Below, piece after piece: positions 1-64,000 of a stretch of 64,000 bases of DNA (its first letter is position 1; each line of letters starts with the position of its first letter). The translations under genes were made by a program, and so were the position numbers. A model generated the notes under the pieces. The model saw only the letters and a program-made list of their open reading frames with translations. It made no database searches and was not told the DNA's origin. This DNA is from Muricea muricata. Lineage: Eukaryota > Cnidaria > Anthozoa > Malacalcyonacea > Plexauridae. The stretch is taken from NCBI GenBank assembly GCA_963855995.1, contig OY979716.1, positions 41,501,818-41,565,817 on the forward strand, given 5' to 3'.

Positions 1-338
1 GACACTACTAACTTGTCAAGAAAATCAGGAATCCGGGCGACCGTGTTCACAAGTCGTTTGCAGAATGCCAGTCGTTGTGTTGGATCGCCCTCTCTTAGCG
101 TTTGACTTCGAATTATGACATATGGATGAAATTTAATTTCGATTTTCACTATGCGCTGAAACATGGTTCGGCTCAATGCCAAACCATTTCGCCTACCAGA
201 TCTTTGACCATTTTCCGTAAGAGATTGTCGAACCAATTCGATGTTTTCCGCTGTTCTAGCCGTTCTCCGTCTACCACTTCGTCCCTTGTTGAGATTATGA
301 CAAGTCCCCTCGTGCACAAACTTGCGATATGTTTTCAT
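1..338 (-). pseudogene. Mariner/Tc1-type transposase, N-terminal part, runs off the left edge
   Basis: On the minus strand an open frame runs from an ATG at 338 to the window edge without a stop. It starts with the end of a helix-turn-helix (KRTVMKTYRKF, part of it upstream of the ATG). A basic linker follows (NKGRSGRRRTARTAENIELV), then a second HTH (NGLALSRTMFQRIVK) and a stretch typical of the region before the first catalytic Asp (DPTQRLAFCKRLV). This order is that of Mos1-like IS630/mariner transposases, which cut and paste DNA in the nucleus. The catalytic core would lie left of the window. Upstream of the ATG the frame is broken, so the N-terminus is lost or shifted. It abuts a different transposase fragment at about 350. 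Confidence 0.6.
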
Positions 339-352
339 AACAGTTCATTTAG

Positions 353-951
353 TAGCTCCGTTCCTTTGCCGTGCACCTAAACTTCAATCCCTCTCCGCGT
401 TTTCTCCATTGTCGAGCCCAAGGTGCTCGAGCTTGATCATGCGGATTACTTTTGTATTCAAAACCTTAACCATCCTAATGCAACGAGATGCCTTTACTCC
501 AGAAATCTTGAGATAAATTTTTACGTCAGATTTTTTTGCAAAACTTTTTTCTAGCTTTGAAGTCAGATGCATGCAGTAGGCCTTTTTTTCTTGATCTTAA
601 ATAATGGTAACCCCCTTTATTTAACATATTTCTGATAGTTCTATTGCTAACATGTGTGACCCCACTTTCCAACTGAACGTGTCTTGAGGTAAAATTTCCT
701 AATTCTTAAAGTTTTGGAATAGTATGAAGTATACTCCTCTCATCCTGGACAGATAGTTTGTTTGGTCTGCCTTTGTTCATCTTCCTTTTATCAACGACAG
801 GCTCGCCATTCAATGGCTCCTTAGCGTGCTTACATATTGCTGCTTTGGAATACTGTGGAAACATTTTCAAAAGCTCCTTACCTCGAACGTTTGAAAGCTG
901 GTATGCAGCTCTGATTTGTGCAGAATGCTCATGGGAAATTTTATTCCTCAT
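353..951 (-). pseudogene. Tc1-like transposase fragment (N-terminus to first Asp region)
   Basis: The minus-strand frame from 951 begins with a Tc1-type HTH containing PQYSKAAICKHAKEP, followed by a basic GRPNKLS linker. Around 700-520, with frame changes, it continues with a second HTH (TSRHVQLESGVTHVSNRTIR) and KKGLLHASDFKARKKFCKK. Between 520 and 353 the characteristic block WSKGIS, NPHDQARAP, WRKRGEGLKF can be read across at least two frames. The C-terminal DDE part that should follow is replaced by another transposase fragment. The related copy at 52.8-53.7 kb shows the missing C-terminal half. Stops and frameshifts make this a relic. Confidence 0.6.
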
Positions 952-1148
952 CTTAAAGAAAGGATTAAAAACATTCTGGAAGAATTCAATGCAACAATCA
1001 TTAACAAAGATTTGTCAAAAGCGAAAAAAGAAGTAAATTTCAAGCCAAACAAGGGCAAGGCATACATCCGCAATCAAACTGATATGCTTTATTATTGTCT
1101 CATTTCTCACACTGGGTGTCTAGGAAGCTTTGAAATCCTTATAAAAGA

Positions 1149-1233
1149 CAACAACAAGAACCACGGACATAACAACAAGAACCACGGACATAACAACAAG
1201 AACCACGGACATAACAACAAGAACCACGGACAG
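1149..1233. repeat. 21-bp tandem repeat, four copies
   Basis: The unit AACAACAAGAACCACGGACA plus T is repeated four times almost perfectly. In one plus-strand frame it would encode NNKNHGH repeated, at the end of a 117-codon open frame (916-1269) with no recognisable domain. I treat it as a minisatellite rather than a protein. Confidence 0.85.
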
Positions 1234-1269
1234 AACGTGAAAGTGAAACTTGTTAATTACTGTACTTAA

Positions 1270-1660
1270 ACAATTAGCGGGTTTATCATGGCAATATGAT
1301 TATAAGTTCAATTTTTTATTGATATTTACGCAACTAGCTCCAATCAACTTAATCTAAAGCCATTTTGGCTTGAAATTAGTCGCAATGATATGTCATTGCA
1401 TATAAATATACCTTCAATGCTTAGATGTGCATGTATTGTTTGGAAAACCAAACCATAGCCAAACTATAAGGCACAACTTTAGAAAAGCAGTCAAAATCAT
1501 TTGTCTTCAGGCACCCCCTGTTTAGAGAATTCCATCCCCCTGGAAAGAATAAGTGCTTGTGTTCTTATACAAGGGCTCAAACAGAGTAACTATAGTAAAA
1601 AATCAAGCAGGAAATTATAATTGACAACCTTTGCTGGGTATTAAGATTTCACCAACACAG
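1270..1660. other. Non-coding AT-rich stretch
   Basis: I see no coding frame, repeat array or element boundary that I can support here. It separates the 21-bp repeat from the palindromic element at 1664. Confidence 0.5.
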
Positions 1661-1663
1661 CAA

Positions 1664-1890
1664 AAAACGCACAACCTGTTCTGGCCTGATGAAAACAGCA
1701 TTGAACAATGTTGTGCTGCCCACATTGTTCAATGTTGTCAACAATATTGTTCAGCATTGTTGAACCTGAATTAGCCTGCGATCAGGTGTAACAATGCTGA
1801 ACAATATTGTTGACAACATTGAACAATGTGGGCAGCAAAACATTGTTCAAGGCTGTTTTCATCAGGCCAGAACAGGTTGTGCGTTTTTAT
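1664..1890. mobile_element. Palindromic MITE (fold-back element)
   Basis: Two arms of about 100 bp are inverted copies of each other. The left arm begins AAAACGCACAACCTGTTCTG and the right arm ends with its complement. Both contain GGCCTGATGAAAACAGC, its complement, and several TTGTTCAATGTTG-type blocks. No coding sequence fits between the arms. This is a non-autonomous inverted-repeat element, and a related half copy lies at about 17020-17125. I could not identify the target duplication. Confidence 0.8.
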
Positions 1891-1892
1891 GC

Positions 1893-3539
1893 GTGAAGTC
1901 CATGCTTTTTATGGACAATCATGGAAATTAATTAGTAGACACAACAATAATCTTCAAAATTTCCCCTCCCCCGATACAATGTTGATGTGTGCTAGATTTC
2001 ACTGCCAAAGGCTTGTGCTATAATCAACATTGTGTTTGGGCGGAGGGGGGACTATTTTGTTAGTGAATACTAACATATTTAAGAAATGCTCTACAACAAT
2101 GCTAAAAGTACATGCTTTTTATTCAAAGTCTACATATATTATTTCCATGATTGCAGCCCAAGGATCAACCTCGTACCTAAGCTCTTTACCTACGCCCGGC
2201 GCTGCGGGAAAGACCCTGGTTGGAGCTGGTTTCGTGACTCTTTAAAAAATTCGCTACTTTATAGGGTGGGGAAAGGACCAAATTACATGCTTCCACAAAC
2301 AAGTGATACATTTCAAATGCAAGGAGTGAGATTTAATTGCTATGAACGACAATATAAACTTTTGATCTAAAATTATCGATTTTTGTCTATTTTGTGTGTT
2401 TCATTTCATTTATTATTGTTAGCGTTTGAATTCCTAAAGCATGAGTGTCGATAAGTAAACTATGTTGGGTGTTCGCACTTCGCAACTGTCAAGCGATCCT
2501 AAAGGTGTTTTGTTGTCGTGTTTACTTTAAAAGGCATTAAAACGGGCTCTCATAATTGCTTTATTTGCTGATACATACAATTTATGCCTAAAATATTACA
2601 TAACCTCTGAACATTGAACGTTCCATTATTAGAATGTTAACGTTTGCACCGATGCAAGTATAATGCAGTGTACCTGTAACGCAAAGCATCTGCGAGCTTC
2701 AAAATGTCAGTGTTGCCCAGGGCACAATAGATAAGCGAATTTATAAACATTTTGACTTTATGAAACTCTTAATCACGCAAAAACCATGTAAAACTGCTTT
2801 GCAATAACTACTGGGTTGCTTATCTTCAATGTTCACTGCCCAACTTGAATACTGGGATGTAAAAGGGAGAGATACAGAAGAATTTCTACAAAATTTAATG
2901 TAATACAAAAAAGGTGAATGTCCAACATAAGCCCCATGCAGTGAAATATCTCCTTTTGCAACAGAAATTTGTACATTGTTCATTGCTATATTATATACAA
3001 TATTTGTATTATGATAAGAGCAATGCATACATATGAAGTAAGAAATTGTAGGGCCCTGTTACGGAAAATTTTAAATTGGTGACATAAACTTTGTCGTGAC
3101 TGCAACAGCTCATACATATGGGGGAAAATAATAATCAGATGTCAAAAGAGGGACACAGCATTGTTTGTAAGAAATAACATATTCTGTATCTTTAAAATAA
3201 AAGGAGCGACTTGCATATCTACCCTAAACAGGGCCTTAACAAGGCACAGAAATTTTACATTATAAATACAAAAACAATTACAATGTATTAAACATACGTT
3301 ACACACTAATTTTTTGCAACATATTTAAAAATCAGTATTACTTCTAGACATATACTTCTTTTAAAAATGTTCAAGAACTGTAATCCTCTATATAAAAGGA
3401 TATCTATCAAAGTACTATGCTTTGTATTGTCTGTTTTATGTGAATTACATGTGTCACAGATACAGCACATACTAGCAGCCATATTGGATCAATTTGGGAA
3501 TTGTATTGTTAAATATACGCGTATAGATGAGTCTTTGAC
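1893..3539. other. Non-coding region with one dispersed-repeat copy
   Basis: Apart from the short dispersed repeat at 2168-2236, nothing is recognisable. A 95-codon minus-strand frame at 2741-3028 has no domain, signal peptide or codon pattern that would support it. Confidence 0.45.
2168..2236 (+). repeat. Dispersed repeat, copy 1
   Basis: A GC-rich block (CTCGTACC, CTCTTTACC, CGGCGCT, GGGAAAGACCCTGGTTGGAG, CTGG) stands out from AT-rich surroundings. The same block occurs inverted at 4064-4132. I remember such blocks as dispersed SINE- or MITE-like repeats in coral and anemone genomes; that part is recollection. Confidence 0.7.
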
Positions 3540-3803
3540 TTACTGTATCTTTGAATTATTCTTGTCGTCGTTATAGCAAACATGATAACGTGGATGTATT
3601 TCCTCATCGAGATACGTCTCAGTCAACTCGGAACATTGTTTATCCATTTTGCCGTCGTTTTGCGCAGTACTTGTTTCTCTGTATTTCGCACTAACAATCC
3701 CGGATCGGCGTCCTTTAGTATCTCTTATCGTATATAGTTTAAGAAACAACGCCGTCAACACAAATCCAAAGATTATAGAAGTATTTTCTCCTGGACATAA
3801 TTG
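3540..3803 (-). CDS. Probable terminal exon of a single-pass membrane protein
   Basis: Behind an acceptor (ATAGCAG) at 3804-3810 an open frame of about 87 codons runs to a stop at 3540. It starts QLCPGENTS, followed by a hydrophobic stretch of about 16 residues (IIFGFVLTALFLKLYTI). A charged tail of about 60 residues follows, rich in Lys, Glu, Asp and Tyr (for example TETYLDEEIHPRYHVCYNDD). This looks like an ectodomain end, one transmembrane helix and a cytoplasmic tail. I cannot name the family. It may be its own gene or the last exon of the zinc-binding gene just upstream at 4000-4964, since both lie on the minus strand about 200 bp apart. Confidence 0.4.
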   Translation of the reverse strand, partial: QLCPGENTSIIFGFVLTALFLKLYTIRDTKGRRSGIVSAKYRETSTAQNDGKMDKQCSELTETYLDEEIHPRYHVCYNDDKNNSKIQ

Positions 3804-3999
3804 CTGCTATGTATGACAAGTTGAAATCTGATCCACATTTGTGCTCTAAGTGTAACCCAGTACGCATTTCATGCACAGAAAGAAATCACAACAGCAAAAA
3901 TACAATTTTTGATTAACTTTCTCCCCAATTTCTTGCTGAAAATTATTTTTATTTAACAAATGTTGTAATTATTAAACACAAGAAACGCATACGCTTCTC

Positions 4000-4964
4000 T
4001 ACCACTCCTCCCTTAGTAGCAAAAAGGCGCTAATTCGATTTACCCCTAAAATCTGGGGGTTCATGTGACCAGCTCCAACCAGGGTCTTTCCCGAAGCGCC
4101 GGGGGTAGGTAAAGAGCCTGGGTACGAGGTTGCCCAAGGATTATTCGATCTTGCAGATAATTGGATTGGTGGTGTTGATCCATTCTCTAGCACAGAGGCA
4201 GTACTTGATTTTGACTTCAATGAATGTTGCTTATGTGCTGAATAAATAAATATAATTAATTACTCTTTTATCCCAAACCATTCCCAGGAAAGATTACTAA
4301 TTCCAAATGAAAAGGATTCCCCTAGAAAAGGCAAGTTCCTTGCGGCTTCAGTTCAAAAGTGAGGTGGTGGGCAGTGAGATCACTTAGAGTGTTGAATGTC
4401 ACGGATGTGTCTCCCACAACATCACTGGTCTCGAAAGTTGAAACCATAGCGAAATGTCGTAGAAATGTTTTTCATTTTCCTATTTTTTTAAACATATCAG
4501 AGGAAAACTACTTAATGATTTTGTGCATGAAGTCCAATAGTGAATAGTCCATGCTTGATTCCAGATTTCCATTTACACTTACTGACTTACCATTGTTATT
4601 TGATTCTGAGCGGTGAGAACAAACAACTTTCTGTCCATAACCCTCTTCGTATCCCTCCGCGGGTTTGCCACAAAAGGCATGCACATAGCATTCACACATT
4701 ATACATTGATGTGCTTGCCCAACATTTCCAGCCTTACATACCCAGCAGACATCACAGTTTTTTCAAACATCAAAATTTCTAAAGAATTACACAGAAATAG
4801 CATTATCAGTCTTAAAGTCTATAGCTCAGTAACTATACAACAATCAAATTATATGACATCAAAATATGAATAATATATGATTAGTTCATGAATAATTAAT
4901 GATTTGAGACCATACCTTCGGAATGTGATACCTCACTGTCACTGCCAGCGCTCTCTTCGGCCAT
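4000..4964 (-). CDS. Spliced gene with a Cys/His zinc-binding motif (three exons)
   Basis: Exon 1 (4964-4916) starts MAEESAGSDSEVSHSE and ends at GTATGG. Exon 2 (4778-4591) follows TTTAG and ends at GTAAGT. Exon 3 (4237-4000) follows TTATTCAG, and phases agree. Exon 2 carries CDVCWVC, HQCIMCECYVHAFCG and EEGYGQKVVC, a CxxC/CxxC/HxxCG zinc-binding module. Family knowledge: I associate such EGYGQ-type modules with transposon-derived proteins of the KRAB-A/SCAN3 type. Exon 3 begins with a basic segment (HKQHSLKSKS) and then reads into the dispersed repeat at 4064-4132. At 4758-4763 a six-base homopolymer leaves exon 2 one base out of frame. This is either an assembly error or a disabling mutation. 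Confidence 0.5.
4064..4132 (-). repeat. Dispersed repeat, copy 2 (inverted)
   Basis: This is the inverted counterpart of the block at 2168-2236, with the same GGGAAAGACCCTGGTTGGAG core on the minus strand and a GGTCACATG edge. It overlaps the third exon of the zinc-binding gene and supplies part of its reading frame, so the C-terminus of that prediction may be repeat-derived. Confidence 0.7.
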
Positions 4965-5138
4965 GCTTGATGAATTTTGTTTGACGATGTTTCCCCACAC
5001 CCACGCAGGTTAACGTTTCCCGCGCAATGCCACAACACATTGCATGCGTAATCCACCGCAATCAACGGAATTTGAAATTATCAACATAGACGTCGTAAAA
5101 ATTATTCTCATTTGATCTGCATAATTAAGTTGTTTAAT

Positions 5139-6427
5139 TTAATATTGCTCTCGTCGGCGCCATTGGCCGAATTTTAGCCTGCCCCTAGGAACGTTCTTCC
5201 GCCCTTCCATCGTATTTTTTCCGCATCCGAGATCTCGGCGAAATTTGCCGTACTCTGCAGTCTGGCCTTCAGATACATGCACACCACTAGTTTTCAGTTC
5301 CTCTTCATATTCACAGGTAGGACACTTTTGAAGATGAGATTCACCTTGGCCATAATTGCTTACCAAATTATCAACTACTGAAACATGATTGGAAACAATT
5401 ATATAAAGTATAAATGCAAACATTACAAAATGTTTTCCCTTGGTAAAAAGAAATACTAATATAAGGGGAAAGTTTGGGTTAGAAAGTGGTACAGAAATAA
5501 AGAACAGTAATTAGAAAACTATTGAAGGGGTTACAGTCAGGGACTTAACTAGAACATTAATTGGGGGGCGGGGGTGAATGTGCGTATATTCATGTTCTGC
5601 CTGACGAATTTCTTTTCAAATCAAATTCAAATTGATCAATTTGAAACGAAACTCGTCAGGCAGAACTTGAATATATGAATATACACCCACCCAATTAACG
5701 TCGTAGTTATGTCCCTGGTCAAAGGATAAATAAGAATAAAACAGTTTTTTACATTTGAGACTTTTAACAAACCTTGGGTTGAACAGTCACCTTCCAAATC
5801 TCGAAGTTCTCCAGCATCAAATTCTTGCATGTCTGTTTCTGCCATTGTATCAACAACTGCTGGTGGATTTACATTATGTCGCTTGCTCAAAAAAACATCA
5901 ATTTCATCAAAGTACTTCCACTTTTTGATGCACCATTTCCTGTTTGCCGTGACTTATCGCTTTGTTGCTCACATTTCTGCTGCAACTTTTTTTATTTTAT
6001 TGATCAATTCTTTCAGGGTAAACCCTTTGTATCCCTTTTCTTCCAACTGAGAATGTAGAACACATAAAATTTGAGATTTTAATAATGCCTTGTGCAAACT
6101 GTAATTACATTCAAAAGTTTAATGAACAAATATTGTGCTTTAAAATTTGAAACCCTAGAATTGGCGTAGCAGAAACATATTCATGAATAATAATTAATCA
6201 TACATATTCATATGATATGATTAAATATTAATGATTGCTGAACTTTATAATTAAGATCATATTCTAAACATAAAATAACTCACCAGTAGTATTTTATAAA
6301 CATTAGAAGTTGCCAGAGATGTCTTACAAGAATCTAAAGATATGTGGATCGTTTCTTTCGCCCATAATTTGATTAAACACTGCGTTGCTTTTTCAGACCA
6401 CTGTTTTCCTCTTGTTTTAGCCGCCAT
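5139..6427 (-). CDS. Myb/SANT-like (trihelix) DNA-binding protein, three exons
   Basis: Exon 1 (6427-6284) starts MAAKTRGKQWSEKATQCLIK and ends at GTGAGT. Exon 2 (6046-5773) follows TTCTCAG, and exon 3 (5377-5139) follows TGTTTCAG and ends in TAA. Phases agree at both junctions. Residues 9 to about 105 form a trihelix domain: QWSEKATQCLIKLW (first helix), then LEEKGYKGFTLKELINKIKK, and WKYFDEIDVFL near the end. The tail has an acidic stretch and a CPTC motif. Such proteins bind DNA in the nucleus, and many accompany PIF/Harbinger transposases. Two single-base shifts in exon 2 (homopolymers at 5987-5993 and 5922-5926) cancel each other. This suggests base-calling errors or a recent pseudogene. 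Confidence 0.6.
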
Positions 6428-6482
6428 CTTTTGAAAACAAATGCGTGTGTGTAATTAATTTTAGGTCAGCGTGCCTCTTTTA

Positions 6483-6522
6483 GGCGGGCTGAGACTACCT
6501 CCTGAGGTGGTCTCGGCCCGCC
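6483..6522. repeat. Near-perfect DNA hairpin inside a small repeat
   Basis: GGCGGGCTGAGACTACCTC is followed almost directly by GAGGTGGTCTCGGCCCGCC. The two 19-base arms pair with two mismatches. It is the centre of a GC-richer repeat spanning about 6455-6660 that lies between the 5' end of the Myb-like gene and the broken 3' end of the next gene. Similar hairpins occur in dispersed MITEs, so I regard it as repeat-derived. Confidence 0.7.
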
Positions 6523-6718
6523 AAAAAGTTTAAGCACACGAGCCTATTTTGTAACCATTTACATGACAAGAATCAAGAGTGCCGTGCCAAATTGAGAGGC
6601 CCGCGTGCCTAAAATTTAAGCGTGCCATGCCCAAAACTGTTGTCGTGTAAACAGGGCTTAAGGTACACCAATATTTTTAAAAATACACTTACTATTACTT
6701 TTATAAACAACTACTTAC

Positions 6719-9700
6719 CTGAACCGTGTTTAATACTGGAAGCTGGCCAACAATTCAGGGTTAAGTATGACTTTCTGGAGTTCCATGAAATCCTTGTCGC
6801 GACGGTCAAACCATGGGAGAGTTTCATCATGATCACCATCCTCATGATCGCACTCTCCCCCTAGCCATTCAGGCTCATTGCACACATGATGCAATAATGC
6901 AATCCACTTATCCTAAAAATACAATACTGTAAGTAAACACAGAGAATTATTTAATCTAAAATGTACAGTTTACCATGGTAGGATCTTACAACACATGCTA
7001 CCTGGGCCTGCCTGGGCTAATGGTCCTGATCTCAAAGTTTTTTCAGGATCAACAATATGACTTTATAATACATACACAAAGAAGTGGTTTCGTTTTTTCT
7101 GCAAACACTGGCACAGCACCAGAAATGTCTGATAACATGCGATGACCAATCCTTAATTTTGCTCATAGCTTTTGGCTTGCCCAACTTTTAAAACTAGAAG
7201 ACAAATACACCACATTACTCACACCTTTCTCTACCAAAGTAGTTACTCTACCAAAAAATCTGACTTTTTATATGTTCAACTCAACAAAGGATAAAAAGCC
7301 CCCCCCCCTCATACACACACCCCTCTTTTTAAGATCCCTGTATTTATGAATTGTTTGCAAATTGTCATTACAAATGAACATATCTTTTTGATCACACAAA
7401 AATATATATATATAACAGAACAATATAATTGAAATTACAAGAATTTATAAGACAGTAGTTAGTCCAAATATGACAGTGAAAAATACATGGAAATGTGACC
7501 ATTTACAATTGTAATTGGTGTCTAACTACATATAGCACTATCCAGTACTATTTGTTAACAAATTTATCACTCAAGAGCAAGTTGCAAAAAAATGAAATGA
7601 ACAGAAAAGAATGTCACACACCTTTGCTAGACACTTCTTAATACTCTTGGACTTATGCAACACATCTAGACTGTGCAGAATATCAGGGAAGTTGGATTCT
7701 AAAGATTAAAATAAATATGGTAATTACTTTTTCACTTGCCACAATTTAAGTGGTTTTTCCTTTGACAAAGTAAATGTTATAGCATAGTGACATTAGACGG
7801 GGTAAAAAGGTATGTAATATTTGTTAATAGTAATTTGGAATATACAAGTGAGTTGTACATACCAAGCAGTGCTTTAACAGAAGTAAATGCATCAGTCACT
7901 AATTCTACTACTTTTATGTCCTGAGCAAGCTTCTGTAACCCATGCTTCACTGCTTCTTTCTCCATATTGGTTGATGTCAATCCAACATGCCTCTTATCCA
8001 ATATCTCAATATGGATGATGTAGTTAGTATTGACTTAACCATAAAGTAAACAAAGATTCTTTGCATTGAAACCGGGCGAGTCACACTGCCCATCACCACC
8101 AACCACGATGTCTTGTCGAACAAATTCTTTAAGAATTTCTTCCCTTGTGCTTGTCCACCACTCATTTACTTTTGGTATCAGATACAACCGCTGATACCTA
8201 TAAAATGTTGACTTGGATAGAAATGCCAACCCATAAAACTCAGCCATTCGCTCAATTTTAGCAAAATTATTTCCAGACAGCAGTATCGAGGCAGCTGCCT
8301 GTAAGCTGTTAACATAAACTCCATCTCCATGTTCATGTGATGAACAGAATCTATGTTTGTGATCAGATGAGCATAAGGAGTCGATGATTAAGGTTCCACA
8401 GATAAAATGGTAGCTGACTGTAGGAACATGAACACAACCAGGTGTTTGACACCGAGCTTCGAATATCTGCAGTAACAAACTAAGGGAGCAGACAAATTTC
8501 CTTTCTTTGACCATCTCAAATTCGTGTTGAAACTTGTTTATTTCTTCACCTCTGCTTAGCTTACGATGGGGACCATATGTTGGGCTGCTTGAACTTGCAA
8601 CATTTGGGATTTGTTGTGGGTTAGTAGCTTGAATCATCGCAGAAACATCCTGCTCATCATCACAACCAAACACAATGGAACTGTCAGAAAAAAATGAAAC
8701 AAATAACAAGTTACTCATTTCCACCCACTAAACGAACAAGTCTGGCAACGGTATTTAATATAGTTGCACTAGACTGCACCTTGATTAAATGAAATGAATT
8801 GCTGTTGAGATGATTTTATAAACAAAACCATAATCATACAACCCACTTATTGGACATTTCACGTATAAAATACACCACTTTACCAATATTGAACATCGGA
8901 AAAAAGAAAATAAGCCATTTGGATCTCTGTACTGTGATATTCATGATTACAAAACAAAGACAAAAAACACAAGACTCGCCAAATTTCTTCTTCAGATTCA
9001 CCATCATCTGAAATGTCATTTAGATTTTTTGTTCCCTCATGATCAGTGGAACTATACAATGCATATACATCGATATACATAAGTAAAGATATATTAAGCA
9101 CAATACAGTATATGTACAACATATTTGCCACCATCATGTAGTGGTGCACATGAACAGGTAACACATTTTGAATGTCACGTAACCAATAGGCAATATGTCA
9201 TTGCCACACACTAAACTGGTTAAGTTTACCAAAAGCATATTAACTTACACATTGTCCTCCGAATCCTTTTCTTCCAGTTCTCGATCATCAATTAGGCATG
9301 AAATGGCCATTCTTGAAAGGTCAAGTTGTTGGCCACAGAGCGAATACAAAGTAAAAAGCTGAAGTCTTATATACCTGCATGTATTTAAGATTCATTCAAA
9401 GTCATAAGTCATGTTTTATCTTTTATGGGTGCCATTATCAATGGGGATGCACCCTATTGGCCTATTCTACTTGTCACTATTGGTTTGTTGTAATTGTTTG
9501 TTACACTATGTTCCTGTGTTTGGAGTATTAATCAAACCATACTTGTATTCTAGCTCAGAGCTGTTTGCAGTATCTGTGGTTTCCCCCTCATCATCAGTGA
9601 ACAACGATGTATTCAACTTTGCAGATGTTTCCATCAAACTAGAATAGTATCATTAAAATGGAATAATTTTATTACTGTAAATCCAGACTCATTGCCTGAA

Positions 9701-10420
9701 ACTGTATTATATTCCATTGAAGCTCATGCATGGATTATACACCTAGAATGTCAAACAGCAGGGCCCAACTATCATTTACTGATAAAAGTTTGATACAACT
9801 TTGTAGTTTTAATATATAAAGTAGACATGGAATTTTTTCTTCATTGCTTTTCTTCAATCTTTTGTCTTTGTGTGCCATTTCAAGTCACGCAAAGCTTAAA
9901 ATCGATTTACATATTTTACCTCGTGTGGGGTGAATCAAAACTGCCAGCCAGTTCCTCATGTTGATCTACCTCCATGGGAATATTTTCGCGTTGGTCAACA
10001 ATTGGGTCGATTGGCAGTAAAATCAGAGGGTTACTACCTTCCTTACATGGTGTAGAGGTTTCAACAGAACCTAAAAATCAATCGCTATATTCATTTAATG
10101 ATATTGGGCACCATGCTAGTGATTGCACCCGCCTATACTTTATGCAAATTCTTATACGCTTGCCTTTTGTGTTCGCGTCTTCTGTTCTTATCCTGCCTTT
10201 GTGCAGCCACGGAGCATCAATTTCTGACCTGAAATAGCAAAATTGTATTCATTTAATAAAATACCCTGTGTAAACAGTCTAAAATCTTTTGAAAAACAAA
10301 GAAAGTACTGGAAATATACAAACCTTCTGCAGTATTCTAATGGCGGGAAATGAGCAGCAAACTCACTGTCTGTACTAAAACTGTATCCAGCCTCATCTTT
10401 TGCTTCTTTCCATGATTCAA
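6719..10420 (-). pseudogene. Multi-exon transposase-like gene (GDGxCDSPG family), stops present, 3' end missing
   Basis: Nine exons join in phase with good GT-AG sites: 10420-10324, 10228-10158, 10070-9920, 9638-9543, 9374-9249, 9051 to about 8970 (donor unsure), 8680-7863, 7698-7622 and 6912-6719. A likely first exon starts at about 10530 (MATHGGKQRNSGERE). The N-terminal part is acidic. The large exon holds a Cys/His-rich segment (CQTPGCVHVP), LSKSTFYRYQRLYLIP, and the core GGDGQCDSPGFNAK. It is followed by ILDKRHVGL, STNMEKEA and VVELVTDAFTSV, then SLDVLHKSKS and PWFDRRDKDF. I remember this family as widespread uncharacterised proteins of fish and cnidarians that look transposon-derived, with GDG-D and TDA as candidate acidic sites. 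TAA codons break the frame at 8035-8037 and 6730-6732. The expected C-terminal exons are absent. Confidence 0.65.
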
Positions 10421-10661
10421 AAATCGTCAAAGATAAATAAATTTGTTTATGCTGCCGATTCTAAGCTAACTGTGAGCTACCGGACTTTTCATACTTTCTC
10501 TTTCGCCTGAATTTCTTTGTTTTCCACCGTGCGTCGCCATATCCACTGTCGCTATCTTGAATTGAAAAGTAATTTGATACTCTTGAAAAAATAGAAGTGT
10601 AGAATTTCAAGTTGCATATGCGCAGCAGGGGTGCGGACAGCATGACACTGCTCCTTTAACT

Positions 10662-10870
10662 GTTCAGAACTCCAAAGAGATTGTTTTGATCTCGTAAGCA
10701 ATTGGTTCGATCCCCGAAGGGACTGTTTTGATCTCTGAAGAGATTCTTTTGACCTCCAAAGAGATGTTGTGATCTCCGAAGAGATTTGACTTGCTTTCCT
10801 GAGAGGTTGATTTGCCTTCTTGAGAAGTCTAATTGCTCTCCAGAGAGTTTTATTTGCCCTTTCCAAAGTT
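10662..10870. repeat. Degenerate 21-bp minisatellite encoding heptads in one frame
   Basis: About ten copies of a roughly 21-bp unit related to GATCTCTGAAGAGATTCTTTT fill this stretch. On the minus strand they give an open frame of seven-residue repeats (SLQRSKQ, SLRGSNQ, LLTRSKQ, SLWSSEQ). The pattern looks like a coiled coil. However, the frame has no neighbouring exon that I can join to it, and the repeat is equally open in a second frame. A minisatellite is the simpler reading. Confidence 0.75.
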
Positions 10871-11149
10871 GTATTTCCAAAAATATTTGTACAGAAATCG
10901 CTCGTTACAAATCACAAATTTTACTGTCATTCACACACGTAAAACTGGTAGAATTCATGTCTAAAATACTTACCAGTTCAAAATAATTCTGAAAAGGGAA
11001 TGGCCACAAAGTCTGCAATGACAAAAAACTATATTCCCACAACGCATGTAATCATTTACCGAAATCAGTAGAATACAATGACGTTTTTAAAATACAAGTC
11101 GCTAATTGGCTACAAGTGAACAAAGAAAGTGAACAGAAAACAATATTTA

Positions 11150-11773
11150 CAGTCGAACCTCCATTAAGGGGCCCTCCAACTCCATTGAACGGCCACATGT
11201 CAAAGTCCCAAAAATATTTAGTATATATTATTAAAAATAAGACCTCCATTGAACAGCCACCTCTATTGACGCGGCCACCTTCAAGTGGTCCCAAGCAGTC
11301 AATGTTTTTTTTTGATAACTATAACCTCCTTTAAACGGTCAGCCAGTTTTTCAAACACAGTTTTCATCACAATTAAACCGCTAAAAAATCTGTTGAGATT
11401 TTAATCAACACATGTCTCTTAACACATCGTTTAGCAGTAATCTAATTTTAAAATATTGTCTAACGAATATTTACATTTCCGTTCCTCTAATTTAGTTTAC
11501 TTTAGCATCAAATCCCTCTTTCTGTAGCTTGTCTTTCAGCAAACTCATTGAAAATGCATCTCCCATAAAGATTTTTGTTTTGTTTTGTTTTGTTGGGTAT
11601 AGTTTTCCAGTTAAGATTGTTTTTATCGAAGTTGGGATTTTAGTTTAAGTACATAAAAGGAACATTTGACTATATTTCTGCCTATATTTGGCATACCTTT
11701 ATTAAGCAGCCACCTCTATTAAGCGGCCACCTGGCCATTCCCCGAGGGTGGCCGCTTAATAGAGGTTCGACTG
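11150..11773. mobile_element. Pogo/Tigger-like MITE, 624 bp, TA target duplication
   Basis: The left end is CAGTCGAACCTCCATTAAG and the right end is the complement of CAGTCGAACCTCTATTAAG. TA flanks both sides (11148-11149 and 11774-11775). A CAG start, CTG end and TA duplication fit the pogo/Tigger branch of Tc1/mariner. Internally, the terminal motif recurs in degenerate form (for example near 11245 and 11705). There is no transposase gene, so the element is non-autonomous. Confidence 0.85.
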
Positions 11774-11934
11774 TAATTCAAACAAGATTTATGGCCTGAA
11801 ACATAAAAGCTGCTATTTTGAAAATAATAATTTTACATAAAGTTGTGTTGTAGAATCCAAATATGTAAAAAAAATTCTTGATATGAAAACTAGTACTGTA
11901 TTTTGAGTAAAAAGGCTGCAGTAATCTGTTGCAT

Positions 11935-12375
11935 AGGCATAGAGTATCCGGGGGGGGGGGGGCTGAGGGGCTTGAGTCTTGAAGGCTCAGCCCCCATGGA
12001 AATTTTGCTGAACTTAAGTGCTTCAACTATACTAGCTAACCCTGAAACTCTTAATGTTACAGAAAAGAAAACATACATATAGTAAGTTTACTTTATTCAT
12101 AAGTTATTTGTATTTATAGGCAATTATAGCAGATTTGCCATTTATTCAAATATACAACCTATATATGCTGTCTGGTGGTTTAAATTGGTTACAAACGTTG
12201 TGTTAAATTTGTGTGCTTATGTGATTTATCACAAAATGCACCAAATGTGTTTCCAGAATGCTATAAATGTAATTTCAGAGCCCCCAATTTTAAAGATTTC
12301 CCCTGGACCCCCCTTAGAGTCACTAAGTATGAGCCCCCCCCAGACAAAGCGAAAACTTTATGCCTATGATCTGTT
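11935..12375. repeat. Inverted-repeat element with C/G homopolymers
   Basis: The left side reads GCATAGGCATAGAG followed by a run of G and a CTTGAGTCTTGAAGG block. The right side reads CCCTTAGAGTCACTAAG, a C run, then AACTTTATGCCTATGATC. The ends TAGGCATA and TATGCCTA are inverted, and the poly-G and poly-C runs mirror each other. No coding frame fits. I read this as a decayed non-autonomous element with uncertain limits. Confidence 0.45.
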
Positions 12376-12413
12376 GTAAACTTTTTAAACCTTTTAAGTA
12401 GCTGTGGTACAAA

Positions 12414-13248
12414 CTATTGATTCTGGTGGAGTTGGCAATGATTAATTCCATTGGATTTCATCCACAGTTTGGTCGAGTTGCTTCTCTGCATAGGGTCATT
12501 GTCTTGCCAAAAATGGTGGCCACCAGGATATTTACTGGCAATGAAGGAAAGCAAGTTCCTTTCTAAAATTTTCTGGTACCCACCACTTTCCATGTACCTT
12601 GTGAAAATACAAACATTTGTGGCTAACCCATACATGAACCTGAAAAATATTCATTGCACACAGAATTTATACTTTTGTTTTAAAAACAGGAATGTCATAG
12701 AGTTAGAAAATTTATTTTTTGAGAATTCTAACCTTTAGTGGATGTTTTGGTCGGCCTTTACGTTTCGGAACGCTTTCATTCTCCCGGAAACTGTATCTGG
12801 TGTATTCCTGAATCTCAACACTTGTTTCGTCTGTGAAAATAACGTCCTCAAGGTTATCATTCTCCCTCATTGGTTTTAGGCAAAAGACCAAACATTTTGC
12901 CTTGTTTTTATCACGAATAAGTTGCCAATATCGGGCTTTTTCATGTTTTAAACCCAGCTTTTGTCTAGCATTTCTAATAGTAGATGTTGAGATCGTTACT
13001 TGACGCTCGTCACGTAAAAGTTTCTGAAGCTCCCACGAGGTTAATTTGTCATTTTCCCTCATTTTTTCGTCAATAAAGTTTTTATCATCTTCTCTGAGAA
13101 GGGGCTTTTGTCCACTACGTTGCGCGTCATCGATGTTTCTCGTCCTTCGGTACCTCGCTATGAACGAAGACACACTATAGCACAATGTTTTTATTCCATC
13201 TTCTAGGATCTTTACTATACTAACTATTGAGTTGTTTGACATCTGCAA
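12414..13248 (-). pseudogene. Tc1/mariner-type transposase interrupted by an intron
   Basis: Exon 1 (13248-12733) encodes a bipartite HTH, including FIARYRRTRNIDDAQRSGQK and RQVTISTSTIRNARQKLGLK. The first catalytic Asp follows in NLEDVIFTDETSVEIQ, then GRPKHPLKV. A 93-bp intron (12732-12640) with donor GTTAGA and acceptor TTTTTCAG follows. Exon 2 continues with VCIFTRYMES, YQKILERNLLSFIASKYPGG and FWQDNDP, the second Asp block. A single frameshift lies just after the acceptor (near 12632), and the frame stops at 12414 before the third acidic residue. The protein would be a nuclear cut-and-paste transposase. Here it is broken at the C-terminus, and I see no terminal repeats. Confidence 0.65.
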
Positions 13249-13784
13249 AGAAATTATTTGATTCCTAGTGTATTGTGAGAGTTTTCCCGTATTGATTAGA
13301 TTTAAAAATAAGCTGTCTTTCCACTAAAATAAGCTTTATAGCAAAAGAATGCTTTTTCTCGACTCTGTGACAGTTGTTGACTGGTATGAAATATGATAGC
13401 ATGCCCCATCTCAGCTGCAATGCTTTTTTGCCAACCAACTGACGCAAGCGAACTCAATGCCACATTTTGTGCTTATCATAAACTTTGTTCCTTTTTGGTG
13501 CACTTCTATCTTTTTTCGTGTGTAGAAAAGAGAAAAACTATATGAATCATGTGAATTAGCATTTTAATTGAGAAACCTGTGTTGGTTTAGCAGTTACATA
13601 GGAACTGAAGCCAGACACCATCACATTGACTTTTAAAATTCATGATATTATTAGTGGTTTTCAATTTTTTGTAGCACTCGACTCGGAATATGTATCAATC
13701 TGGAAGTAGATCTTGTCTGAGATATCATGTTTAACACTCAAAACGAACAATAGTATACTTTACATGTAACTGCATTCACTCGCC

Positions 13785-13945
13785 CGTGGGCGAACATTGG
13801 ACGCAACCGCGCATGAACATTGGACACAACCGCAGACGAACATTGGACACAACCGCAGATACAAAACGGACGCAAGGTAGATGCAAAATGGACGCAAGCT
13901 GGACGTACTTGCGGGCGCCCGCACACGCAAAACGCACGCAAAATG
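13785..13945. repeat. GC-richer minisatellite, about 22-bp unit
   Basis: Imperfect copies of CGAACATTGGACACAACCGC, then GGACGCAA and ACGCAAAA variants, follow each other. The block is CpG-rich compared with the flanks. It is open in several frames in both directions, as expected for a short repeat, so I do not call a gene. Confidence 0.7.
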
Positions 13946-13949
13946 CCCG

Positions 13950-15140
13950 ACGCAGTTTTTGACAGGTTATTTCTTGGCAGTACTGTAATAGCTTTATCTG
14001 CACCATACTATTACTATCATTCTTTCATTAAGGTGTCTTGAAAATGTACAAATTCCACCAGCCTTTCTGGACGAACGAAGTATTTCCAGCTAGTGTCGGG
14101 TTATATATAGAAAGGTTATCTAAGTTTTGCATAGTTGCTATGTCTGTATGCTACTGGCAGGGGCAGGGGTTGTGGACAGCGAAGATTCTGGCTGACTACA
14201 GAATCTGCCATAGCTTTACTTAGCATTTTGATGGAGGGCAGGGGGTGCAGTCCAAGTTAGTCCTCAGGCAATATTTAGTCAATAACCTTGATGTTCAATA
14301 ACATCAATATTGTGTTTTTTTTTTGCAGAATTTTAAAAGTGGTTATAAAATTTCTGAATCAAATTGCTTCCCATTGTAATGGAAGTTATTTATCACTGCG
14401 GGTTAGCATTATGTTGTGAAATATGTACTTATTTAAAGCAAATTAAAATTACAAATATTGCCCTGTATAAATAAACTATAACATGTGTTTTGGAGATTCA
14501 ATGTATTCTGACTAAATTACATTACTACTTTTTCTACAATTATTAAGCAACTGATGAAAATTCCCCACCTCCTGTTTTGAAACAGGTAAGTTTCCAAAAC
14601 ACTGAATTACATACAGGTTATTAGTCATCTTGTCAGGTTAAATAATGACTATCTTCCTTATGGAATTACTTATAGTGATACATATATATTAGAACTATTC
14701 TTTTCCCACATATTTACCAATGTAAACTGATGCTTTTGCTGATGGAGATAGGGAGTGCACATCTTACTCCCACCTCACACTGGGTAAGTTTAAGTACACC
14801 TAGTGTCGCATCAGAAAACAAATGGTGAGTCAGCCTTCAGTTTTTCGAGTTGCCAGCATATCACTTCGCACAAATCACAATATCCTTACAAATGAATACT
14901 TATACAAACATTAGCACACTCGTTTTCTCTCATTTTTTAGATGCCTCTACAAACGATAAAAAATTTTGACGGTGTGGTGTTTTTCTTTAGGTTGGATTTA
15001 GCACATACAAACACCAACAGACTAAACAGAATCGGATACACAATAACTCAATATGGACTCACTTACTACTACTTTGCTCCATACACACTACCCCAGGAGC
15101 ATCTCATATGCACTAATTCATTGCACAAAAAGTAAATACT
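13950..15140. other. Non-coding AT-rich region
   Basis: Only short frames are present here. I recognise no domain, no element ends and no strong repeat. Confidence 0.45.
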
Positions 15141-15144
15141 CAAC

Positions 15145-15262
15145 ATTGCAACACACTACATTGCAGAGAACATTACAGAGCAGAACCTTGCACAACAGAA
15201 CATTACATAAAGGAACAATACACAACCAAAGATTACACAACAGAACATTATGCAACTGAACA
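15145..15262. repeat. 15-bp tandem repeat
   Basis: Degenerate copies of CACAACAGAACATTA follow one another about eight times. Reading frames across it give five-residue repeats such as TLHNR, which is a property of the repeat and not evidence of a protein. Confidence 0.7.
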
Positions 15263-15264
15263 AA

Positions 15265-16058
15265 ACACAGCTCCAGACCACAAGGAAACACTAGACCTGA
15301 GAATAACTTGACCACTGGGTTATTAATATTTCCAAGGCTAAAGATAGCCGACAGAAAATAACAGCCACAAATCGTAAGAGGCAAAGAATATTTAGCCCAT
15401 ATGTATATGGGCGAAGTGGACATAAAGCAACTAGTATCATTAAAACTCACGTAAAGTCATCCACACAAGGACATGCCGTCTTCGAAAAGATGAGAAGATA
15501 CAAGTGGACAGTAAAGAAATGCATGCACCACGACGTAGAAGGGCAAATAGATTTGTCCCATATGTGCTAAAAGTATTGTAACCTAATATTGATTGGAAAT
15601 ACTGGAACATATGCCTAACAACAATTATTTTTGTGCAACTCAAGACCTCAGTGGAAACTCAAGACCTAAGCGCAGATTGTATTTAAAAACCGTTTTAAAG
15701 ACCTTTAAAAGGTGCAGATTATATCAGTGCTCTCAACACAATGATAGATTATTAGTAAGGAAACAGTTCAAAAATTCAGTGGAACCTTATTTTTTTTTAT
15801 TGTATCCCTGTTTGGCACTCTTGTTCTTTTCTCGATTAGCTCGCATGAAAAGCATTATCTACAAATAGTTTAAAGCAAAAAATCCCAACAACCCTGATAT
15901 TTAGTACTCTCAGCAACACATCCATCTTCAAAAAAGTTTTCTCTAATTGAAAGTTCTTATAATTTTGGAGGTTCTCATAGTAAACTATTTGTTAAAAAAC
16001 CCTCGAAACTTTCTTTTAGTTAGGGCCGAGACAGACTAGACGTGATTTGACTTTTTAC
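15265..16058. other. Non-coding region
   Basis: Nothing recognisable: short frames only, no repeat array, no terminal repeats. Confidence 0.4.
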
Positions 16059-16066
16059 CCTTTAAC

Positions 16067-16269
16067 CAGTGGCGGATCTAGCGTAAGTCAAAATAAATTA
16101 CCACAGCTCATTCTAGGATATATTTACATTTTAAAATACCTTCAAAGCAACTTCATTGGTTAGATTTTATTCTTTTGAAATCCATAGCCTATGACATTGC
16201 TACAAAGTTATTTTGAATTTAAAATTGAGCTGCTATAATTTATTTTGACTTACCCTGGATCCGCCACTG
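16067..16269. mobile_element. hAT-type MITE, 203 bp, perfect 8-bp target duplication
   Basis: The left end is CAGTGGCGGATCTAGCGTAA and the right end is its near-complement. The inverted repeats extend for about 33 bp (including GTCAAAATAAATTA). The element is flanked on both sides by the identical octamer CCTTTAAC (16059-16066 and 16270-16277). An 8-bp duplication and CAG/CTG-like ends fit a non-autonomous hAT element. The perfect duplication suggests a fairly recent insertion. Confidence 0.92.
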
Positions 16270-16279
16270 CCTTTAACTT

Positions 16280-17010
16280 TAATACTTTTTTATTTTTCTC
16301 CAATCTTTGGACTTCAGCAATTTAGGCTATTTGGTACACATATCAAACCAAATTTTGTTCCGTTAAAAATCGTGTCACGTTGGCAAAAATGGGTCCGGTC
16401 TGTGAGCCTTTAGAGGGGAGCTTTTTTATGAATTTGTTTTCTAGAATCTCTCAGGCTTGTAAGCTCTTACTACGTATTTAAGAAAGGTTTAGAAAGCTTC
16501 TTCACTAACAATCGATCTGACTCCCTATAAACGCTTCGAGCTGACGATCAATCTGGCTCAGTAAAAACTTTCTTAGCTGACAATTGATCTGACTCCCTAA
16601 AAACCTTCTATGATCAAAATTTTACACGCGGATGCAGCCTGGTAATCACACCCGCTTTTCTTAATTATCCAATTATATGTGTTATCAAATCTGTTCGTCA
16701 CTAATTTCTTCACCTTCCTGTTCTTCTACAGTGTAAAAAGGTAAAAATTAGTGAGCAATTGAGTGTTGCATAAATTGTCTTTTCGATTGTGTTTTCTGAC
16801 AATGGGCTACATGCTTTGTTGTTAACACAAGCAATGATGAGTTTTGTTTTAAAAATCCAACCACAAATGTTCTTGTATCGTTATAAGATGTGTATTCATC
16901 ATTACAGATATATTAATAGGGTATTAATGCTATCGCTTTAAAATTGAAGTACATTTTATGAATTATATGCCTTTTTTAGTGAGGTGGGGGGGGGGGGAGA
17001 AGGAATACAT
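16280..17010. other. Non-coding region with short direct repeats
   Basis: Around 16500-16610 a motif of the form GACAATTGATCTGACTCCCTA plus AAA recurs about three times in degenerate form. Nothing else is recognisable. Confidence 0.4.
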
Positions 17011-17019
17011 TTGTTGAGC

Positions 17020-17125
17020 CTGAACTAGCCTGCAATTGTTGACAACCTTAAACAACGCGGGCAGTGATACATTGTTTAATGCTGTTTTCATCAGGCTTGA
17101 ACAGATTGTTTTTTTTTGCCGTGTA
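17020..17125 (+). mobile_element. Half copy of the palindromic MITE at 1664-1890
   Basis: The blocks CCTGAACTAGCCTGCAATTG, GACAACCTTAAACAACG, GGGCAGTG and GCTGTTTTCATCAGGCTTGA match, in order, the right half of the element at 1664-1890. The left arm is missing, so this is a decayed or solo arm. Confidence 0.7.
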
Positions 17126-18700
17126 GGTCCAGGCAAAGTCCTTTGCCCCCCTGTTTGCTAATGAGTTTTTAGATCACACAAACCATTAATCTACGTATAC
17201 AAGTGGTTAAAGATTATTGACATAGCTTTTTTTTCTGAGCATTGTATTTTTATTGCTAGTTTTGTTTTGCGTAATGTTGTTGCATGTTAGCTAGACTTTC
17301 CAGGACTCATCTTTATGCAACTCTTTCCGGCTCAAATGTTTATTTCGTAGAAAGTAGGTAAAGTTTGTTTTGGGGCTGTACCTGCCACTATGTGCAAACC
17401 CAATACCTGTCCTTGAGAAAAAGTCAGCTATAGAAGGGCTTATGCACAGTGTAAGAACTCGCCAACTACGTCATGTTCTTTGATATCACATCACCATAGT
17501 CAGGTCAACACACAGCTCAAACTTTAACATTAATATATATATTGGTCCACAGGTTTAAATGTTGTATTTCTTGGTCAACAGGTTCAGTGTTGTAAATACT
17601 CTATACAATAATAACGCATTACTTATTACAAATTACTTTTGAGTAATTTTGATGGTAATTTATTTCTTATAAAATATATATATTTCGTAGGAAAACGTTG
17701 TTTTATCCATGTTTACAAATTAATTGAAATATTTTTAAATAAGCCTGGAGTATGTAAAATATGCGGCATGTAATCTTTTGTTATTACTTCATGTATGGAT
17801 GTGGCTAAGTTAAATACTGTAATAAATAAAATATGGATGAACTTAATCAATTGAATGGAAATGAAAATGGATCAGACGATTCTTGCAATTCAGACAACAA
17901 TTTACTGAACAATGGTGACTGAAGAATACCAAAATGCCAATCCATGGCCTAATCTTGAAGAAATCTTCACATTTGTATTCCAACAAAAAACAATTTACAT
18001 TTTAAATGCAAATTGTGTTCATCAAGCAAAAAGCAAGTATCCACATTCAGAACTTCTCATTCGAACCTCAGGAAGCATGTAAAGGTAAATCATCGCCTTG
18101 TGTTACATTTTATTATTTTAAGCTTCAAACTAGCCTGTCTGCCTGTCAGTAAACGTATTTCTTTAAATTTTTAGCCACCCAGTCAATAACAAAGCATTAA
18201 AGCAAGGCCCGATTTTACTAACTCTTTTCTTACGTAGAGTCTTCACCCTCGTAGCTTAAAAAGGTTTAATGATTCGACTGAGAAAAAATGAAAGACATCC
18301 GAGTCAATGAGAAAAAATGAAAGACATCCGAGACAGAAATGCCAGAAGATATGGGGAAAAGCTGTTTTAAACAAAGAAAGTTGTCTTGGTCATCCCCATC
18401 AACGTCTACTCGAATCACCCAATCCCACTTTGAAAATCTACTTCTGAAACTTGTAACGGATACATTGTCACCACTGTCAGCTGTAGAACAGCAAAGTTTT
18501 AAGGAGTTGCTTATGAACCTCCACCCAATTTGGAAATGCCTTCCCGCTACAAGATTACAACGCATGTTGCAAAAACCAAAGAACAGGCGATGGGGAAGGT
18601 GAAAGTTGCAATGAATAGTGTTGAATGGGTAGCAACCACAACAGATTGCTGGTCAGTTCATCAACGATCATTTCTTGGAATTACAGCTCATTGGCTAAAC

Positions 18701-19187
18701 CACTGATCTAAATTACTGGATAAAGCATCCTTTTGAATTCAGTGACCCAATTTTGAAGCCAGAATATTTATGAGATGATATAATAAAATCGATCAAAATT
18801 TCTGCAAATCAAATCGGGACGTGTAAATTAAAACTGACCAAATTATCAGGGAAATGTCTTTCCCATATTAACTGCGAAGACAGCTTGCCACAACTTTTCT
18901 AATGGTTTTGAGAAGGTTTAAAACACTTGATAATGAACTCATGGCGGCCATCTTGGACTATCCCCAATTCGTTAGTAACTGGCAAGTTTAAAAGGAAACA
19001 GAAATTATTTGTAAAAGAAATTTCATTCACACAATTTTTATCCATTTCCGCCAATAACCTAAAACTGTAAAAACCTCTTCTACTACCTCAATAGTACCAA
19101 TGTAAATTTATATGGGATAGTCCAATATGGCCGCCATTGGCTTCAATTATGCATGACAGAAGCTTTATCCAGTAATTTAGATCAGTG
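18701..19187. mobile_element. hAT-type MITE, 487 bp, inserted in hAT transposase, perfect 8-bp duplication
   Basis: The ends are CACTGATCTAAATTACTGG and its exact complement, with the inverted repeat continuing through ATAAAGC (26 bp). The octamer GGCTAAAC flanks both sides (18693-18700 and 19188-19195). It interrupts the transposase just after the codons for ITAHWLN. The interior has no coding frame. Confidence 0.95.
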
Positions 19188-19391
19188 GGCTAAACGCAGA
19201 AACAATGAAGCAAGAATATGCTGCCCTTGCAGGCCATCAGCTCACTAGCAGTCACAATTATCTGTTGTTCGGAGAAGAGATCGCCAAAGTTCACGACCAC
19301 TTAAATATCACAAAAAAACCTTGTTGCCACTACCACCAACAATGGTTCAAATTTCGTAAAAGCTTTCTCTGTGTTGGCCCATGTGATAACG

Positions 19392-19490
19392 AAAATGAGG
19401 AGGCTACAACAATTATTAAAAACGAAAATGAGGAGGCTACAACAATTATTAAAAACGAAAATGAGGAGGCTACAACAACTATAAACAATT
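19392..19490 (+). repeat. 33-bp in-frame tandem repeat in the hAT transposase
   Basis: Three copies of a 33-bp unit encode NENEEATTIIK repeated. The unit length is a multiple of three, so the frame is kept. The repeat lies between the RNase-H-like first block and the HRCAAHTLNL block. Confidence 0.85.
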
Positions 19491-21198
19491 AATTATTTGA
19501 TGCTCTCGATATTGGCTTGATTAACGAACCGGACCTCCTACCACATCATAGATGTGCTGCGCACACTCTCAACCTTGTTGCAACTACTGATTCAGAATGC
19601 ACCTAGTTAGGTACCACATATAAGAAGAGTAGTCGATCAACATTTGCGAAGTGTCAAGCCCTGTGGAACAAATATGGTTGCACAACCTCTGCTAGTGAAA
19701 TTGCGGCAAAAGAAGCTGGTTTGCAACTTATTGGCCTTGTGCAATGCGCTGGAATTCAGTGTTTGATGCAGTCGCTTGTCTCAATCAGCCTTGTTGTGAA
19801 AAAGGAAATTCTTACTTAAATAACTTCTGTCATGGCTTGGATCTGCCACGATAAAAAAATCACTAAAATGAGCTTGAATGGTATATTTACAATTTTTCTG
19901 CGTCTTCCGTTTTTGCCTTAGCGGTGAAAATACGTCAGTTAGCAACTTATAAATTATAACAATTAAATGGTTTTAATAGGCTAATAGCTAATACAGTAGG
20001 TAATTGCTGACAATAGGTTTAGCGTAGGCTTGCCCAACAATGACAGAATAGAAATTAATTTAAAAAAAAAACAAATTACATTTATCCTTAAAGAATGGAG
20101 CTGAATTGGTGCTCCTCAAGTCCTATGAGCGCATTATGAAGCCACTGGCCCAGGCACTAGACATCTTTCAAGGCGACAAGAACACATCGTTTGGATTTCT
20201 TGTGCCTACCCTTGAAAGGCTAAAAGAAAAACTTAAAAAGCAACAACCACGGTTGATAGGAAAGAAGAGTGTCTGTACTCCACTGGCAAATGCAATTCTT
20301 GATGGGATTACAAAAAGATTTTCAGGAGTTCTGACTGATTCTAAGCCAATTGCTCCTGTAATTTTAATTCCATCATTAAAGAATCTATGGACAGAAAACA
20401 AATTTTGTAACCTTCAGACTGATGTTTTTGAAATAGTTATCTAATTCTTAACATTACCAGAAATCTAAGACAACATGGCGACCACGCACGCAAGATAATT
20501 CAGGTAATCATAATGGTGTCCAAATAGGAGTGAGTTACATAGGAAAAAGTATAAAATTTGAAATTGTATTGCTGTGTAGCCTGCCTGTGGTTTGCCAACC
20601 TCTTAAACGAAACATGCAATGCGACCTTACAATCAGAAGTGGTTTTTCTTTTTATTGGGTAAATAAACAATCTGCCTTTTATGCTTATAGTGAGACCTTT
20701 TTTGCCCTATATAAAGCCTTACATTGAAAAACCGTCAAATCACCACCTGTTTGTCTTAACCGCAAAGTTCGTACTGAAGAAATTCAAAGTGCCGACCTCC
20801 AAAATTGTTCATCGTCTAGTTATTAAACAGCTCTAAAAAGCAGCTTGTAAAAACTGTTTCGCTTCCTGCCAATGTTTTTGCAAAATGCCGTATCTTTTGA
20901 TGAGAGAAACAGAATTTATTTGACAATTTCATAGCTTCTTCTTTGACATTTCTACTTTTTGGATGCCATGTTTGTTCCTGTACTGAAGAAGTACTTCGTG
21001 TGGGTGTTTGTGTTGCAATTCATTTTGCTTAGAAGCTGCTGATCAATTGCATTGTGGGATTTTAAGATGTCATCGCCTTGAGTGACCTTGAAGTAAAAAA
21101 ATTTGAATATAAATTGAATATCAATTAATCTGCCTTTGTCTTATATAAGATAGATTTTCAATTGCTTTATGTTTTCTGATCCCTTATCACCTCTGCAG

Positions 21199-23082
21199 AA
21201 GATAAAGAAACCATTGAACATGTATTGCTCCTATTGGACAAGTTTTGTGCAAGTGACAAATTGTACCATGAACTTACACTTGCTTATGATGATTTGCCCT
21301 GGTCGTACTTGGTAAAACAGAAAAGATCTGAACTAAATAAACTATTTCATGTTGAGAAAGTACCTGGTCAAAATTCCTGGAGAAAAAATATCATTTTCAG
21401 AAACCCTTAAAGATCACATAAGGGATTTCCTTAAATCACATCCAGATCACAATGTAACTGATGATCCAATAAAGGTTAAAATAAGTGCAGATGGTGCAAA
21501 AATGTCTAGAACAACAAATTTTATGATCATATCATTTGCTTTACTGCAAGCAGGAAAAAGTGTAATGTCCTCCAGAGGAAACAGGACAGTTGCAATTGTA
21601 AATGGCCCTGAAAAGTTTATTACTCTGGCCTCATCCTTTGCTACAGTCATAAATGATATCAATTCTTGGGTTTCACTGGAACCTTTTTCAGTAATTCTGA
21701 GTGGGGGTCAACCCAAAATGTATTGATGATTGTACTGCACTGGAGCAAGCAAATCTCACGAAATTGCACACATTTTTGCTGGCAAACACAAGGTCAACAC
21801 ATGCAGTGAAAATTTTTTCAGTCTGATGACAGTGTATCGATTTGGGGTTGACCCCCAGTGAAATTTATGACGTCACGTGAAACCCAAGAATAGCGTTATT
21901 AAAAATAGAAAAATAAATGTGGATGGAAAGGACATTCTAGTCGAAATAATTTTAGGAGGGGATTATAAATTCTTTCTCATGGCCATGGGGTTGAGAGGGG
22001 CAACAGCAGATTATTCTTGTCTATGGTGTAAAATCCATAGGTTGGAAAGATGAAATATGAGCAAAGATTTGGACTATTACAGTACAGGAGCATTGAGAAC
22101 TCAATGAATGCCATGATTAAAAAAAGGTTTTGCTGTTTTCAACCTCCACTTTTTTCTATTGATCTTGACCACATGTCATGACCACATTTTGGATGAATTG
22201 CATTTGATGCTGAGGATCTCAGACAGGCTGACTGAAAATCTCATCAAAGAAGTCATGGGGCATGATAGTAAAGCTTATTTTCTAAAGAAATGTGGTGAAC
22301 CAGTTTACTTGAACAAACTAGTAGCTGTTATTAATAGCCAAGGTATATCATTCTCAGAGTGGGAACAATCCAGTGCTGATAGAAAAGAGAGTGGCAGATT
22401 GGACCAGTTTGGTAGGATCCGAAAAGAAGAAACTCATTAATTTACTACCGGATCAACTGGAGATAAATGATATCCTGTTTCCCGAAACAAAAGATACTGC
22501 TGTTAAGCTTTGGCAGGATTTTGGCTTTCTTTATCAGTTGATTAACCAATCTTCAGACAACAATCCTAAATTATATTTAGATGTTTTTTCAAGGGCACGA
22601 GGGTTAATCTATTTTGCTCCCAGGGAAGTTCTAGAATTGGTTACAATAAAATTGGCTCCATACATGCATCCCCTGGCCTACCATGTACCTGTATTTCTTA
22701 AAAATCATTCGTCATTCAAACAATTTACAAGTCAATGGTGTGGAAAAAACAATGATGATGCTGAAAAGGTTTTTTTCCAAAATCTAACGAATGGGATGGT
22801 GCGCGTGATGTTTTCCTGCATAAAGCCAGGCAAATAGCACTTAAACATAATGAACATGACAAAAGAAGATATGATAAAAAGGATGACAATTATTGGGGCA
22901 GTGGAATAGTCAATCAGAGAAAAAAGAGAGCAAAATCATCTAGAAATCACATTTTAGATGAAATGCAAGGACAAGAATTGCCTTCATCTTTGCAAAGAGA
23001 AACTGGCCCAAACTATAAAGAACTGACCGTGCAACAACTAAAAGACAAAATTAAATCAAAAGAATTAAATGTGAAGGATTAA
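21199..23082 (+). pseudogene. Transposase-like protein (SADGAK / LWCKIH / DELHLMLRI family)
   Basis: After an acceptor (CTCTGCAG, 21198) the frame reads LLLDKFCASDKLYHELTLAY, then one frameshift near 21360. The conserved part follows: VKISADGAKMSRTTNFMII, SFALLQAG and NDIN. A 226-bp MITE interrupts here (21664-21889). It resumes with ILVEIILGGDYKFFLMAMGL, ADYSCLWCKIHRLER, HILDELHLMLRISDRL, SRARGLIYFAPREVLEL and a basic tail ending KELNVKD. I remember this family as abundant uncharacterised proteins in coral and fish. The acidic residues in SADGAK, GGDY and DELH are candidate catalytic sites; that is inference. Stops near 22050-22130 and frameshifts near 22400 and 22790 break it. Confidence 0.6.
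21664..21889. mobile_element. Nested palindromic MITE, 226 bp
   Basis: TCTTGGGTTTCAC at the left is the complement of GTGAAACCCAAGA at the right. A second inner inverted pair is GGGGGTCAACCC with its complement near 21850. AT flanks both sides (21662-21663 and 21890-21891). Removing the element and one AT restores an uninterrupted reading frame in the host gene, which confirms the boundaries. Confidence 0.85.
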
Positions 23083-23924
23083 ATATGAATTGATGACAAT
23101 GACAAATTTTTCCAATGGTGTCAATGGGGCCTTGTCCAGTACCCCATCTTCATTAACCACAAAGCATGTGGATGTGAATCCTAACTTCATCCTTATTTTT
23201 ATAGGAAAAACAACCTTCACACCTTGTCCCAATGCATCAAGGTAATAATCCCAGAACTGTGAAAGACCTAAATTACTAAAGTCTTGTTTGTCTTACAACA
23301 TGAACTTGTCATTTGGTGATGCTCGGCCTTTATTCTTGAGAACAAATCGAATGTCCTGATCTATGCACACTGTCTCAGTAAATCGCAAATGCACAAATTT
23401 ACTTTTTGACAAAGAAAGTACAGCTTCTGAAAAAATGACAGCGGCCCTTTCTAACCAATCACTTGAAATTTTTGGATGAGAATAGCTTCTATATAACAGT
23501 AAAAAATGATAGTATAGATTTAGTCATCAATGTGTAAATTGATGCACACTGAACAAAGGGTAGAACCCTATAATAGCTTAAAATTTCACTTTATGTTTCA
23601 TTGTTACATAGTGCATAAAACTGTTTAATATTTGTTCGACTGTTCATTTAACTGTTACATAAGTAATTGACTCATATAGTTTTTTAGTTAAAATCTCTTC
23701 AGACTGTATTAACTGGGAAAACTAGCTACTAGACCAAAATGACATTGAGTAAGATTCTTATTCATTATAATTTGGCCAACTTTAAAAGTGGCTGCCACTG
23801 TCATGGAATCTACCATAAAGTACACATATACTGTAGTCTGTATGTACCTAATTGCTTCAGCATTCAAGTTCTCTGCTGGTTCCCAATTGCACGACCACAT
23901 CGGCCAGCCTTTCCATTTTATTAA

Positions 23925-24172
23925 AGAGGGGTTACAGTCCATTCTGCGCATCAGTTCTGCTCATCACAAAGGTGGGCCACCAAATATAAACATTGTCCAA
24001 ATTTCACATTTTCCAAACTCTTCTTGAATTGAAACTCTGGTTTACATTCTCATGTATAAGCATAGAAAACCAGAAAAGTGTCCGATATTCATTTAGTAAA
24101 TCATATTTTACGAATATAGAATTTCAAAATGTAAACAAAGTGTTTGTTTACATTGCAGACTGTAACCCCTCT
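23925..24172. mobile_element. piggyBac-like MITE (TTAA target), 248 bp, inside the chromodomain exon
   Basis: The ends AGAGGGGTTACAGTC and their exact complement are flanked by TTAA on both sides (23921-23924 and 24173-24176). Taking out the element and one TTAA restores an unbroken chromodomain reading frame, so the boundaries are firm. There is no transposase inside. TTAA duplications are characteristic of piggyBac and of Kolobok. The short 15-bp ends do not distinguish them. Confidence 0.92.
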
Positions 24173-24325
24173 TTAAATATTCAACTCCCTGGCAAAATGA
24201 AGAAAGGTACATTAAACTAAAGGGTTTTTTTCTGGTAAAGATGAGTTGCTTGCTATATATATAAAGTTCATATATTTAACTTTGCAGAGCAAAATTGAAA
24301 CCCGAAAAGGCTTTTAGGAGGTCTA

Positions 24326-24391
24326 ACAGCATTAATAGTCAAACAGCATTAATAGTCAAACAGCATTAATAGTCAAACAGCATTAATAAAT
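24326..24391. repeat. 17-bp tandem repeat, about four copies
   Basis: ACAGCATTAATAGTCAA is repeated directly about four times, nearly perfectly, immediately before the palindromic MITE at 24393. It lies in the intron of the chromodomain gene. Confidence 0.85.
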
Positions 24392-24392
24392 A

Positions 24393-24774
24393 GACCATTT
24401 CCCTTCTAGACAAACTTTTGAATTAGTAATATTCATTAGCACAGCTGGAAAGAGCATCCTAAATTTATTAAAGTGGTGAAGTTTGGTTGCAAAATATTGT
24501 GAAATGTGGAAAGTATAGTCCTGTGAAGTTTGCAAATTTTGTATACTTTTGTATTACGTGCGGAAGAGTGTAATCAGAATTCGAAATGTGATGACACTTT
24601 TCCACGCATAATACAAAAGCATACAAAATTTGCAAACTTCACAGGGCTATATTTTCTACATTTTACAATGTTTTGCAACCAAACTTCACTATTCTACTAA
24701 ATTTAGGATGCTCTTTCCAGCTGTGCTGATGAATATTCCTAATTCAAAAGTTTGTCTAAAAGGGGAATGGCCCA
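24393..24774. mobile_element. Large palindromic MITE, about 382 bp
   Basis: Arms of about 150-170 bp are inverted copies. They begin GACCATTTCCCTTCTAGACA and carry TTTGGTTGCAAAATATTGTG and GTGAAGTTTGCAAATTTTGT with their complements. A spacer of roughly 60 bp separates them. There is no coding sequence. It lies in the intron between chromodomain exons 1 and 2. A decayed single-arm copy lies at about 26640-26900. Confidence 0.85.
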
Positions 24775-25215
24775 TTACTGTTACTATTCAAATTTGAAGC
24801 TCTACATAGGCTGACAAAAGGAAATAATTTTTCAAAACAGTCTGTCAGTTGTCACTAATTTAAATCCCGTGTTAAAATAGACTTACTTGTTTAGTTTCTC
24901 TGGTGGAAATCACTCTCCGAACATCGTGCATTTCCCTGCCAACTCTTTTCACTGTTTTCTTTTTCTGTTGTACGATATCGGCCATGCTTAACTCGTTCAA
25001 TTCCTTGTAATTTACTCGACATTTTCTTGTTGTTCTGCCTGAAACAGCCACTATTTTGAAACCCCAATTGAAGCGCGCATGGTCAAAGAGATTTGGGGAA
25101 TAACGCATGCCAAATGTATCGTGGCAGCAAAATGTCTTAGATTTCTGGTAATGAGAAGCAGCATTCTAGCAAAATGCTGCAATTATCATCCATGATTTCA
25201 ATAGCTTTTTTTACA

Positions 25216-25660
25216 TGTTTCAGGATTGGAATATATTAGGACTTCCATTCCCAGTCATGTTGAAGAAGCAGTCTCAGGCCCAAACGATGACAACAGTGAT
25301 GACATGATAATTTTTTTGCAACTAAGTAACATTCAACATCATCACCCCTGGAACGTTACCTTGCTTCAGACATTGATAATGCTAGCATTTTTAATGGAAA
25401 TGCTGCACCTTTGGAGAGATTAGCTCTTAAGCTCAATACCCCATTACCAGCCAGTGCAGCAGTTGAACACTTGTTCAGCTGTGGAGGTTTGGTAATGTGG
25501 TCTCACAGAAACTACCTTACTGATGATAACTTTGAGTCCTGTTTACTTCTCAAGTTAAACGAAGTAATTTCATGTGTGCGGAATATTAACTGTGAGAAAC
25601 AGCGTTCAGTGAAAATTAGTAAATGTTATAGATTACAAGTAGATGATTGTGTTAATTAAT
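25216..25660 (+). pseudogene. hAT transposase, C-terminal dimerisation region
   Basis: After a TGTTTCAG acceptor at 25225 two frames continue the interrupted hAT protein. The key block, LALKLNTPLPASAAVEHLFS, is followed by CGGLVMWSHRNYLTDDNFES and LLLKLNEV. This is the hAT C-terminal dimerisation signature of ZBED-like proteins. A frameshift occurs near 25400. It is separated from the rest of the protein by the 4.7-kb nested element. Confidence 0.75.
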
Positions 25661-25919
25661 ACAGTTATAAACAGAAATACTGTGAATAAATCAATGTTAC
25701 GTAGGTAACAAGTATGTAACTGTGGATAGAAAGTAGAATAAGAAGTAATTTTCAATGTGATTAGTAATTAATTACATTTTGAAGAGTAATTAGTTCATGG
25801 TAACTGATTATTTTTCCAAGTAAAGTAATTTGCAATCTAATCAATTTCTTTTTAGGGAAAGTAATTGTAATTTCAACTCATTACTTTTCTTCAGTAATTT
25901 TTACAACACTGGACAGGAT

Positions 25920-27000
25920 TAATAGTTGTATTTCTTGTGTAACCTATAACATGCAATATTGACTATACAGTGTGACAAATTTATCATACTGCGTTTTTTG
26001 TTGCGTTTTTGTTTGTAAACTGGGGCAATGGAAAAGTTTCAGTCATGCATGGATTTCATATTACACATGTGCTTCATGCCTGGTAATTCTGCTGGTAATT
26101 ATAAAAAACTTTAATCCTCTATCACAACTTGCTGTTGAAGTACTTTGGAGGTACTTGTATATACGTATTGACTATTATACTTCAGGTACTGATTGACTTT
26201 GTATGGCTCACAATAATTTGTCGTCAGCAATGATTATGTTTACGCCTATTTAATTTGTGATGATATTTAAGTGCAAAGTTTAATTGTTTCACCATGCCGT
26301 ATACACCATACCTACTTGAGACGTCCAATTTCCGTCGAGTTTAATTTGCTGCTGATCTTGGGGAAACAGATGTTTTAAATACTTTTATTTGATGCCACAC
26401 ACTATTAAGTAGGATGCTTTTAAAAAGTTCCAAAATGAAGCAAAGTAAATTCAGAATAATCAAATTGGGCAAAAATTCTCCATGTAAAAATTTTAGAGAG
26501 CACAAACTTATCACCTATTTACCATAAACATATATTTACTTCCTAAAATTAATATGGTTATTTAGTCTGTTTCTTTGATTAGACTGGATCTTGATAATCT
26601 TTGCAAAAAATGATATATCTATCACCACAAATAGAATAGCATCCTAAAATTAGTAAAATTGGCAGGTTTGGTTGCAAAATATTGTAAAATATGGAAAATA
26701 TGCGCTTGGGAGAGTTGGAAATTTCATATAGATTTGTATTATGCACACAAAAACCTTGCCATTTCCCTTATCTTTGAGGATGGTACTGAAACTCCCCCCC
26801 CCCCCCACCCCGATTTCAGCTAATGTTGTAACTAAATGCTTTTCCGGACATAATAAAAAATATATGTACAAAATCCACAACTTTTGCAAGTCTCAACAGA
26901 AATGGTCCATTGAGGCAGTTTAGACATGAAAAATAGAAAGGTACGTAGATAGGTAAAACTTTATTTCAACATGTTAGCCACTTTTAATGGTTGTTGATTT
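25920..27000. other. Non-coding AT-rich region with a decayed MITE arm
   Basis: The stretch 26640-26900 resembles one arm of the palindromic element at 24393-24774 (shared TTTGGTTGCAAAATATTGT). It also contains a C-rich run at 26792-26810. Otherwise nothing is recognisable. Confidence 0.5.
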
Positions 27001-27002
27001 CA

Positions 27003-27045
27003 GGGGCGGATCCAGACCGGTGCAATGGGTGCAGATGCACTCGTC
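27003..27045 (+). mobile_element. hAT-type terminus without its partner
   Basis: CAGGGGCGGATCCAGACCGG begins here. The same terminus (CAGGGGCGGATCCAGACCG) begins at 60491. No complementary right end is visible before the Penelope pair starts at 27.3 kb, so this is a solo or truncated end. Confidence 0.55.
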
Positions 27046-27281
27046 AAAAATTTAACGATGTAGTGTTGACACACAATGTGAGTCTGACTGCATAAAATGA
27101 TCAGTGATATTATATTTTGCTTACTTAAAACAAACAAAGCCAGGTGGCAAACGATAAGTTTCCATATTCATGTTATGCTAAAGTCGATTTAAATATTCCT
27201 TATTCTCCTCTATAATTAATCAAATCCGACTTTCAACCTCTGTCTTTACAAAAGTGCAGGCTCATATTAAATCCTAGTACT

Positions 27282-27401
27282 ATTTGGTATTTTGCAACTT
27301 ATTTTTGCTAATAATGTTGCAACAAAAAAGCGATAACACTGATCTCAAAAAATAATAAATAGCGTGTATAATCAACATATATAATTTGATTTGGTAGATT
27401 T
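27282..27401 (+). repeat. Left flanking direct repeat of the Penelope pair
   Basis: About 120 bp starting TTTGGTATTTTGCAACTT matches 40125-40243 in the same orientation, at about 94 percent by eye. Most differences are CG in the right copy against TG or CA in the left. Together the two copies bracket the inverted Penelope pair. Confidence 0.85.
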
Positions 27402-27863
27402 GATATTTTTTATATTTTTTATATTTATTTTGTATTAAGTAATAAGTAATGGGAACCATATTGGTGTCTAGCAAATTAAAATTCTGTGACAACAGTCCCT
27501 TTGTTCAGAAAGGGGTAGTGTAGGTGTAATATGAAATATGATATAGCATGAGTGCAAGTGAGGCCAGAGTGACTAAAAGTAAATATATGAGACAGGAAGA
27601 GTAAAAAACAATATCTAGAAATGGAAATACTTAAATAGGTAATAGAAACTGTAATGGTATAAAGTAAAATAAGCAAAATTTTGTAATAATGGCAGTAACA
27701 ATGAGTATGTAGCGAGTAAAAAATAGCTAGACCTCATGTAGTGTATTAAACGCGAAATGTGACGGGACAAGACATATACTGGTCTGTTATACAAAAAAGC
27801 TAGTAGGAGATATGTAAAAAGTTAGTAGAAGGAAAGAAAGAAGGAATTTTCATGTGTGTAAAG

Positions 27864-27919
27864 CAGATATCCCCGCATGCAGAGTTTCGTCCTTCCTGGA
27901 CTCGTCAGCAGGGAATATG
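27864..27919 (-). ncRNA. Hammerhead ribozyme, left Penelope arm
   Basis: The minus strand shows the catalytic core CTGACGAG (27908-27901), stem II TCC AGGA AGGA, then CGAAAC. The outer stem is formed by TTCCCTG before the core and CGGGGAT after it. This is the small hammerhead typical of Penelope pLTRs. The base before the expected cleavage position is G here, where H is needed, so this copy may be inactive. Confidence 0.8.
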
Positions 27920-28569
27920 GGTTAGCATGTGTTTAGAAAGATAGATGAACGAAATACAAGATAGATAAATGACAAAAAATAATAAACAGTAATGTATCAA
28001 ATAAGAAGAAAACATACCAAATGTGTTGTTGATTTTCGACAAGCCAATATGTTGGGCTATGACAAATCTGGTTTTCAAAATCTCAAAATTCGTCACAGTG
28101 TTCGCATTGCAAAAGACGAGAGCAAAAGGGGAGAAGGGGCCTTAAGCATCTGAATAAATTGCGTGTTTGTGGGTTGTGCAATTGTGATGTAAAGGATGAG
28201 TGCTGGTACGGGATAGTGTGGGTGTCAGTCAATGATAGTTAGGGATATGTTTGTTGTAAGTTTTGGAGGACTTCATGTAAGGTAAGCTTTCATAGATGTG
28301 GTTTCAAGATATTAAATTTGTACAAAGTTGTAAATATTATAGACAAAGTATAATAATCACGAAGGGAAATGAGGATGTCAAGTTGTATACAACAGGCAGG
28401 ATACAGGAAGGCTACGAGGAGGGAAAACGAACAATACGCTGAGTGAAGAATAAGCCAGATAGATCTATATTCTTGAAAAATTTAGTCAGTATAATACTGT
28501 AAAGAATGTGCTGGTAATTAGTCAATCTAATTTATGTACAACGTTTTTAGCACGGTCGATCTCAATTAT

Positions 28570-28797
28570 ATAGGATAGTAATTTTCAATTGTATACAACG
28601 TTAATAGAATAGTCAATCTTATTTATATGCAACGCTTGTAGAATAGTGGATCTCATTTAAATAACGTTTATAGAATATGTACTGAATATCAAAATAGTAC
28701 GATCACTGGAAACTCCAGGGTAAGGTGGTGTTGTGTATGTCAACAGAGCAAGTTAGCCAATCCTATTTGCAAGGTAATATACTGTAAGGACATACAA
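28570..28797 (-). repeat. pLTR repeat, copy 1
   Basis: About 228 bp, including CAATTGTATACAACGTTAAT and GAAACTCCAGGGTAAGGTGG. It recurs in direct orientation at 33376-33597 and inverted at about 38745-38965. The direct pair brackets the left element as LTR-like repeats. Confidence 0.85.
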
Positions 28798-29247
28798 GTA
28801 TCAGCATGATATTGATAAATATGTGTAATGTATATGGTCGAATATCCCTAATAAAATCCTCAGCTATGATTAAGTATAGATATATATGTGTAAAAGTATT
28901 CCAAATAAAAATAACCTTTCACTCTATTTGAAAAATCATTGTGACTTATAGTTTATCTCATCCATTTCTTCATCCATGTGCAGTCGAGACATACATAACG
29001 GTTGTGTTATCAAAGTTGGTACTGATGCATATATGTTCTAATTGGTGGGTCATGGCAGGTGGTTTTTCTCATCCACTTCTTAATCTATGTGCAGTCAAGA
29101 CAATCATAATGGTTGTGTTTTCAAAGTTGGTATTGATACATATACATTCTGATTGGTGGGTCATGGTAGGTGGTTTTCCCATCCACTTCTTAATCCATGT
29201 GCAGTCAAGACCTCCATAATGGTTGTGATTTCAGAGTTAGTAGTGAT

Positions 29248-30393
29248 CAGACGCGGCGTGGCTATCAAATTGGGACCGGGAGATAACGTTCTAGGGGCCC
29301 ATTTTTAAGCGGGAGGAGGTGCTGGTGAAGAACAATTGTATCTTTTTATAATAACTTTTGCAAACACGTTGTATTCGAAATTTTGTGAATGGTGCCACCA
29401 ACTTTTATTACATGAATTTTAAACTTAATTATCATAAAAGATTTTCATGAAAAGGATTGCTACAAATAGTCAATGTTACTAGCTGTCAGTGGTCTCCAAA
29501 TAATGAAATTTTTCTTCAAAGTAGTTGCACTATTTTACAGTGTCCGTCTGCGTGTTTTTTTTCAACATGTGACTCGTAAGATGATCTTTGTTAGATGGCC
29601 AAAAACCTTTTTAATTCTTTTGACGTTGATGCTAGCTTATCAACAACTTTTGCAAGCGACACTCTATTTAGAATGTCACTCTCTACGCTAATTAGCATTA
29701 GGCTGTCCAAATTCTCTTGGCTCAGAGTGGATCGCAGCTTTGTCTTGATTAGCTTCAACTTTGAAAACGATCTTTTGCATTCCACTTGAGTAATGGCCAA
29801 AGTCAGCAGGAAATGATAAACTGTGTATAACTCTGAGTATTATGTGCTGTTCAGGCTGTATTGATGAAGAACTTTGTATGCACAAGTAAAACACGCTTTG
29901 CACGTTTTGCTGTTTTCTTTGCACGTCGAGACATCGTTTTTTTCTTCATCGCCATCGTCTTCTCACTCTTCCCCACTGGCAAGGATCTCGAATTCCTCTG
30001 GAAGAGACATAGCGAGCCTCTTGTATGAACCCACAAAACTTTCCAGCTTCGTCCGCAGAAGCTCTCTGTTAACTCTGTCTCAAAGAAGTTCGCAAACTTT
30101 GCTTGCGGCAGACGAAGGAATTCCTGCCTGTTTCAGCTCATTGAACCTTCTTGGATCAAAGCAAGCGAAATCTTTGTAGATTTTTTCATGATTTAGGAAT
30201 CTCTCCTTTGCTTTTATTGCTTCATAAGTGAAAATTAGAATCAGACTAGCAGGCGCAGATATTACAAATAATTTATTGATTTTGACTAAAGAAATTGGGG
30301 AAAATATTGCTTGTCTTGGGGGCCCACAAGCTACAAATTTTTGGTGGCCCACCGGAAAATCTCCCGGTGTCCCGGTGGGCCACGCCGCGCCTG
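29248..30393. mobile_element. hAT element, 1146 bp, perfect 8-bp target duplication
   Basis: The ends CAGACGCGGCGTGGC and GCCACGCCGCGCCTG are inverted with one mismatch. GTAGTGAT flanks both sides (29240-29247 and 30394-30401). It is inserted in the third 112-bp unit of the left Penelope arm. It carries a shortened minus-strand transposase, so it is a deletion derivative. Confidence 0.93.
29591..30250 (-). pseudogene. Deleted hAT transposase (TTF/ZMYM type)
   Basis: The N-terminal segment (about 30250-29850) includes YKDFACFDPRRFNELKQAG, then SSAASKVCELL, with a frame break. The C-terminal segment (29800-29591) reads VECKRSFSKLKLIKTKLRST and LSQENLDSLMLISVES, the hAT dimerisation motif. The RNase-H-like core between them is missing. 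It is therefore a non-autonomous internal-deletion product. Confidence 0.7.
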
Positions 30394-30628
30394 GTAGTGA
30401 TGCATATGTGTTCTGATTAGTGGGTCCTGGCAGGTGGTTATAGGGGTACTGTACTGAATTCTCCATGTCCTCGGGAGGGAGGAAGTTGTAGAAGGAAGTC
30501 TGTTCTTCTTGTGGGTGGGTGGGTTGCTGGCTGGATGTTATTTTTTTAATTGATGTGATTGGTGTTTGCTTGTTTAGGTTTGTCTTAACAGATTGGTCTG
30601 TTCATGTATGGGGAACAAGAAGGTCATG

Positions 30629-33340
30629 TTAAGTAGAGTTATCTGTCCTAAGTTTTGTTGATACTAATGTGTGTTTAAGAGTTTTGTTCTTTTTGTATGC
30701 TACAACAGGTGGTTCTGGCCAGAGGATCTGTAGTTTGGGGTCATTTTGAATCAGAGTCCAGTGTTTTCTTAGTATGTGTGCAATGTATTTGGTGTTGTTG
30801 TTGTATGTTATGGGGAAGATAGGCCTGTTGTTTGTTTTGTGGGTTGTTTGCATGCTAAGTAGTTCGTCTTGTGTGTTGTATTCCAATGCCTTGTTGAAAG
30901 CTGTTACTATAGTATCATATTTATATCCCCAATGAATGAGTGCCACAAGTAGGTGGTTAAGTCTTTCATGAAGTTTACTGTTATCACTTATTATGCATCT
31001 GCATCTTAATAGTAGTAGTAATAATAGTAATAATAGTATTGTTCTGTCTGTAGATTTGATATATAAGTCTGATTCAAATTTGTTGTTTGAATTAGTGTAG
31101 ATCGTTGTATCTAGGAAATTAACAGTTTTACGTGAGTATGTAGAACCAAATTTAATTGTTGGGTGGAACTTATTAATGTATGTCAGAACTTGTTGTAGTT
31201 TTTCAATGCCATGGGTCCATATTGCAAATATGTCATCAATGAACCTTATCCATTCAATAGGTATAAGGCCATTGGGAGCTTTCAAAAGAAGTTCCCTTTC
31301 TAGTCTTGCCATGAAGATGTTTGCATAGGTTGAAGCCATAGGTGACCCCATGGCAGTACCATAAATTTGTACAAAGTGTTCATTGTTAAATGTGAAGGCA
31401 TTTTTAGTCAATATATGTGTTAGTAATTCAATTATGTACTGTTCCAATTCTGATGTTAGTGTGCTGTGTTCTTTCAACATATCTAAGCAGGCCTGGATGC
31501 CCTGGTCATTCGGTATGTTGGTGTAAAGGCTTTTAACATCAATGGTGATTAGTATGATGTTTTCAGGGAAATTCTGATTAAGTGAGAAGATTCTATGGAG
31601 GAAATGTGCTGTGTCCTGTATATATGCTGGGATGTGATTAAGGAGTGGTTTGAGGAAGTGATCTGCAAATTGAGATAATTTTGCTGTGGGACCCCCACAA
31701 CCAGAGATAATGGATCTGCCTGGAACATTCTGTTTGTGGATTTTTCATAGTAGATATAAGTGTGGAGTTCTGGCTGTTGCATCAGTTGTGAGAAATTTAT
31801 GGTTCATGTTATCTATTATCTTAGACTTGTGAAGGTTGTAGGCTTGTATTTTTGTATCTTCTAATATATCTGGGGTTGGATCCTTTTGGATCTTTTGGCA
31901 ATGCTTTGAATAATTTAATTGTCTAGATGCTTCCTTCAGATAAAAGTCCTTAGGCCAAATGACAATAGCCCCTTCTTTTTCTGCTGGTTTGACTAACAAA
32001 TCATTATCTGTTTTGAGCTGATGTAGTGATTGTATTTCTTGTTTTGTAATGTTGGAATGTGGGGGGTTGGTAGTTATCTGATAATTAGTCTTGAAGTCAT
32101 AATAAACATTAGAGATGTATTCCTGAAGGTTGCTATTGTCTGGTATTGGTGCTGTAGAGTTTGTGGGGAGTTTGAATGGGTGTTTCGTATTTATTGTGGT
32201 GTGTCCGAAAAGATATTTATTGTACATATTTCTTCTGTATTTTAGGAAGGATTTATAAATGTTGTTGTATGGAGCTGGTTTAGGGGTGGGAATATAGTTG
32301 AATCCTTTGGATAGTGCTGTTACGTATGGTGGGAGAGTCTTTTATAAGATAGATTAATGATTGTTGTTGTTGTGGTGTATTTTTTGTGTATTTTGTTTTT
32401 GCTGAGAAATCAATTGTTGTTATTGTTATGTCGGGATTTAGCAAAAGTTAGCATTGTTCTTTTGTTGTAGTTATTGAGGTAGGTGTAGTTAGTGTTAATA
32501 TTAGTGTGCTGGCTCACTTCTTGTGCTTGGGTGCTTTGTGATTGAGAAAATTTTGTATTTGTGACTGTATGTTATATGTGAGTTGTGGTGATATATCATT
32601 CATAGATCTGTTAGTGGGTTTATTATGTTTGTGTGCTAAAGTTAAGTGTGCCTGTGTTCTAGAGTTGTTTTACTGTGAGGTTAAGCTGGGGGTCAGAGGG
32701 TTCCTGGGTTGATGTGGGAGGGGAGGTATGTGTAATTTTGGCATATGTGTAGGTGTGTTTAGAGCTGTGTTTAATTGTGCCATCTGATGAGTTGTGTTGA
32801 TTTGCATTAGTGGTGTGAGTGCAACCTGTTGTGTTGTAGGTGTTCATGTGCTCGCTATATGTTGTTGTTTGTTGTGGATAAGTAGTTGACAGGAATCTAT
32901 GGTGGGAGCATGTGTGTGCCTATTTGTGGGTGGTGGAAGTTGTGCACCTCTTGATAATAGTGTGCCCAAATCTACTGTAGATTTCATGGTGCTGTTGGGG
33001 AAGGCTGGTGTCTTTAGGTCATAAGTAGTTATTGTGGGTGTGATGTGTCCTTGTTGGTTTTGGGTTCCCATGGTGCGTTTAGGTTGTCTATTGTTAATTC
33101 TTTTTATGCATTTTGTAGCTTTTTCTGCGCATTGATCAGTGCTCGTTCTGTGTATTTGAGAAACAGTGAATCTGTTTTCTCAATAATTTGTCGTGCCGTG
33201 TCTTCATTGCATTTTAATTTAGATTGTTGTGTCCTGTGTTGAAATTTGTGCTTTGTGTCATTAATGCAGTGTTTGTGGTGGTCAATAGTGATGTTCAGTA
33301 GTTCAAAGGAGGCTTCTGTCAGGGTGTTCTCCTAGCAATC
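30629..33340 (-). pseudogene. Penelope-like reverse transcriptase, left copy
   Basis: N-terminal coding pieces (33071-32659) are followed by LVKPAEKEGAIVIWPKDFYL (about 31980). Later blocks are ITIDVKSLYTNIP (motif A, about 31510-31545), GTAMGSPMASTYANIF (about 31340), WIRFIDDIFAIWTHG (motif C, about 31235) and VNFLDTTIY. The C-terminal part has RPIFPITYNNNTKYIAHILR and WPEPPVVAYKKNKTLKHTL. The IDV, FIDD and FLDT signatures and the C-terminal HW..DP..WP..P block are those of Penelope RTs. I see no GIY-YIG endonuclease after the stop at 30629. Breaks: a frameshift near 31745 and a (TAG/TAA)n microsatellite at about 31012-31046 replacing about 20 residues. Confidence 0.75.
31012..31046. repeat. 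Trinucleotide microsatellite inside the RT gene
   Basis: AGTAGTAGTAATAATAG-type triplets read on the minus strand as a run of ten leucines. The right copy has ordinary sequence here (HNNSFHPQSC in one frame), so the repeat is a copy-specific replacement. Confidence 0.8.
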
Positions 33341-33375
33341 ACTGAGTCCTTTGTCCAAACAGCCAAAACATTGCA

Positions 33376-33597
33376 GGATAGTAATTTTCAATTGTATACA
33401 ACGTTAATAGAATAGTCAATCTTATTCATATACAACGCTTGTAGGATAGTGGATCTGATTTAAATAACGTTTATAGAATATATACTGAATATCAAAATAA
33501 TATGATCACTGGAAACTCCAGGGTAAGGTGGTGTTGTGTATGTCAACAGGGCAAGTTAGCCGATCCTATTTGCAAGGTAATACACTGTAAGGACATG
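33376..33597 (-). repeat. pLTR repeat, copy 2 (central)
   Basis: About 222 bp nearly identical to 28570-28797 and in the same orientation. It lies exactly at the axis between the two inverted Penelope copies and ends near TAAGGACATG. Confidence 0.85.
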
Positions 33598-33788
33598 TAA
33601 CCTTATACTATACAGCATGCCTAATTTGTGTCATTATTTAATACAGTTGTTCCCTATAAAACCACCCCAAACCCGGACCAACCCTCCACCACCACCCCAC
33701 AAAACCCCGACCAACTCCCACCACTACCCTACGGAACCTTGACCAAATTCCCTTATTTATTCAGAGCAATTCTGATGACGATGAAGCC

Positions 33789-36700
33789 TTGATTGCTAGA
33801 TTGTTTCATGAGGCTGAGATAACAGAGGAATTCAACTTCGATGACAGCATCCAACTAGAAAAAATCAACTTTGACAAACTCCTTGGCATGCACATAGATT
33901 TAATGACTGATGGCAACCTACCAAATGACACAAACAACCCAGAGGAAACAACCCATAGATACAAAACAACAGGCAAATACAATTAACACAAATAACAACT
34001 TTGATACACTAACATGTAATGAACTGATAGACAATACCACACTAGACATGCATGAACAGAATGGCAACACTGTACATACAGACCAACAGATTCCCTTGAC
34101 TTCCAGCACAAATGACCCACATACACATATCAACAACAACAAAATCATCCCAACTTGATACCACAACGAAACACAGACAATCCCCTCCCCAACACACACG
34201 GCAAAGATGACTTCTTCAACATACCATCTAACCTAGTAACCTCTTTTAAAATAATTTATGCACTAAAATTGAAATTGAACAAACTACAAACGAACCTGAA
34301 GTTGTCTTCAAGAACATGAAACAGCCAAAACATTGCCCCATGGACTAAGAATAAAACTTACACCTAAATTCTACCTGGACAAAGGACTCAGTGATCGCTG
34401 GGAGAACACTCTGACAGAAGCCTCCTTCAAACTACTGAACATCACTATTGACCACTACAAACGCTGCTTTAATGACTCAAAGCACAAATTTCAACACAGG
34501 ACACAACAACCTAAATTAAAATGCAATGAAGACATGGCACAACAAATTATCGAGAAAACAGATTCACTATTTCTCAAATACACAGAACGAGCACTGATCA
34601 ATGCACAGAAAAAAACTACAAAATGCATAAAAAGAATTAACAATAGACAACCAAAACACACCATAAGAATCCAAAACCAATAAGGACACATCAAACCCAC
34701 AATAACTACTTATAACCTAAAGACACCAACCTTCCCCAACAGCACCATGAAATCTACAGTAGATTTGGGCACACCATTATCAAGAGGCGCACAACTTCCA
34801 CCACCCACAAATAGGCACACACATGCTCCCACTATAGATTCCGGTCAACTACTTATCCACAACAAACAACAACATATGGCGAGCACATCTACACCTACAA
34901 CACAACAGGTTTCACTTACACCACTAATGCAAATCAACACAACTCATCAGATGACACAATTAAACACAGGTCTGAACACACCTACACATATGTCGAAATT
35001 ATGCATACCTCCCCTCCCACATGAACCAGGAACCCTCTGCCCCACAGCTTAACCTCACAGCAAAACAACTCTAGAACACAGGCACACTTAACATTAGCAC
35101 ACAAACATAATACACCCACTAACAGATCTATGAATAATATATCACCACAAGTCACACATAACATACAGTCACAAATACAAAATTTTTTCAATCACAAAGC
35201 ACCCAAGCACAAGTAGTGACACAGATCACTAATAATAACACTACCTACACCCACCCCAATAACTACAACAAAAGAACAATGCTAACTTTTACTAAATCCC
35301 GACGTAACAATAACAACAGATTTCTTAGCAAAAACAAAATACACAAAAAATACACCACAACATACAAAATACAACAATCATTAATCTAATGAAAGACTCT
35401 CCCCCCCATACAGTAACAGCACTATCCAAAGGACTCAACTATATCCCCACCCCTAAACCAGCTCCATACAACAACATTCATAAATCCTTCCTAAAATACA
35501 GAAGACATATGTACAACAAATATCTTTACGGACACACCACAAGAATACGAAACACCCATTCAAACTCCCCACAAACTTTACAGTACCAATACCAGACAAT
35601 AGCAACCTTCAGGAATATATCTCTAATGTTTATTATGACATCAAGACTAATTATCCGATGACTACCAACCCCCACGTTCCAACATTACAAAACAAGAAAT
35701 ACAATCACTACATCAGCTCAAAACAGATAATGATTTGTTAGTCAAACCAGCAGATAAAGGTGGGGCTATTGTCATTTGGCCTGAGGACTCTTATCTGAAG
35801 GAAGCATATAGACAGTTAAATGATTCAAATTATTACCAAAAGATCCAACAGGATCCAGCCCCAGATATATTAGAAGATACAAAAAAAACTAGCCTACAAC
35901 CTTCACAAGTCTAAGATAATAGATAACATGACCAAAAATCCACAAACAGAATGTTCCAGGCAGACCCATTATTTCTGGTTGTGGGGGTCCCACAACAAAA
36001 TTATATCAATTTGCAGATCACTTTTTCAAACCACTCCTTAATCACATCCCAGCATATATACAGAACACAGCACATTTCCTCCACAGAATCTTCTCACTTA
36101 ATCAGAATTTACCTGAAAACATTGTACTAATCACCATTGACGTTAAAAGCCTTAACACCAACATACCAAATGACCAGGGCATCCAGGCCTGCTTAGATAT
36201 GTTAAAAGAACACAGCACATTAACATCAGAATTGGAACAGTACATAATTGAATTACTAACACATATATTGACTAAAAACGCCTTCACATTTAACAATGAA
36301 CACTTTGTACAAATTCATGGTACTGCCATGGGGTCACCTATGACTCCAACCCATGCAAACATCTTCATGGGAAGACTAGAAAGGGAACTTCTTTTGAAAG
36401 CTCCCAATGGCCTTGTACCTATTGAATGGGTAAGGTTCATTGATGACATATTTGCAATATGGACCCATGGCATTAAAAAACTACAACAATTTCTAACATA
36501 CATTAATAAGTTCCACCCAACAATTAAATTGATTGTACATACTCACATAAAACTGTTAATTTCCTGGATACAACGATCTACATTAACCCAAACAACAAAT
36601 TTGAATCAGACTTATATATCAAACCGACAGACAGAACACTACTATTGCACAATAACTCTTTCCATCCCCAATCATGCAAAAACTCAATAATTTACAGCCA

Positions 36701-37085
36701 GGCATTAAGATACAGATGCATAATAAGTGATAACAGTAAACTCCATGAAAGACTTAACCACCTACTTGTGGCACTCATTCATCAGGGATATAAATATGAT
36801 ACTATAGTAACAGCTTTCAACAATGTATTGGAACACAACACACAAGACAAACTACTTAGTATGCAAACAACCCACAAAACAAACAACAGACCTATCTTCC
36901 CCATAATATACAACAACAACACCAAATACATTGCACACATACTAAGAAAACACTGGACTCTAATTCTAAATGACCCTAAACTACAGATCCTCTGGCCAGA
37001 ACCACCTGTTGTAGCATACAAAAAGAACAAAACTCTTAAACACACATTAGTATCAACAAAACTTAGGACAGATTACTCTTCTTAA
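33789..37085 (+). pseudogene. Penelope-like reverse transcriptase, right copy
   Basis: The 5' part encodes an acidic leader (MIARLFHEAEITEEFNFDDS) and, from 34333, LRIKLTPKFYLDKGLSDRW. FLKYRRHMYNKYLYGHTT follows at 35480. The RT core is spread over frames up to 36200 and then open: FTFNNEHFVQIHGTAMGSPM, WVRFIDDIFAIWTHG, and finally RPIFPIIYNNNTKYIAHILR and WPEPPVVAYKKNKTLKHTL. Stops at 35661, between 35700 and 36190, and near 36690 show decay. It lacks the leucine-run microsatellite of the left copy. No GIY-YIG domain follows, so an endonuclease-less or truncated PLE is indicated. Confidence 0.72.
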
Positions 37086-37171
37086 CATGACCTTCTTGTT
37101 TCCCATACATGAACAGACCAATCTATTAAGACAAACCTAAACAAGCAAACACCAATCACATTAATTATGTG

Positions 37172-38450
<1,279 letters not shown>

Positions 38451-38744
38451 CCCCCCCACCACTAGGAAGTGGATGAGAAAAACCACCTGCCATGACCCAC
38501 CAATCAGAACAATATGCATCACTACCAACTTTGATAACACAACCATTATGTATGTCTCGACTGCACATGGATTAAGAAGTGGATGAGATAAACTATAAGT
38601 CACAATGATTTTTCAAATAGAGTGAAATGTTTTTTTATTTGGAATACTTTTACACATATATATCTATACTTAATCATAGCTGAACACTTTATTAGGAATA
38701 TTCGACCACATACATTACACATATTTATCAATATCATGCTGATA

Positions 38745-38965
38745 CTTGTATGTCCTTACAGTATATTACCTTGGAAATAGGATCAGCTAACTTGCCCTGT
38801 TGACATACACAACACCACCTTACCCTGGAGTTTCCAGTGATCATATTATTTTGATATTCAGTACATACTCTATTAACGTTATTTAAATCAGATTTACTAT
38901 TCTACAAGTGTTGTATATAAATAATATTGACTATTCTATTAATGTTGTATACAATTGAAAATTAC
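38745..38965 (+). repeat. pLTR repeat, copy 3 (right arm)
   Basis: This is an inverted copy of 28570-28797, with CCACCTTACCCTGGAGTTTC and ATTAATGTTGTATACAATTG. It is somewhat more diverged and partly shortened. Confidence 0.8.
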
Positions 38966-39633
38966 TATCCTATTAATATTTTATATAATTGAGATCGACC
39001 GTGCTAAAAACGTTGTACATAAATTAGATTGACTAATTACCAGCACATTATACTGACTAAATTTTTCAAGAATATAGATCTATCTGGCTTATTCTTCACT
39101 CAGCGTATTGTCAGTTTTCCCTCCTCGCAGCCTTCCTGTATCCTGCCTGTTGTATTGAACATGACATCCTCATTTCTCTTTGCAATTATTATACTTTGTC
39201 TATAACATTTACAACTTAGTACAAACTTAATATCTTGAAACAACATCTGTGAAAGCTTACCTTACATGAAGTCCCTCAAAATTTACAACAAACATATCCC
39301 TAACTATCATTGACTGACACCCACACTATCCCATACTAACCCTCATCCTTTACATCACAATTACGCATGTGCACAACCCACAGACATGCAATTTATTCAG
39401 ACGCTTAAAGCCCCTTCTCCCCTTTTGCTCTCGTCTTTCACAACACGAACACAGTGAAAAATTTTTGAGATTTTGAAAACCAGATTTGCCATGGCCCAAC
39501 ATATTGGCTTGTCGAAAATCAACAACACATTTGGTATGCTATCTTCTTATTTGATACATTACTGTTTATTATTTTTTGTTATTTATCTATCTTGTATTTC
39601 GTTCCTCTATCTTTCTAAACACGTGCCAACCCC

Positions 39634-39686
39634 TATTCCCCGCTGACGAGTCCATGAAGGACGAAACGCCGCATACGGGGATATCT
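39634..39686 (+). ncRNA. Hammerhead ribozyme, right Penelope arm
   Basis: The core CTGACGAG (39643-39650) is followed by stem II TCC ATGA AGGA and CGAAAC (39662-39667). The outer stem pairs TATTCCCCG before the core with CGGGGATATC after it. The bases before CGGGG are ATA, which fits a UH cleavage site, so this copy could still cleave. Helix III is extremely short, as known for minimal Penelope hammerheads. Confidence 0.85.
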
Positions 39687-40124
39687 GCTTTACACACATG
39701 AAAATTCCTTCTTTCTTTCCTTTTACTAACTTTTTACATATCTCCTACTAGCTTTTTTGTATAACAGACCAGTATATGTCTTGTCCTGTCCGCATTTCGT
39801 GTTTAATAGACTACATGAGGTCTAGCTATTTTTTACTCATTACATACTCGTTGTTACTGTTGTGACAAAATTTTGCCCATTTTACTTTATACCATTACAG
39901 TTTCTATTACCTATTTAAGTATTTCCATTTCTAGATATTGTTTTTTACTCTCCCTGTCTCATATATTTACTTTTAGTCACTCTGGCCTGACCTGCCTTCA
40001 TGCTATATCATATTTCATATTACACCTACACTACCCCTTTATGAACAAAGGGACTGTTGTTACAGAATATTATTTTATTTTGCTAGACACCAATATGGTT
40101 CCTATTACCTATTACTTAGCAAAA

Positions 40125-40243
40125 TTTGGTATTTTGCGACTTATTTTCGCTAATAATGTCGCGACAAAAAAGCGATAACACTGATCTCAAAAAATAATAA
40201 ATAGCATATATAATCAACATATATAATTTGATTTGATAGATTT
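40125..40243 (+). repeat. Right flanking direct repeat of the Penelope pair
   Basis: This is the counterpart of 27282-27401, retaining CpG at TTTTGCGACTTATTTTCGC and ATGTCGCGAC. It leads directly into the palindromic MITE at 40246. Confidence 0.85.
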
Positions 40244-40245
40244 AA

Positions 40246-40460
40246 GTATATAATTTGGTTTGGTAGATTTGAGTGCACCGGTGAGTGCACCCATCCCAAG
40301 TCCTTTTCTGCGAGGAATCTACCGTGATGACATCAAAACTATTGCTTTAAAGCCCTACGTCACGGTAGATTTGGCCGCCAACTGATGCACTCATGCAGAT
40401 TGCAGGTGTTTGCACTGATTCACCGGTGCACTTTCAATCTACCAAAACAAATTATATATA
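40246..40460. mobile_element. Palindromic MITE with an inner palindrome
   Basis: TTGGTTTGGTAGATTTGAG and GTGCACCGGTGA at the left are mirrored by TCACCGGTGCAC and TTTCAATCTACCAAAACAAA at the right. Inside, ATCTACCGTGATGAC and GTCACGGTAGAT form a second inverted pair. There is no coding sequence. Its left end also occurs at about 27380-27400, next to the other flank of the Penelope pair. Confidence 0.8.
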
Positions 40461-40469
40461 TTCAGTTGT

Positions 40470-41750
40470 TTTACGAAGCCACCCACGTTTTACAAAATTA
40501 TGGCGAATAGAAAAGATATGAAAATGATTTCAATTTTCCCTCTTTGCTTCGACAAGAGGAATCAATGGAAATTAAACAAACACGAGCGGATTGTGAGATG
40601 AAAGTTGCCCATTTTATTGTGACGTCCAAAGCTGGGAATCCATTTTCCAAAGGGAAAAGAGGAAGAGATGTTTTGGCTGAGCTGTTAATTCCAGCCCATA
40701 TTACTGAAAAGTGGTAGTCTGGAGAGTTAAGGGCCCTGAAGTAAGCATGCATATTTTAAAATTTGCACTGTAATATCTATTGTTTGGGTAGTTGAATCTA
40801 GATATAAAGTATAAATTGTCCTGTATAATAAAGTATAAAATTATATCGTACGTGCAATTGTACATTTAATACTTGTATACTAATATATCTATATATTAAT
40901 AATATTAAATTAATATTATAAGTAAATAATTAACATAATTTGGGAGGATATTACCTTGGACGCTCAGATCATTTTTAATAAAAAATAAGTTACAACGTTT
41001 TGACAAAGCTATCTCGTCATTTTCAAGTCGAATTAAAAATACTGAAGTAAAAACAGCCTCATTTATATGATCTAAGATAAAAGTTTACATACAATTAGAA
41101 ATCTAATTAAAGTCAGATAATTAAAACAATACTTCTATTGTCCTTAGACAAAAAAGTTTTGCGCTAATCCCTAATATAAAACATTCAAATTTGTTTCTAC
41201 ATTTGCATAATATCTCAAATTAATATAATTGTAGAAAATTAATCAGCATCCTCTTATCCAGTTTCTGTTAGCCAATTAAATTTTACATGAGAACATATTG
41301 ACCAATCACAAACAGATACGAAGTAAACAGAAAGGAAGTTGATCAATTTTTCATCAAGTGAACTGATCAATTTGACAAAATAAATGGATACAATATTTTA
41401 TCAACACTTCCATTTCAACAACAGTATTAAATTAATCATATCTGGATATGCTTGTGCATGCCTTATTAGAAAGTGGATTTAGCCTAAGTATATTATGTAT
41501 AAACATTAGTGACAAGTGTTACTTTTACATGTCGTTTATTGGTGATATACAAGGTACAGTGTTGGCATCGGTCGGTTGACATGGCCATCAGTCGTGCTTA
41601 CTAATTCTGTTTAATTAAGTAATTCTGTTTAGTTTATTACCATAAACTAAATCAGCCATCAGCTACCTAATATACTTGCTATCGACTGTTTACTGAATAT
41701 TTTCTATAATCCAATGATATTTCTAACAAATTTCATACTTCTAAAGTGAA
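40470..41750. other. Region without a supported gene
   Basis: A short plus-strand frame at 40568-40717 (MEIKQTRADCEMKVAHF, KGKRGRDVLAELLIP) looks protein-like but I do not recognise it. It is too short to call. The rest is AT-rich non-coding sequence. Confidence 0.4.
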
Positions 41751-41753
41751 AAA

Positions 41754-42540
41754 ATGAGTGCCACTCGAAGTCAAACTTTGAAAGGCAAAATGGCGACGGA
41801 AAGTGAAGACATCAAAATGCATTTATTTAAACTTTTCTCCACTGACTGGAATCTGATATCTAAGATTGCCGAAACGTTATCCAGCACAATTGTGGATTTC
41901 TGTTGTAACAGAAAAACTTGTCAAAGACAAAAAGATCATTGAAGCCGTTATAAATAAAATGAGCGAGTCAGTTAAAACAAGAAGTCTATAAAAGCTTATC
42001 TTGTGACCATAAACAACTGAAGGATAACAATGCTGAACTTAACATCCAACTTAAAGAGAGATATACAATCTTGAAGTAAATCGGCTTAAACAGATTGATG
42101 AATTACACAATATCAACCAGTACGTGCAGAGAAATTGTATACTTATACACGGTGTTACTGAAGTTACAGGGGAAGATACCGATAACATCGCTGTGAACAA
42201 ATTTAACACAAAGTTGAATATACCAATAAACAAATCAGACTTGGATAGATCACACAGACTAAACACAAAAAACGGAAACAAAATCGGCCTCGACCCATCG
42301 TTGTAAAATTTAGTTCCTACAACAAGAAAGCTAAAGTATTTAAAGGCAATTAAAGGGATCTGGAATCAGCCTATCTGAAAGTCTAACTGCCCACAGACAG
42401 CAATTATTGTATATTGTCCACAAACATCCAGCAGTAACAACTACATGGACTTGAGATGGCAGAATTATATGTCTTCTAAATGGAAGTCAAAACAAAATTA
42501 CAAAGGATCTAGTCAAGCTCTCTTCAACCAAGTAATTTCA
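41754..42540 (+). pseudogene. LINE ORF1-type protein, frameshifted
   Basis: The start MSATRSQTLKGKMATESEDI leads to a helical segment. After frame changes come VNRLKQIDELHNINQYVQRN and CILIHGVTEVTGEDTDNI, then LNIPINKSDLDRSHRLNTKN, KKAKVFK, GSGISLSESLTAHRQQLL and GRIICLLNGSQNKI. The order (coiled coil, RN-C-hGv.E, DR-HRLG, ISESLT-RR-LL) is that of ORF1 RNA-binding proteins of L1-like and related non-LTR elements. These bind the element's RNA in cytoplasmic particles. A TGA and several frameshifts disable it. No ORF2 follows, and the next feature is a gypsy element. Confidence 0.65.
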
Positions 42541-42854
42541 CAAAGAGGTATCCAAATTCCATATCAGTATATTTTCCTTTTTTTTCCCAGGGACTAAAAT
42601 TGTGTGTTTAGGTTAATATAGCTATAATCATCTATTTCCCTCAAGTTATTGATCATCGACCTTTAAAATGAAATCTTCATGATATTATTGTAGTGTCTAG
42701 TTATGAGTTATGGATAGAGAGAGGGGACTGGAGGAAAAACCAAGATGGCGGATTGAAAGCACATGTTTGTAAATACTTGCTGTAGAGTTTTAAGCAATTA
42801 ATACAATATAAAATTGGCGACGAGTGATTTATTTGATGCGAAGGATGTACGGCT

Positions 42855-43871
42855 ACTTCTTTACCAGAATTTCCGCCTTTCGATGTAAGTCTGGACCCTT
42901 CATCACTGGGATTACAATGGGAAAAGTGGACAACTCATCTGGAAAATTTGTTTGTAGCCTTAGCTATCGAAGATAAGAAACGACAGAAGGCTCTTCTATT
43001 GCATTACGGTGGGTCACAGTTAAGTGATACTTTTTATACACTTGAGACTGAAGAAGATGTAGAATATCAACAGGTAAAAGCTAAATTGAATATGTATTTT
43101 GAGCCAAAAATCAACATTACTTTCGAGACATATAGCTTTAGACAATTAACTCAAGCAGAAGATGAGCCTATCGATAAGTTTGTCACAAGACTTTGAGAGG
43201 CTGCTAGTCGATGCCAGTTTCATGATACTGCACGAGAAATTAAAGATCAAGTGGTACAGAAATGTACTTCAGATCGACTGAGACGGAAGGCACTAAGGGA
43301 AGATCTAACTTTGGATAATTTACTGAAGGTGGCTTGAGCAATGGAGTTGGCAGATCACCAGGCAATGGCAATGGAAGGTGAATTGGAGGTTCTAAAGGTT
43401 CGTCAACATGATCCGGTTGTGAATTCAGAGAACCAGGAGGAATCAAAACAAAAGGTCGTTGACAAGAAATGCTATAGTTGTGGTGGGTTGTGGCCCCATT
43501 TGGATGGAAGGTGTTCATGTCCAGCTTTTGGTGTAGACTGTCGGAAATGTGGTGTCAAGAACCATTTTGCATGGGTATGTAAATCCAAGAAGAAAGTTAG
43601 ACACATTGTTGAATCAAGTGATATTGACACATGATGACAGCTATCAGGTTTCATCAGTGAAAAGTAACAAGAAATACAGCAGTCATGTAACAGTTAGAGT
43701 TGACAATCATCCGGTTCGTTTTCAAGTCGACTCTGGTGCAGATGTCAATATTATGGATGAAAAGACATTTTCTTATATTAAGTCCCGTGTTAAGTTATCA
43801 AAATGTAAAGCTCGACTCTATGCGTTTGGCTCCAGATCACCTTTGCGATTGTTAGGAAAATTTACTGCTAC
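42855..43871 (+). pseudogene. gypsy gag and aspartic protease
   Basis: gag begins SLPEFPPFDVSLDPSSLG and contains LQWEKWTTHLENLFVALAIE, with a TGA at 43194. The nucleocapsid part has two zinc knuckles of CxxC type (CYSCGGLWPHLDGRCSCPAF and CRKCGVKNHFAWVC). A frameshift leads to the protease with FQVDSGADVNIMDEKTF, where DSGA is the catalytic Asp motif, and LLGKFTATLA. The Harbinger insertion follows at once. The protease would cleave the gag-pol polyprotein in the particle. Confidence 0.75.
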
Positions 43872-43904
43872 ATTAGCTGAATTCATATTAGATGACGGAT
43901 TTCC

Positions 43905-44095
43905 GTCTAAGACGAGAAACTCGTCTAAGACGAGAAACTCGTCTAAGACGAGAAACTCGTCTAAGACGAGAAACTCGTCTAGATATAAAGTCGGCAAACG
44001 ACAGGTTTTCCGTCTCAACTTTTCCGTCTAACTTTCCCGTCTGGACGACCGGAAAGTTAGACGAGTTTCTCGTCTTAGACGGAAAACTCGTCCTA
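43905..44095. repeat. Subterminal 18-bp repeats of the Harbinger element
   Basis: GTCTAAGACGAGAAACTC occurs about four times in tandem at 43907-43980, and again inverted around 44063-44095. Related CGTCTGACGG blocks fill the right end (47945-48040). Such subterminal arrays are usual transposase or Myb-protein binding sites; that function is inferred. Confidence 0.8.
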
Positions 44096-44189
44096 AATTT
44101 ATATCAGACGGATAAATTAAGACGGATTTTACCTCGCAATGTGGAAAAGAGACTGGTGACGAGGCTTTCGCAATGCATGCTGGGATACA

Positions 44190-44490
44190 AAATGTCATCC
44201 AAGAATAGAGCACGAGGAAAAAATACTGTAAATACTAAGAAAAAACTGAAAGATTTGCCAAAAAACAAGAGAAACAAAATATGGTCAGACGAAGAAATGA
44301 ACATATATGCTCATGTGTTAGCAAATACGGACACAGCAGAACGTTCTTGGTTATATCAGCTCGAAAATTACGCCTTGAAAAAGCACGCAAGAAAACATGG
44401 GTTACTAATGGCTCAGCTTCTTCTACAACCAAGGCCCCACAATATGAATATGCAACATGCAAATTATAGAAATTCATATTCCCATGATTA
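44190..44490 (+). CDS. Harbinger-associated Myb/SANT-like protein
   Basis: From the ATG at 44190 the frame gives MSSKNRARGKNTVNTKKKLK, then the SANT-like block KIWSDEEMNIYAHVLANTD and SWLYQLENYALKKHARKHG, ending at 44489. Trp-Ser-Asp-Glu-Glu and the spacing to the next aromatic residues fit helix 1 and 2 of a Myb-like domain. In PIF/Harbinger elements such a protein binds the ends and helps nuclear import of the nuclease. At about 100 residues it is short and may continue through an intron. An in-frame extension upstream reads into the 18-bp repeats and is probably not translated. Confidence 0.6.
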
Positions 44491-45107
44491 ACCACTTTCA
44501 AGTGCAGGTAATACATGGAATACTGTTCAAGATACTGGTCAAGATGCACAGGGTGAAAATTATACATATCATCAGCTATAACTGTTAACACTGCACATTT
44601 CTAAATACAGGTTAGTACTGTAAGCTGGGTTTTAAAATTGACATTGGTGTTTTCTTACAAACTTCTTCAGTTGTAATTATTCTTCAGCTCTTCAGTTGTA
44701 ATTATTTTTTTTATTTTGTTTATCCTGTTTCTAAAGAATTAAGAATAAAATATCTTAGAGCTTTGATCTGAGTTTGTTTTGCTCTTGCAAAGACGACATA
44801 ACATATCAAGTACTTTATACAGTAAAACACTTGGTTGAAAAGTTTAATTTATTGAGGTTTTCTATGATTTTTTATGAATGCTTCAATAAACTCAGATTAG
44901 ATTCAGATTTCAACTAATTACCAATTGTCAGATTGCAAAACATCAGATCCAATGCACACATCTAGTGGGAGGGGGGCTACAGAACTTTTATTTACATTAT
45001 TCCCTGCATTAATTTTAGCTCCCAAAAGATGGGGCTACAGCCCAGCCCCCCCCCCCCCCCCATCTCCAATAGGCCAAGGTCATTAAGAGATGTGCAAGGC
45101 CTCAATG

Positions 45108-45271
45108 CAGTGGCAAAGCCAGCCCGACTATTTACTCCTGCTATGTTAATTTTTAGAGTTAATGGTCTGTAGAAACAATCAATTTCTAAAGAAATGAATT
45201 ATGATAGAATTATTGCTAACAATTGAAATTTACATAGCAGGAGTAAAAAATCAGGCTGGCTTCGCTGCCTG
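45108..45271. mobile_element. Small inverted-repeat element (hAT-like ends), 164 bp
   Basis: CAGTGGCAAAGCCAGCCCGA at the left and the complement of CAGGCAGCGAAGCCAGCCTG at the right form the ends. Inner arms ACTCCTGCTATGT and ACATAGCAGGAGT pair exactly. No clear target duplication was found. Confidence 0.75.
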
Positions 45272-45458
45272 GACGAAAGTATGCATCTGAAACCCTGGTA
45301 ATCCTTTCGGTACTGGTGATTTCCTAGTCATAAAGTGACAGATGGTTTAGATTGAGTCACCAAATTCAGAAAAAAGTAATGCAAAGAGTAGTACGAGTTT
45401 ACCTTATCGTGGGTTATTTTAGGATACAATGCCTCCCATCATGTAAAAATGGGGAGCA

Positions 45459-46569
45459 TAACCCATTAAGCTCCAGTGGTCTCCCCTTGATGAGTAAAAT
45501 TGTCTTGCATTAGACAGAGTAAAATTAAAAAGTATGGCGATTTTGTCAACACAGACATCAGTTGCTGGGGGGGGGGGGGAGGGGGGACTGAATTAAAAAC
45601 TATGTTTGTATCAGTTTGTTGTACATATGATGATTTTAAATGGTTTTTGCTGTAATTAAGTTGCTACTTGCAACACAATTACAGATAGAATTGACCCTGT
45701 TTATGTTGTAAGAAAGTTGGTAAGATCCAATATGTGGAAATTGGTAAAGTGATCTGCACCATGCTGGCATCAATGTTTAGTTTTTAATGTCCCATAATGT
45801 CAGTGTGAAATATGAGCACAAGCTGGCCTTTTGCTTCGTCATATCACATAGAACAACTGCGGAAACAGTTTGTTTGAGTACTTCAGTTGGCAGGTACACA
45901 CCCTGAAATTTAGAAACGCTCCCAAAATCTCAGATCCTAGCTAAGACCCTGGATCTTAGTACAAACATCGACAGCGAAGTAGGTGGTACTTCACTTACAA
46001 ATTTATTTTTCTTGTGCACATGTCTAAATGTTCAGACTGCAGGCTAGGGGAGTTGATCTTTTCTGGAAAAACCCTACCTCTTCTGTTGTAGGGTGCAAAG
46101 GCACTTTCAGAGGCAAAAGCACTTATTAGCATTTACCAAATTTGTTCACCTTATTTAGTTGAAAAGACACCCCTCTTGGAGATTTTAAGGGGGCAAATTG
46201 GTTTTTTAAGTATATCGTATGTCAAAACAAATCCTGGAAAGTTCATAGTTAATTTATTAAAGAAGCTATTAATGTGCATAAAATTGTCAGTCATTGGCCA
46301 TAATTCAATAAATGTAAAAGTCTACCCTTGATTGCTCTTTAAGCCATTAAAGTGCAAGATCCCTTGACAAGTAAAATCATTTGGCATTAGATTAGGTGAA
46401 AGAATAAAGTTGGGCTCATTCCTGCTTACAGCCGTGGCAATGAAAGTGTTTCTAAAATATTGTATCACCTCATTTGCTCCCCAGTGAGCCCTACTTTAAT
46501 ATTTTACTCTCTAACACAAGGCGATTTTACTTATGAGGGGGAAAGTTCTAACTGGCACTTAATGGGTTA
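45459..46569. mobile_element. Inverted-repeat element of about 1.1 kb without genes
   Basis: TAACCCATTAAGCTCCAGT at 45459 is mirrored by ACTGGCACTTAATGGGTTA ending at 46569, 17 of 19 matching. A degenerate inner pair (GAGTAAAATTGTCTTGCATT against the region near 46520) supports it. The target duplication is uncertain. Confidence 0.55.
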
Positions 46570-46759
46570 ATTGGTCAATTATAACTTCTTGCAAAGCATT
46601 AATTTTAAAGTAGCTACTAGTATTCTGATAAGAGAAGGTACATTTATGTCTTTTTCAAGATCTCAAGGACCATAACCACTTTGTGACTCTTTCTCGAATC
46701 CTTTCAAAGAGTCTTTTGTCTATTGTTTGCTTTGTTGGTTTTCGAATTAAATGGAGCTT

Positions 46760-47892
46760 TTTCACCTTCAGTTGCCAACGCGGAAGACATGGATCATGCC
46801 ATTTGATGCACAAGTTGTGCAATGCAAGCCATGATAATCGATGTGGCGTTACGCCTCCGACACTCCATCTTCTTATATGTAATACGCCACCGCCCTTTCA
46901 ACATACCGTATGCATGCTCGGAGACAACTCGAGCCGATCTTAGTTTATATTAAAATACTTCTCCTTTTGATTCTTTGTGGTGTCTGGGTAAGCTTTTAAA
47001 AGCCAGGAACGAGCAGGGAATGCACTGTCCCCCACCATTGCTAATGGAATTTCACCATATCCAGTTAAACTGGGCACTTTATTTGAGAGAACATTCCCAG
47101 ATTCAATTTCATTAAAAATTGATGAAGATTGAAGAAGGGTAGAATCATGTACTGATTCAGGTGCACCTACTCCGGCCAAAAGGAACCTCTTGTTTGCTCC
47201 AACTAGTCCCATGTTGGTAATTGAATATTGTTTTTTAAAATTATAGAGTTCTTCAGATTACAACTTATATATACATGGAAGCCATCCCAGGCTCCAACAC
47301 AGGGGAATCCATAATCTTTAAGAAAAGCTGTTAGTTCAGCTTCCCACTCAATTTCTGTTGATGGCAAAGTTACATACTCATCATAGAAAACATAGACTAT
47401 CAGGCGAATTACTTCATTGAAAATTTTACATGCAGTAGATTGTGCAACACCAAAAAGATCACCCACTGTACTGTAGGAACACCCATGAGCTAATCTGTAA
47501 ATAGTTAATCCAAGCTGACGTTCTGGTGGAACAGGTTCTTTGAATTTAGTGGTTTCTTTTATAAGTCGTTCTCTCACGGAATTCAATACATAATCAAACG
47601 TATCACAATTTACCCTTAGTCTCTTCTTAAACTGATTATTGGTCCAATTGCGATATCCATAGTCCCACCACTGGCTGGTTCTTTCTTCTACTGGACCTTT
47701 GGGTTTTCTCTCTTTTGGAAAACAACAAGCAACTGCAGCAGTTAACTTTTCAAATTTTGTCTCGTCTTCGATGATCGACCTTCTTATTTTCTTGTAGTGA
47801 CTACTTCTATTTCTGAAGTGTTGTGTTACAAACTCATCTGCAGCTTTTCGCTTCAATTTACTACTAGAAATTAATATTTGACTGGAAGCCAT
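46760..47892 (-). pseudogene. PIF/Harbinger DDE nuclease (HARBI1-like transposase)
   Basis: The ATG at 47892 starts MASSQILISSSKLKRKAADE. Around residue 140 comes RLAHGCSYSTVGDLFGVAQS (HTH), then LKDYGFPCVGAWDGFHVYIS with the first Asp. A one-base shift at about 47215 leads to GLVGANKRFLLAGVGAPESV and LAMVGDSAFPARSWLLKAYP with the second Asp. A second shift near 46940 leads to ARVVSEHAYGMLKGRWRI with the Glu, and the frame ends at HQMA (about 46790). All three acidic residues are present. The protein would act with the Myb-like partner encoded on the other strand. Two single-base shifts are the only breaks I see. Confidence 0.75.
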
Positions 47893-48059
47893 GTTGAAAA
47901 TATAGAAACTTGCCTTAGTCCCCTTGTCGAGGATTTGGGTGACTCGGCACGTTTATTCGTCTGACGGATATCCGTCCTAAATTCATATTAGATGGGAATC
48001 TGTCAGACGAGTTTCCCGTCAGACGGAAATCCGTCGTCTAATATGAATTCAGCTAATAT

Positions 48060-50458
48060 TGACCAGTGAGAAGTATGATGTTGCTGATATCTATGTGGTA
48101 CAACTATGTGGTACTTTGGTTAAGGTCAGCAACAGCATTAGGAATTCTCAGGATTGTGAATCGTGTTGCATGTGATAATAACCAAAAAAGTGAAAGAAAT
48201 TCAACTATAAAATCCATCAGTCCAACAAACAGAATCAACTTCACCTGTTACCTCAGTAGACAGTTTACTTGCTGAATATGATTATCTGTTTCACAGCATC
48301 GGTAAATTGAAGGTTGTACAAGTCAAGCTGCATATTGACAACCAAGTACAACCTGTTGCGCAGAAACATCGCAGAGTTTCTTTCCACTTGCGAGAGAAAT
48401 TAGATACTGAGCTAGAACGATTGGAGAAAGCAGGAATTATAGAGAAAGTCGAGACGGCCACCGATTGGGTCTCGCCAATTGTCATAACACCAAAAAAGAG
48501 TACGAATGATATACGAGTGTGTGTTGACATGGGAGCACCAAATCGCGCAATTAAGAGAGTAAGACATGTAAATCCAACAATTGAAGATTTACGGTATGAT
48601 GTTAATGGAGCTAAAGTCTTTTCCAAATTGGACCTCGCAAAAGGTTTTCACCAGTTGGAGCTCCATGAGGATAGTTGGGGAATAACTACATTTTCAACAC
48701 GCGTAGGCCTTCGGCGCTTTCGTTCCCTTACTTTGGTACCAACTCAGCACCAGAGATTTTTCATGAGGAACTGTGCAAACTACTTGCAGGAATCAAGGGA
48801 GTTTGTAATATTCATGATGACATTTGGGTCACAGAAACTGATGATCAAGATCACCTTAGAGCTTTGTCTGAGATGTTCCAGCGACTTCGGGAGGCTGGCT
48901 TGACACTTAAGCGAAGTAAGTGTGTGTTTGCACAGTCCAAGCTGACATTCTTTTGACTTGTTTTCAACAAAGATGGAATTCTACCTGATCCAGACAAAGT
49001 TAAGGCAATACAGCATATCAGTGCTCCAACAAATGTAGCACAATTACGGTCTTTTTTGGGGATGACAAACTATTGGGCACAGTTTATTCCGGATTATGCT
49101 ACTTTTGTTGGCCCTCTTTGCTTTTTGACCAAGAAAGATGCTCAGTGGGTATGAACAGAGAGACACCAAGAGTGCTTCGAACAGTTAAAAGAAAGCTTAA
49201 AAGAGAATACTTTGTTGAACTATTACGATCCTAACCTTCGAACAGAAGTAATATGTGACGCATCACCAGTTTGAGTGAGTGCTGTACTAGCTCAGTATAA
49301 GTCAGGGAAAACGGCACCAAGAGTAATTGCATACAATAGCAGAACTCTTACGTCGGTGGAAAGAAGGTATGGTCAGATTGAGCAAGAGTCATTAGCAATT
49401 CAGTTTGGATGTCTGAAAAACCAATTGTACTTGTTGGGTCATGAATTTACGGTTGTAACAGACCATCAGCCATTAGTCTGTTTGTATAGCAATCCTTGCC
49501 GCCCGGGACCATTTCGTGTGGAAAGAATGAAGTTAAAACTACAACGTTTTAACTTTCGTGTTGTGTATCTTCCTGGGAAACACAATCCTTCTGACTATAC
49601 ATCGCGGCAGCTTTTTTCAATTGCACATCCTACCAAAGCAGATCGGGTGGCGTCGAAAGAGCTAGAGTACCATGTTCATTGTGTGGTTGAAGAAGATGCA
49701 CCAGCACCTTTAAGTCTTGAAGATAGAGAGAAACTAGGAAAGATTGTACCCTTAGTAAGGTTTATGAACATTTGCAACAAGGAACTGACTTTTGAAAAAC
49801 AGATACAGATTTACAACCTTACCGGGGTATAGCCAGTGAGTTATCCATTGCACATGGCGTCATCATTTGAGGTCAGAGGATAGTTTTGCCTAAATCGTTA
49901 CACAAGAAAGTCATCCGTATGGCACATGAAGGACACCAAGGTTTAGTTAAAACCAAATAACTCCTCCGATCACGAGTATGGTTTCCCGGGTTGGAAAAGA
50001 AGGTTGAATCGTACATAAACACGTGTATTCTGTGTCAAGCCACAGTACATACAGAAGCACAAGAGCCGGTAAAGTCCACGTTACCCAAAGGTCCTTGGGA
50101 ATGTCTGCCCATGTATTTTTACGGTCCTATGCCATCGGGCGAATATGTGTTGGTGGTCATTGACGAGTATTCCCGTTTCCCTGAAATCGATATCACTACG
50201 CCGACTTCCGCAAAAGCTACCCTGCCAAAGCTTGATCGTATTTTATCTTCATTTGGGATTCCGATCAGTATTAAAACAGATAATGGTCCGCCTTTTACGT
50301 CTAAGACTTTTAACGACTATTGCCGGCTCGTGGGAATCAAACATCAACTTATTACTCCAAGACACCCACATGCCAATGGTTTAGTGGAAAATTTTAATCG
50401 TATAGTCAAGAAAGTTACACGGACAGCTGTTATCGAACGTAAGTCTTGGAAACATATA
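48060..50458 (+). pseudogene. gypsy reverse transcriptase, RNase H and integrase
   Basis: The RT begins VAQKHRRVSFHLREKLDTEL (48350) and runs through WVSPIVITPKKSTNDIRVCV and VFSKLDLAKGFHQLEL. A frameshift near 48715 leads to LSFPYFGTNSAPEIF, then the second Asp block VCNIHDDIWVTETD. RNase H includes VICDASP (49252) and VVTDHQPLVCLY. The integrase zinc finger region has GHQGLVKTK and CILCQA, and the core has YVLVVIDEYSRFPEI, SIKTDNGPPFTSKTFNDYCR and HPHANGLVENFNRIVKK, the D-D-E triad. Stops occur at 48957, 49153, 49274, 49870 and 49960. The Tc1 element cuts it at 50459 after RKSWKH. Confidence 0.8.
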
Positions 50459-52019
50459 CACGACGTGCCAAAATTATATGCAAATTAATATTTTTGCTCT
50501 AACGCCGACAGTTTTCAATCAAAATTCGCCAAGCTTGGCATTTTACATGGCAATACTAACACATGCGCAGATCTAAAATTTTAAGCTGATCTGCGCAATA
50601 GTAAACAAACGGCAGCTATTTTGGTGACCTCTAGTCTGTTTGAGCGTGCCAAGTTTATATGCAAATCATTGTTAAAGTGTCAAATGTGGCGAAGTGATGA
50701 CGGAAAATTAAAACATGGATTAGATTAGGAATATGTAATTTGAAAACAACAATAATACAACAGCAAATATCGTCAATATGGTTTCATAGTACAATCAATA
50801 TTGTAAATAATTGCCATTTCTATGGATCAGAGAAAAAAGTCTTTGGTCCATCGAAGATGTCAAACTTTCGATGTAATCTGATGAAATGTCTTTGGCAGCA
50901 GTCAGAACGGCATTGCAGAGGTCGTCCTTGGAAGTGTACTGCCTCCCATTGGGGTAAAGCTTCCGTTTCAGGATGCTCCACAGATTTTCGATGGGATTCA
51001 AGTCTGGAGAACAGGCTGGCCATTGCATAATTTTCCCATGCCTCGCAAAAACACTCTGCAAATATTTGGTGGTAAGCCTTGCAGCATGAAATGGGGCATT
51101 ATCATGCACGAATACCATCTTTTTCTGGAATGACAAATTCTTCTTGTGCCAGGGTACGAGGTGCTCCTTAATGAAGTCAATATAGAGTTTGGCAGTCATT
51201 TTCACTCCATCTGCAACTCTGAATGGCCCTACCAGCTCGTTTCCAATTGCCGCCCAAAGCATCACACCACCACCTCCTTGCTGATGCCTGATCCGGTGGG
51301 GACGTGGACCCTCCTTGCAATACCATCCTCTCCTCCATCCATCAGATCCATCAAGGGTCGCTTGACACTCGTCGGTGAACAAAACTGTTTGAAAATTGAA
51401 TTTCATGTGATTTTTTGCCCTCTCCATCCTCTTTTTCTTATGGGACATCCTGTAATGGTGGGCAAACCTCTGGTTTTCCACATTTTGCAACATTCCTCAG
51501 GATACGGCATTGAGTTGATTTGGGCACATCAGGAACGTCAGCATTTTCAAAAACCTCTTTGCTAGTTCCAAGAGGGTTACGGAGAAGTTCTCTATTGATT
51601 CTACTCATGGCTCGATGCGAAACAGGTGCTTTCTTACAAATTTTCCCTTTGTCAGAAAGTCCGTTGCAAAGTTCAGCGTTAGTCCCAATTTTTTTAATGG
51701 TACGATGGTCATGGTCCAATTCTTTGCTTATTTCTAAGGTAGATATGTTATCATGAAGCCTTCGAATAATTTTAGATTTCTCAGCTTGACTCAAAGCACC
51801 TCTACGTCCCATCTCGCATCTAAAGTTGGCACGTTGCATCAGACTAGAAATCATCAAAATGGCTGCCGTTTGTTTACTATTGCGCAGATCAGCTTAAAAT
51901 TTTAGATCTGCACATGTGTTAGTGTTGCCATATAACGTGCCACGTTTCGCAAATTTTTATTGAAAACTATTTGAGTTTGAGCAAAAATATCGATTTGCAT
52001 ATAATTCTGGCACGCAGTG
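50459..52019. mobile_element. Tc1 transposon, 1561 bp, nearly complete
   Basis: The left end CACGACGTGCCAAAATTATA and the right end (complement of CACTGCGTGCCAGAATTATA) are flanked by TA (50457-50458 and 52020-52021). Inverted repeats of about 180 bp include ATGCGCAGATCTAAAATTTT and AAACAAACGGCAGC. Length, TA target and DD34E gene fit Tc1. Left flank is gypsy integrase; right flank is hAT-like sequence. Confidence 0.93.
50795..51857 (-). pseudogene. Tc1 DD34E transposase with one frameshift
   Basis: From the minus strand at 51857: MGRRGALSQAEKSKIIRRLH and HDHRTIKKIG (HTH 1), then RAMSRINRELLRNPLGTSKE and KSTQCRILRNV (HTH 2). Between 51493 and 51438 the frame changes by one base. The catalytic part then reads QTVLFTDECQATLDGSDGWR (first Asp), GGGGVMLWAAIG and VFVHDNAPFHAARLTTKYLQ (second Asp). 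PACSPDLNPIENLWSILKRK follows (34-residue spacing to Glu), ending GNYLQY at 50795. All key residues are intact, so apart from the single shift this could be a recently active copy. Confidence 0.85.
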
Positions 52020-52021
52020 TA

Positions 52022-52345
52022 TATTGCATATGGAATATATTTTGCATATCTGTTGATGGAACGAAAGACAGCGGAATTGGGCAAGAAACTAGTTGCGTTC
52101 GCTACATTGATGAGAAGTTACTTCCCTAAGAAGGATTTTTGTTTTATGAGTGCCCACAGACAACAGGAGAATCAATTGCTAGAATTATTCAAGATGTTTC
52201 TTTTGCCCATTGGATTACCAATCAGTAACTTGCGTGGTCAAACATATGACGGAGCTGCCAATATTGTCTGGTGTTTACAGCAGATGCCAGGCAAAAATAG
52301 CAGAGATTCAGCCATTAGCTATGTACTTATATTGTTGAACTCATT
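52022..52345 (+). pseudogene. hAT transposase core fragment (TTF/ZMYM type)
   Basis: Frames after the Tc1 element read VDGTKDSGIGQETSCVRYID, then SNLRGQTYDGAANI. These are the first acidic block and the QxYDG block of TTF-type hAT transposases. Frame changes occur near 52100 and 52180. A further frame (52359-52586, with HKHEKGLQTYRALEELLFKN) is protein-like but unassigned. No terminal repeats are visible. Confidence 0.6.
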
Positions 52346-52799
52346 GTGAAAATTTACTGTGACCTATTTGTATAACCAAACAAAATGCAACAAAGTAATT
52401 AGGACACACAAACATGAGAAAGGATTGCAAACCTATCGAGCTCTCGAAGAACTGCTCTTCAAGAATTTGCAACAGGCAAATGAGGTTTTATTGAAGAAGT
52501 ATAATTTTGATATTGATATTTTGCATATAGAATCAAAGCATTTCCATAAAAATTTTTTACCATTTTGCTACATTTGTGTCATCTGAAATAAACTGTTGAC
52601 TTGTTAATGGCTATTGAAGACAAAGAATGCGGTTTTTTACAGATGAGAGTGAATCGATCATTAACTTTATAGATCATTAAATGCCGAATTATTTCAACTG
52701 ACAACAATATAGTTATGACAGGCACTTCTACTTCATTTATGAACGTTGATAATTATCTACACTTAGGCAGCAAATGGTACGTCGCAAACGAAAATACCG

Positions 52800-53690
52800 A
52801 GTGATGCGTCGATTTTTCTCCGTTACATTCATCAGGAATGTTGTGTCACATGCAGTAAACTGGTGAGGCATCATCCCCAGTATGCTCCACAGAGCATTTA
52901 TTGGCATGCTAAAAAGTTGGTAGGCGAAAAGATTATTACTATTATTATCTTTATATTTAACCAGGATACCCACATCACTGTAGTGCTTTTCAGTGTGGTA
53001 TACATGATAAAAGGAGGAAAAATAAAGGAAGACCGCGTAAATTGTCTTCAAGATACGAAAGAAGTATAATTCATACAATACACAAGCTATGAAATGAGCC
53101 GGTCTCTTTTTCTTCAAAACGAATCAAAATTGCCGCAAACATACCTGAAGATGTTAGCTGTCGTAATATTCGATGATTTCCCAACAGAAAAGGGTATGGA
53201 TATAGACAAGCAAGAAAAAAGGGCCTTCTTACAAAAAATGACAAAAGAATGCAAACTAAGTTTGAAAAGAACGTTTTAAGAAGAGTAAAGGAAGAGTTCG
53301 GAACTGAAGATATTTTGATTTTTTGTAGCGATTGCCTTTGACAAAGGTGTGATTAGTTGTGAGCAGTATCATTCCAAGCTGACTGGAAAGATGATGTTTG
53401 CTGAGTTTGTTAAGAAGCATTTTAGTGATGCCTTTAAAAATAGTGCTAATCCTTGTGGAAACTATTTCTTCAAGATGGGTGATCCAAGACAATGCTCTAA
53501 AGTGGCTCATAAGGCCATGGGTCATTTAGGATGCAGAATGTTTGCGATTCCTCCATGTTCTTCAGATATCAATCCGATCGAAATATTTTTCACCTTGTGC
53601 GTAGACAGCTTCAAGATGATGCTTTAAGGAACAAAATAATGAAAGAGACTTTCGCTGCATTTTCTGAGTGTATAAAACGCACCATGAAAA
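52800..53690 (+). pseudogene. Tc1-like transposase remnant
   Basis: VRHHPQYAPQSIYWHAKKLV (HTH) is followed, after a disrupted stretch, by KRRKNKGRPRKLSSRYERSI and SFSSKRIKIAANIPEDVSCR. YGYRQARKKGLLTKNDKRMQ comes next. The C-terminal catalytic part has CEQYHSKLTGKMMFAEFVKK, FFKMGDPRQCSKVAHKAMGH (second Asp) and IPPCSSDINPIEIFF (Glu). The first Asp region is damaged. It belongs to the same family as the fragment at 353-951. Several TGA and TAA codons show long decay. Confidence 0.7.
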
Positions 53691-53744
53691 CAAAAAATTG
53701 AAACAATTATATATATATACATATATGTACATATATATTTAACA

Positions 53745-53923
53745 AATAGATTTCATTTTTGCGTGCGTCTGCACTGTAATAGATCACAGATGACGTCATA
53801 GCGTGTGAAGAACAAAAAAGTATGCACGAGATGCAGTCGAGTGCGTGACTTTTTCTTCACACGCTATGGCGTCATCTGTGATCTATTACAGTACGGAAGC
53901 ACAAAAAAATGAAATCTATTTGT
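53745..53923. mobile_element. Palindromic MITE, about 180 bp
   Basis: AAATAGATTTCATTTTTGCG at the left mirrors the right end, and both arms share CTGTAATAGATCACAGATGA and TAGCGTGTGAAGAA. The arms are about 75 bp with a short centre. (AT)n stretches flank it at 53706-53740. Confidence 0.88.
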
Positions 53924-54084
53924 TTTATATTATAATAAAATTGGCAAAAATCATGCAAAGACCCGCAAAATAAATTAGCTAAATTAGATCACGACATCAG
54001 TTCACATCATCCGTGTGTGTGTACATTAATAACACACAGCTCACGACCAATGAAAATGCAGAACGAACACGTATTATTATATAA

Positions 54085-54145
54085 ACATATATATATATAT
54101 ATAAACATATACATATATGTATGTATGTGTGTATGTGTGTGTAAA
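54085..54145. repeat. AT/GT microsatellite
   Basis: Alternating TATATA followed by TGTATGTGTGTATGTGTGTG. Frames through it are spurious. Confidence 0.85.
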
Positions 54146-54220
54146 ATCATTCAAGTACACTATCGATGTTTGTTTAATCCAATCCATGCATATTTCCGCG
54201 TTGCAGGATTTATGAAAGTT

Positions 54221-54999
54221 TTATAGATTAACTCCAATGGATTCCAGATTCGCTCTAAGGATTAATATTCTTGATTGGTTTGCCCTTTCAACATCTCTGG
54301 AAGCATCATTCATTTTCCAAGTGATGTCTAAGAGTTTTGACAGAGACTTTGAAGACTTGTTTATGATAAATTTGTACAAATCCTTTTTGCCCTCAGAATG
54401 ACAGGTTTTTGCAACGATCATTAACTCCTTATAGCTGCTAATATCATTTGCGACAATAAATTCAGAAGCATCGAAGTTGGACAACTTCTTTGCTTGAGAA
54501 CCAACATCGTGCTTTTCTTTGCGTTATTTGAAAACTGTGTGAAAGCATGTTTGGTTTTTGGTGAACCAATTTTTTGTAAATTTGGTTGACCAGGGCTGTG
54601 TAGTACATTGGTAAATGGCTTGTTTTTGCAGACATACTTGTAGGCGACATGGGGATAACCAAATGGTTGGTCGGAAAAATGCAAGGCAATCTGGTGTTTT
54701 TTGCTTACATAATTTTTCCTCGCTTTCCACCGCTTTGGTGCACTTAATTTGATAGCAAAGTGGTAGTGCTTTCTCCCATGGTGATGGTCTTCCATGCAGC
54801 ACGACCAGTGTTCTGGATGGGTCGCATTATCCTTTTGATTTCCCAGAGATTGGGAAAAGGCCTCATGAAAACAGTCAGCAAATGCCTGGCAATTTGCCAT
54901 CTTCATGTCTGCCTGGGATTAAGTGATCAGATAGACATGACGGATTTGTCTTTCACCAAGCTTCTGACCAAAATCAATGTCTACAATGTTATTTTCCAT
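54221..54999 (-). pseudogene. HUH (Rep-type) endonuclease remnant
   Basis: The minus-strand ATG at 54999 starts a short leader ending HVYLIT, then a TAA (54919-54921). The frame continues QAFADCFHEAFSQSLG and the HUH motif HYHFAIKL (54757-54768; two His around a hydrophobic residue). LHFSDQPFGYPHVAYKYVCK follows, with Tyr and Lys placed as in the catalytic Tyr motif. A single frameshift near 54520 leads to SNFDASEFIVANDISSYKEL and a helical tail ending at 54221. HUH nucleases nick single-stranded DNA and attach to it covalently; they serve replicon Rep proteins, Helitrons and Replitron-type transposons. I recall related coral proteins with a P-loop ATPase after this region; none is visible here. 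It is broken by one stop and one shift. Confidence 0.55.
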
Positions 55000-55739
55000 T
55001 GTATAACACTTAAGTGACTTGACAAGATTTAGATAAATAAGGATAATTCAAAATTAGGCGCCTTGCATTGTTGGGCCCTCGGCTTAAATCGCATCAACCA
55101 GAAGGTAATTATCAATTTCAAAAACAAATTCCTTAACGATCTGTATTTGTAATGGCAGAATTTTTACTATCGGTAAATACAGCAGTACACAGTGTTTAGG
55201 AAGCTCACATTTTCTCATTTTTGTGATTGTAGAAGACTATAAAACCAAAATCCGACAATGAAGGTATGTTTCGTATTTTTTTTTGTGAAACAAAACAATA
55301 GGGAACAAACAATATTATGTTAGTTAGCCATTTTATGCTGTCTAGCTTTCATTCCATCTGCATAACCTTAAACGTGTTATAAAGTAAGAAATAAGCTGAA
55401 ATGATTATGTTCCCCAGTAGATTTTAACAACCTTGTTGTCCATGACAACAAAAACTTTGAAGATGTGGCGAAAAGCCTCCTTCATCAATATATTATTTCG
55501 CTCATCCAAATGTTTATTTAAATACACTGCGGAAATACTATTGTTCATTCTTGCGCCAATAATGTTTAATCTTAACCGAACATAGACATACTGCACGTAT
55601 AAATGTCATTTGTAGAATTGTTTGAAAATTTTTCACTGTTGCTTTATCGTTCTTAGCAAGATTAAAGGCTTAAGATCATACTGCTCGTGTGGCCCAGACA
55701 ACGTTCCTGTAAAATTTATAAAGCTGGTGGCTTTCTGTT

Positions 55740-56660
55740 CTGTCAAAAAACTATGAGAAGCTCATATTACGACAAATAGCTGGTTTTCTCTCTGATGAAG
55801 ATATACTCCACCAGAATATCAGTGCCTTACGTAAGGGGTATTCTATTACTACAGCCTTGTTTGCCGTGAGAGGTGAAATTCGAAATGCCATGAATCGAGG
55901 TGAAATTACACTAGCTGTTATTGCCGATTTCTCGAAAGCCTTTGACCCAGTTGCTTGTAAGACCGTAATATTGAAACTCTATGCTCAAGGCTTTTCGAAA
56001 GATTCTCTGCGATGGATAACAAGTTACTTAACAGGCAGGCGTCAATTTGTCCAAATCAATGACTGTAAATCAGAGATAACAAATGTAACATCCGGGGTAT
56101 CCCAGGGATCGATTCTGGGCCCCCTGTATAATTCAATCTTTATCTAAATGATCTAGCTGGAAAACTGCCAGGAACAGTGAAATCACATCAATACGCTAAC
56201 GATACTACAATGTACGCTCATTGTAAACCAAAAGAGTTGTAGCTTTTGTGAATCTGATATGCAAAGAGCCCTGAATGACTTACATTTGTGGTCCATAGAG
56301 ACCAATCTGACACCGTCAAAATCGAAAACAATCTTGTTCTCAACCAAGCAAATGTTGCATGTTCACAAGTTGGAAAATTATAACATTTCTTTAAGCTGTG
56401 ATGGACTTGATATTGAAAGTCTTTCTTCTTTGAAACTGTTGGGCATGAACATGAACGAACATTTGTCTGGGATGGATCACGTAAAAAACATGATTGCGTC
56501 GTGTTACTCTATTCTTGCCAACTTGCGAAACTCAAACATTCTGCATCCTTTTCATTGAAGAAGCAACTAGTTGAATGCCTTATCCTTTCAAGACTGGACT
56601 ATAACATTTCTGTTTTGTATCCACTCCCTGCGTACTTATTAAGAGACTATCGCAGGTGCA
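55740..56660 (+). pseudogene. Non-LTR (LINE) reverse transcriptase fragment
   Basis: The frame reads YEKLILRQIAGFLSDEDILH and SALRKGYSITTALFAVRGEI, followed by TLAVIADFSKAFDPVACKTV (motif A, FSKAFD). FSKDSLRWITSYLTGRRQFV and VTSGVSQGSILGPLY (motif B) come next. After a frame change, YANDTTMYAH stands where the catalytic YADD should be. The thumb follows (LNDLHLWSIETNLTPSKSKT, LGMNMNEHLSGMDHV), then SRLDYNISVLYPLPAYL. This is a Jockey/CR1-like RT. The D to N change in the catalytic motif and the frameshifts mean it is inactive. Confidence 0.8.
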
Positions 56661-57490
56661 ATTATGTGCAGCAGCTTTCGTGAATAATAGATTGTATATT
56701 ATACATATCATTTTCACTAGCATTTTTGCCATATATTTTGTCCAGGATTGTTGTGACCTCACAACTTTTGCTGACTCAGCAGTTTGTATTTTGCACATTT
56801 TTGCGAATAACTTGGGAACTAAAAGAGATATTCTACTGCAGTAAATGGCCAATCAGCTTACTTTTTCATGCTCTTTGACATGAAACAATAAAAAATTTCA
56901 TTGCCAATGCCCTTTAAATCATGTGCATGGATGTCTTCTGCATTTGCAAGTTTTGGTCAAATCTACACCAAAGCTACAAAAGATATTGATCAATAATGTT
57001 ACCGTGAGTGTTATCACCGCTATTTCCGAGTTTGCTTAAACTTGCTTAAAGGTGTCATTTCATTGACTTTTGCTCTAAAGTGTTGTTTTGCACGGCACAA
57101 TATACATCTCCGTGCATTGCTTAATAAAAAAAGTGTCAAGAAAGAAAAAGAAACATTATCTTAATCAAAAAGGCAGGCCAGAAGTGATTATGCGGTATAA
57201 GACAGCACAAGTAAAAATTGATGGTGAAACCATTCCAAATTCGAACATCAGATTTGGTCAGAGATGCTATGAGATACAGAAAGAATTTCAATCCTATAGG
57301 TGCAAAAAAGTTTTTCTAAGCATTATCCAAGCTGGAACAATGGAAACAACTGGATAATGCACCAGACATCAGCACTCCAAAGAGCTCAGAGTGCTACTCA
57401 GCTATTTTCTAAAATCACACAATGAAAGACTGTAAAATAGAAAAGTACACAATAGGTGTCGACCCATGTAAGGTAATCCAAGAGGTCTTT

Positions 57491-57600
57491 GGATTCCGGA
57501 TTCCATATCCTGGATTCCGGATTCCCCAGCTTGGATTCTGGATTCCGGAACCATCGAGAATCCTGGATTCCTATTAATGTTGAGATTGGATTCCAATCTC
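57491..57600. repeat. GGATTCC-based short repeat
   Basis: TGGATTCCGGATTCC-type units recur about nine times with gaps. They read as direct and near-palindromic copies. No reading frame is conserved. Confidence 0.75.
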
Positions 57601-58146
57601 TGTTTCACATGTTGATTTGGTAAAAATACTTTTAGTAAAACGATTTCATTGAATAAATCAAAACTACATATTAAAATAAACACAAACAACAAAATCTTGT
57701 GCAGCTACTTACAACAAAATGTACTTACTTCATCACAAATAAGTTGTACTCTTGCCTTATACTTGCCATTACTACAAAAACTTGTAATGTGATGCACATT
57801 GAGCACCCTTTAGCTATAAAAAAGCTTTAAAATTACTTGTATGGTCCTCAATCTTAATTAAACTTAGACTTAGTGGCGTTAGTGTGTGGAGTGGTTAATA
57901 CAACATGCACTGTCCACCACAAAGGTCGCTATTCATTTAATGTGAGCGCACAGAGTATAAAATATGTGCTTGATAAAATGAAAGTCAAATGCAAAAACGA
58001 AGTTAACCCAGCGCAGGACGTTGATTGTGATTTAAGGGATCGAATCCTAATTTGTACAAAAACCACATGCAGGCCGAAAACGTTATAGGTAATACAAAAA
58101 AGTATGAAACAAATTCTTGCAATTCAAAATAGGAATGAAAGAAAAT

Positions 58147-58243
58147 GAGTGATTGAGACTAAATTTTCGACTGTATTTCAAACGTCCAACAGAATGAAAA
58201 ATTATCAAACACAAAGAAATTTCACAGTCTCAATCACTCGTCT
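58147..58243. repeat. Short inverted-repeat element, about 97 bp
   Basis: GAGTGATTGAGACT at the left and AGTCTCAATCACTC at the right are exact complements around an AT-rich centre. It lies downstream of the NHL-like gene. Confidence 0.7.
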
Positions 58244-58492
58244 TGTTTTGTTCATATTTTAAATTGCAAGAAATCGTTTTTCTACAAATTTTGTTCCTTT
58301 TTGTATCTTCTACTTTGTACAGTATCAAACAGTATGTCTTAAAACTCTGTACCAACAGTGAGAAAATGCTATATATGAAAGGCGATTTGTAAAACCATTT
58401 GTAAAATGTCTCTTTCAAAACATACTGAAATCTATAATCCCAAACATGAATGTTCCAACCCGAAAACGTCACTATTTTAAACAAATATCTAA

Positions 58493-60480
58493 TTAACTTA
58501 GAACAAAACGGGATGTTCTTCTTCCAGAATGGGATATTTCCGCCATTCTTGGGGCCCGTAGCTCTTTGTTCACAAGGCCTGGGTGAGGCTTTTTTTCAAT
58601 TTCTTCTATATGGTCTTGTTCGTTGTTTTTATTTTCCTTATCTCCATTGGCTATGCGAGATAATCGAATGTCTTCGTCGAGAGAGACATGAAACCGATTT
58701 TTTTCATGCAAAATGCCACGGGAGCCGCTTATGATACATTTCGGAGAGTTGGTGTCGCAGATATCACCTTTAATATAACAGTAAATCATCTGTTGGGTTA
58801 AGCCTCCTACAAACCTCCCGCTCTCCGCTTCGTTGCAGACGTTTTCGAGCAAAAGAGCTAACCAGTAAGGGGATGGCTCCCTCCTCAAATTGTGCCTGAC
58901 GGCGACGACATCGTCACTGCAATAAAGAACTCTCACCCGTACACTGTTGCCTGGGTTTACGTTAGGCGCATTGACAGTCTGACATTCTGACACGATGTCA
59001 TCTACTTCATTGGAGGCTGTAATGGAGGCCGGTCGCATGCTCAAGGCATATGGAAGTGTTCCCGTAATCTCTTTCATCTTAGAATGAACATTCTCTTGTC
59101 TCACACCTCTGCCGTACTCGCTTACGAATTCTCGCATGACATTCTCGCGCAATTTGTCCTCGTCTTTGTTTCCACTTTCCTTACTCACAACGCTCTGTTT
59201 GGTGGCACGCGTATCCATGTTTTGAGGGTCACTCTTGATAATTTTTCTGGATAAAAAGAATTTGGTCCCGTGAAATACAAAAAACACTTTTGATAGATGC
59301 GCATCATGTCGTCTTTCACACAGCGAGCAACTCTTCCTTGTCCAGTCTAAACACGTTTGCGTACTTGGCCATTTCTTTCTGTAGGGGAAGAAGCTTTTTT
59401 GCAGATGTTAGAATTCGCACTGTCTTGTTCCCGATATCACACACAAACACTGTATTACGGTATGCACATAAAGCGGAAGGCATGTTCCATTCACTGTTGA
59501 TACCATCTCGGTGTCCACGTCTGGTACTTCCGCATGCCAATGTAAGAGCACCAGTGTTCAATACAGCCCATGTTCTTTGCTGGAGGATACAAACACAGCT
59601 CTTTCCTCCATAACAGCAATTCCCATAGGGCATGAGATGTTTGAAATTGATCGTATCTCCTCTAAATTATCCAGAGAACATATATGGATCTTAGAAGCAT
59701 TCTCATTGCAGTCTCCAACTAGCAAATACTGCTCATCTTGTGTTACGGCCAGCGACATCAGCACACTAGAGCATCCAAAACAGCGTACTTTTCTTATATG
59801 GCCCCCAAAATTTTCCTCATCTTGACTGATACTTGAAATCACGAAAATTTTGTGTTGCCAAATATCTGATATATATAACTGGAATTGTTGTTTCACCGAG
59901 GCACACATAGCATAAGGAGACTCAAGACATGAAACTTCATCGCCTTCGAAACTCAAGGAAAGATCTTTCACTTCAACCTTGCGAACGCGTCAAACTGCAC
60001 ACTCCTTCTCATCGTTTTCACTTTCTTCGCCATGTTGCGGAATCTGCGAGAAGTGGCAGAAAAGCGAAGCCAGGTTGACTACCCTTATTCTTCCATTGCC
60101 TTGATCTCAAATGTACAACTGATCACCATGTGCTACAATACCAGATGGGTTATTAAATTTAGCCTTTCTGCCGATTCCATTGGCATAGCCTTGCTCTACA
60201 CCACCAATTACTAATGTGATGTTGCTTGGACAGTGCATATCAACCATGTAAACCAAATGAAGAAGCCTGTCAGTAACAAATAGCTTGCTATATTTTGCAG
60301 AGAAAGAAACCCCACTGGGACATTTCAAAATGTTTGCCCCATTCTTTTTCCAATGTTTAAATTCTAGTTCCGGAACCAATGTTGAGCTAGTAGTTGATCA
60401 GGAATGACACACTGAACTTTTTCTCTGTGAATTTCTATTGCTGTTTCAACGTCCATCCGGTCCTTGTTTCGCAAAGCTTT
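58493..60480 (-). pseudogene. NHL-propeller-like gene, conserved but frame-broken
   Basis: Reading on the minus strand from 60480: ALRNKDRMDVETAIEIHREK, then after a shift ELEFKHWKKNGANILKCPSG. Propeller strands follow: SKLFVTDRLLHLVYMVDMHC, YANGIGRKAKFNNPSGIVAH, FQLYISDIWQHKIFVISSIS, VLMSLAVTQDEQYLLVGDCN and ALCAYRNTVFVCDIGNKTVR. The repeated LFVTDR, LYISD, VFVCDIGN strands with hydrophobic spacing are NHL/SMP-type blades. The C-terminal 265 codons (59287-58493) contain SPYWLALLLENVCNEAESGR, FVGGLTQQMIYCYIKG and a final RRTSRFVLS. This part is unknown but well preserved. Shifts or stops occur near 60370, 59975, 59640 and 59300. Upstream it is cut off at a transposon end (60491). It may be a pseudogene or a gene with assembly errors. 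Confidence 0.55.
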
Positions 60481-60490
60481 CAGTGACACA

Positions 60491-61030
60491 GGGGCGGATC
60501 CAGACCGTTGCAACCGTAGCATATGCTACGGTCAGATTTTGCTAAGATAATTTTTTCTAGGGTGTACCTTGGCCAAATGCATTGTGAATACTATTTATTA
60601 ATTTTTGCATTTTTTTTTGAATTCACTGAATGATTTTGTACTTTTTTATCGAGGTTTATCAATTTGGCGATAAATTCCGGGTTTTTTCGAAAGATTCCTC
60701 ATTCGACCCGAAAATGCAGCCTGTATTTGCGGGTTTTTTGAGCGACATTAAATATCACATCGTTCTGAAGTCGCAACGCGCTATTGTAAACCGTAGCATT
60801 TGCCTCATTCTGATTGGCTTGCTACGGTCAGTAATGTTTGACCGTAGCAAACCAATCATAGCGCTGTATTTACAAAGTTTTGCTACGGTCACATTGAAAC
60901 TGACCGTAGCAAAAATCGGCAAATACGGCATCATGATTGGTTTGCTACGGTTAGCCGAAGCAAGCCAATCAGAATGAGGCAAAATGCTACGGTTTGCTAC
61001 TGTCGAAGCTGTCGAAGCTACTTCAGGGCG
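60491..61030. promoter_or_regulatory. Transposon terminus and GCTACGG-rich palindromic region
   Basis: CAGGGGCGGATCCAGACCG at 60491 is a hAT-like terminus shared with 27003. Behind it, GCTACGG or its complement CCGTAGC occurs about ten times between 60520 and 61005. The stretch 60786-61005 is a large palindrome: GTAGCATTTGCCTCATTCTG with ATTGGCTTGCTACGG is mirrored by its complement. It lies directly in front of a coding exon at 61146. Subterminal arrays of this kind usually bind transposase or regulate the first promoter; function here is inferred. Confidence 0.6.
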
Positions 61031-61145
61031 ATGTTTGATCTATTGTGTCTTTGGTCTTTGCTCCTCGGCTCAACTGTTGTAATCACTGCGTGGTTATATT
61101 AAATCGCCAAATTTTACTCTTCGCTCGTCGCAAGAAATTTAATAT

Positions 61146-61373
61146 ATGGCATCTACTGATCCACTCGACGAGGTTTTGTCCATCATTAATGAGAATATTT
61201 CATTCTTGCAAAAGGCGACAAAACTGGCCTCAGTTAAATCGCTATGTGAAAGGGCTATTATCGAGGAATCGCGAAAGAATGAAGACAAGAAAGTTTTTGT
61301 GTGCGATTTCTCGCATTTGCAATTTCCGCAAAGTGAACAAGAACGCTGTTCAAATCACCTTCCTGTCAGGTCA
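61146..61373 (+). CDS. Putative first exon of an unrecognised gene
   Basis: The ATG at 61146 opens MASTDPLDEVLSIINENISF, an acidic helical segment, then LQKATKLASVKSLCERAIIE and a charged part containing KKVFVCDFSHLQFPQSEQER. Before the stop at 61380 a candidate donor (CAG|GTCAGT, about 61373) is present, so it is probably an exon and not a complete protein. It stands directly behind the palindromic GCTACGG region and may be the first exon of the transposon that begins at 60491. I recognise no domain. No continuation is visible before the hAT element at 62332. Confidence 0.4.
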
Positions 61374-61389
61374 GTCTTATGAATAAGAT

Positions 61390-62325
61390 ATAAATATTAA
61401 TATATCGAATAGTTTACACAGTCATTGGAATATATTACCATATTTTTTTTTTCGTGAAGCGTATATAAAATATACAGCATGGCCTGGCATATTGCCATAG
61501 TATTTATTAGATAGCCAACCTTGGCATATTCTGTGTGATTGTATTTATTATTTCGCCATAAATAATGTAAGTCTGCAGTGCTTATGTTTTATATGCGACT
61601 CACTCCAGTGTTGAATAAATCATGGAAATAGTTTACTCTGAGATATTTATTATAATATTGTAGTTTATTGCTGCTCTGAAATGGAACCATTTAGCATGAT
61701 AGTTGGGCTTCTGTGGATGTTATTGTATGTAATGTGTTTGTTTGTGTGTGTCCTGTTCTTGGTTCAGTGTAACTGTTTAAACCCAGTGTTTATGTTTAGC
61801 ATTACACTATAAGCCTGCTTTGTGGAATAAATGTAATGTAATTGTATTGTTGGGTTTAACCTTGTGTAGTATGTGCCAATGGGCAGATGAAATTGTAACT
61901 AATTTGTGATCATATTCATGGATAGTAATCATTTGTTGAGAAAATGGGAGGAAATGAGAGGTTACTTTGTGAAGTGAACTAAGTGGCATTTATCAGCAGC
62001 CAACCCAGAGAAATGGATTTAAAATTCATTGTTAATTTTCCAAGGTTCCAGTAACTGATTAAAATTACTATATTTTCACACACAGTGGTTTGCCGAGAAG
62101 ACTGTAGGTTTTTTCTTAATATTAATGGCAGATATTTATTGGTACAATATGTTAAATCATGTTTCCAGTACCAGTACCAGTTCTAAATATTGTTACCAGT
62201 AACCTAAATTGATATGACTAATTGCTGCGTGTAAACATACTGTAAAGTGGTTAACCATTGCTTGTAATTTGGTAGAATATCTATCTTTGCTTTGGGTAAG
62301 GTGCACAGCACTTCTTCTTATACTG
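61390..62325. other. Non-coding AT-rich region
   Basis: No supported gene. A short CCAGTACCAG direct repeat occurs at 62165-62180. Nothing else is recognisable. Confidence 0.45.
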
Positions 62326-62331
62326 TTGTAT

Positions 62332-63785
62332 CAGGGTACGAATTAACATGTCGCAATTCGCAAATTGCGATGCAGTTTTGAAAATATGCGATGCTAAAGA
62401 GAAAAAATAGCGATACGTAAAATCCATAATTTTTACAAAAAGTGCATTGTAAACAAAGGTTTGAAGGCCTGTTGTTTCAAAGCCCAAGTCATATTATCAC
62501 ACATTTATCAGCAAACGTGGTCAACGGTTAAACTACACGGGTGCGTTCGAGATGCATTGGATAACGACGAACTGAATCAAGCAAAGAAATCTCGTCTCAG
62601 TTACTATAACAAAGTTAGAAGTGAAGTTACGTTCGAAATGGATGAAAACGCCTACATTTACCAAGGAAGAAAGCTTAAAAAATTCGAAGCCAGTGAACGC
62701 GCAGTGAACACAATTCCCCAATCGACAATTGCTGCTCTTTCTGATGCTGTCAGCAGTCGGTTTGAAAGCCTATCCATATGTCCAGTATTTAAAAATTCGG
62801 TCAGGATATTCTCGATTGCACGAAATGGCCACCTGATACGACCCAACTTTGTCTTATGGGGATTCAAACATGACTGAACTAATCAAACATTTTGCGCCAT
62901 TATTAGAGCATAATTCTTGTAATATAGCAGAGATTCCTGCAGAATGAAATATACTTAAGAATCGACTTCGCCATTTCATTCACCCTAATAGTAGTTACTT
63001 AGATGTATGGTCTGGAGTTTTAATCTCGGCAGAGTTTCGGAAAGAGTGCGCGAATGTTCTACATGTTATCGAGTTACTACTTATAACTCTTTTTTCCAAC
63101 GCAAAGCTCGAAAGAATGTTTAGCACATAATCGTCTTGGCAGAGATCGACTTGAAGCGAATCTTAGAATCAGTCAGGAATGTGTTTCTAATTCCATTGAT
63201 GATTTTTGCCCAGATGGAGCAATCGAATCGTGGTTTAATGCCAAAATTCGACGACTGAATTGTGGTGGCCATAGATATCCAAAAAACGTAAAACTATCTC
63301 ATCAAAAGAGGGAGTTGTTGACATCACCGAACTAAGTATATCTGATTTAGAAAACGGTGTTCTAGACTCTGATGAAGAAACTGATGATGATCTAATGTTT
63401 TAGAGCCATAATTAGATTCGTTTGAGTATTGCTATGCTGCATGCTTAAATAAGTTTCAGTACCACTTGTGTTCAGAGCTGTTACTACTACTACTGTAGTT
63501 GTAATTGTAATATACGTTTCTTATGTTAAATTTTGATTAAAATTTCAATTAAATTTTTTCCCGTTTAATGAGAATTTACGTTACTAAATTCACTTTAACC
63601 AGTAAATCTAGATGATGGTTTTAAAAACAATGAAAATCTAAAGAACTTCGTCTTTAAAGATTTTAACGCTTTAAGAATTTTCAGTAACTATACCCACATC
63701 TGGTAATTACCATGAATCGGGTGGTGGTACAATTTTTCAGTTGCAAAAATCGCGATGCACTTTTCCGACGTTAATTCGTACCCTG
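62332..63785 (+). mobile_element. Decayed hAT transposon, 1.45 kb
   Basis: CAGGGTACGAATTAACATGT at the left is mirrored by AACGTTAATTCGTACCCTG at the right. Inner pairs include GCGATGCAGTTTT and AAATCGCGATGCACTTTT. The flanks TGTTGTAT and TGTATATC match poorly, so the target duplication is lost or eroded. A transposase fragment lies inside. Confidence 0.8.
62461..63310 (+). pseudogene. hAT transposase fragment (ZNF862-like)
   Basis: An open frame (to 62876) reads LHGCVRDALDNDELNQAKKS, YQGRKLKKFEASERAV and TIAALSDAVSSRFESLSICP, typical of the region before the C-terminal domain. After breaks, SAEFRKECANVLHVIELLLI and NAKLERMFST come next. RLEANLRISQECVSNSIDDF and AIESWFNAKIRRLNCGGHRY then follow (63090-63280), the hAT dimerisation region. 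The RNase-H core with the first acidic residues is missing, so the element cannot transpose by itself. Confidence 0.7.
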
Positions 63786-64000
63786 TGTATATCAAACACT
63801 ATACTGTTAAATAGCAAACTGTTATATTTATCTTAAGTTTCTGAATGCTTGAATACATGCCCTTGTAGCCTGCTTTATAGTCAGTTGTTGGAACCTTTTA
63901 TACCTTACACTGGCCTAAAGGTAGTCCCTATTATTGTTCATTGATTTTCAGTGAACATTAACTGACCATTTCATCATTAGTCCCAGGAAAAGAAAAGGAA

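Follow-up and report, generated by a model that had tools for sequence, protein, structure and literature searches.

The window, a 64,000-nucleotide stretch of contig OY979716.1 of Muricea muricata, contains at 20452–25153 a two-gene mobile DNA element in decayed form. Its terminal inverted repeats (TIRs) enclose the remains of a putative RAG1-like transposase gene on the plus strand and of a chromodomain gene that converges on it from the minus strand. The features are given below, with the basis of each in brackets.

20064..20444, plus strand: left flank, apparent piece of a hAT transposase, split by the element (frame; assigned by eye and from the right-hand piece)
20452..25153: the element in full, a decayed copy with A/A flanks (ends placed against copies L030 and L031, which lie at unrelated sites)
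20452..20472, plus strand: left terminal inverted repeat CATTACCAGAAATCTAAGACA (inverted-repeat scan, 18-mer count, copy comparison)
21033..23082, plus strand: putative RAG1-like transposase gene, broken (tblastn with the copy-a protein; frames; gap)
21664..21888: nested insertion not shared by copies a and b, bounded by inverted ends ATTCTTGGGTTTCAC (repeat scan, copy comparison, tblastn)
22921..23076, plus strand: C-terminal SAP-like region of the transposase (tblastn of the copy-a C-terminus)
23065..23523, minus strand: exon 3 region of the chromodomain gene, conserved domain of about 130 aa, broken by a stop (tblastn)
23847..23924, minus strand: exon 2 of the chromodomain gene (KWKGWP..WEP), 5' part cut off by a nested repeat (Pfam Chromo, E 4.5e-6; tblastn; splice sites)
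23921..24176: nested insertion not shared by copies a and b, bounded by 19-bp inverted ends TTAAAGAGGGGTTACAGTC (repeat scan, copy comparison, tblastn)
24389..24776: nested palindromic high-copy repeat, MITE-like (repeat scan; tens of copies in the genome search)
24887..25054, minus strand: exon 1 of the chromodomain gene, N-terminus and first chromodomain strand (tblastn; donor site; frame)
25133..25153, minus strand: right terminal inverted repeat (inverted-repeat scan, 18-mer count, copy comparison)
25330..25659, plus strand: right flank, hAT C-terminal dimerisation-like frame (Pfam Dimer_Tnp_hAT, E 0.014, under cut-off)

Ends and state of the window copy

The inverted-repeat scan of the window returned 26-nt arms at 20447–20472 and 25133–25158 matching at 92%, and the TIR 18-mer occurred exactly twice, in inverted orientation, where 0.09 occurrences were expected by chance at ≤3 mismatches. 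Two further copies of the window family (a and b), at unrelated sites in the same genome, have the same ends and both genes and bring the family to three copies; the left end of copy a carries one mismatch. Because these two copies define the same ends, namely CATTACC...GGTAATG at 20452 and 25153, the TIR coordinates stand and the two TIRs are those of a single element. The original prediction had described a single element whose TIRs bracket a transposase-like and a chromodomain gene, with plus-strand frames containing SADGAK and DELHLML. These frames are present in the ORF list of the window, and the unity of the element is borne out by the scan, the 18-mer and the two other copies, which also answer in the negative whether the TIRs derive from two unrelated repeats.

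The window copy itself is dead and constitutes a relic. The copy-a transposase protein was matched by tblastn in fragments at 21033–21122, 21149–21193, 21189–21371, 21370–21693, 21889–21960, 21949–22881, 22887–22958 and 22921–23076, spread over several frames with stops present. Near 21194 the gene lacks about 650 bp of its N-terminal part that copies a and b retain, and by eye the catalytic E of the family is not in frame. The SAP-like region corresponds to a Pfam SAP match in the copy-a transposase (E 0.0023, under the curated cut-off). In the chromodomain gene, exon 1 lacks a Met where copy b has its start, the insertion at 23921–24176 interrupts the chromodomain exon, and exon 3 is 79% identical to copy b over 147 aa (tblastn, 23523–23089) with one stop. 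Overlapping 3' ends, described earlier for the two genes, were found in the window copy, where ORFs 22765–23082 and 23065–23292 overlap, but not in other copies, in which the convergent ORFs are about 175 bp (a and b) or 590 bp (L063) apart. The element sits between pieces of an apparent hAT transposase, recognized on the right by a weak Pfam match and on the left by eye; the left piece had no Pfam match of its own.

Related families and linkage of the two genes

A distantly related family in the same genome, L063, has about 46% protein identity and comprises three near-identical copies of 4947 bp, two of which carry an open transposase frame of 800 aa; two copies that were compared were 99.8% identical. 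The two-gene unit has moved, and in one family has done so recently.

To the exon-3 region of the chromodomain gene there were 60 matches genome-wide, 49 of them convergent beside a transposase, against about 0.01 such pairs expected from random placement. A separate, convergent chromodomain gene in an element of cut-and-paste type, as had been proposed, recurs in other copies and in distant families, and the linkage was not refuted by copies of either gene found alone. With the exon-3 query taken from one family only, 34 of 86 transposase loci had no match within 6 kb and 14 of the 34 strongest transposase loci had no convergent match. The gene, its position, its orientation and the places of its introns are shared among groups with 30–52% transposase identity. 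The divergence of the two genes was correlated over eight elements (r 0.96), a value carried by three closely similar pairs; when each group was represented by a single element, r was 0.41, which was reached by 20 of 120 permutations, so parallel divergence at depth is not supported and was dropped. Viral and prokaryote contigs, scanned with a single protein in a search sensitive to close relatives only, yielded none.

Termini and target sites

Both ends were seen in eight elements and read CAT at both in seven of these, the right end of copy b being degenerate; among single ends, that of L046 begins TAT. Paralogous empty sites indicated a target duplication of 1 bp in L062, L063 and L064 and of 0 bp in L066, and a 10-bp deletion at C1:33804575, the 1-bp duplication thus resting on three insertions of five. 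Among the 40 of 1689 candidates scored, none was an empty site of the window insertion, of copy a or of copy b. The empty sites establish insertion as originally predicted, whereas the constancy expected of the target duplication was not observed. A TA target duplication (ATTA/CC...GG/TAAT) was ruled out by the CATG families and the empty sites. The latter also exclude a 4-bp duplication of CATG and lack the TA duplication of Tc1/mariner elements.

The transposase

Searches of Pfam and PDB with the 800-aa transposase alone gave weak matches, mostly coiled-coil noise, and L063 alone had no RAG1 match in either. With the profile of a 14-row alignment (A2), RAG1 accounted for 15 of the 16 PDB matches listed (best whole-sequence E 9e-5). 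The best match fell into two collinear stretches, one at the D2/CxxC and one at the H..H..E region, with single-stretch E values of 0.046 and 31. The signal persisted without the zinc-knuckle group: for the chromodomain clade alone (A3, 12 rows), RAG1 made up 14 of the 17 matches listed (best E 0.0019). Pfam RAG1 matched two of 14 members, both from the chromodomain clade: L064 (E 4e-4, 19.1 bits) and L058 (E 0.0095, 14.5 bits), against a curated cut-off of 25 bits. When searched against the genome itself, Pfam RAG1 matched nothing, and the search controls matched nowhere either. By eye, among the rows of alignment A1 covering each site, the motifs were present as D1 in 11/11, D2 in 12/14, C(2)C in 11/13, H(4)H in 8/8 and E in 8/8. 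The transposase, rather than being an unrelated unknown, is on this weak profile similarity RAG1-like and putatively of DDE type. Assignment to Kyakuja-Dileera-Zisupton was dropped, given the RAG1 result and no such Pfam match.

The chromodomain protein

The convergent gene consists of three exons, tail to tail with the transposase gene, and encodes one chromodomain followed by a conserved C-terminal domain of about 130 aa. Introns lie at the same places in copy b, L063, L064 and L065, and the GT/AG junctions found there uphold the prediction of a spliced gene. In four families Pfam Chromo matched at E values between 2e-11 and 9.7e-17. Chromo alone stood above noise, with neither Kelch nor PHD matched, and the C-terminal domain had no Pfam match in copies b and L063. 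The solved relatives of the L063 family chromodomain in PDB are LHP1, HP1, CDYL, CBX and Polycomb, and by this likeness the domain is of the HP1/Polycomb type. At the three positions that we take to form the aromatic cage, the putative residues, read by eye, are Y/W/W in b, F/W/Y in L063, F/W/Y in L064 and F/W/F in L065, that is, in four of five families; L066, with Y/W/C, is one aromatic short. The protein probably reads histone marks.

Proposed mechanism and alternatives

We consider it likely, with a probability of roughly 0.8, that these elements form a family of two-gene cut-and-paste DNA transposons, in which TIRs starting with CAT enclose a RAG1-like transposase gene and a convergent three-exon chromodomain gene whose product would steer insertion. 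The transposase would bind the TIRs, cut the element out and join it to target DNA, the two strands being transferred at points roughly 1 nt apart. As an accessory subunit acting with it, the chromodomain protein would dock the complex on methylated tails of histone H3 and thereby steer insertion, much as the PHD finger of RAG2 probably tethers RAG1. Heterochromatin targeting, originally suggested for the second protein, is an inference at this point.

RAG1/RAG2, the source of V(D)J recombination, likewise pairs a transposase with a chromatin-reader partner, tail to tail. The PHD finger of RAG2 reads a histone mark, and the second protein of the RAG-like elements (RAGL/ProtoRAG) works with the transposase. 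The present elements share with RAG-like elements and Transib a RAG1-type catalytic region, by profile, and TIRs beginning CA, although these read CAT (one TAT) rather than CAC. As in the RAGL elements of the cited passages, two convergent genes lie between the TIRs (PMC7204232) and the second protein carries a domain of chromatin-reader type, which in RAG2 is PHD (PMC4411706). They differ from RAG-like elements and Transib in a duplication of 1 bp or none, against the 5 bp given in the cited passage (PMC7204232), in a second protein with a chromodomain and conserved domain but no Kelch/PHD match, and in the weak C-terminal SAP-like region of the copy-a transposase.

In chromoviruses and other Gypsy retrotransposons whose integrase ends in a chromodomain, this domain is also tied to targeted insertion, as the cited part of PMC12477816 describes. 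They are LTR retrotransposons with a fused domain, in contrast to the DNA transposon with a separate gene found here. PIF/Harbinger elements are two-gene DNA transposons as well, with a Myb/SANT second gene and a 3-bp duplication; the present elements differ in second gene and duplication length, and no Harbinger Pfam match was found in the transposase members scanned.

The chromodomain protein might protect the element instead of steering it, by binding or displacing host heterochromatin factors so that silencing is escaped, like the transposon-borne TET/JBP enzymes proposed in fungi. The same protein anatomy would serve, and accessory epigenetic genes are known in the CMCT group (EnSpm-Mirage-Chapaev-Transib) and other transposons, according to the cited part of PMC12730594. 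The convergent two-gene layout, like that of RAG1/RAG2-like transposons as described in PMC4411706 and PMC7204232, argues against protection, which we regard as a possible but less probable role.

It is similarly doubtful that these are ordinary members of a known CMC superfamily (EnSpm, Chapaev, Mirage), perhaps in Repbase, with a chance chromodomain gene. The cited part of PMC12730594 defines the CMCT group by the motifs C(2)C and H(3-4)H, placed between the second D and E; these are present, here as C(2)C and H(4)H, as are the 5'-CA..TG-3' termini of that group. However, for the group, which includes EnSpm/CACTA, Mirage, Chapaev, Plavaka, ESTA and Lanisha, that part reports duplications of 2–5 bp, against 1, 1, 1, 0 and −10 here, and mentions no chromodomain second gene. 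Pfam Transposase_21 (EnSpm) had no match up to E 1 in the 14 members scanned, among which RAG1 matched, and a literature search outside Repbase found no description of such an element with a separate chromodomain gene.

That the chromodomain gene is a captured host gene carried as a passenger is improbable. HP1-like chromodomains occur in host proteins, the gene contains introns and the parallel divergence between groups was not significant; against this, the same gene with the same introns is kept in position and orientation at 30–52% transposase identity, so any capture would have been long ago and the gene retained since. Nested repeats inside the stretch notwithstanding, the notion that there is no transposon, with unrelated repeats supplying the TIRs and genes that are neighbours by chance, has a negligible probability given two other copies with both ends and genes and empty sites for five relatives.

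A steering partner of a RAG1-like transposase would be of interest in several respects. The pairing of transposase and chromatin reader could explain how such elements pick landing sites, and the presence of another kind of reader next to a RAG1-like transposase points to a possible repeated origin of such pairings. If integration is nearly flush, the range reported for the group would widen. These families might also explain numerous uncharacterised proteins of animals, and the near-intact copies allow a test of the reader's role.

More tentatively, the elements may represent an independent RAG1/RAG2-like design, in which a RAG1-related transposase and an HP1-type subunit reading methylated H3 would direct nearly flush (1-nt) integration into marked chromatin, and this would have kept the families almost confined to one 124-Mb contig; on balance we think this version unlikely. 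The families are almost confined to that contig (C1), but the excess is common to the zinc-knuckle group, which weakens it as a sign of chromodomain targeting.

Ends and copies of the window element

The original prediction had placed a DNA transposon with terminal inverted repeats at 20452-25153 of the window. The paired repeats are real: an inverted-repeat scan returned arms at 20447-20472 and 25133-25158 (26 nt, 92%), and the 18-mer named as the terminus occurs exactly twice in the 64-kb window, in opposite orientation, with 0.09 occurrences expected at three or fewer mismatches. The organism's own genome (453 Mb, 74 contigs; the window at C1:41501818-41565817) was searched with 20452-25153, giving at least two more full-span copies among the 40 of 5155 first-look candidates scored:

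C1:120272996-120277838, copy a, full-span
C1:99210176-99215155, copy b, full-span

Copies a and b were 96% identical over most of their length and 91% near the right end, and identity of the window element to them was 78-89% within aligned pieces. The predicted coordinates proved correct, since similarity among the three copies breaks off at the CATTACC...GGTAATG ends (one mismatch at the left end of copy a; the right end of copy b degenerate). The window copy is a relic, its transposase split over several frames and lacking an N-terminal stretch, with three repeats nested inside. One of these, at 24389-24776, is a near-perfect MITE-like palindrome of about 390 bp that matches dozens of genome places, with tens of copies on many contigs, mostly at 84-93% identity.

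Relatives in the genome

The transposase part of copy a had at least 135 matching places, merged into at least 86 loci, a lower bound set by scoring 121 of 265 first-look candidates. The L063 family, a relative with 46% identity, comprises three 4947-bp copies. Two of these, L062 and L063, are 99.8% identical across 4947 bp and each have an open transposase frame of 800 aa (580 aa in the third copy); this family was mobilised recently. Other groups are represented by L064, L065 and L066. A second, more distant set of similar enzymes, at 27-30% identity to L063, has a Cys/His zinc-knuckle-like C-terminal tail (Pfam zf-CCHC_2 E 0.013 in L081):

C1:46966802, L081, zinc-knuckle group
C1:110207785, L084, zinc-knuckle group
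C1:117024417, L085, zinc-knuckle group
C2:45929527, L086, zinc-knuckle group

Identity of the transposase

Searched alone against Pfam and PDB, the 800-aa transposase gave weak noise only, mostly coiled coils, and a 19-row family profile matched coiled coils and RAG1 (best RAG1 E 0.062). With a 14-row profile of the catalytic part, the zinc-knuckle group included, 15 of the 16 PDB sequences to E 10 were RAG1 (best E 9e-5), the remaining one being a ribosomal protein (0.6). This similarity consists of two collinear stretches, one with the second D and CxxC, the other with PYxH....HVPE and the last E, whose single-stretch E values in the best RAG1 chain were 31 and 0.046. The assignment gains strength from a 12-row profile without the zinc-knuckle group (14 of 17 PDB sequences RAG1, best E 0.0019, the other three at 0.32 or above) and from Pfam RAG1 matches in two of the 14 members (L064 4e-4, L058 0.0095), both below the curated cut-off. 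The triad in L063 is D385, D466 and E734. Judged by eye among rows covering each site, the first D was present in 11/11, the second D in 12/14, C(2)C in 11/13, H(4)H in 8/8 and E in 8/8. The C(2)C/H(3-4)H motifs and CA..TG termini agree with the EnSpm-Mirage-Chapaev-Transib group as outlined in PMC12730594, but the 2-5 bp target duplication given there differs from that of this family.

Linkage to the chromodomain gene

The last exon of the copy b chromodomain gene had 60 matching places (all 73 candidates scored), 49 of them in tail-to-tail arrangement with the closest transposase locus, no more than 2.1 kb away, against about 0.01 such pairs expected from random placement; the predicted convergent pairing of the two genes therefore recurs, and their physical linkage is well established. 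The other 11 were not so paired. This exon was found convergent beside 20 of the 34 strongest transposase loci, and was absent within 6 kb at 34 of the 86. Pieces of the same second gene lie downstream of the transposase, in opposite orientation, in L063, L064, L065 and L066. Donor and acceptor positions coincide across copy b, L063, L064 and L065; in L066 the first acceptor is non-canonical, and in copy a the first donor is altered. Splicing by hand gave proteins that matched Pfam Chromo at 9.9e-13 (copy b), 3.8e-13 (L063), 9.7e-17 (L064) and 2e-11 (L065). The closest solved chains to the L063 chromodomain were those of LHP1, HP1, CDYL, CBX and Polycomb; a Pfam scan of the C-terminal domain (about 130 aa) returned no match.

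Pairwise identities of the two proteins were correlated (r = 0.96, permutation p 0.0008, eight elements with both parts readable; r 0.95, p 0.0018 without copy b), a high value because three close pairs carry it. One element per group gave r 0.41, equalled by 20 of 120 permutations, with some overlaps short, and parallel divergence is therefore demonstrated only for close relatives.

Insertion and target duplication

Flank pairs at CAT ends were compared with empty sites located by joining flanks, all of them paralogues rather than alleles. The one empty site of L063, GCAGCATGAA, against the filled GCAGCA-element-ATGAA, indicates a 1-bp duplication, as do the single empty site found for L062 and the three fetched (of four found) for L064. 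For L066, three fetched sites (of 33 found) gave 0 bp, where a run of A could mask one. The recent near-identical copy at C1:33804575-33809521 showed a 10-bp target loss at insertion relative to both empty paralogues found. Insertion relative to empty sites is thus borne out; the constant duplication that had been anticipated is not. Judged from their flanks alone, the window copy (A and A) and copy a (C and C) also have the same base on either side; the flanking base of copy b is unreadable owing to its degenerate right end. These data are most simply explained by strand transfers spaced about 1 nt apart, with bases occasionally lost.

Proposed mechanism

These observations demonstrate that the two convergent genes move as one unit, with defined ends and near-flush insertions. 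We place at about 0.8 the probability that the family is a two-gene element with a RAG1-like enzyme inserting as described, a figure that excludes docking. The DDE triad would catalyse the reaction, and the chromodomain protein may serve as an accessory subunit of the transposase. Docking of this protein on methylated H3, at slightly under even odds, is preferred because RAG-like transposons have the same layout with a Kelch-PHD second protein. The PHD finger of that protein reads a histone mark. PMC7204232 and PMC4411706 describe the convergent layout and the Kelch-PHD protein respectively. An anti-silencing role for the chromodomain protein is the less favoured, rather unlikely alternative. 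That the gene is a captured host passenger is improbable, though slightly likelier because the case for parallel divergence is weak between groups (r 0.41). Among the matches listed from open-licence PMC text, none described a chromodomain gene carried by a DNA transposon, or a DNA transposon with a 1-bp duplication; an uncommented Repbase entry may exist.

Chromosome bias

Contig C1, with 27.4% of bases, carries 77 of the 86 transposase loci and 54 of the 60 chromodomain matches. Controls from the same window, taken as unmerged rows, had 51/150 on C1 for a Gypsy reverse transcriptase (best 150 of 1674 candidates; Fisher p 1e-17 against 77/86) and 37/150 for a Tc1-like transposase (best 150 of 1129; 2e-23). 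The zinc-knuckle group is also C1-rich (15 of its 21 best rows), so the bias is not attributable to the chromodomain. It may reflect local hopping, a long stay on a single chromosome or chromatin targeting. C1 to C3 (124, 72 and 61 Mb) far exceed the other contigs of shown length (19 Mb or less).

Elsewhere in the window

Two reverse transcriptase copies (PKIHKQNVPGRPIISGCGGP), Penelope-like by motif, lie in opposite orientation at 30080-37085. In several frames, a long simple repeat at 37082-38612 translates to (GWLA)n from one strand and to (PASQ)n from its complement.
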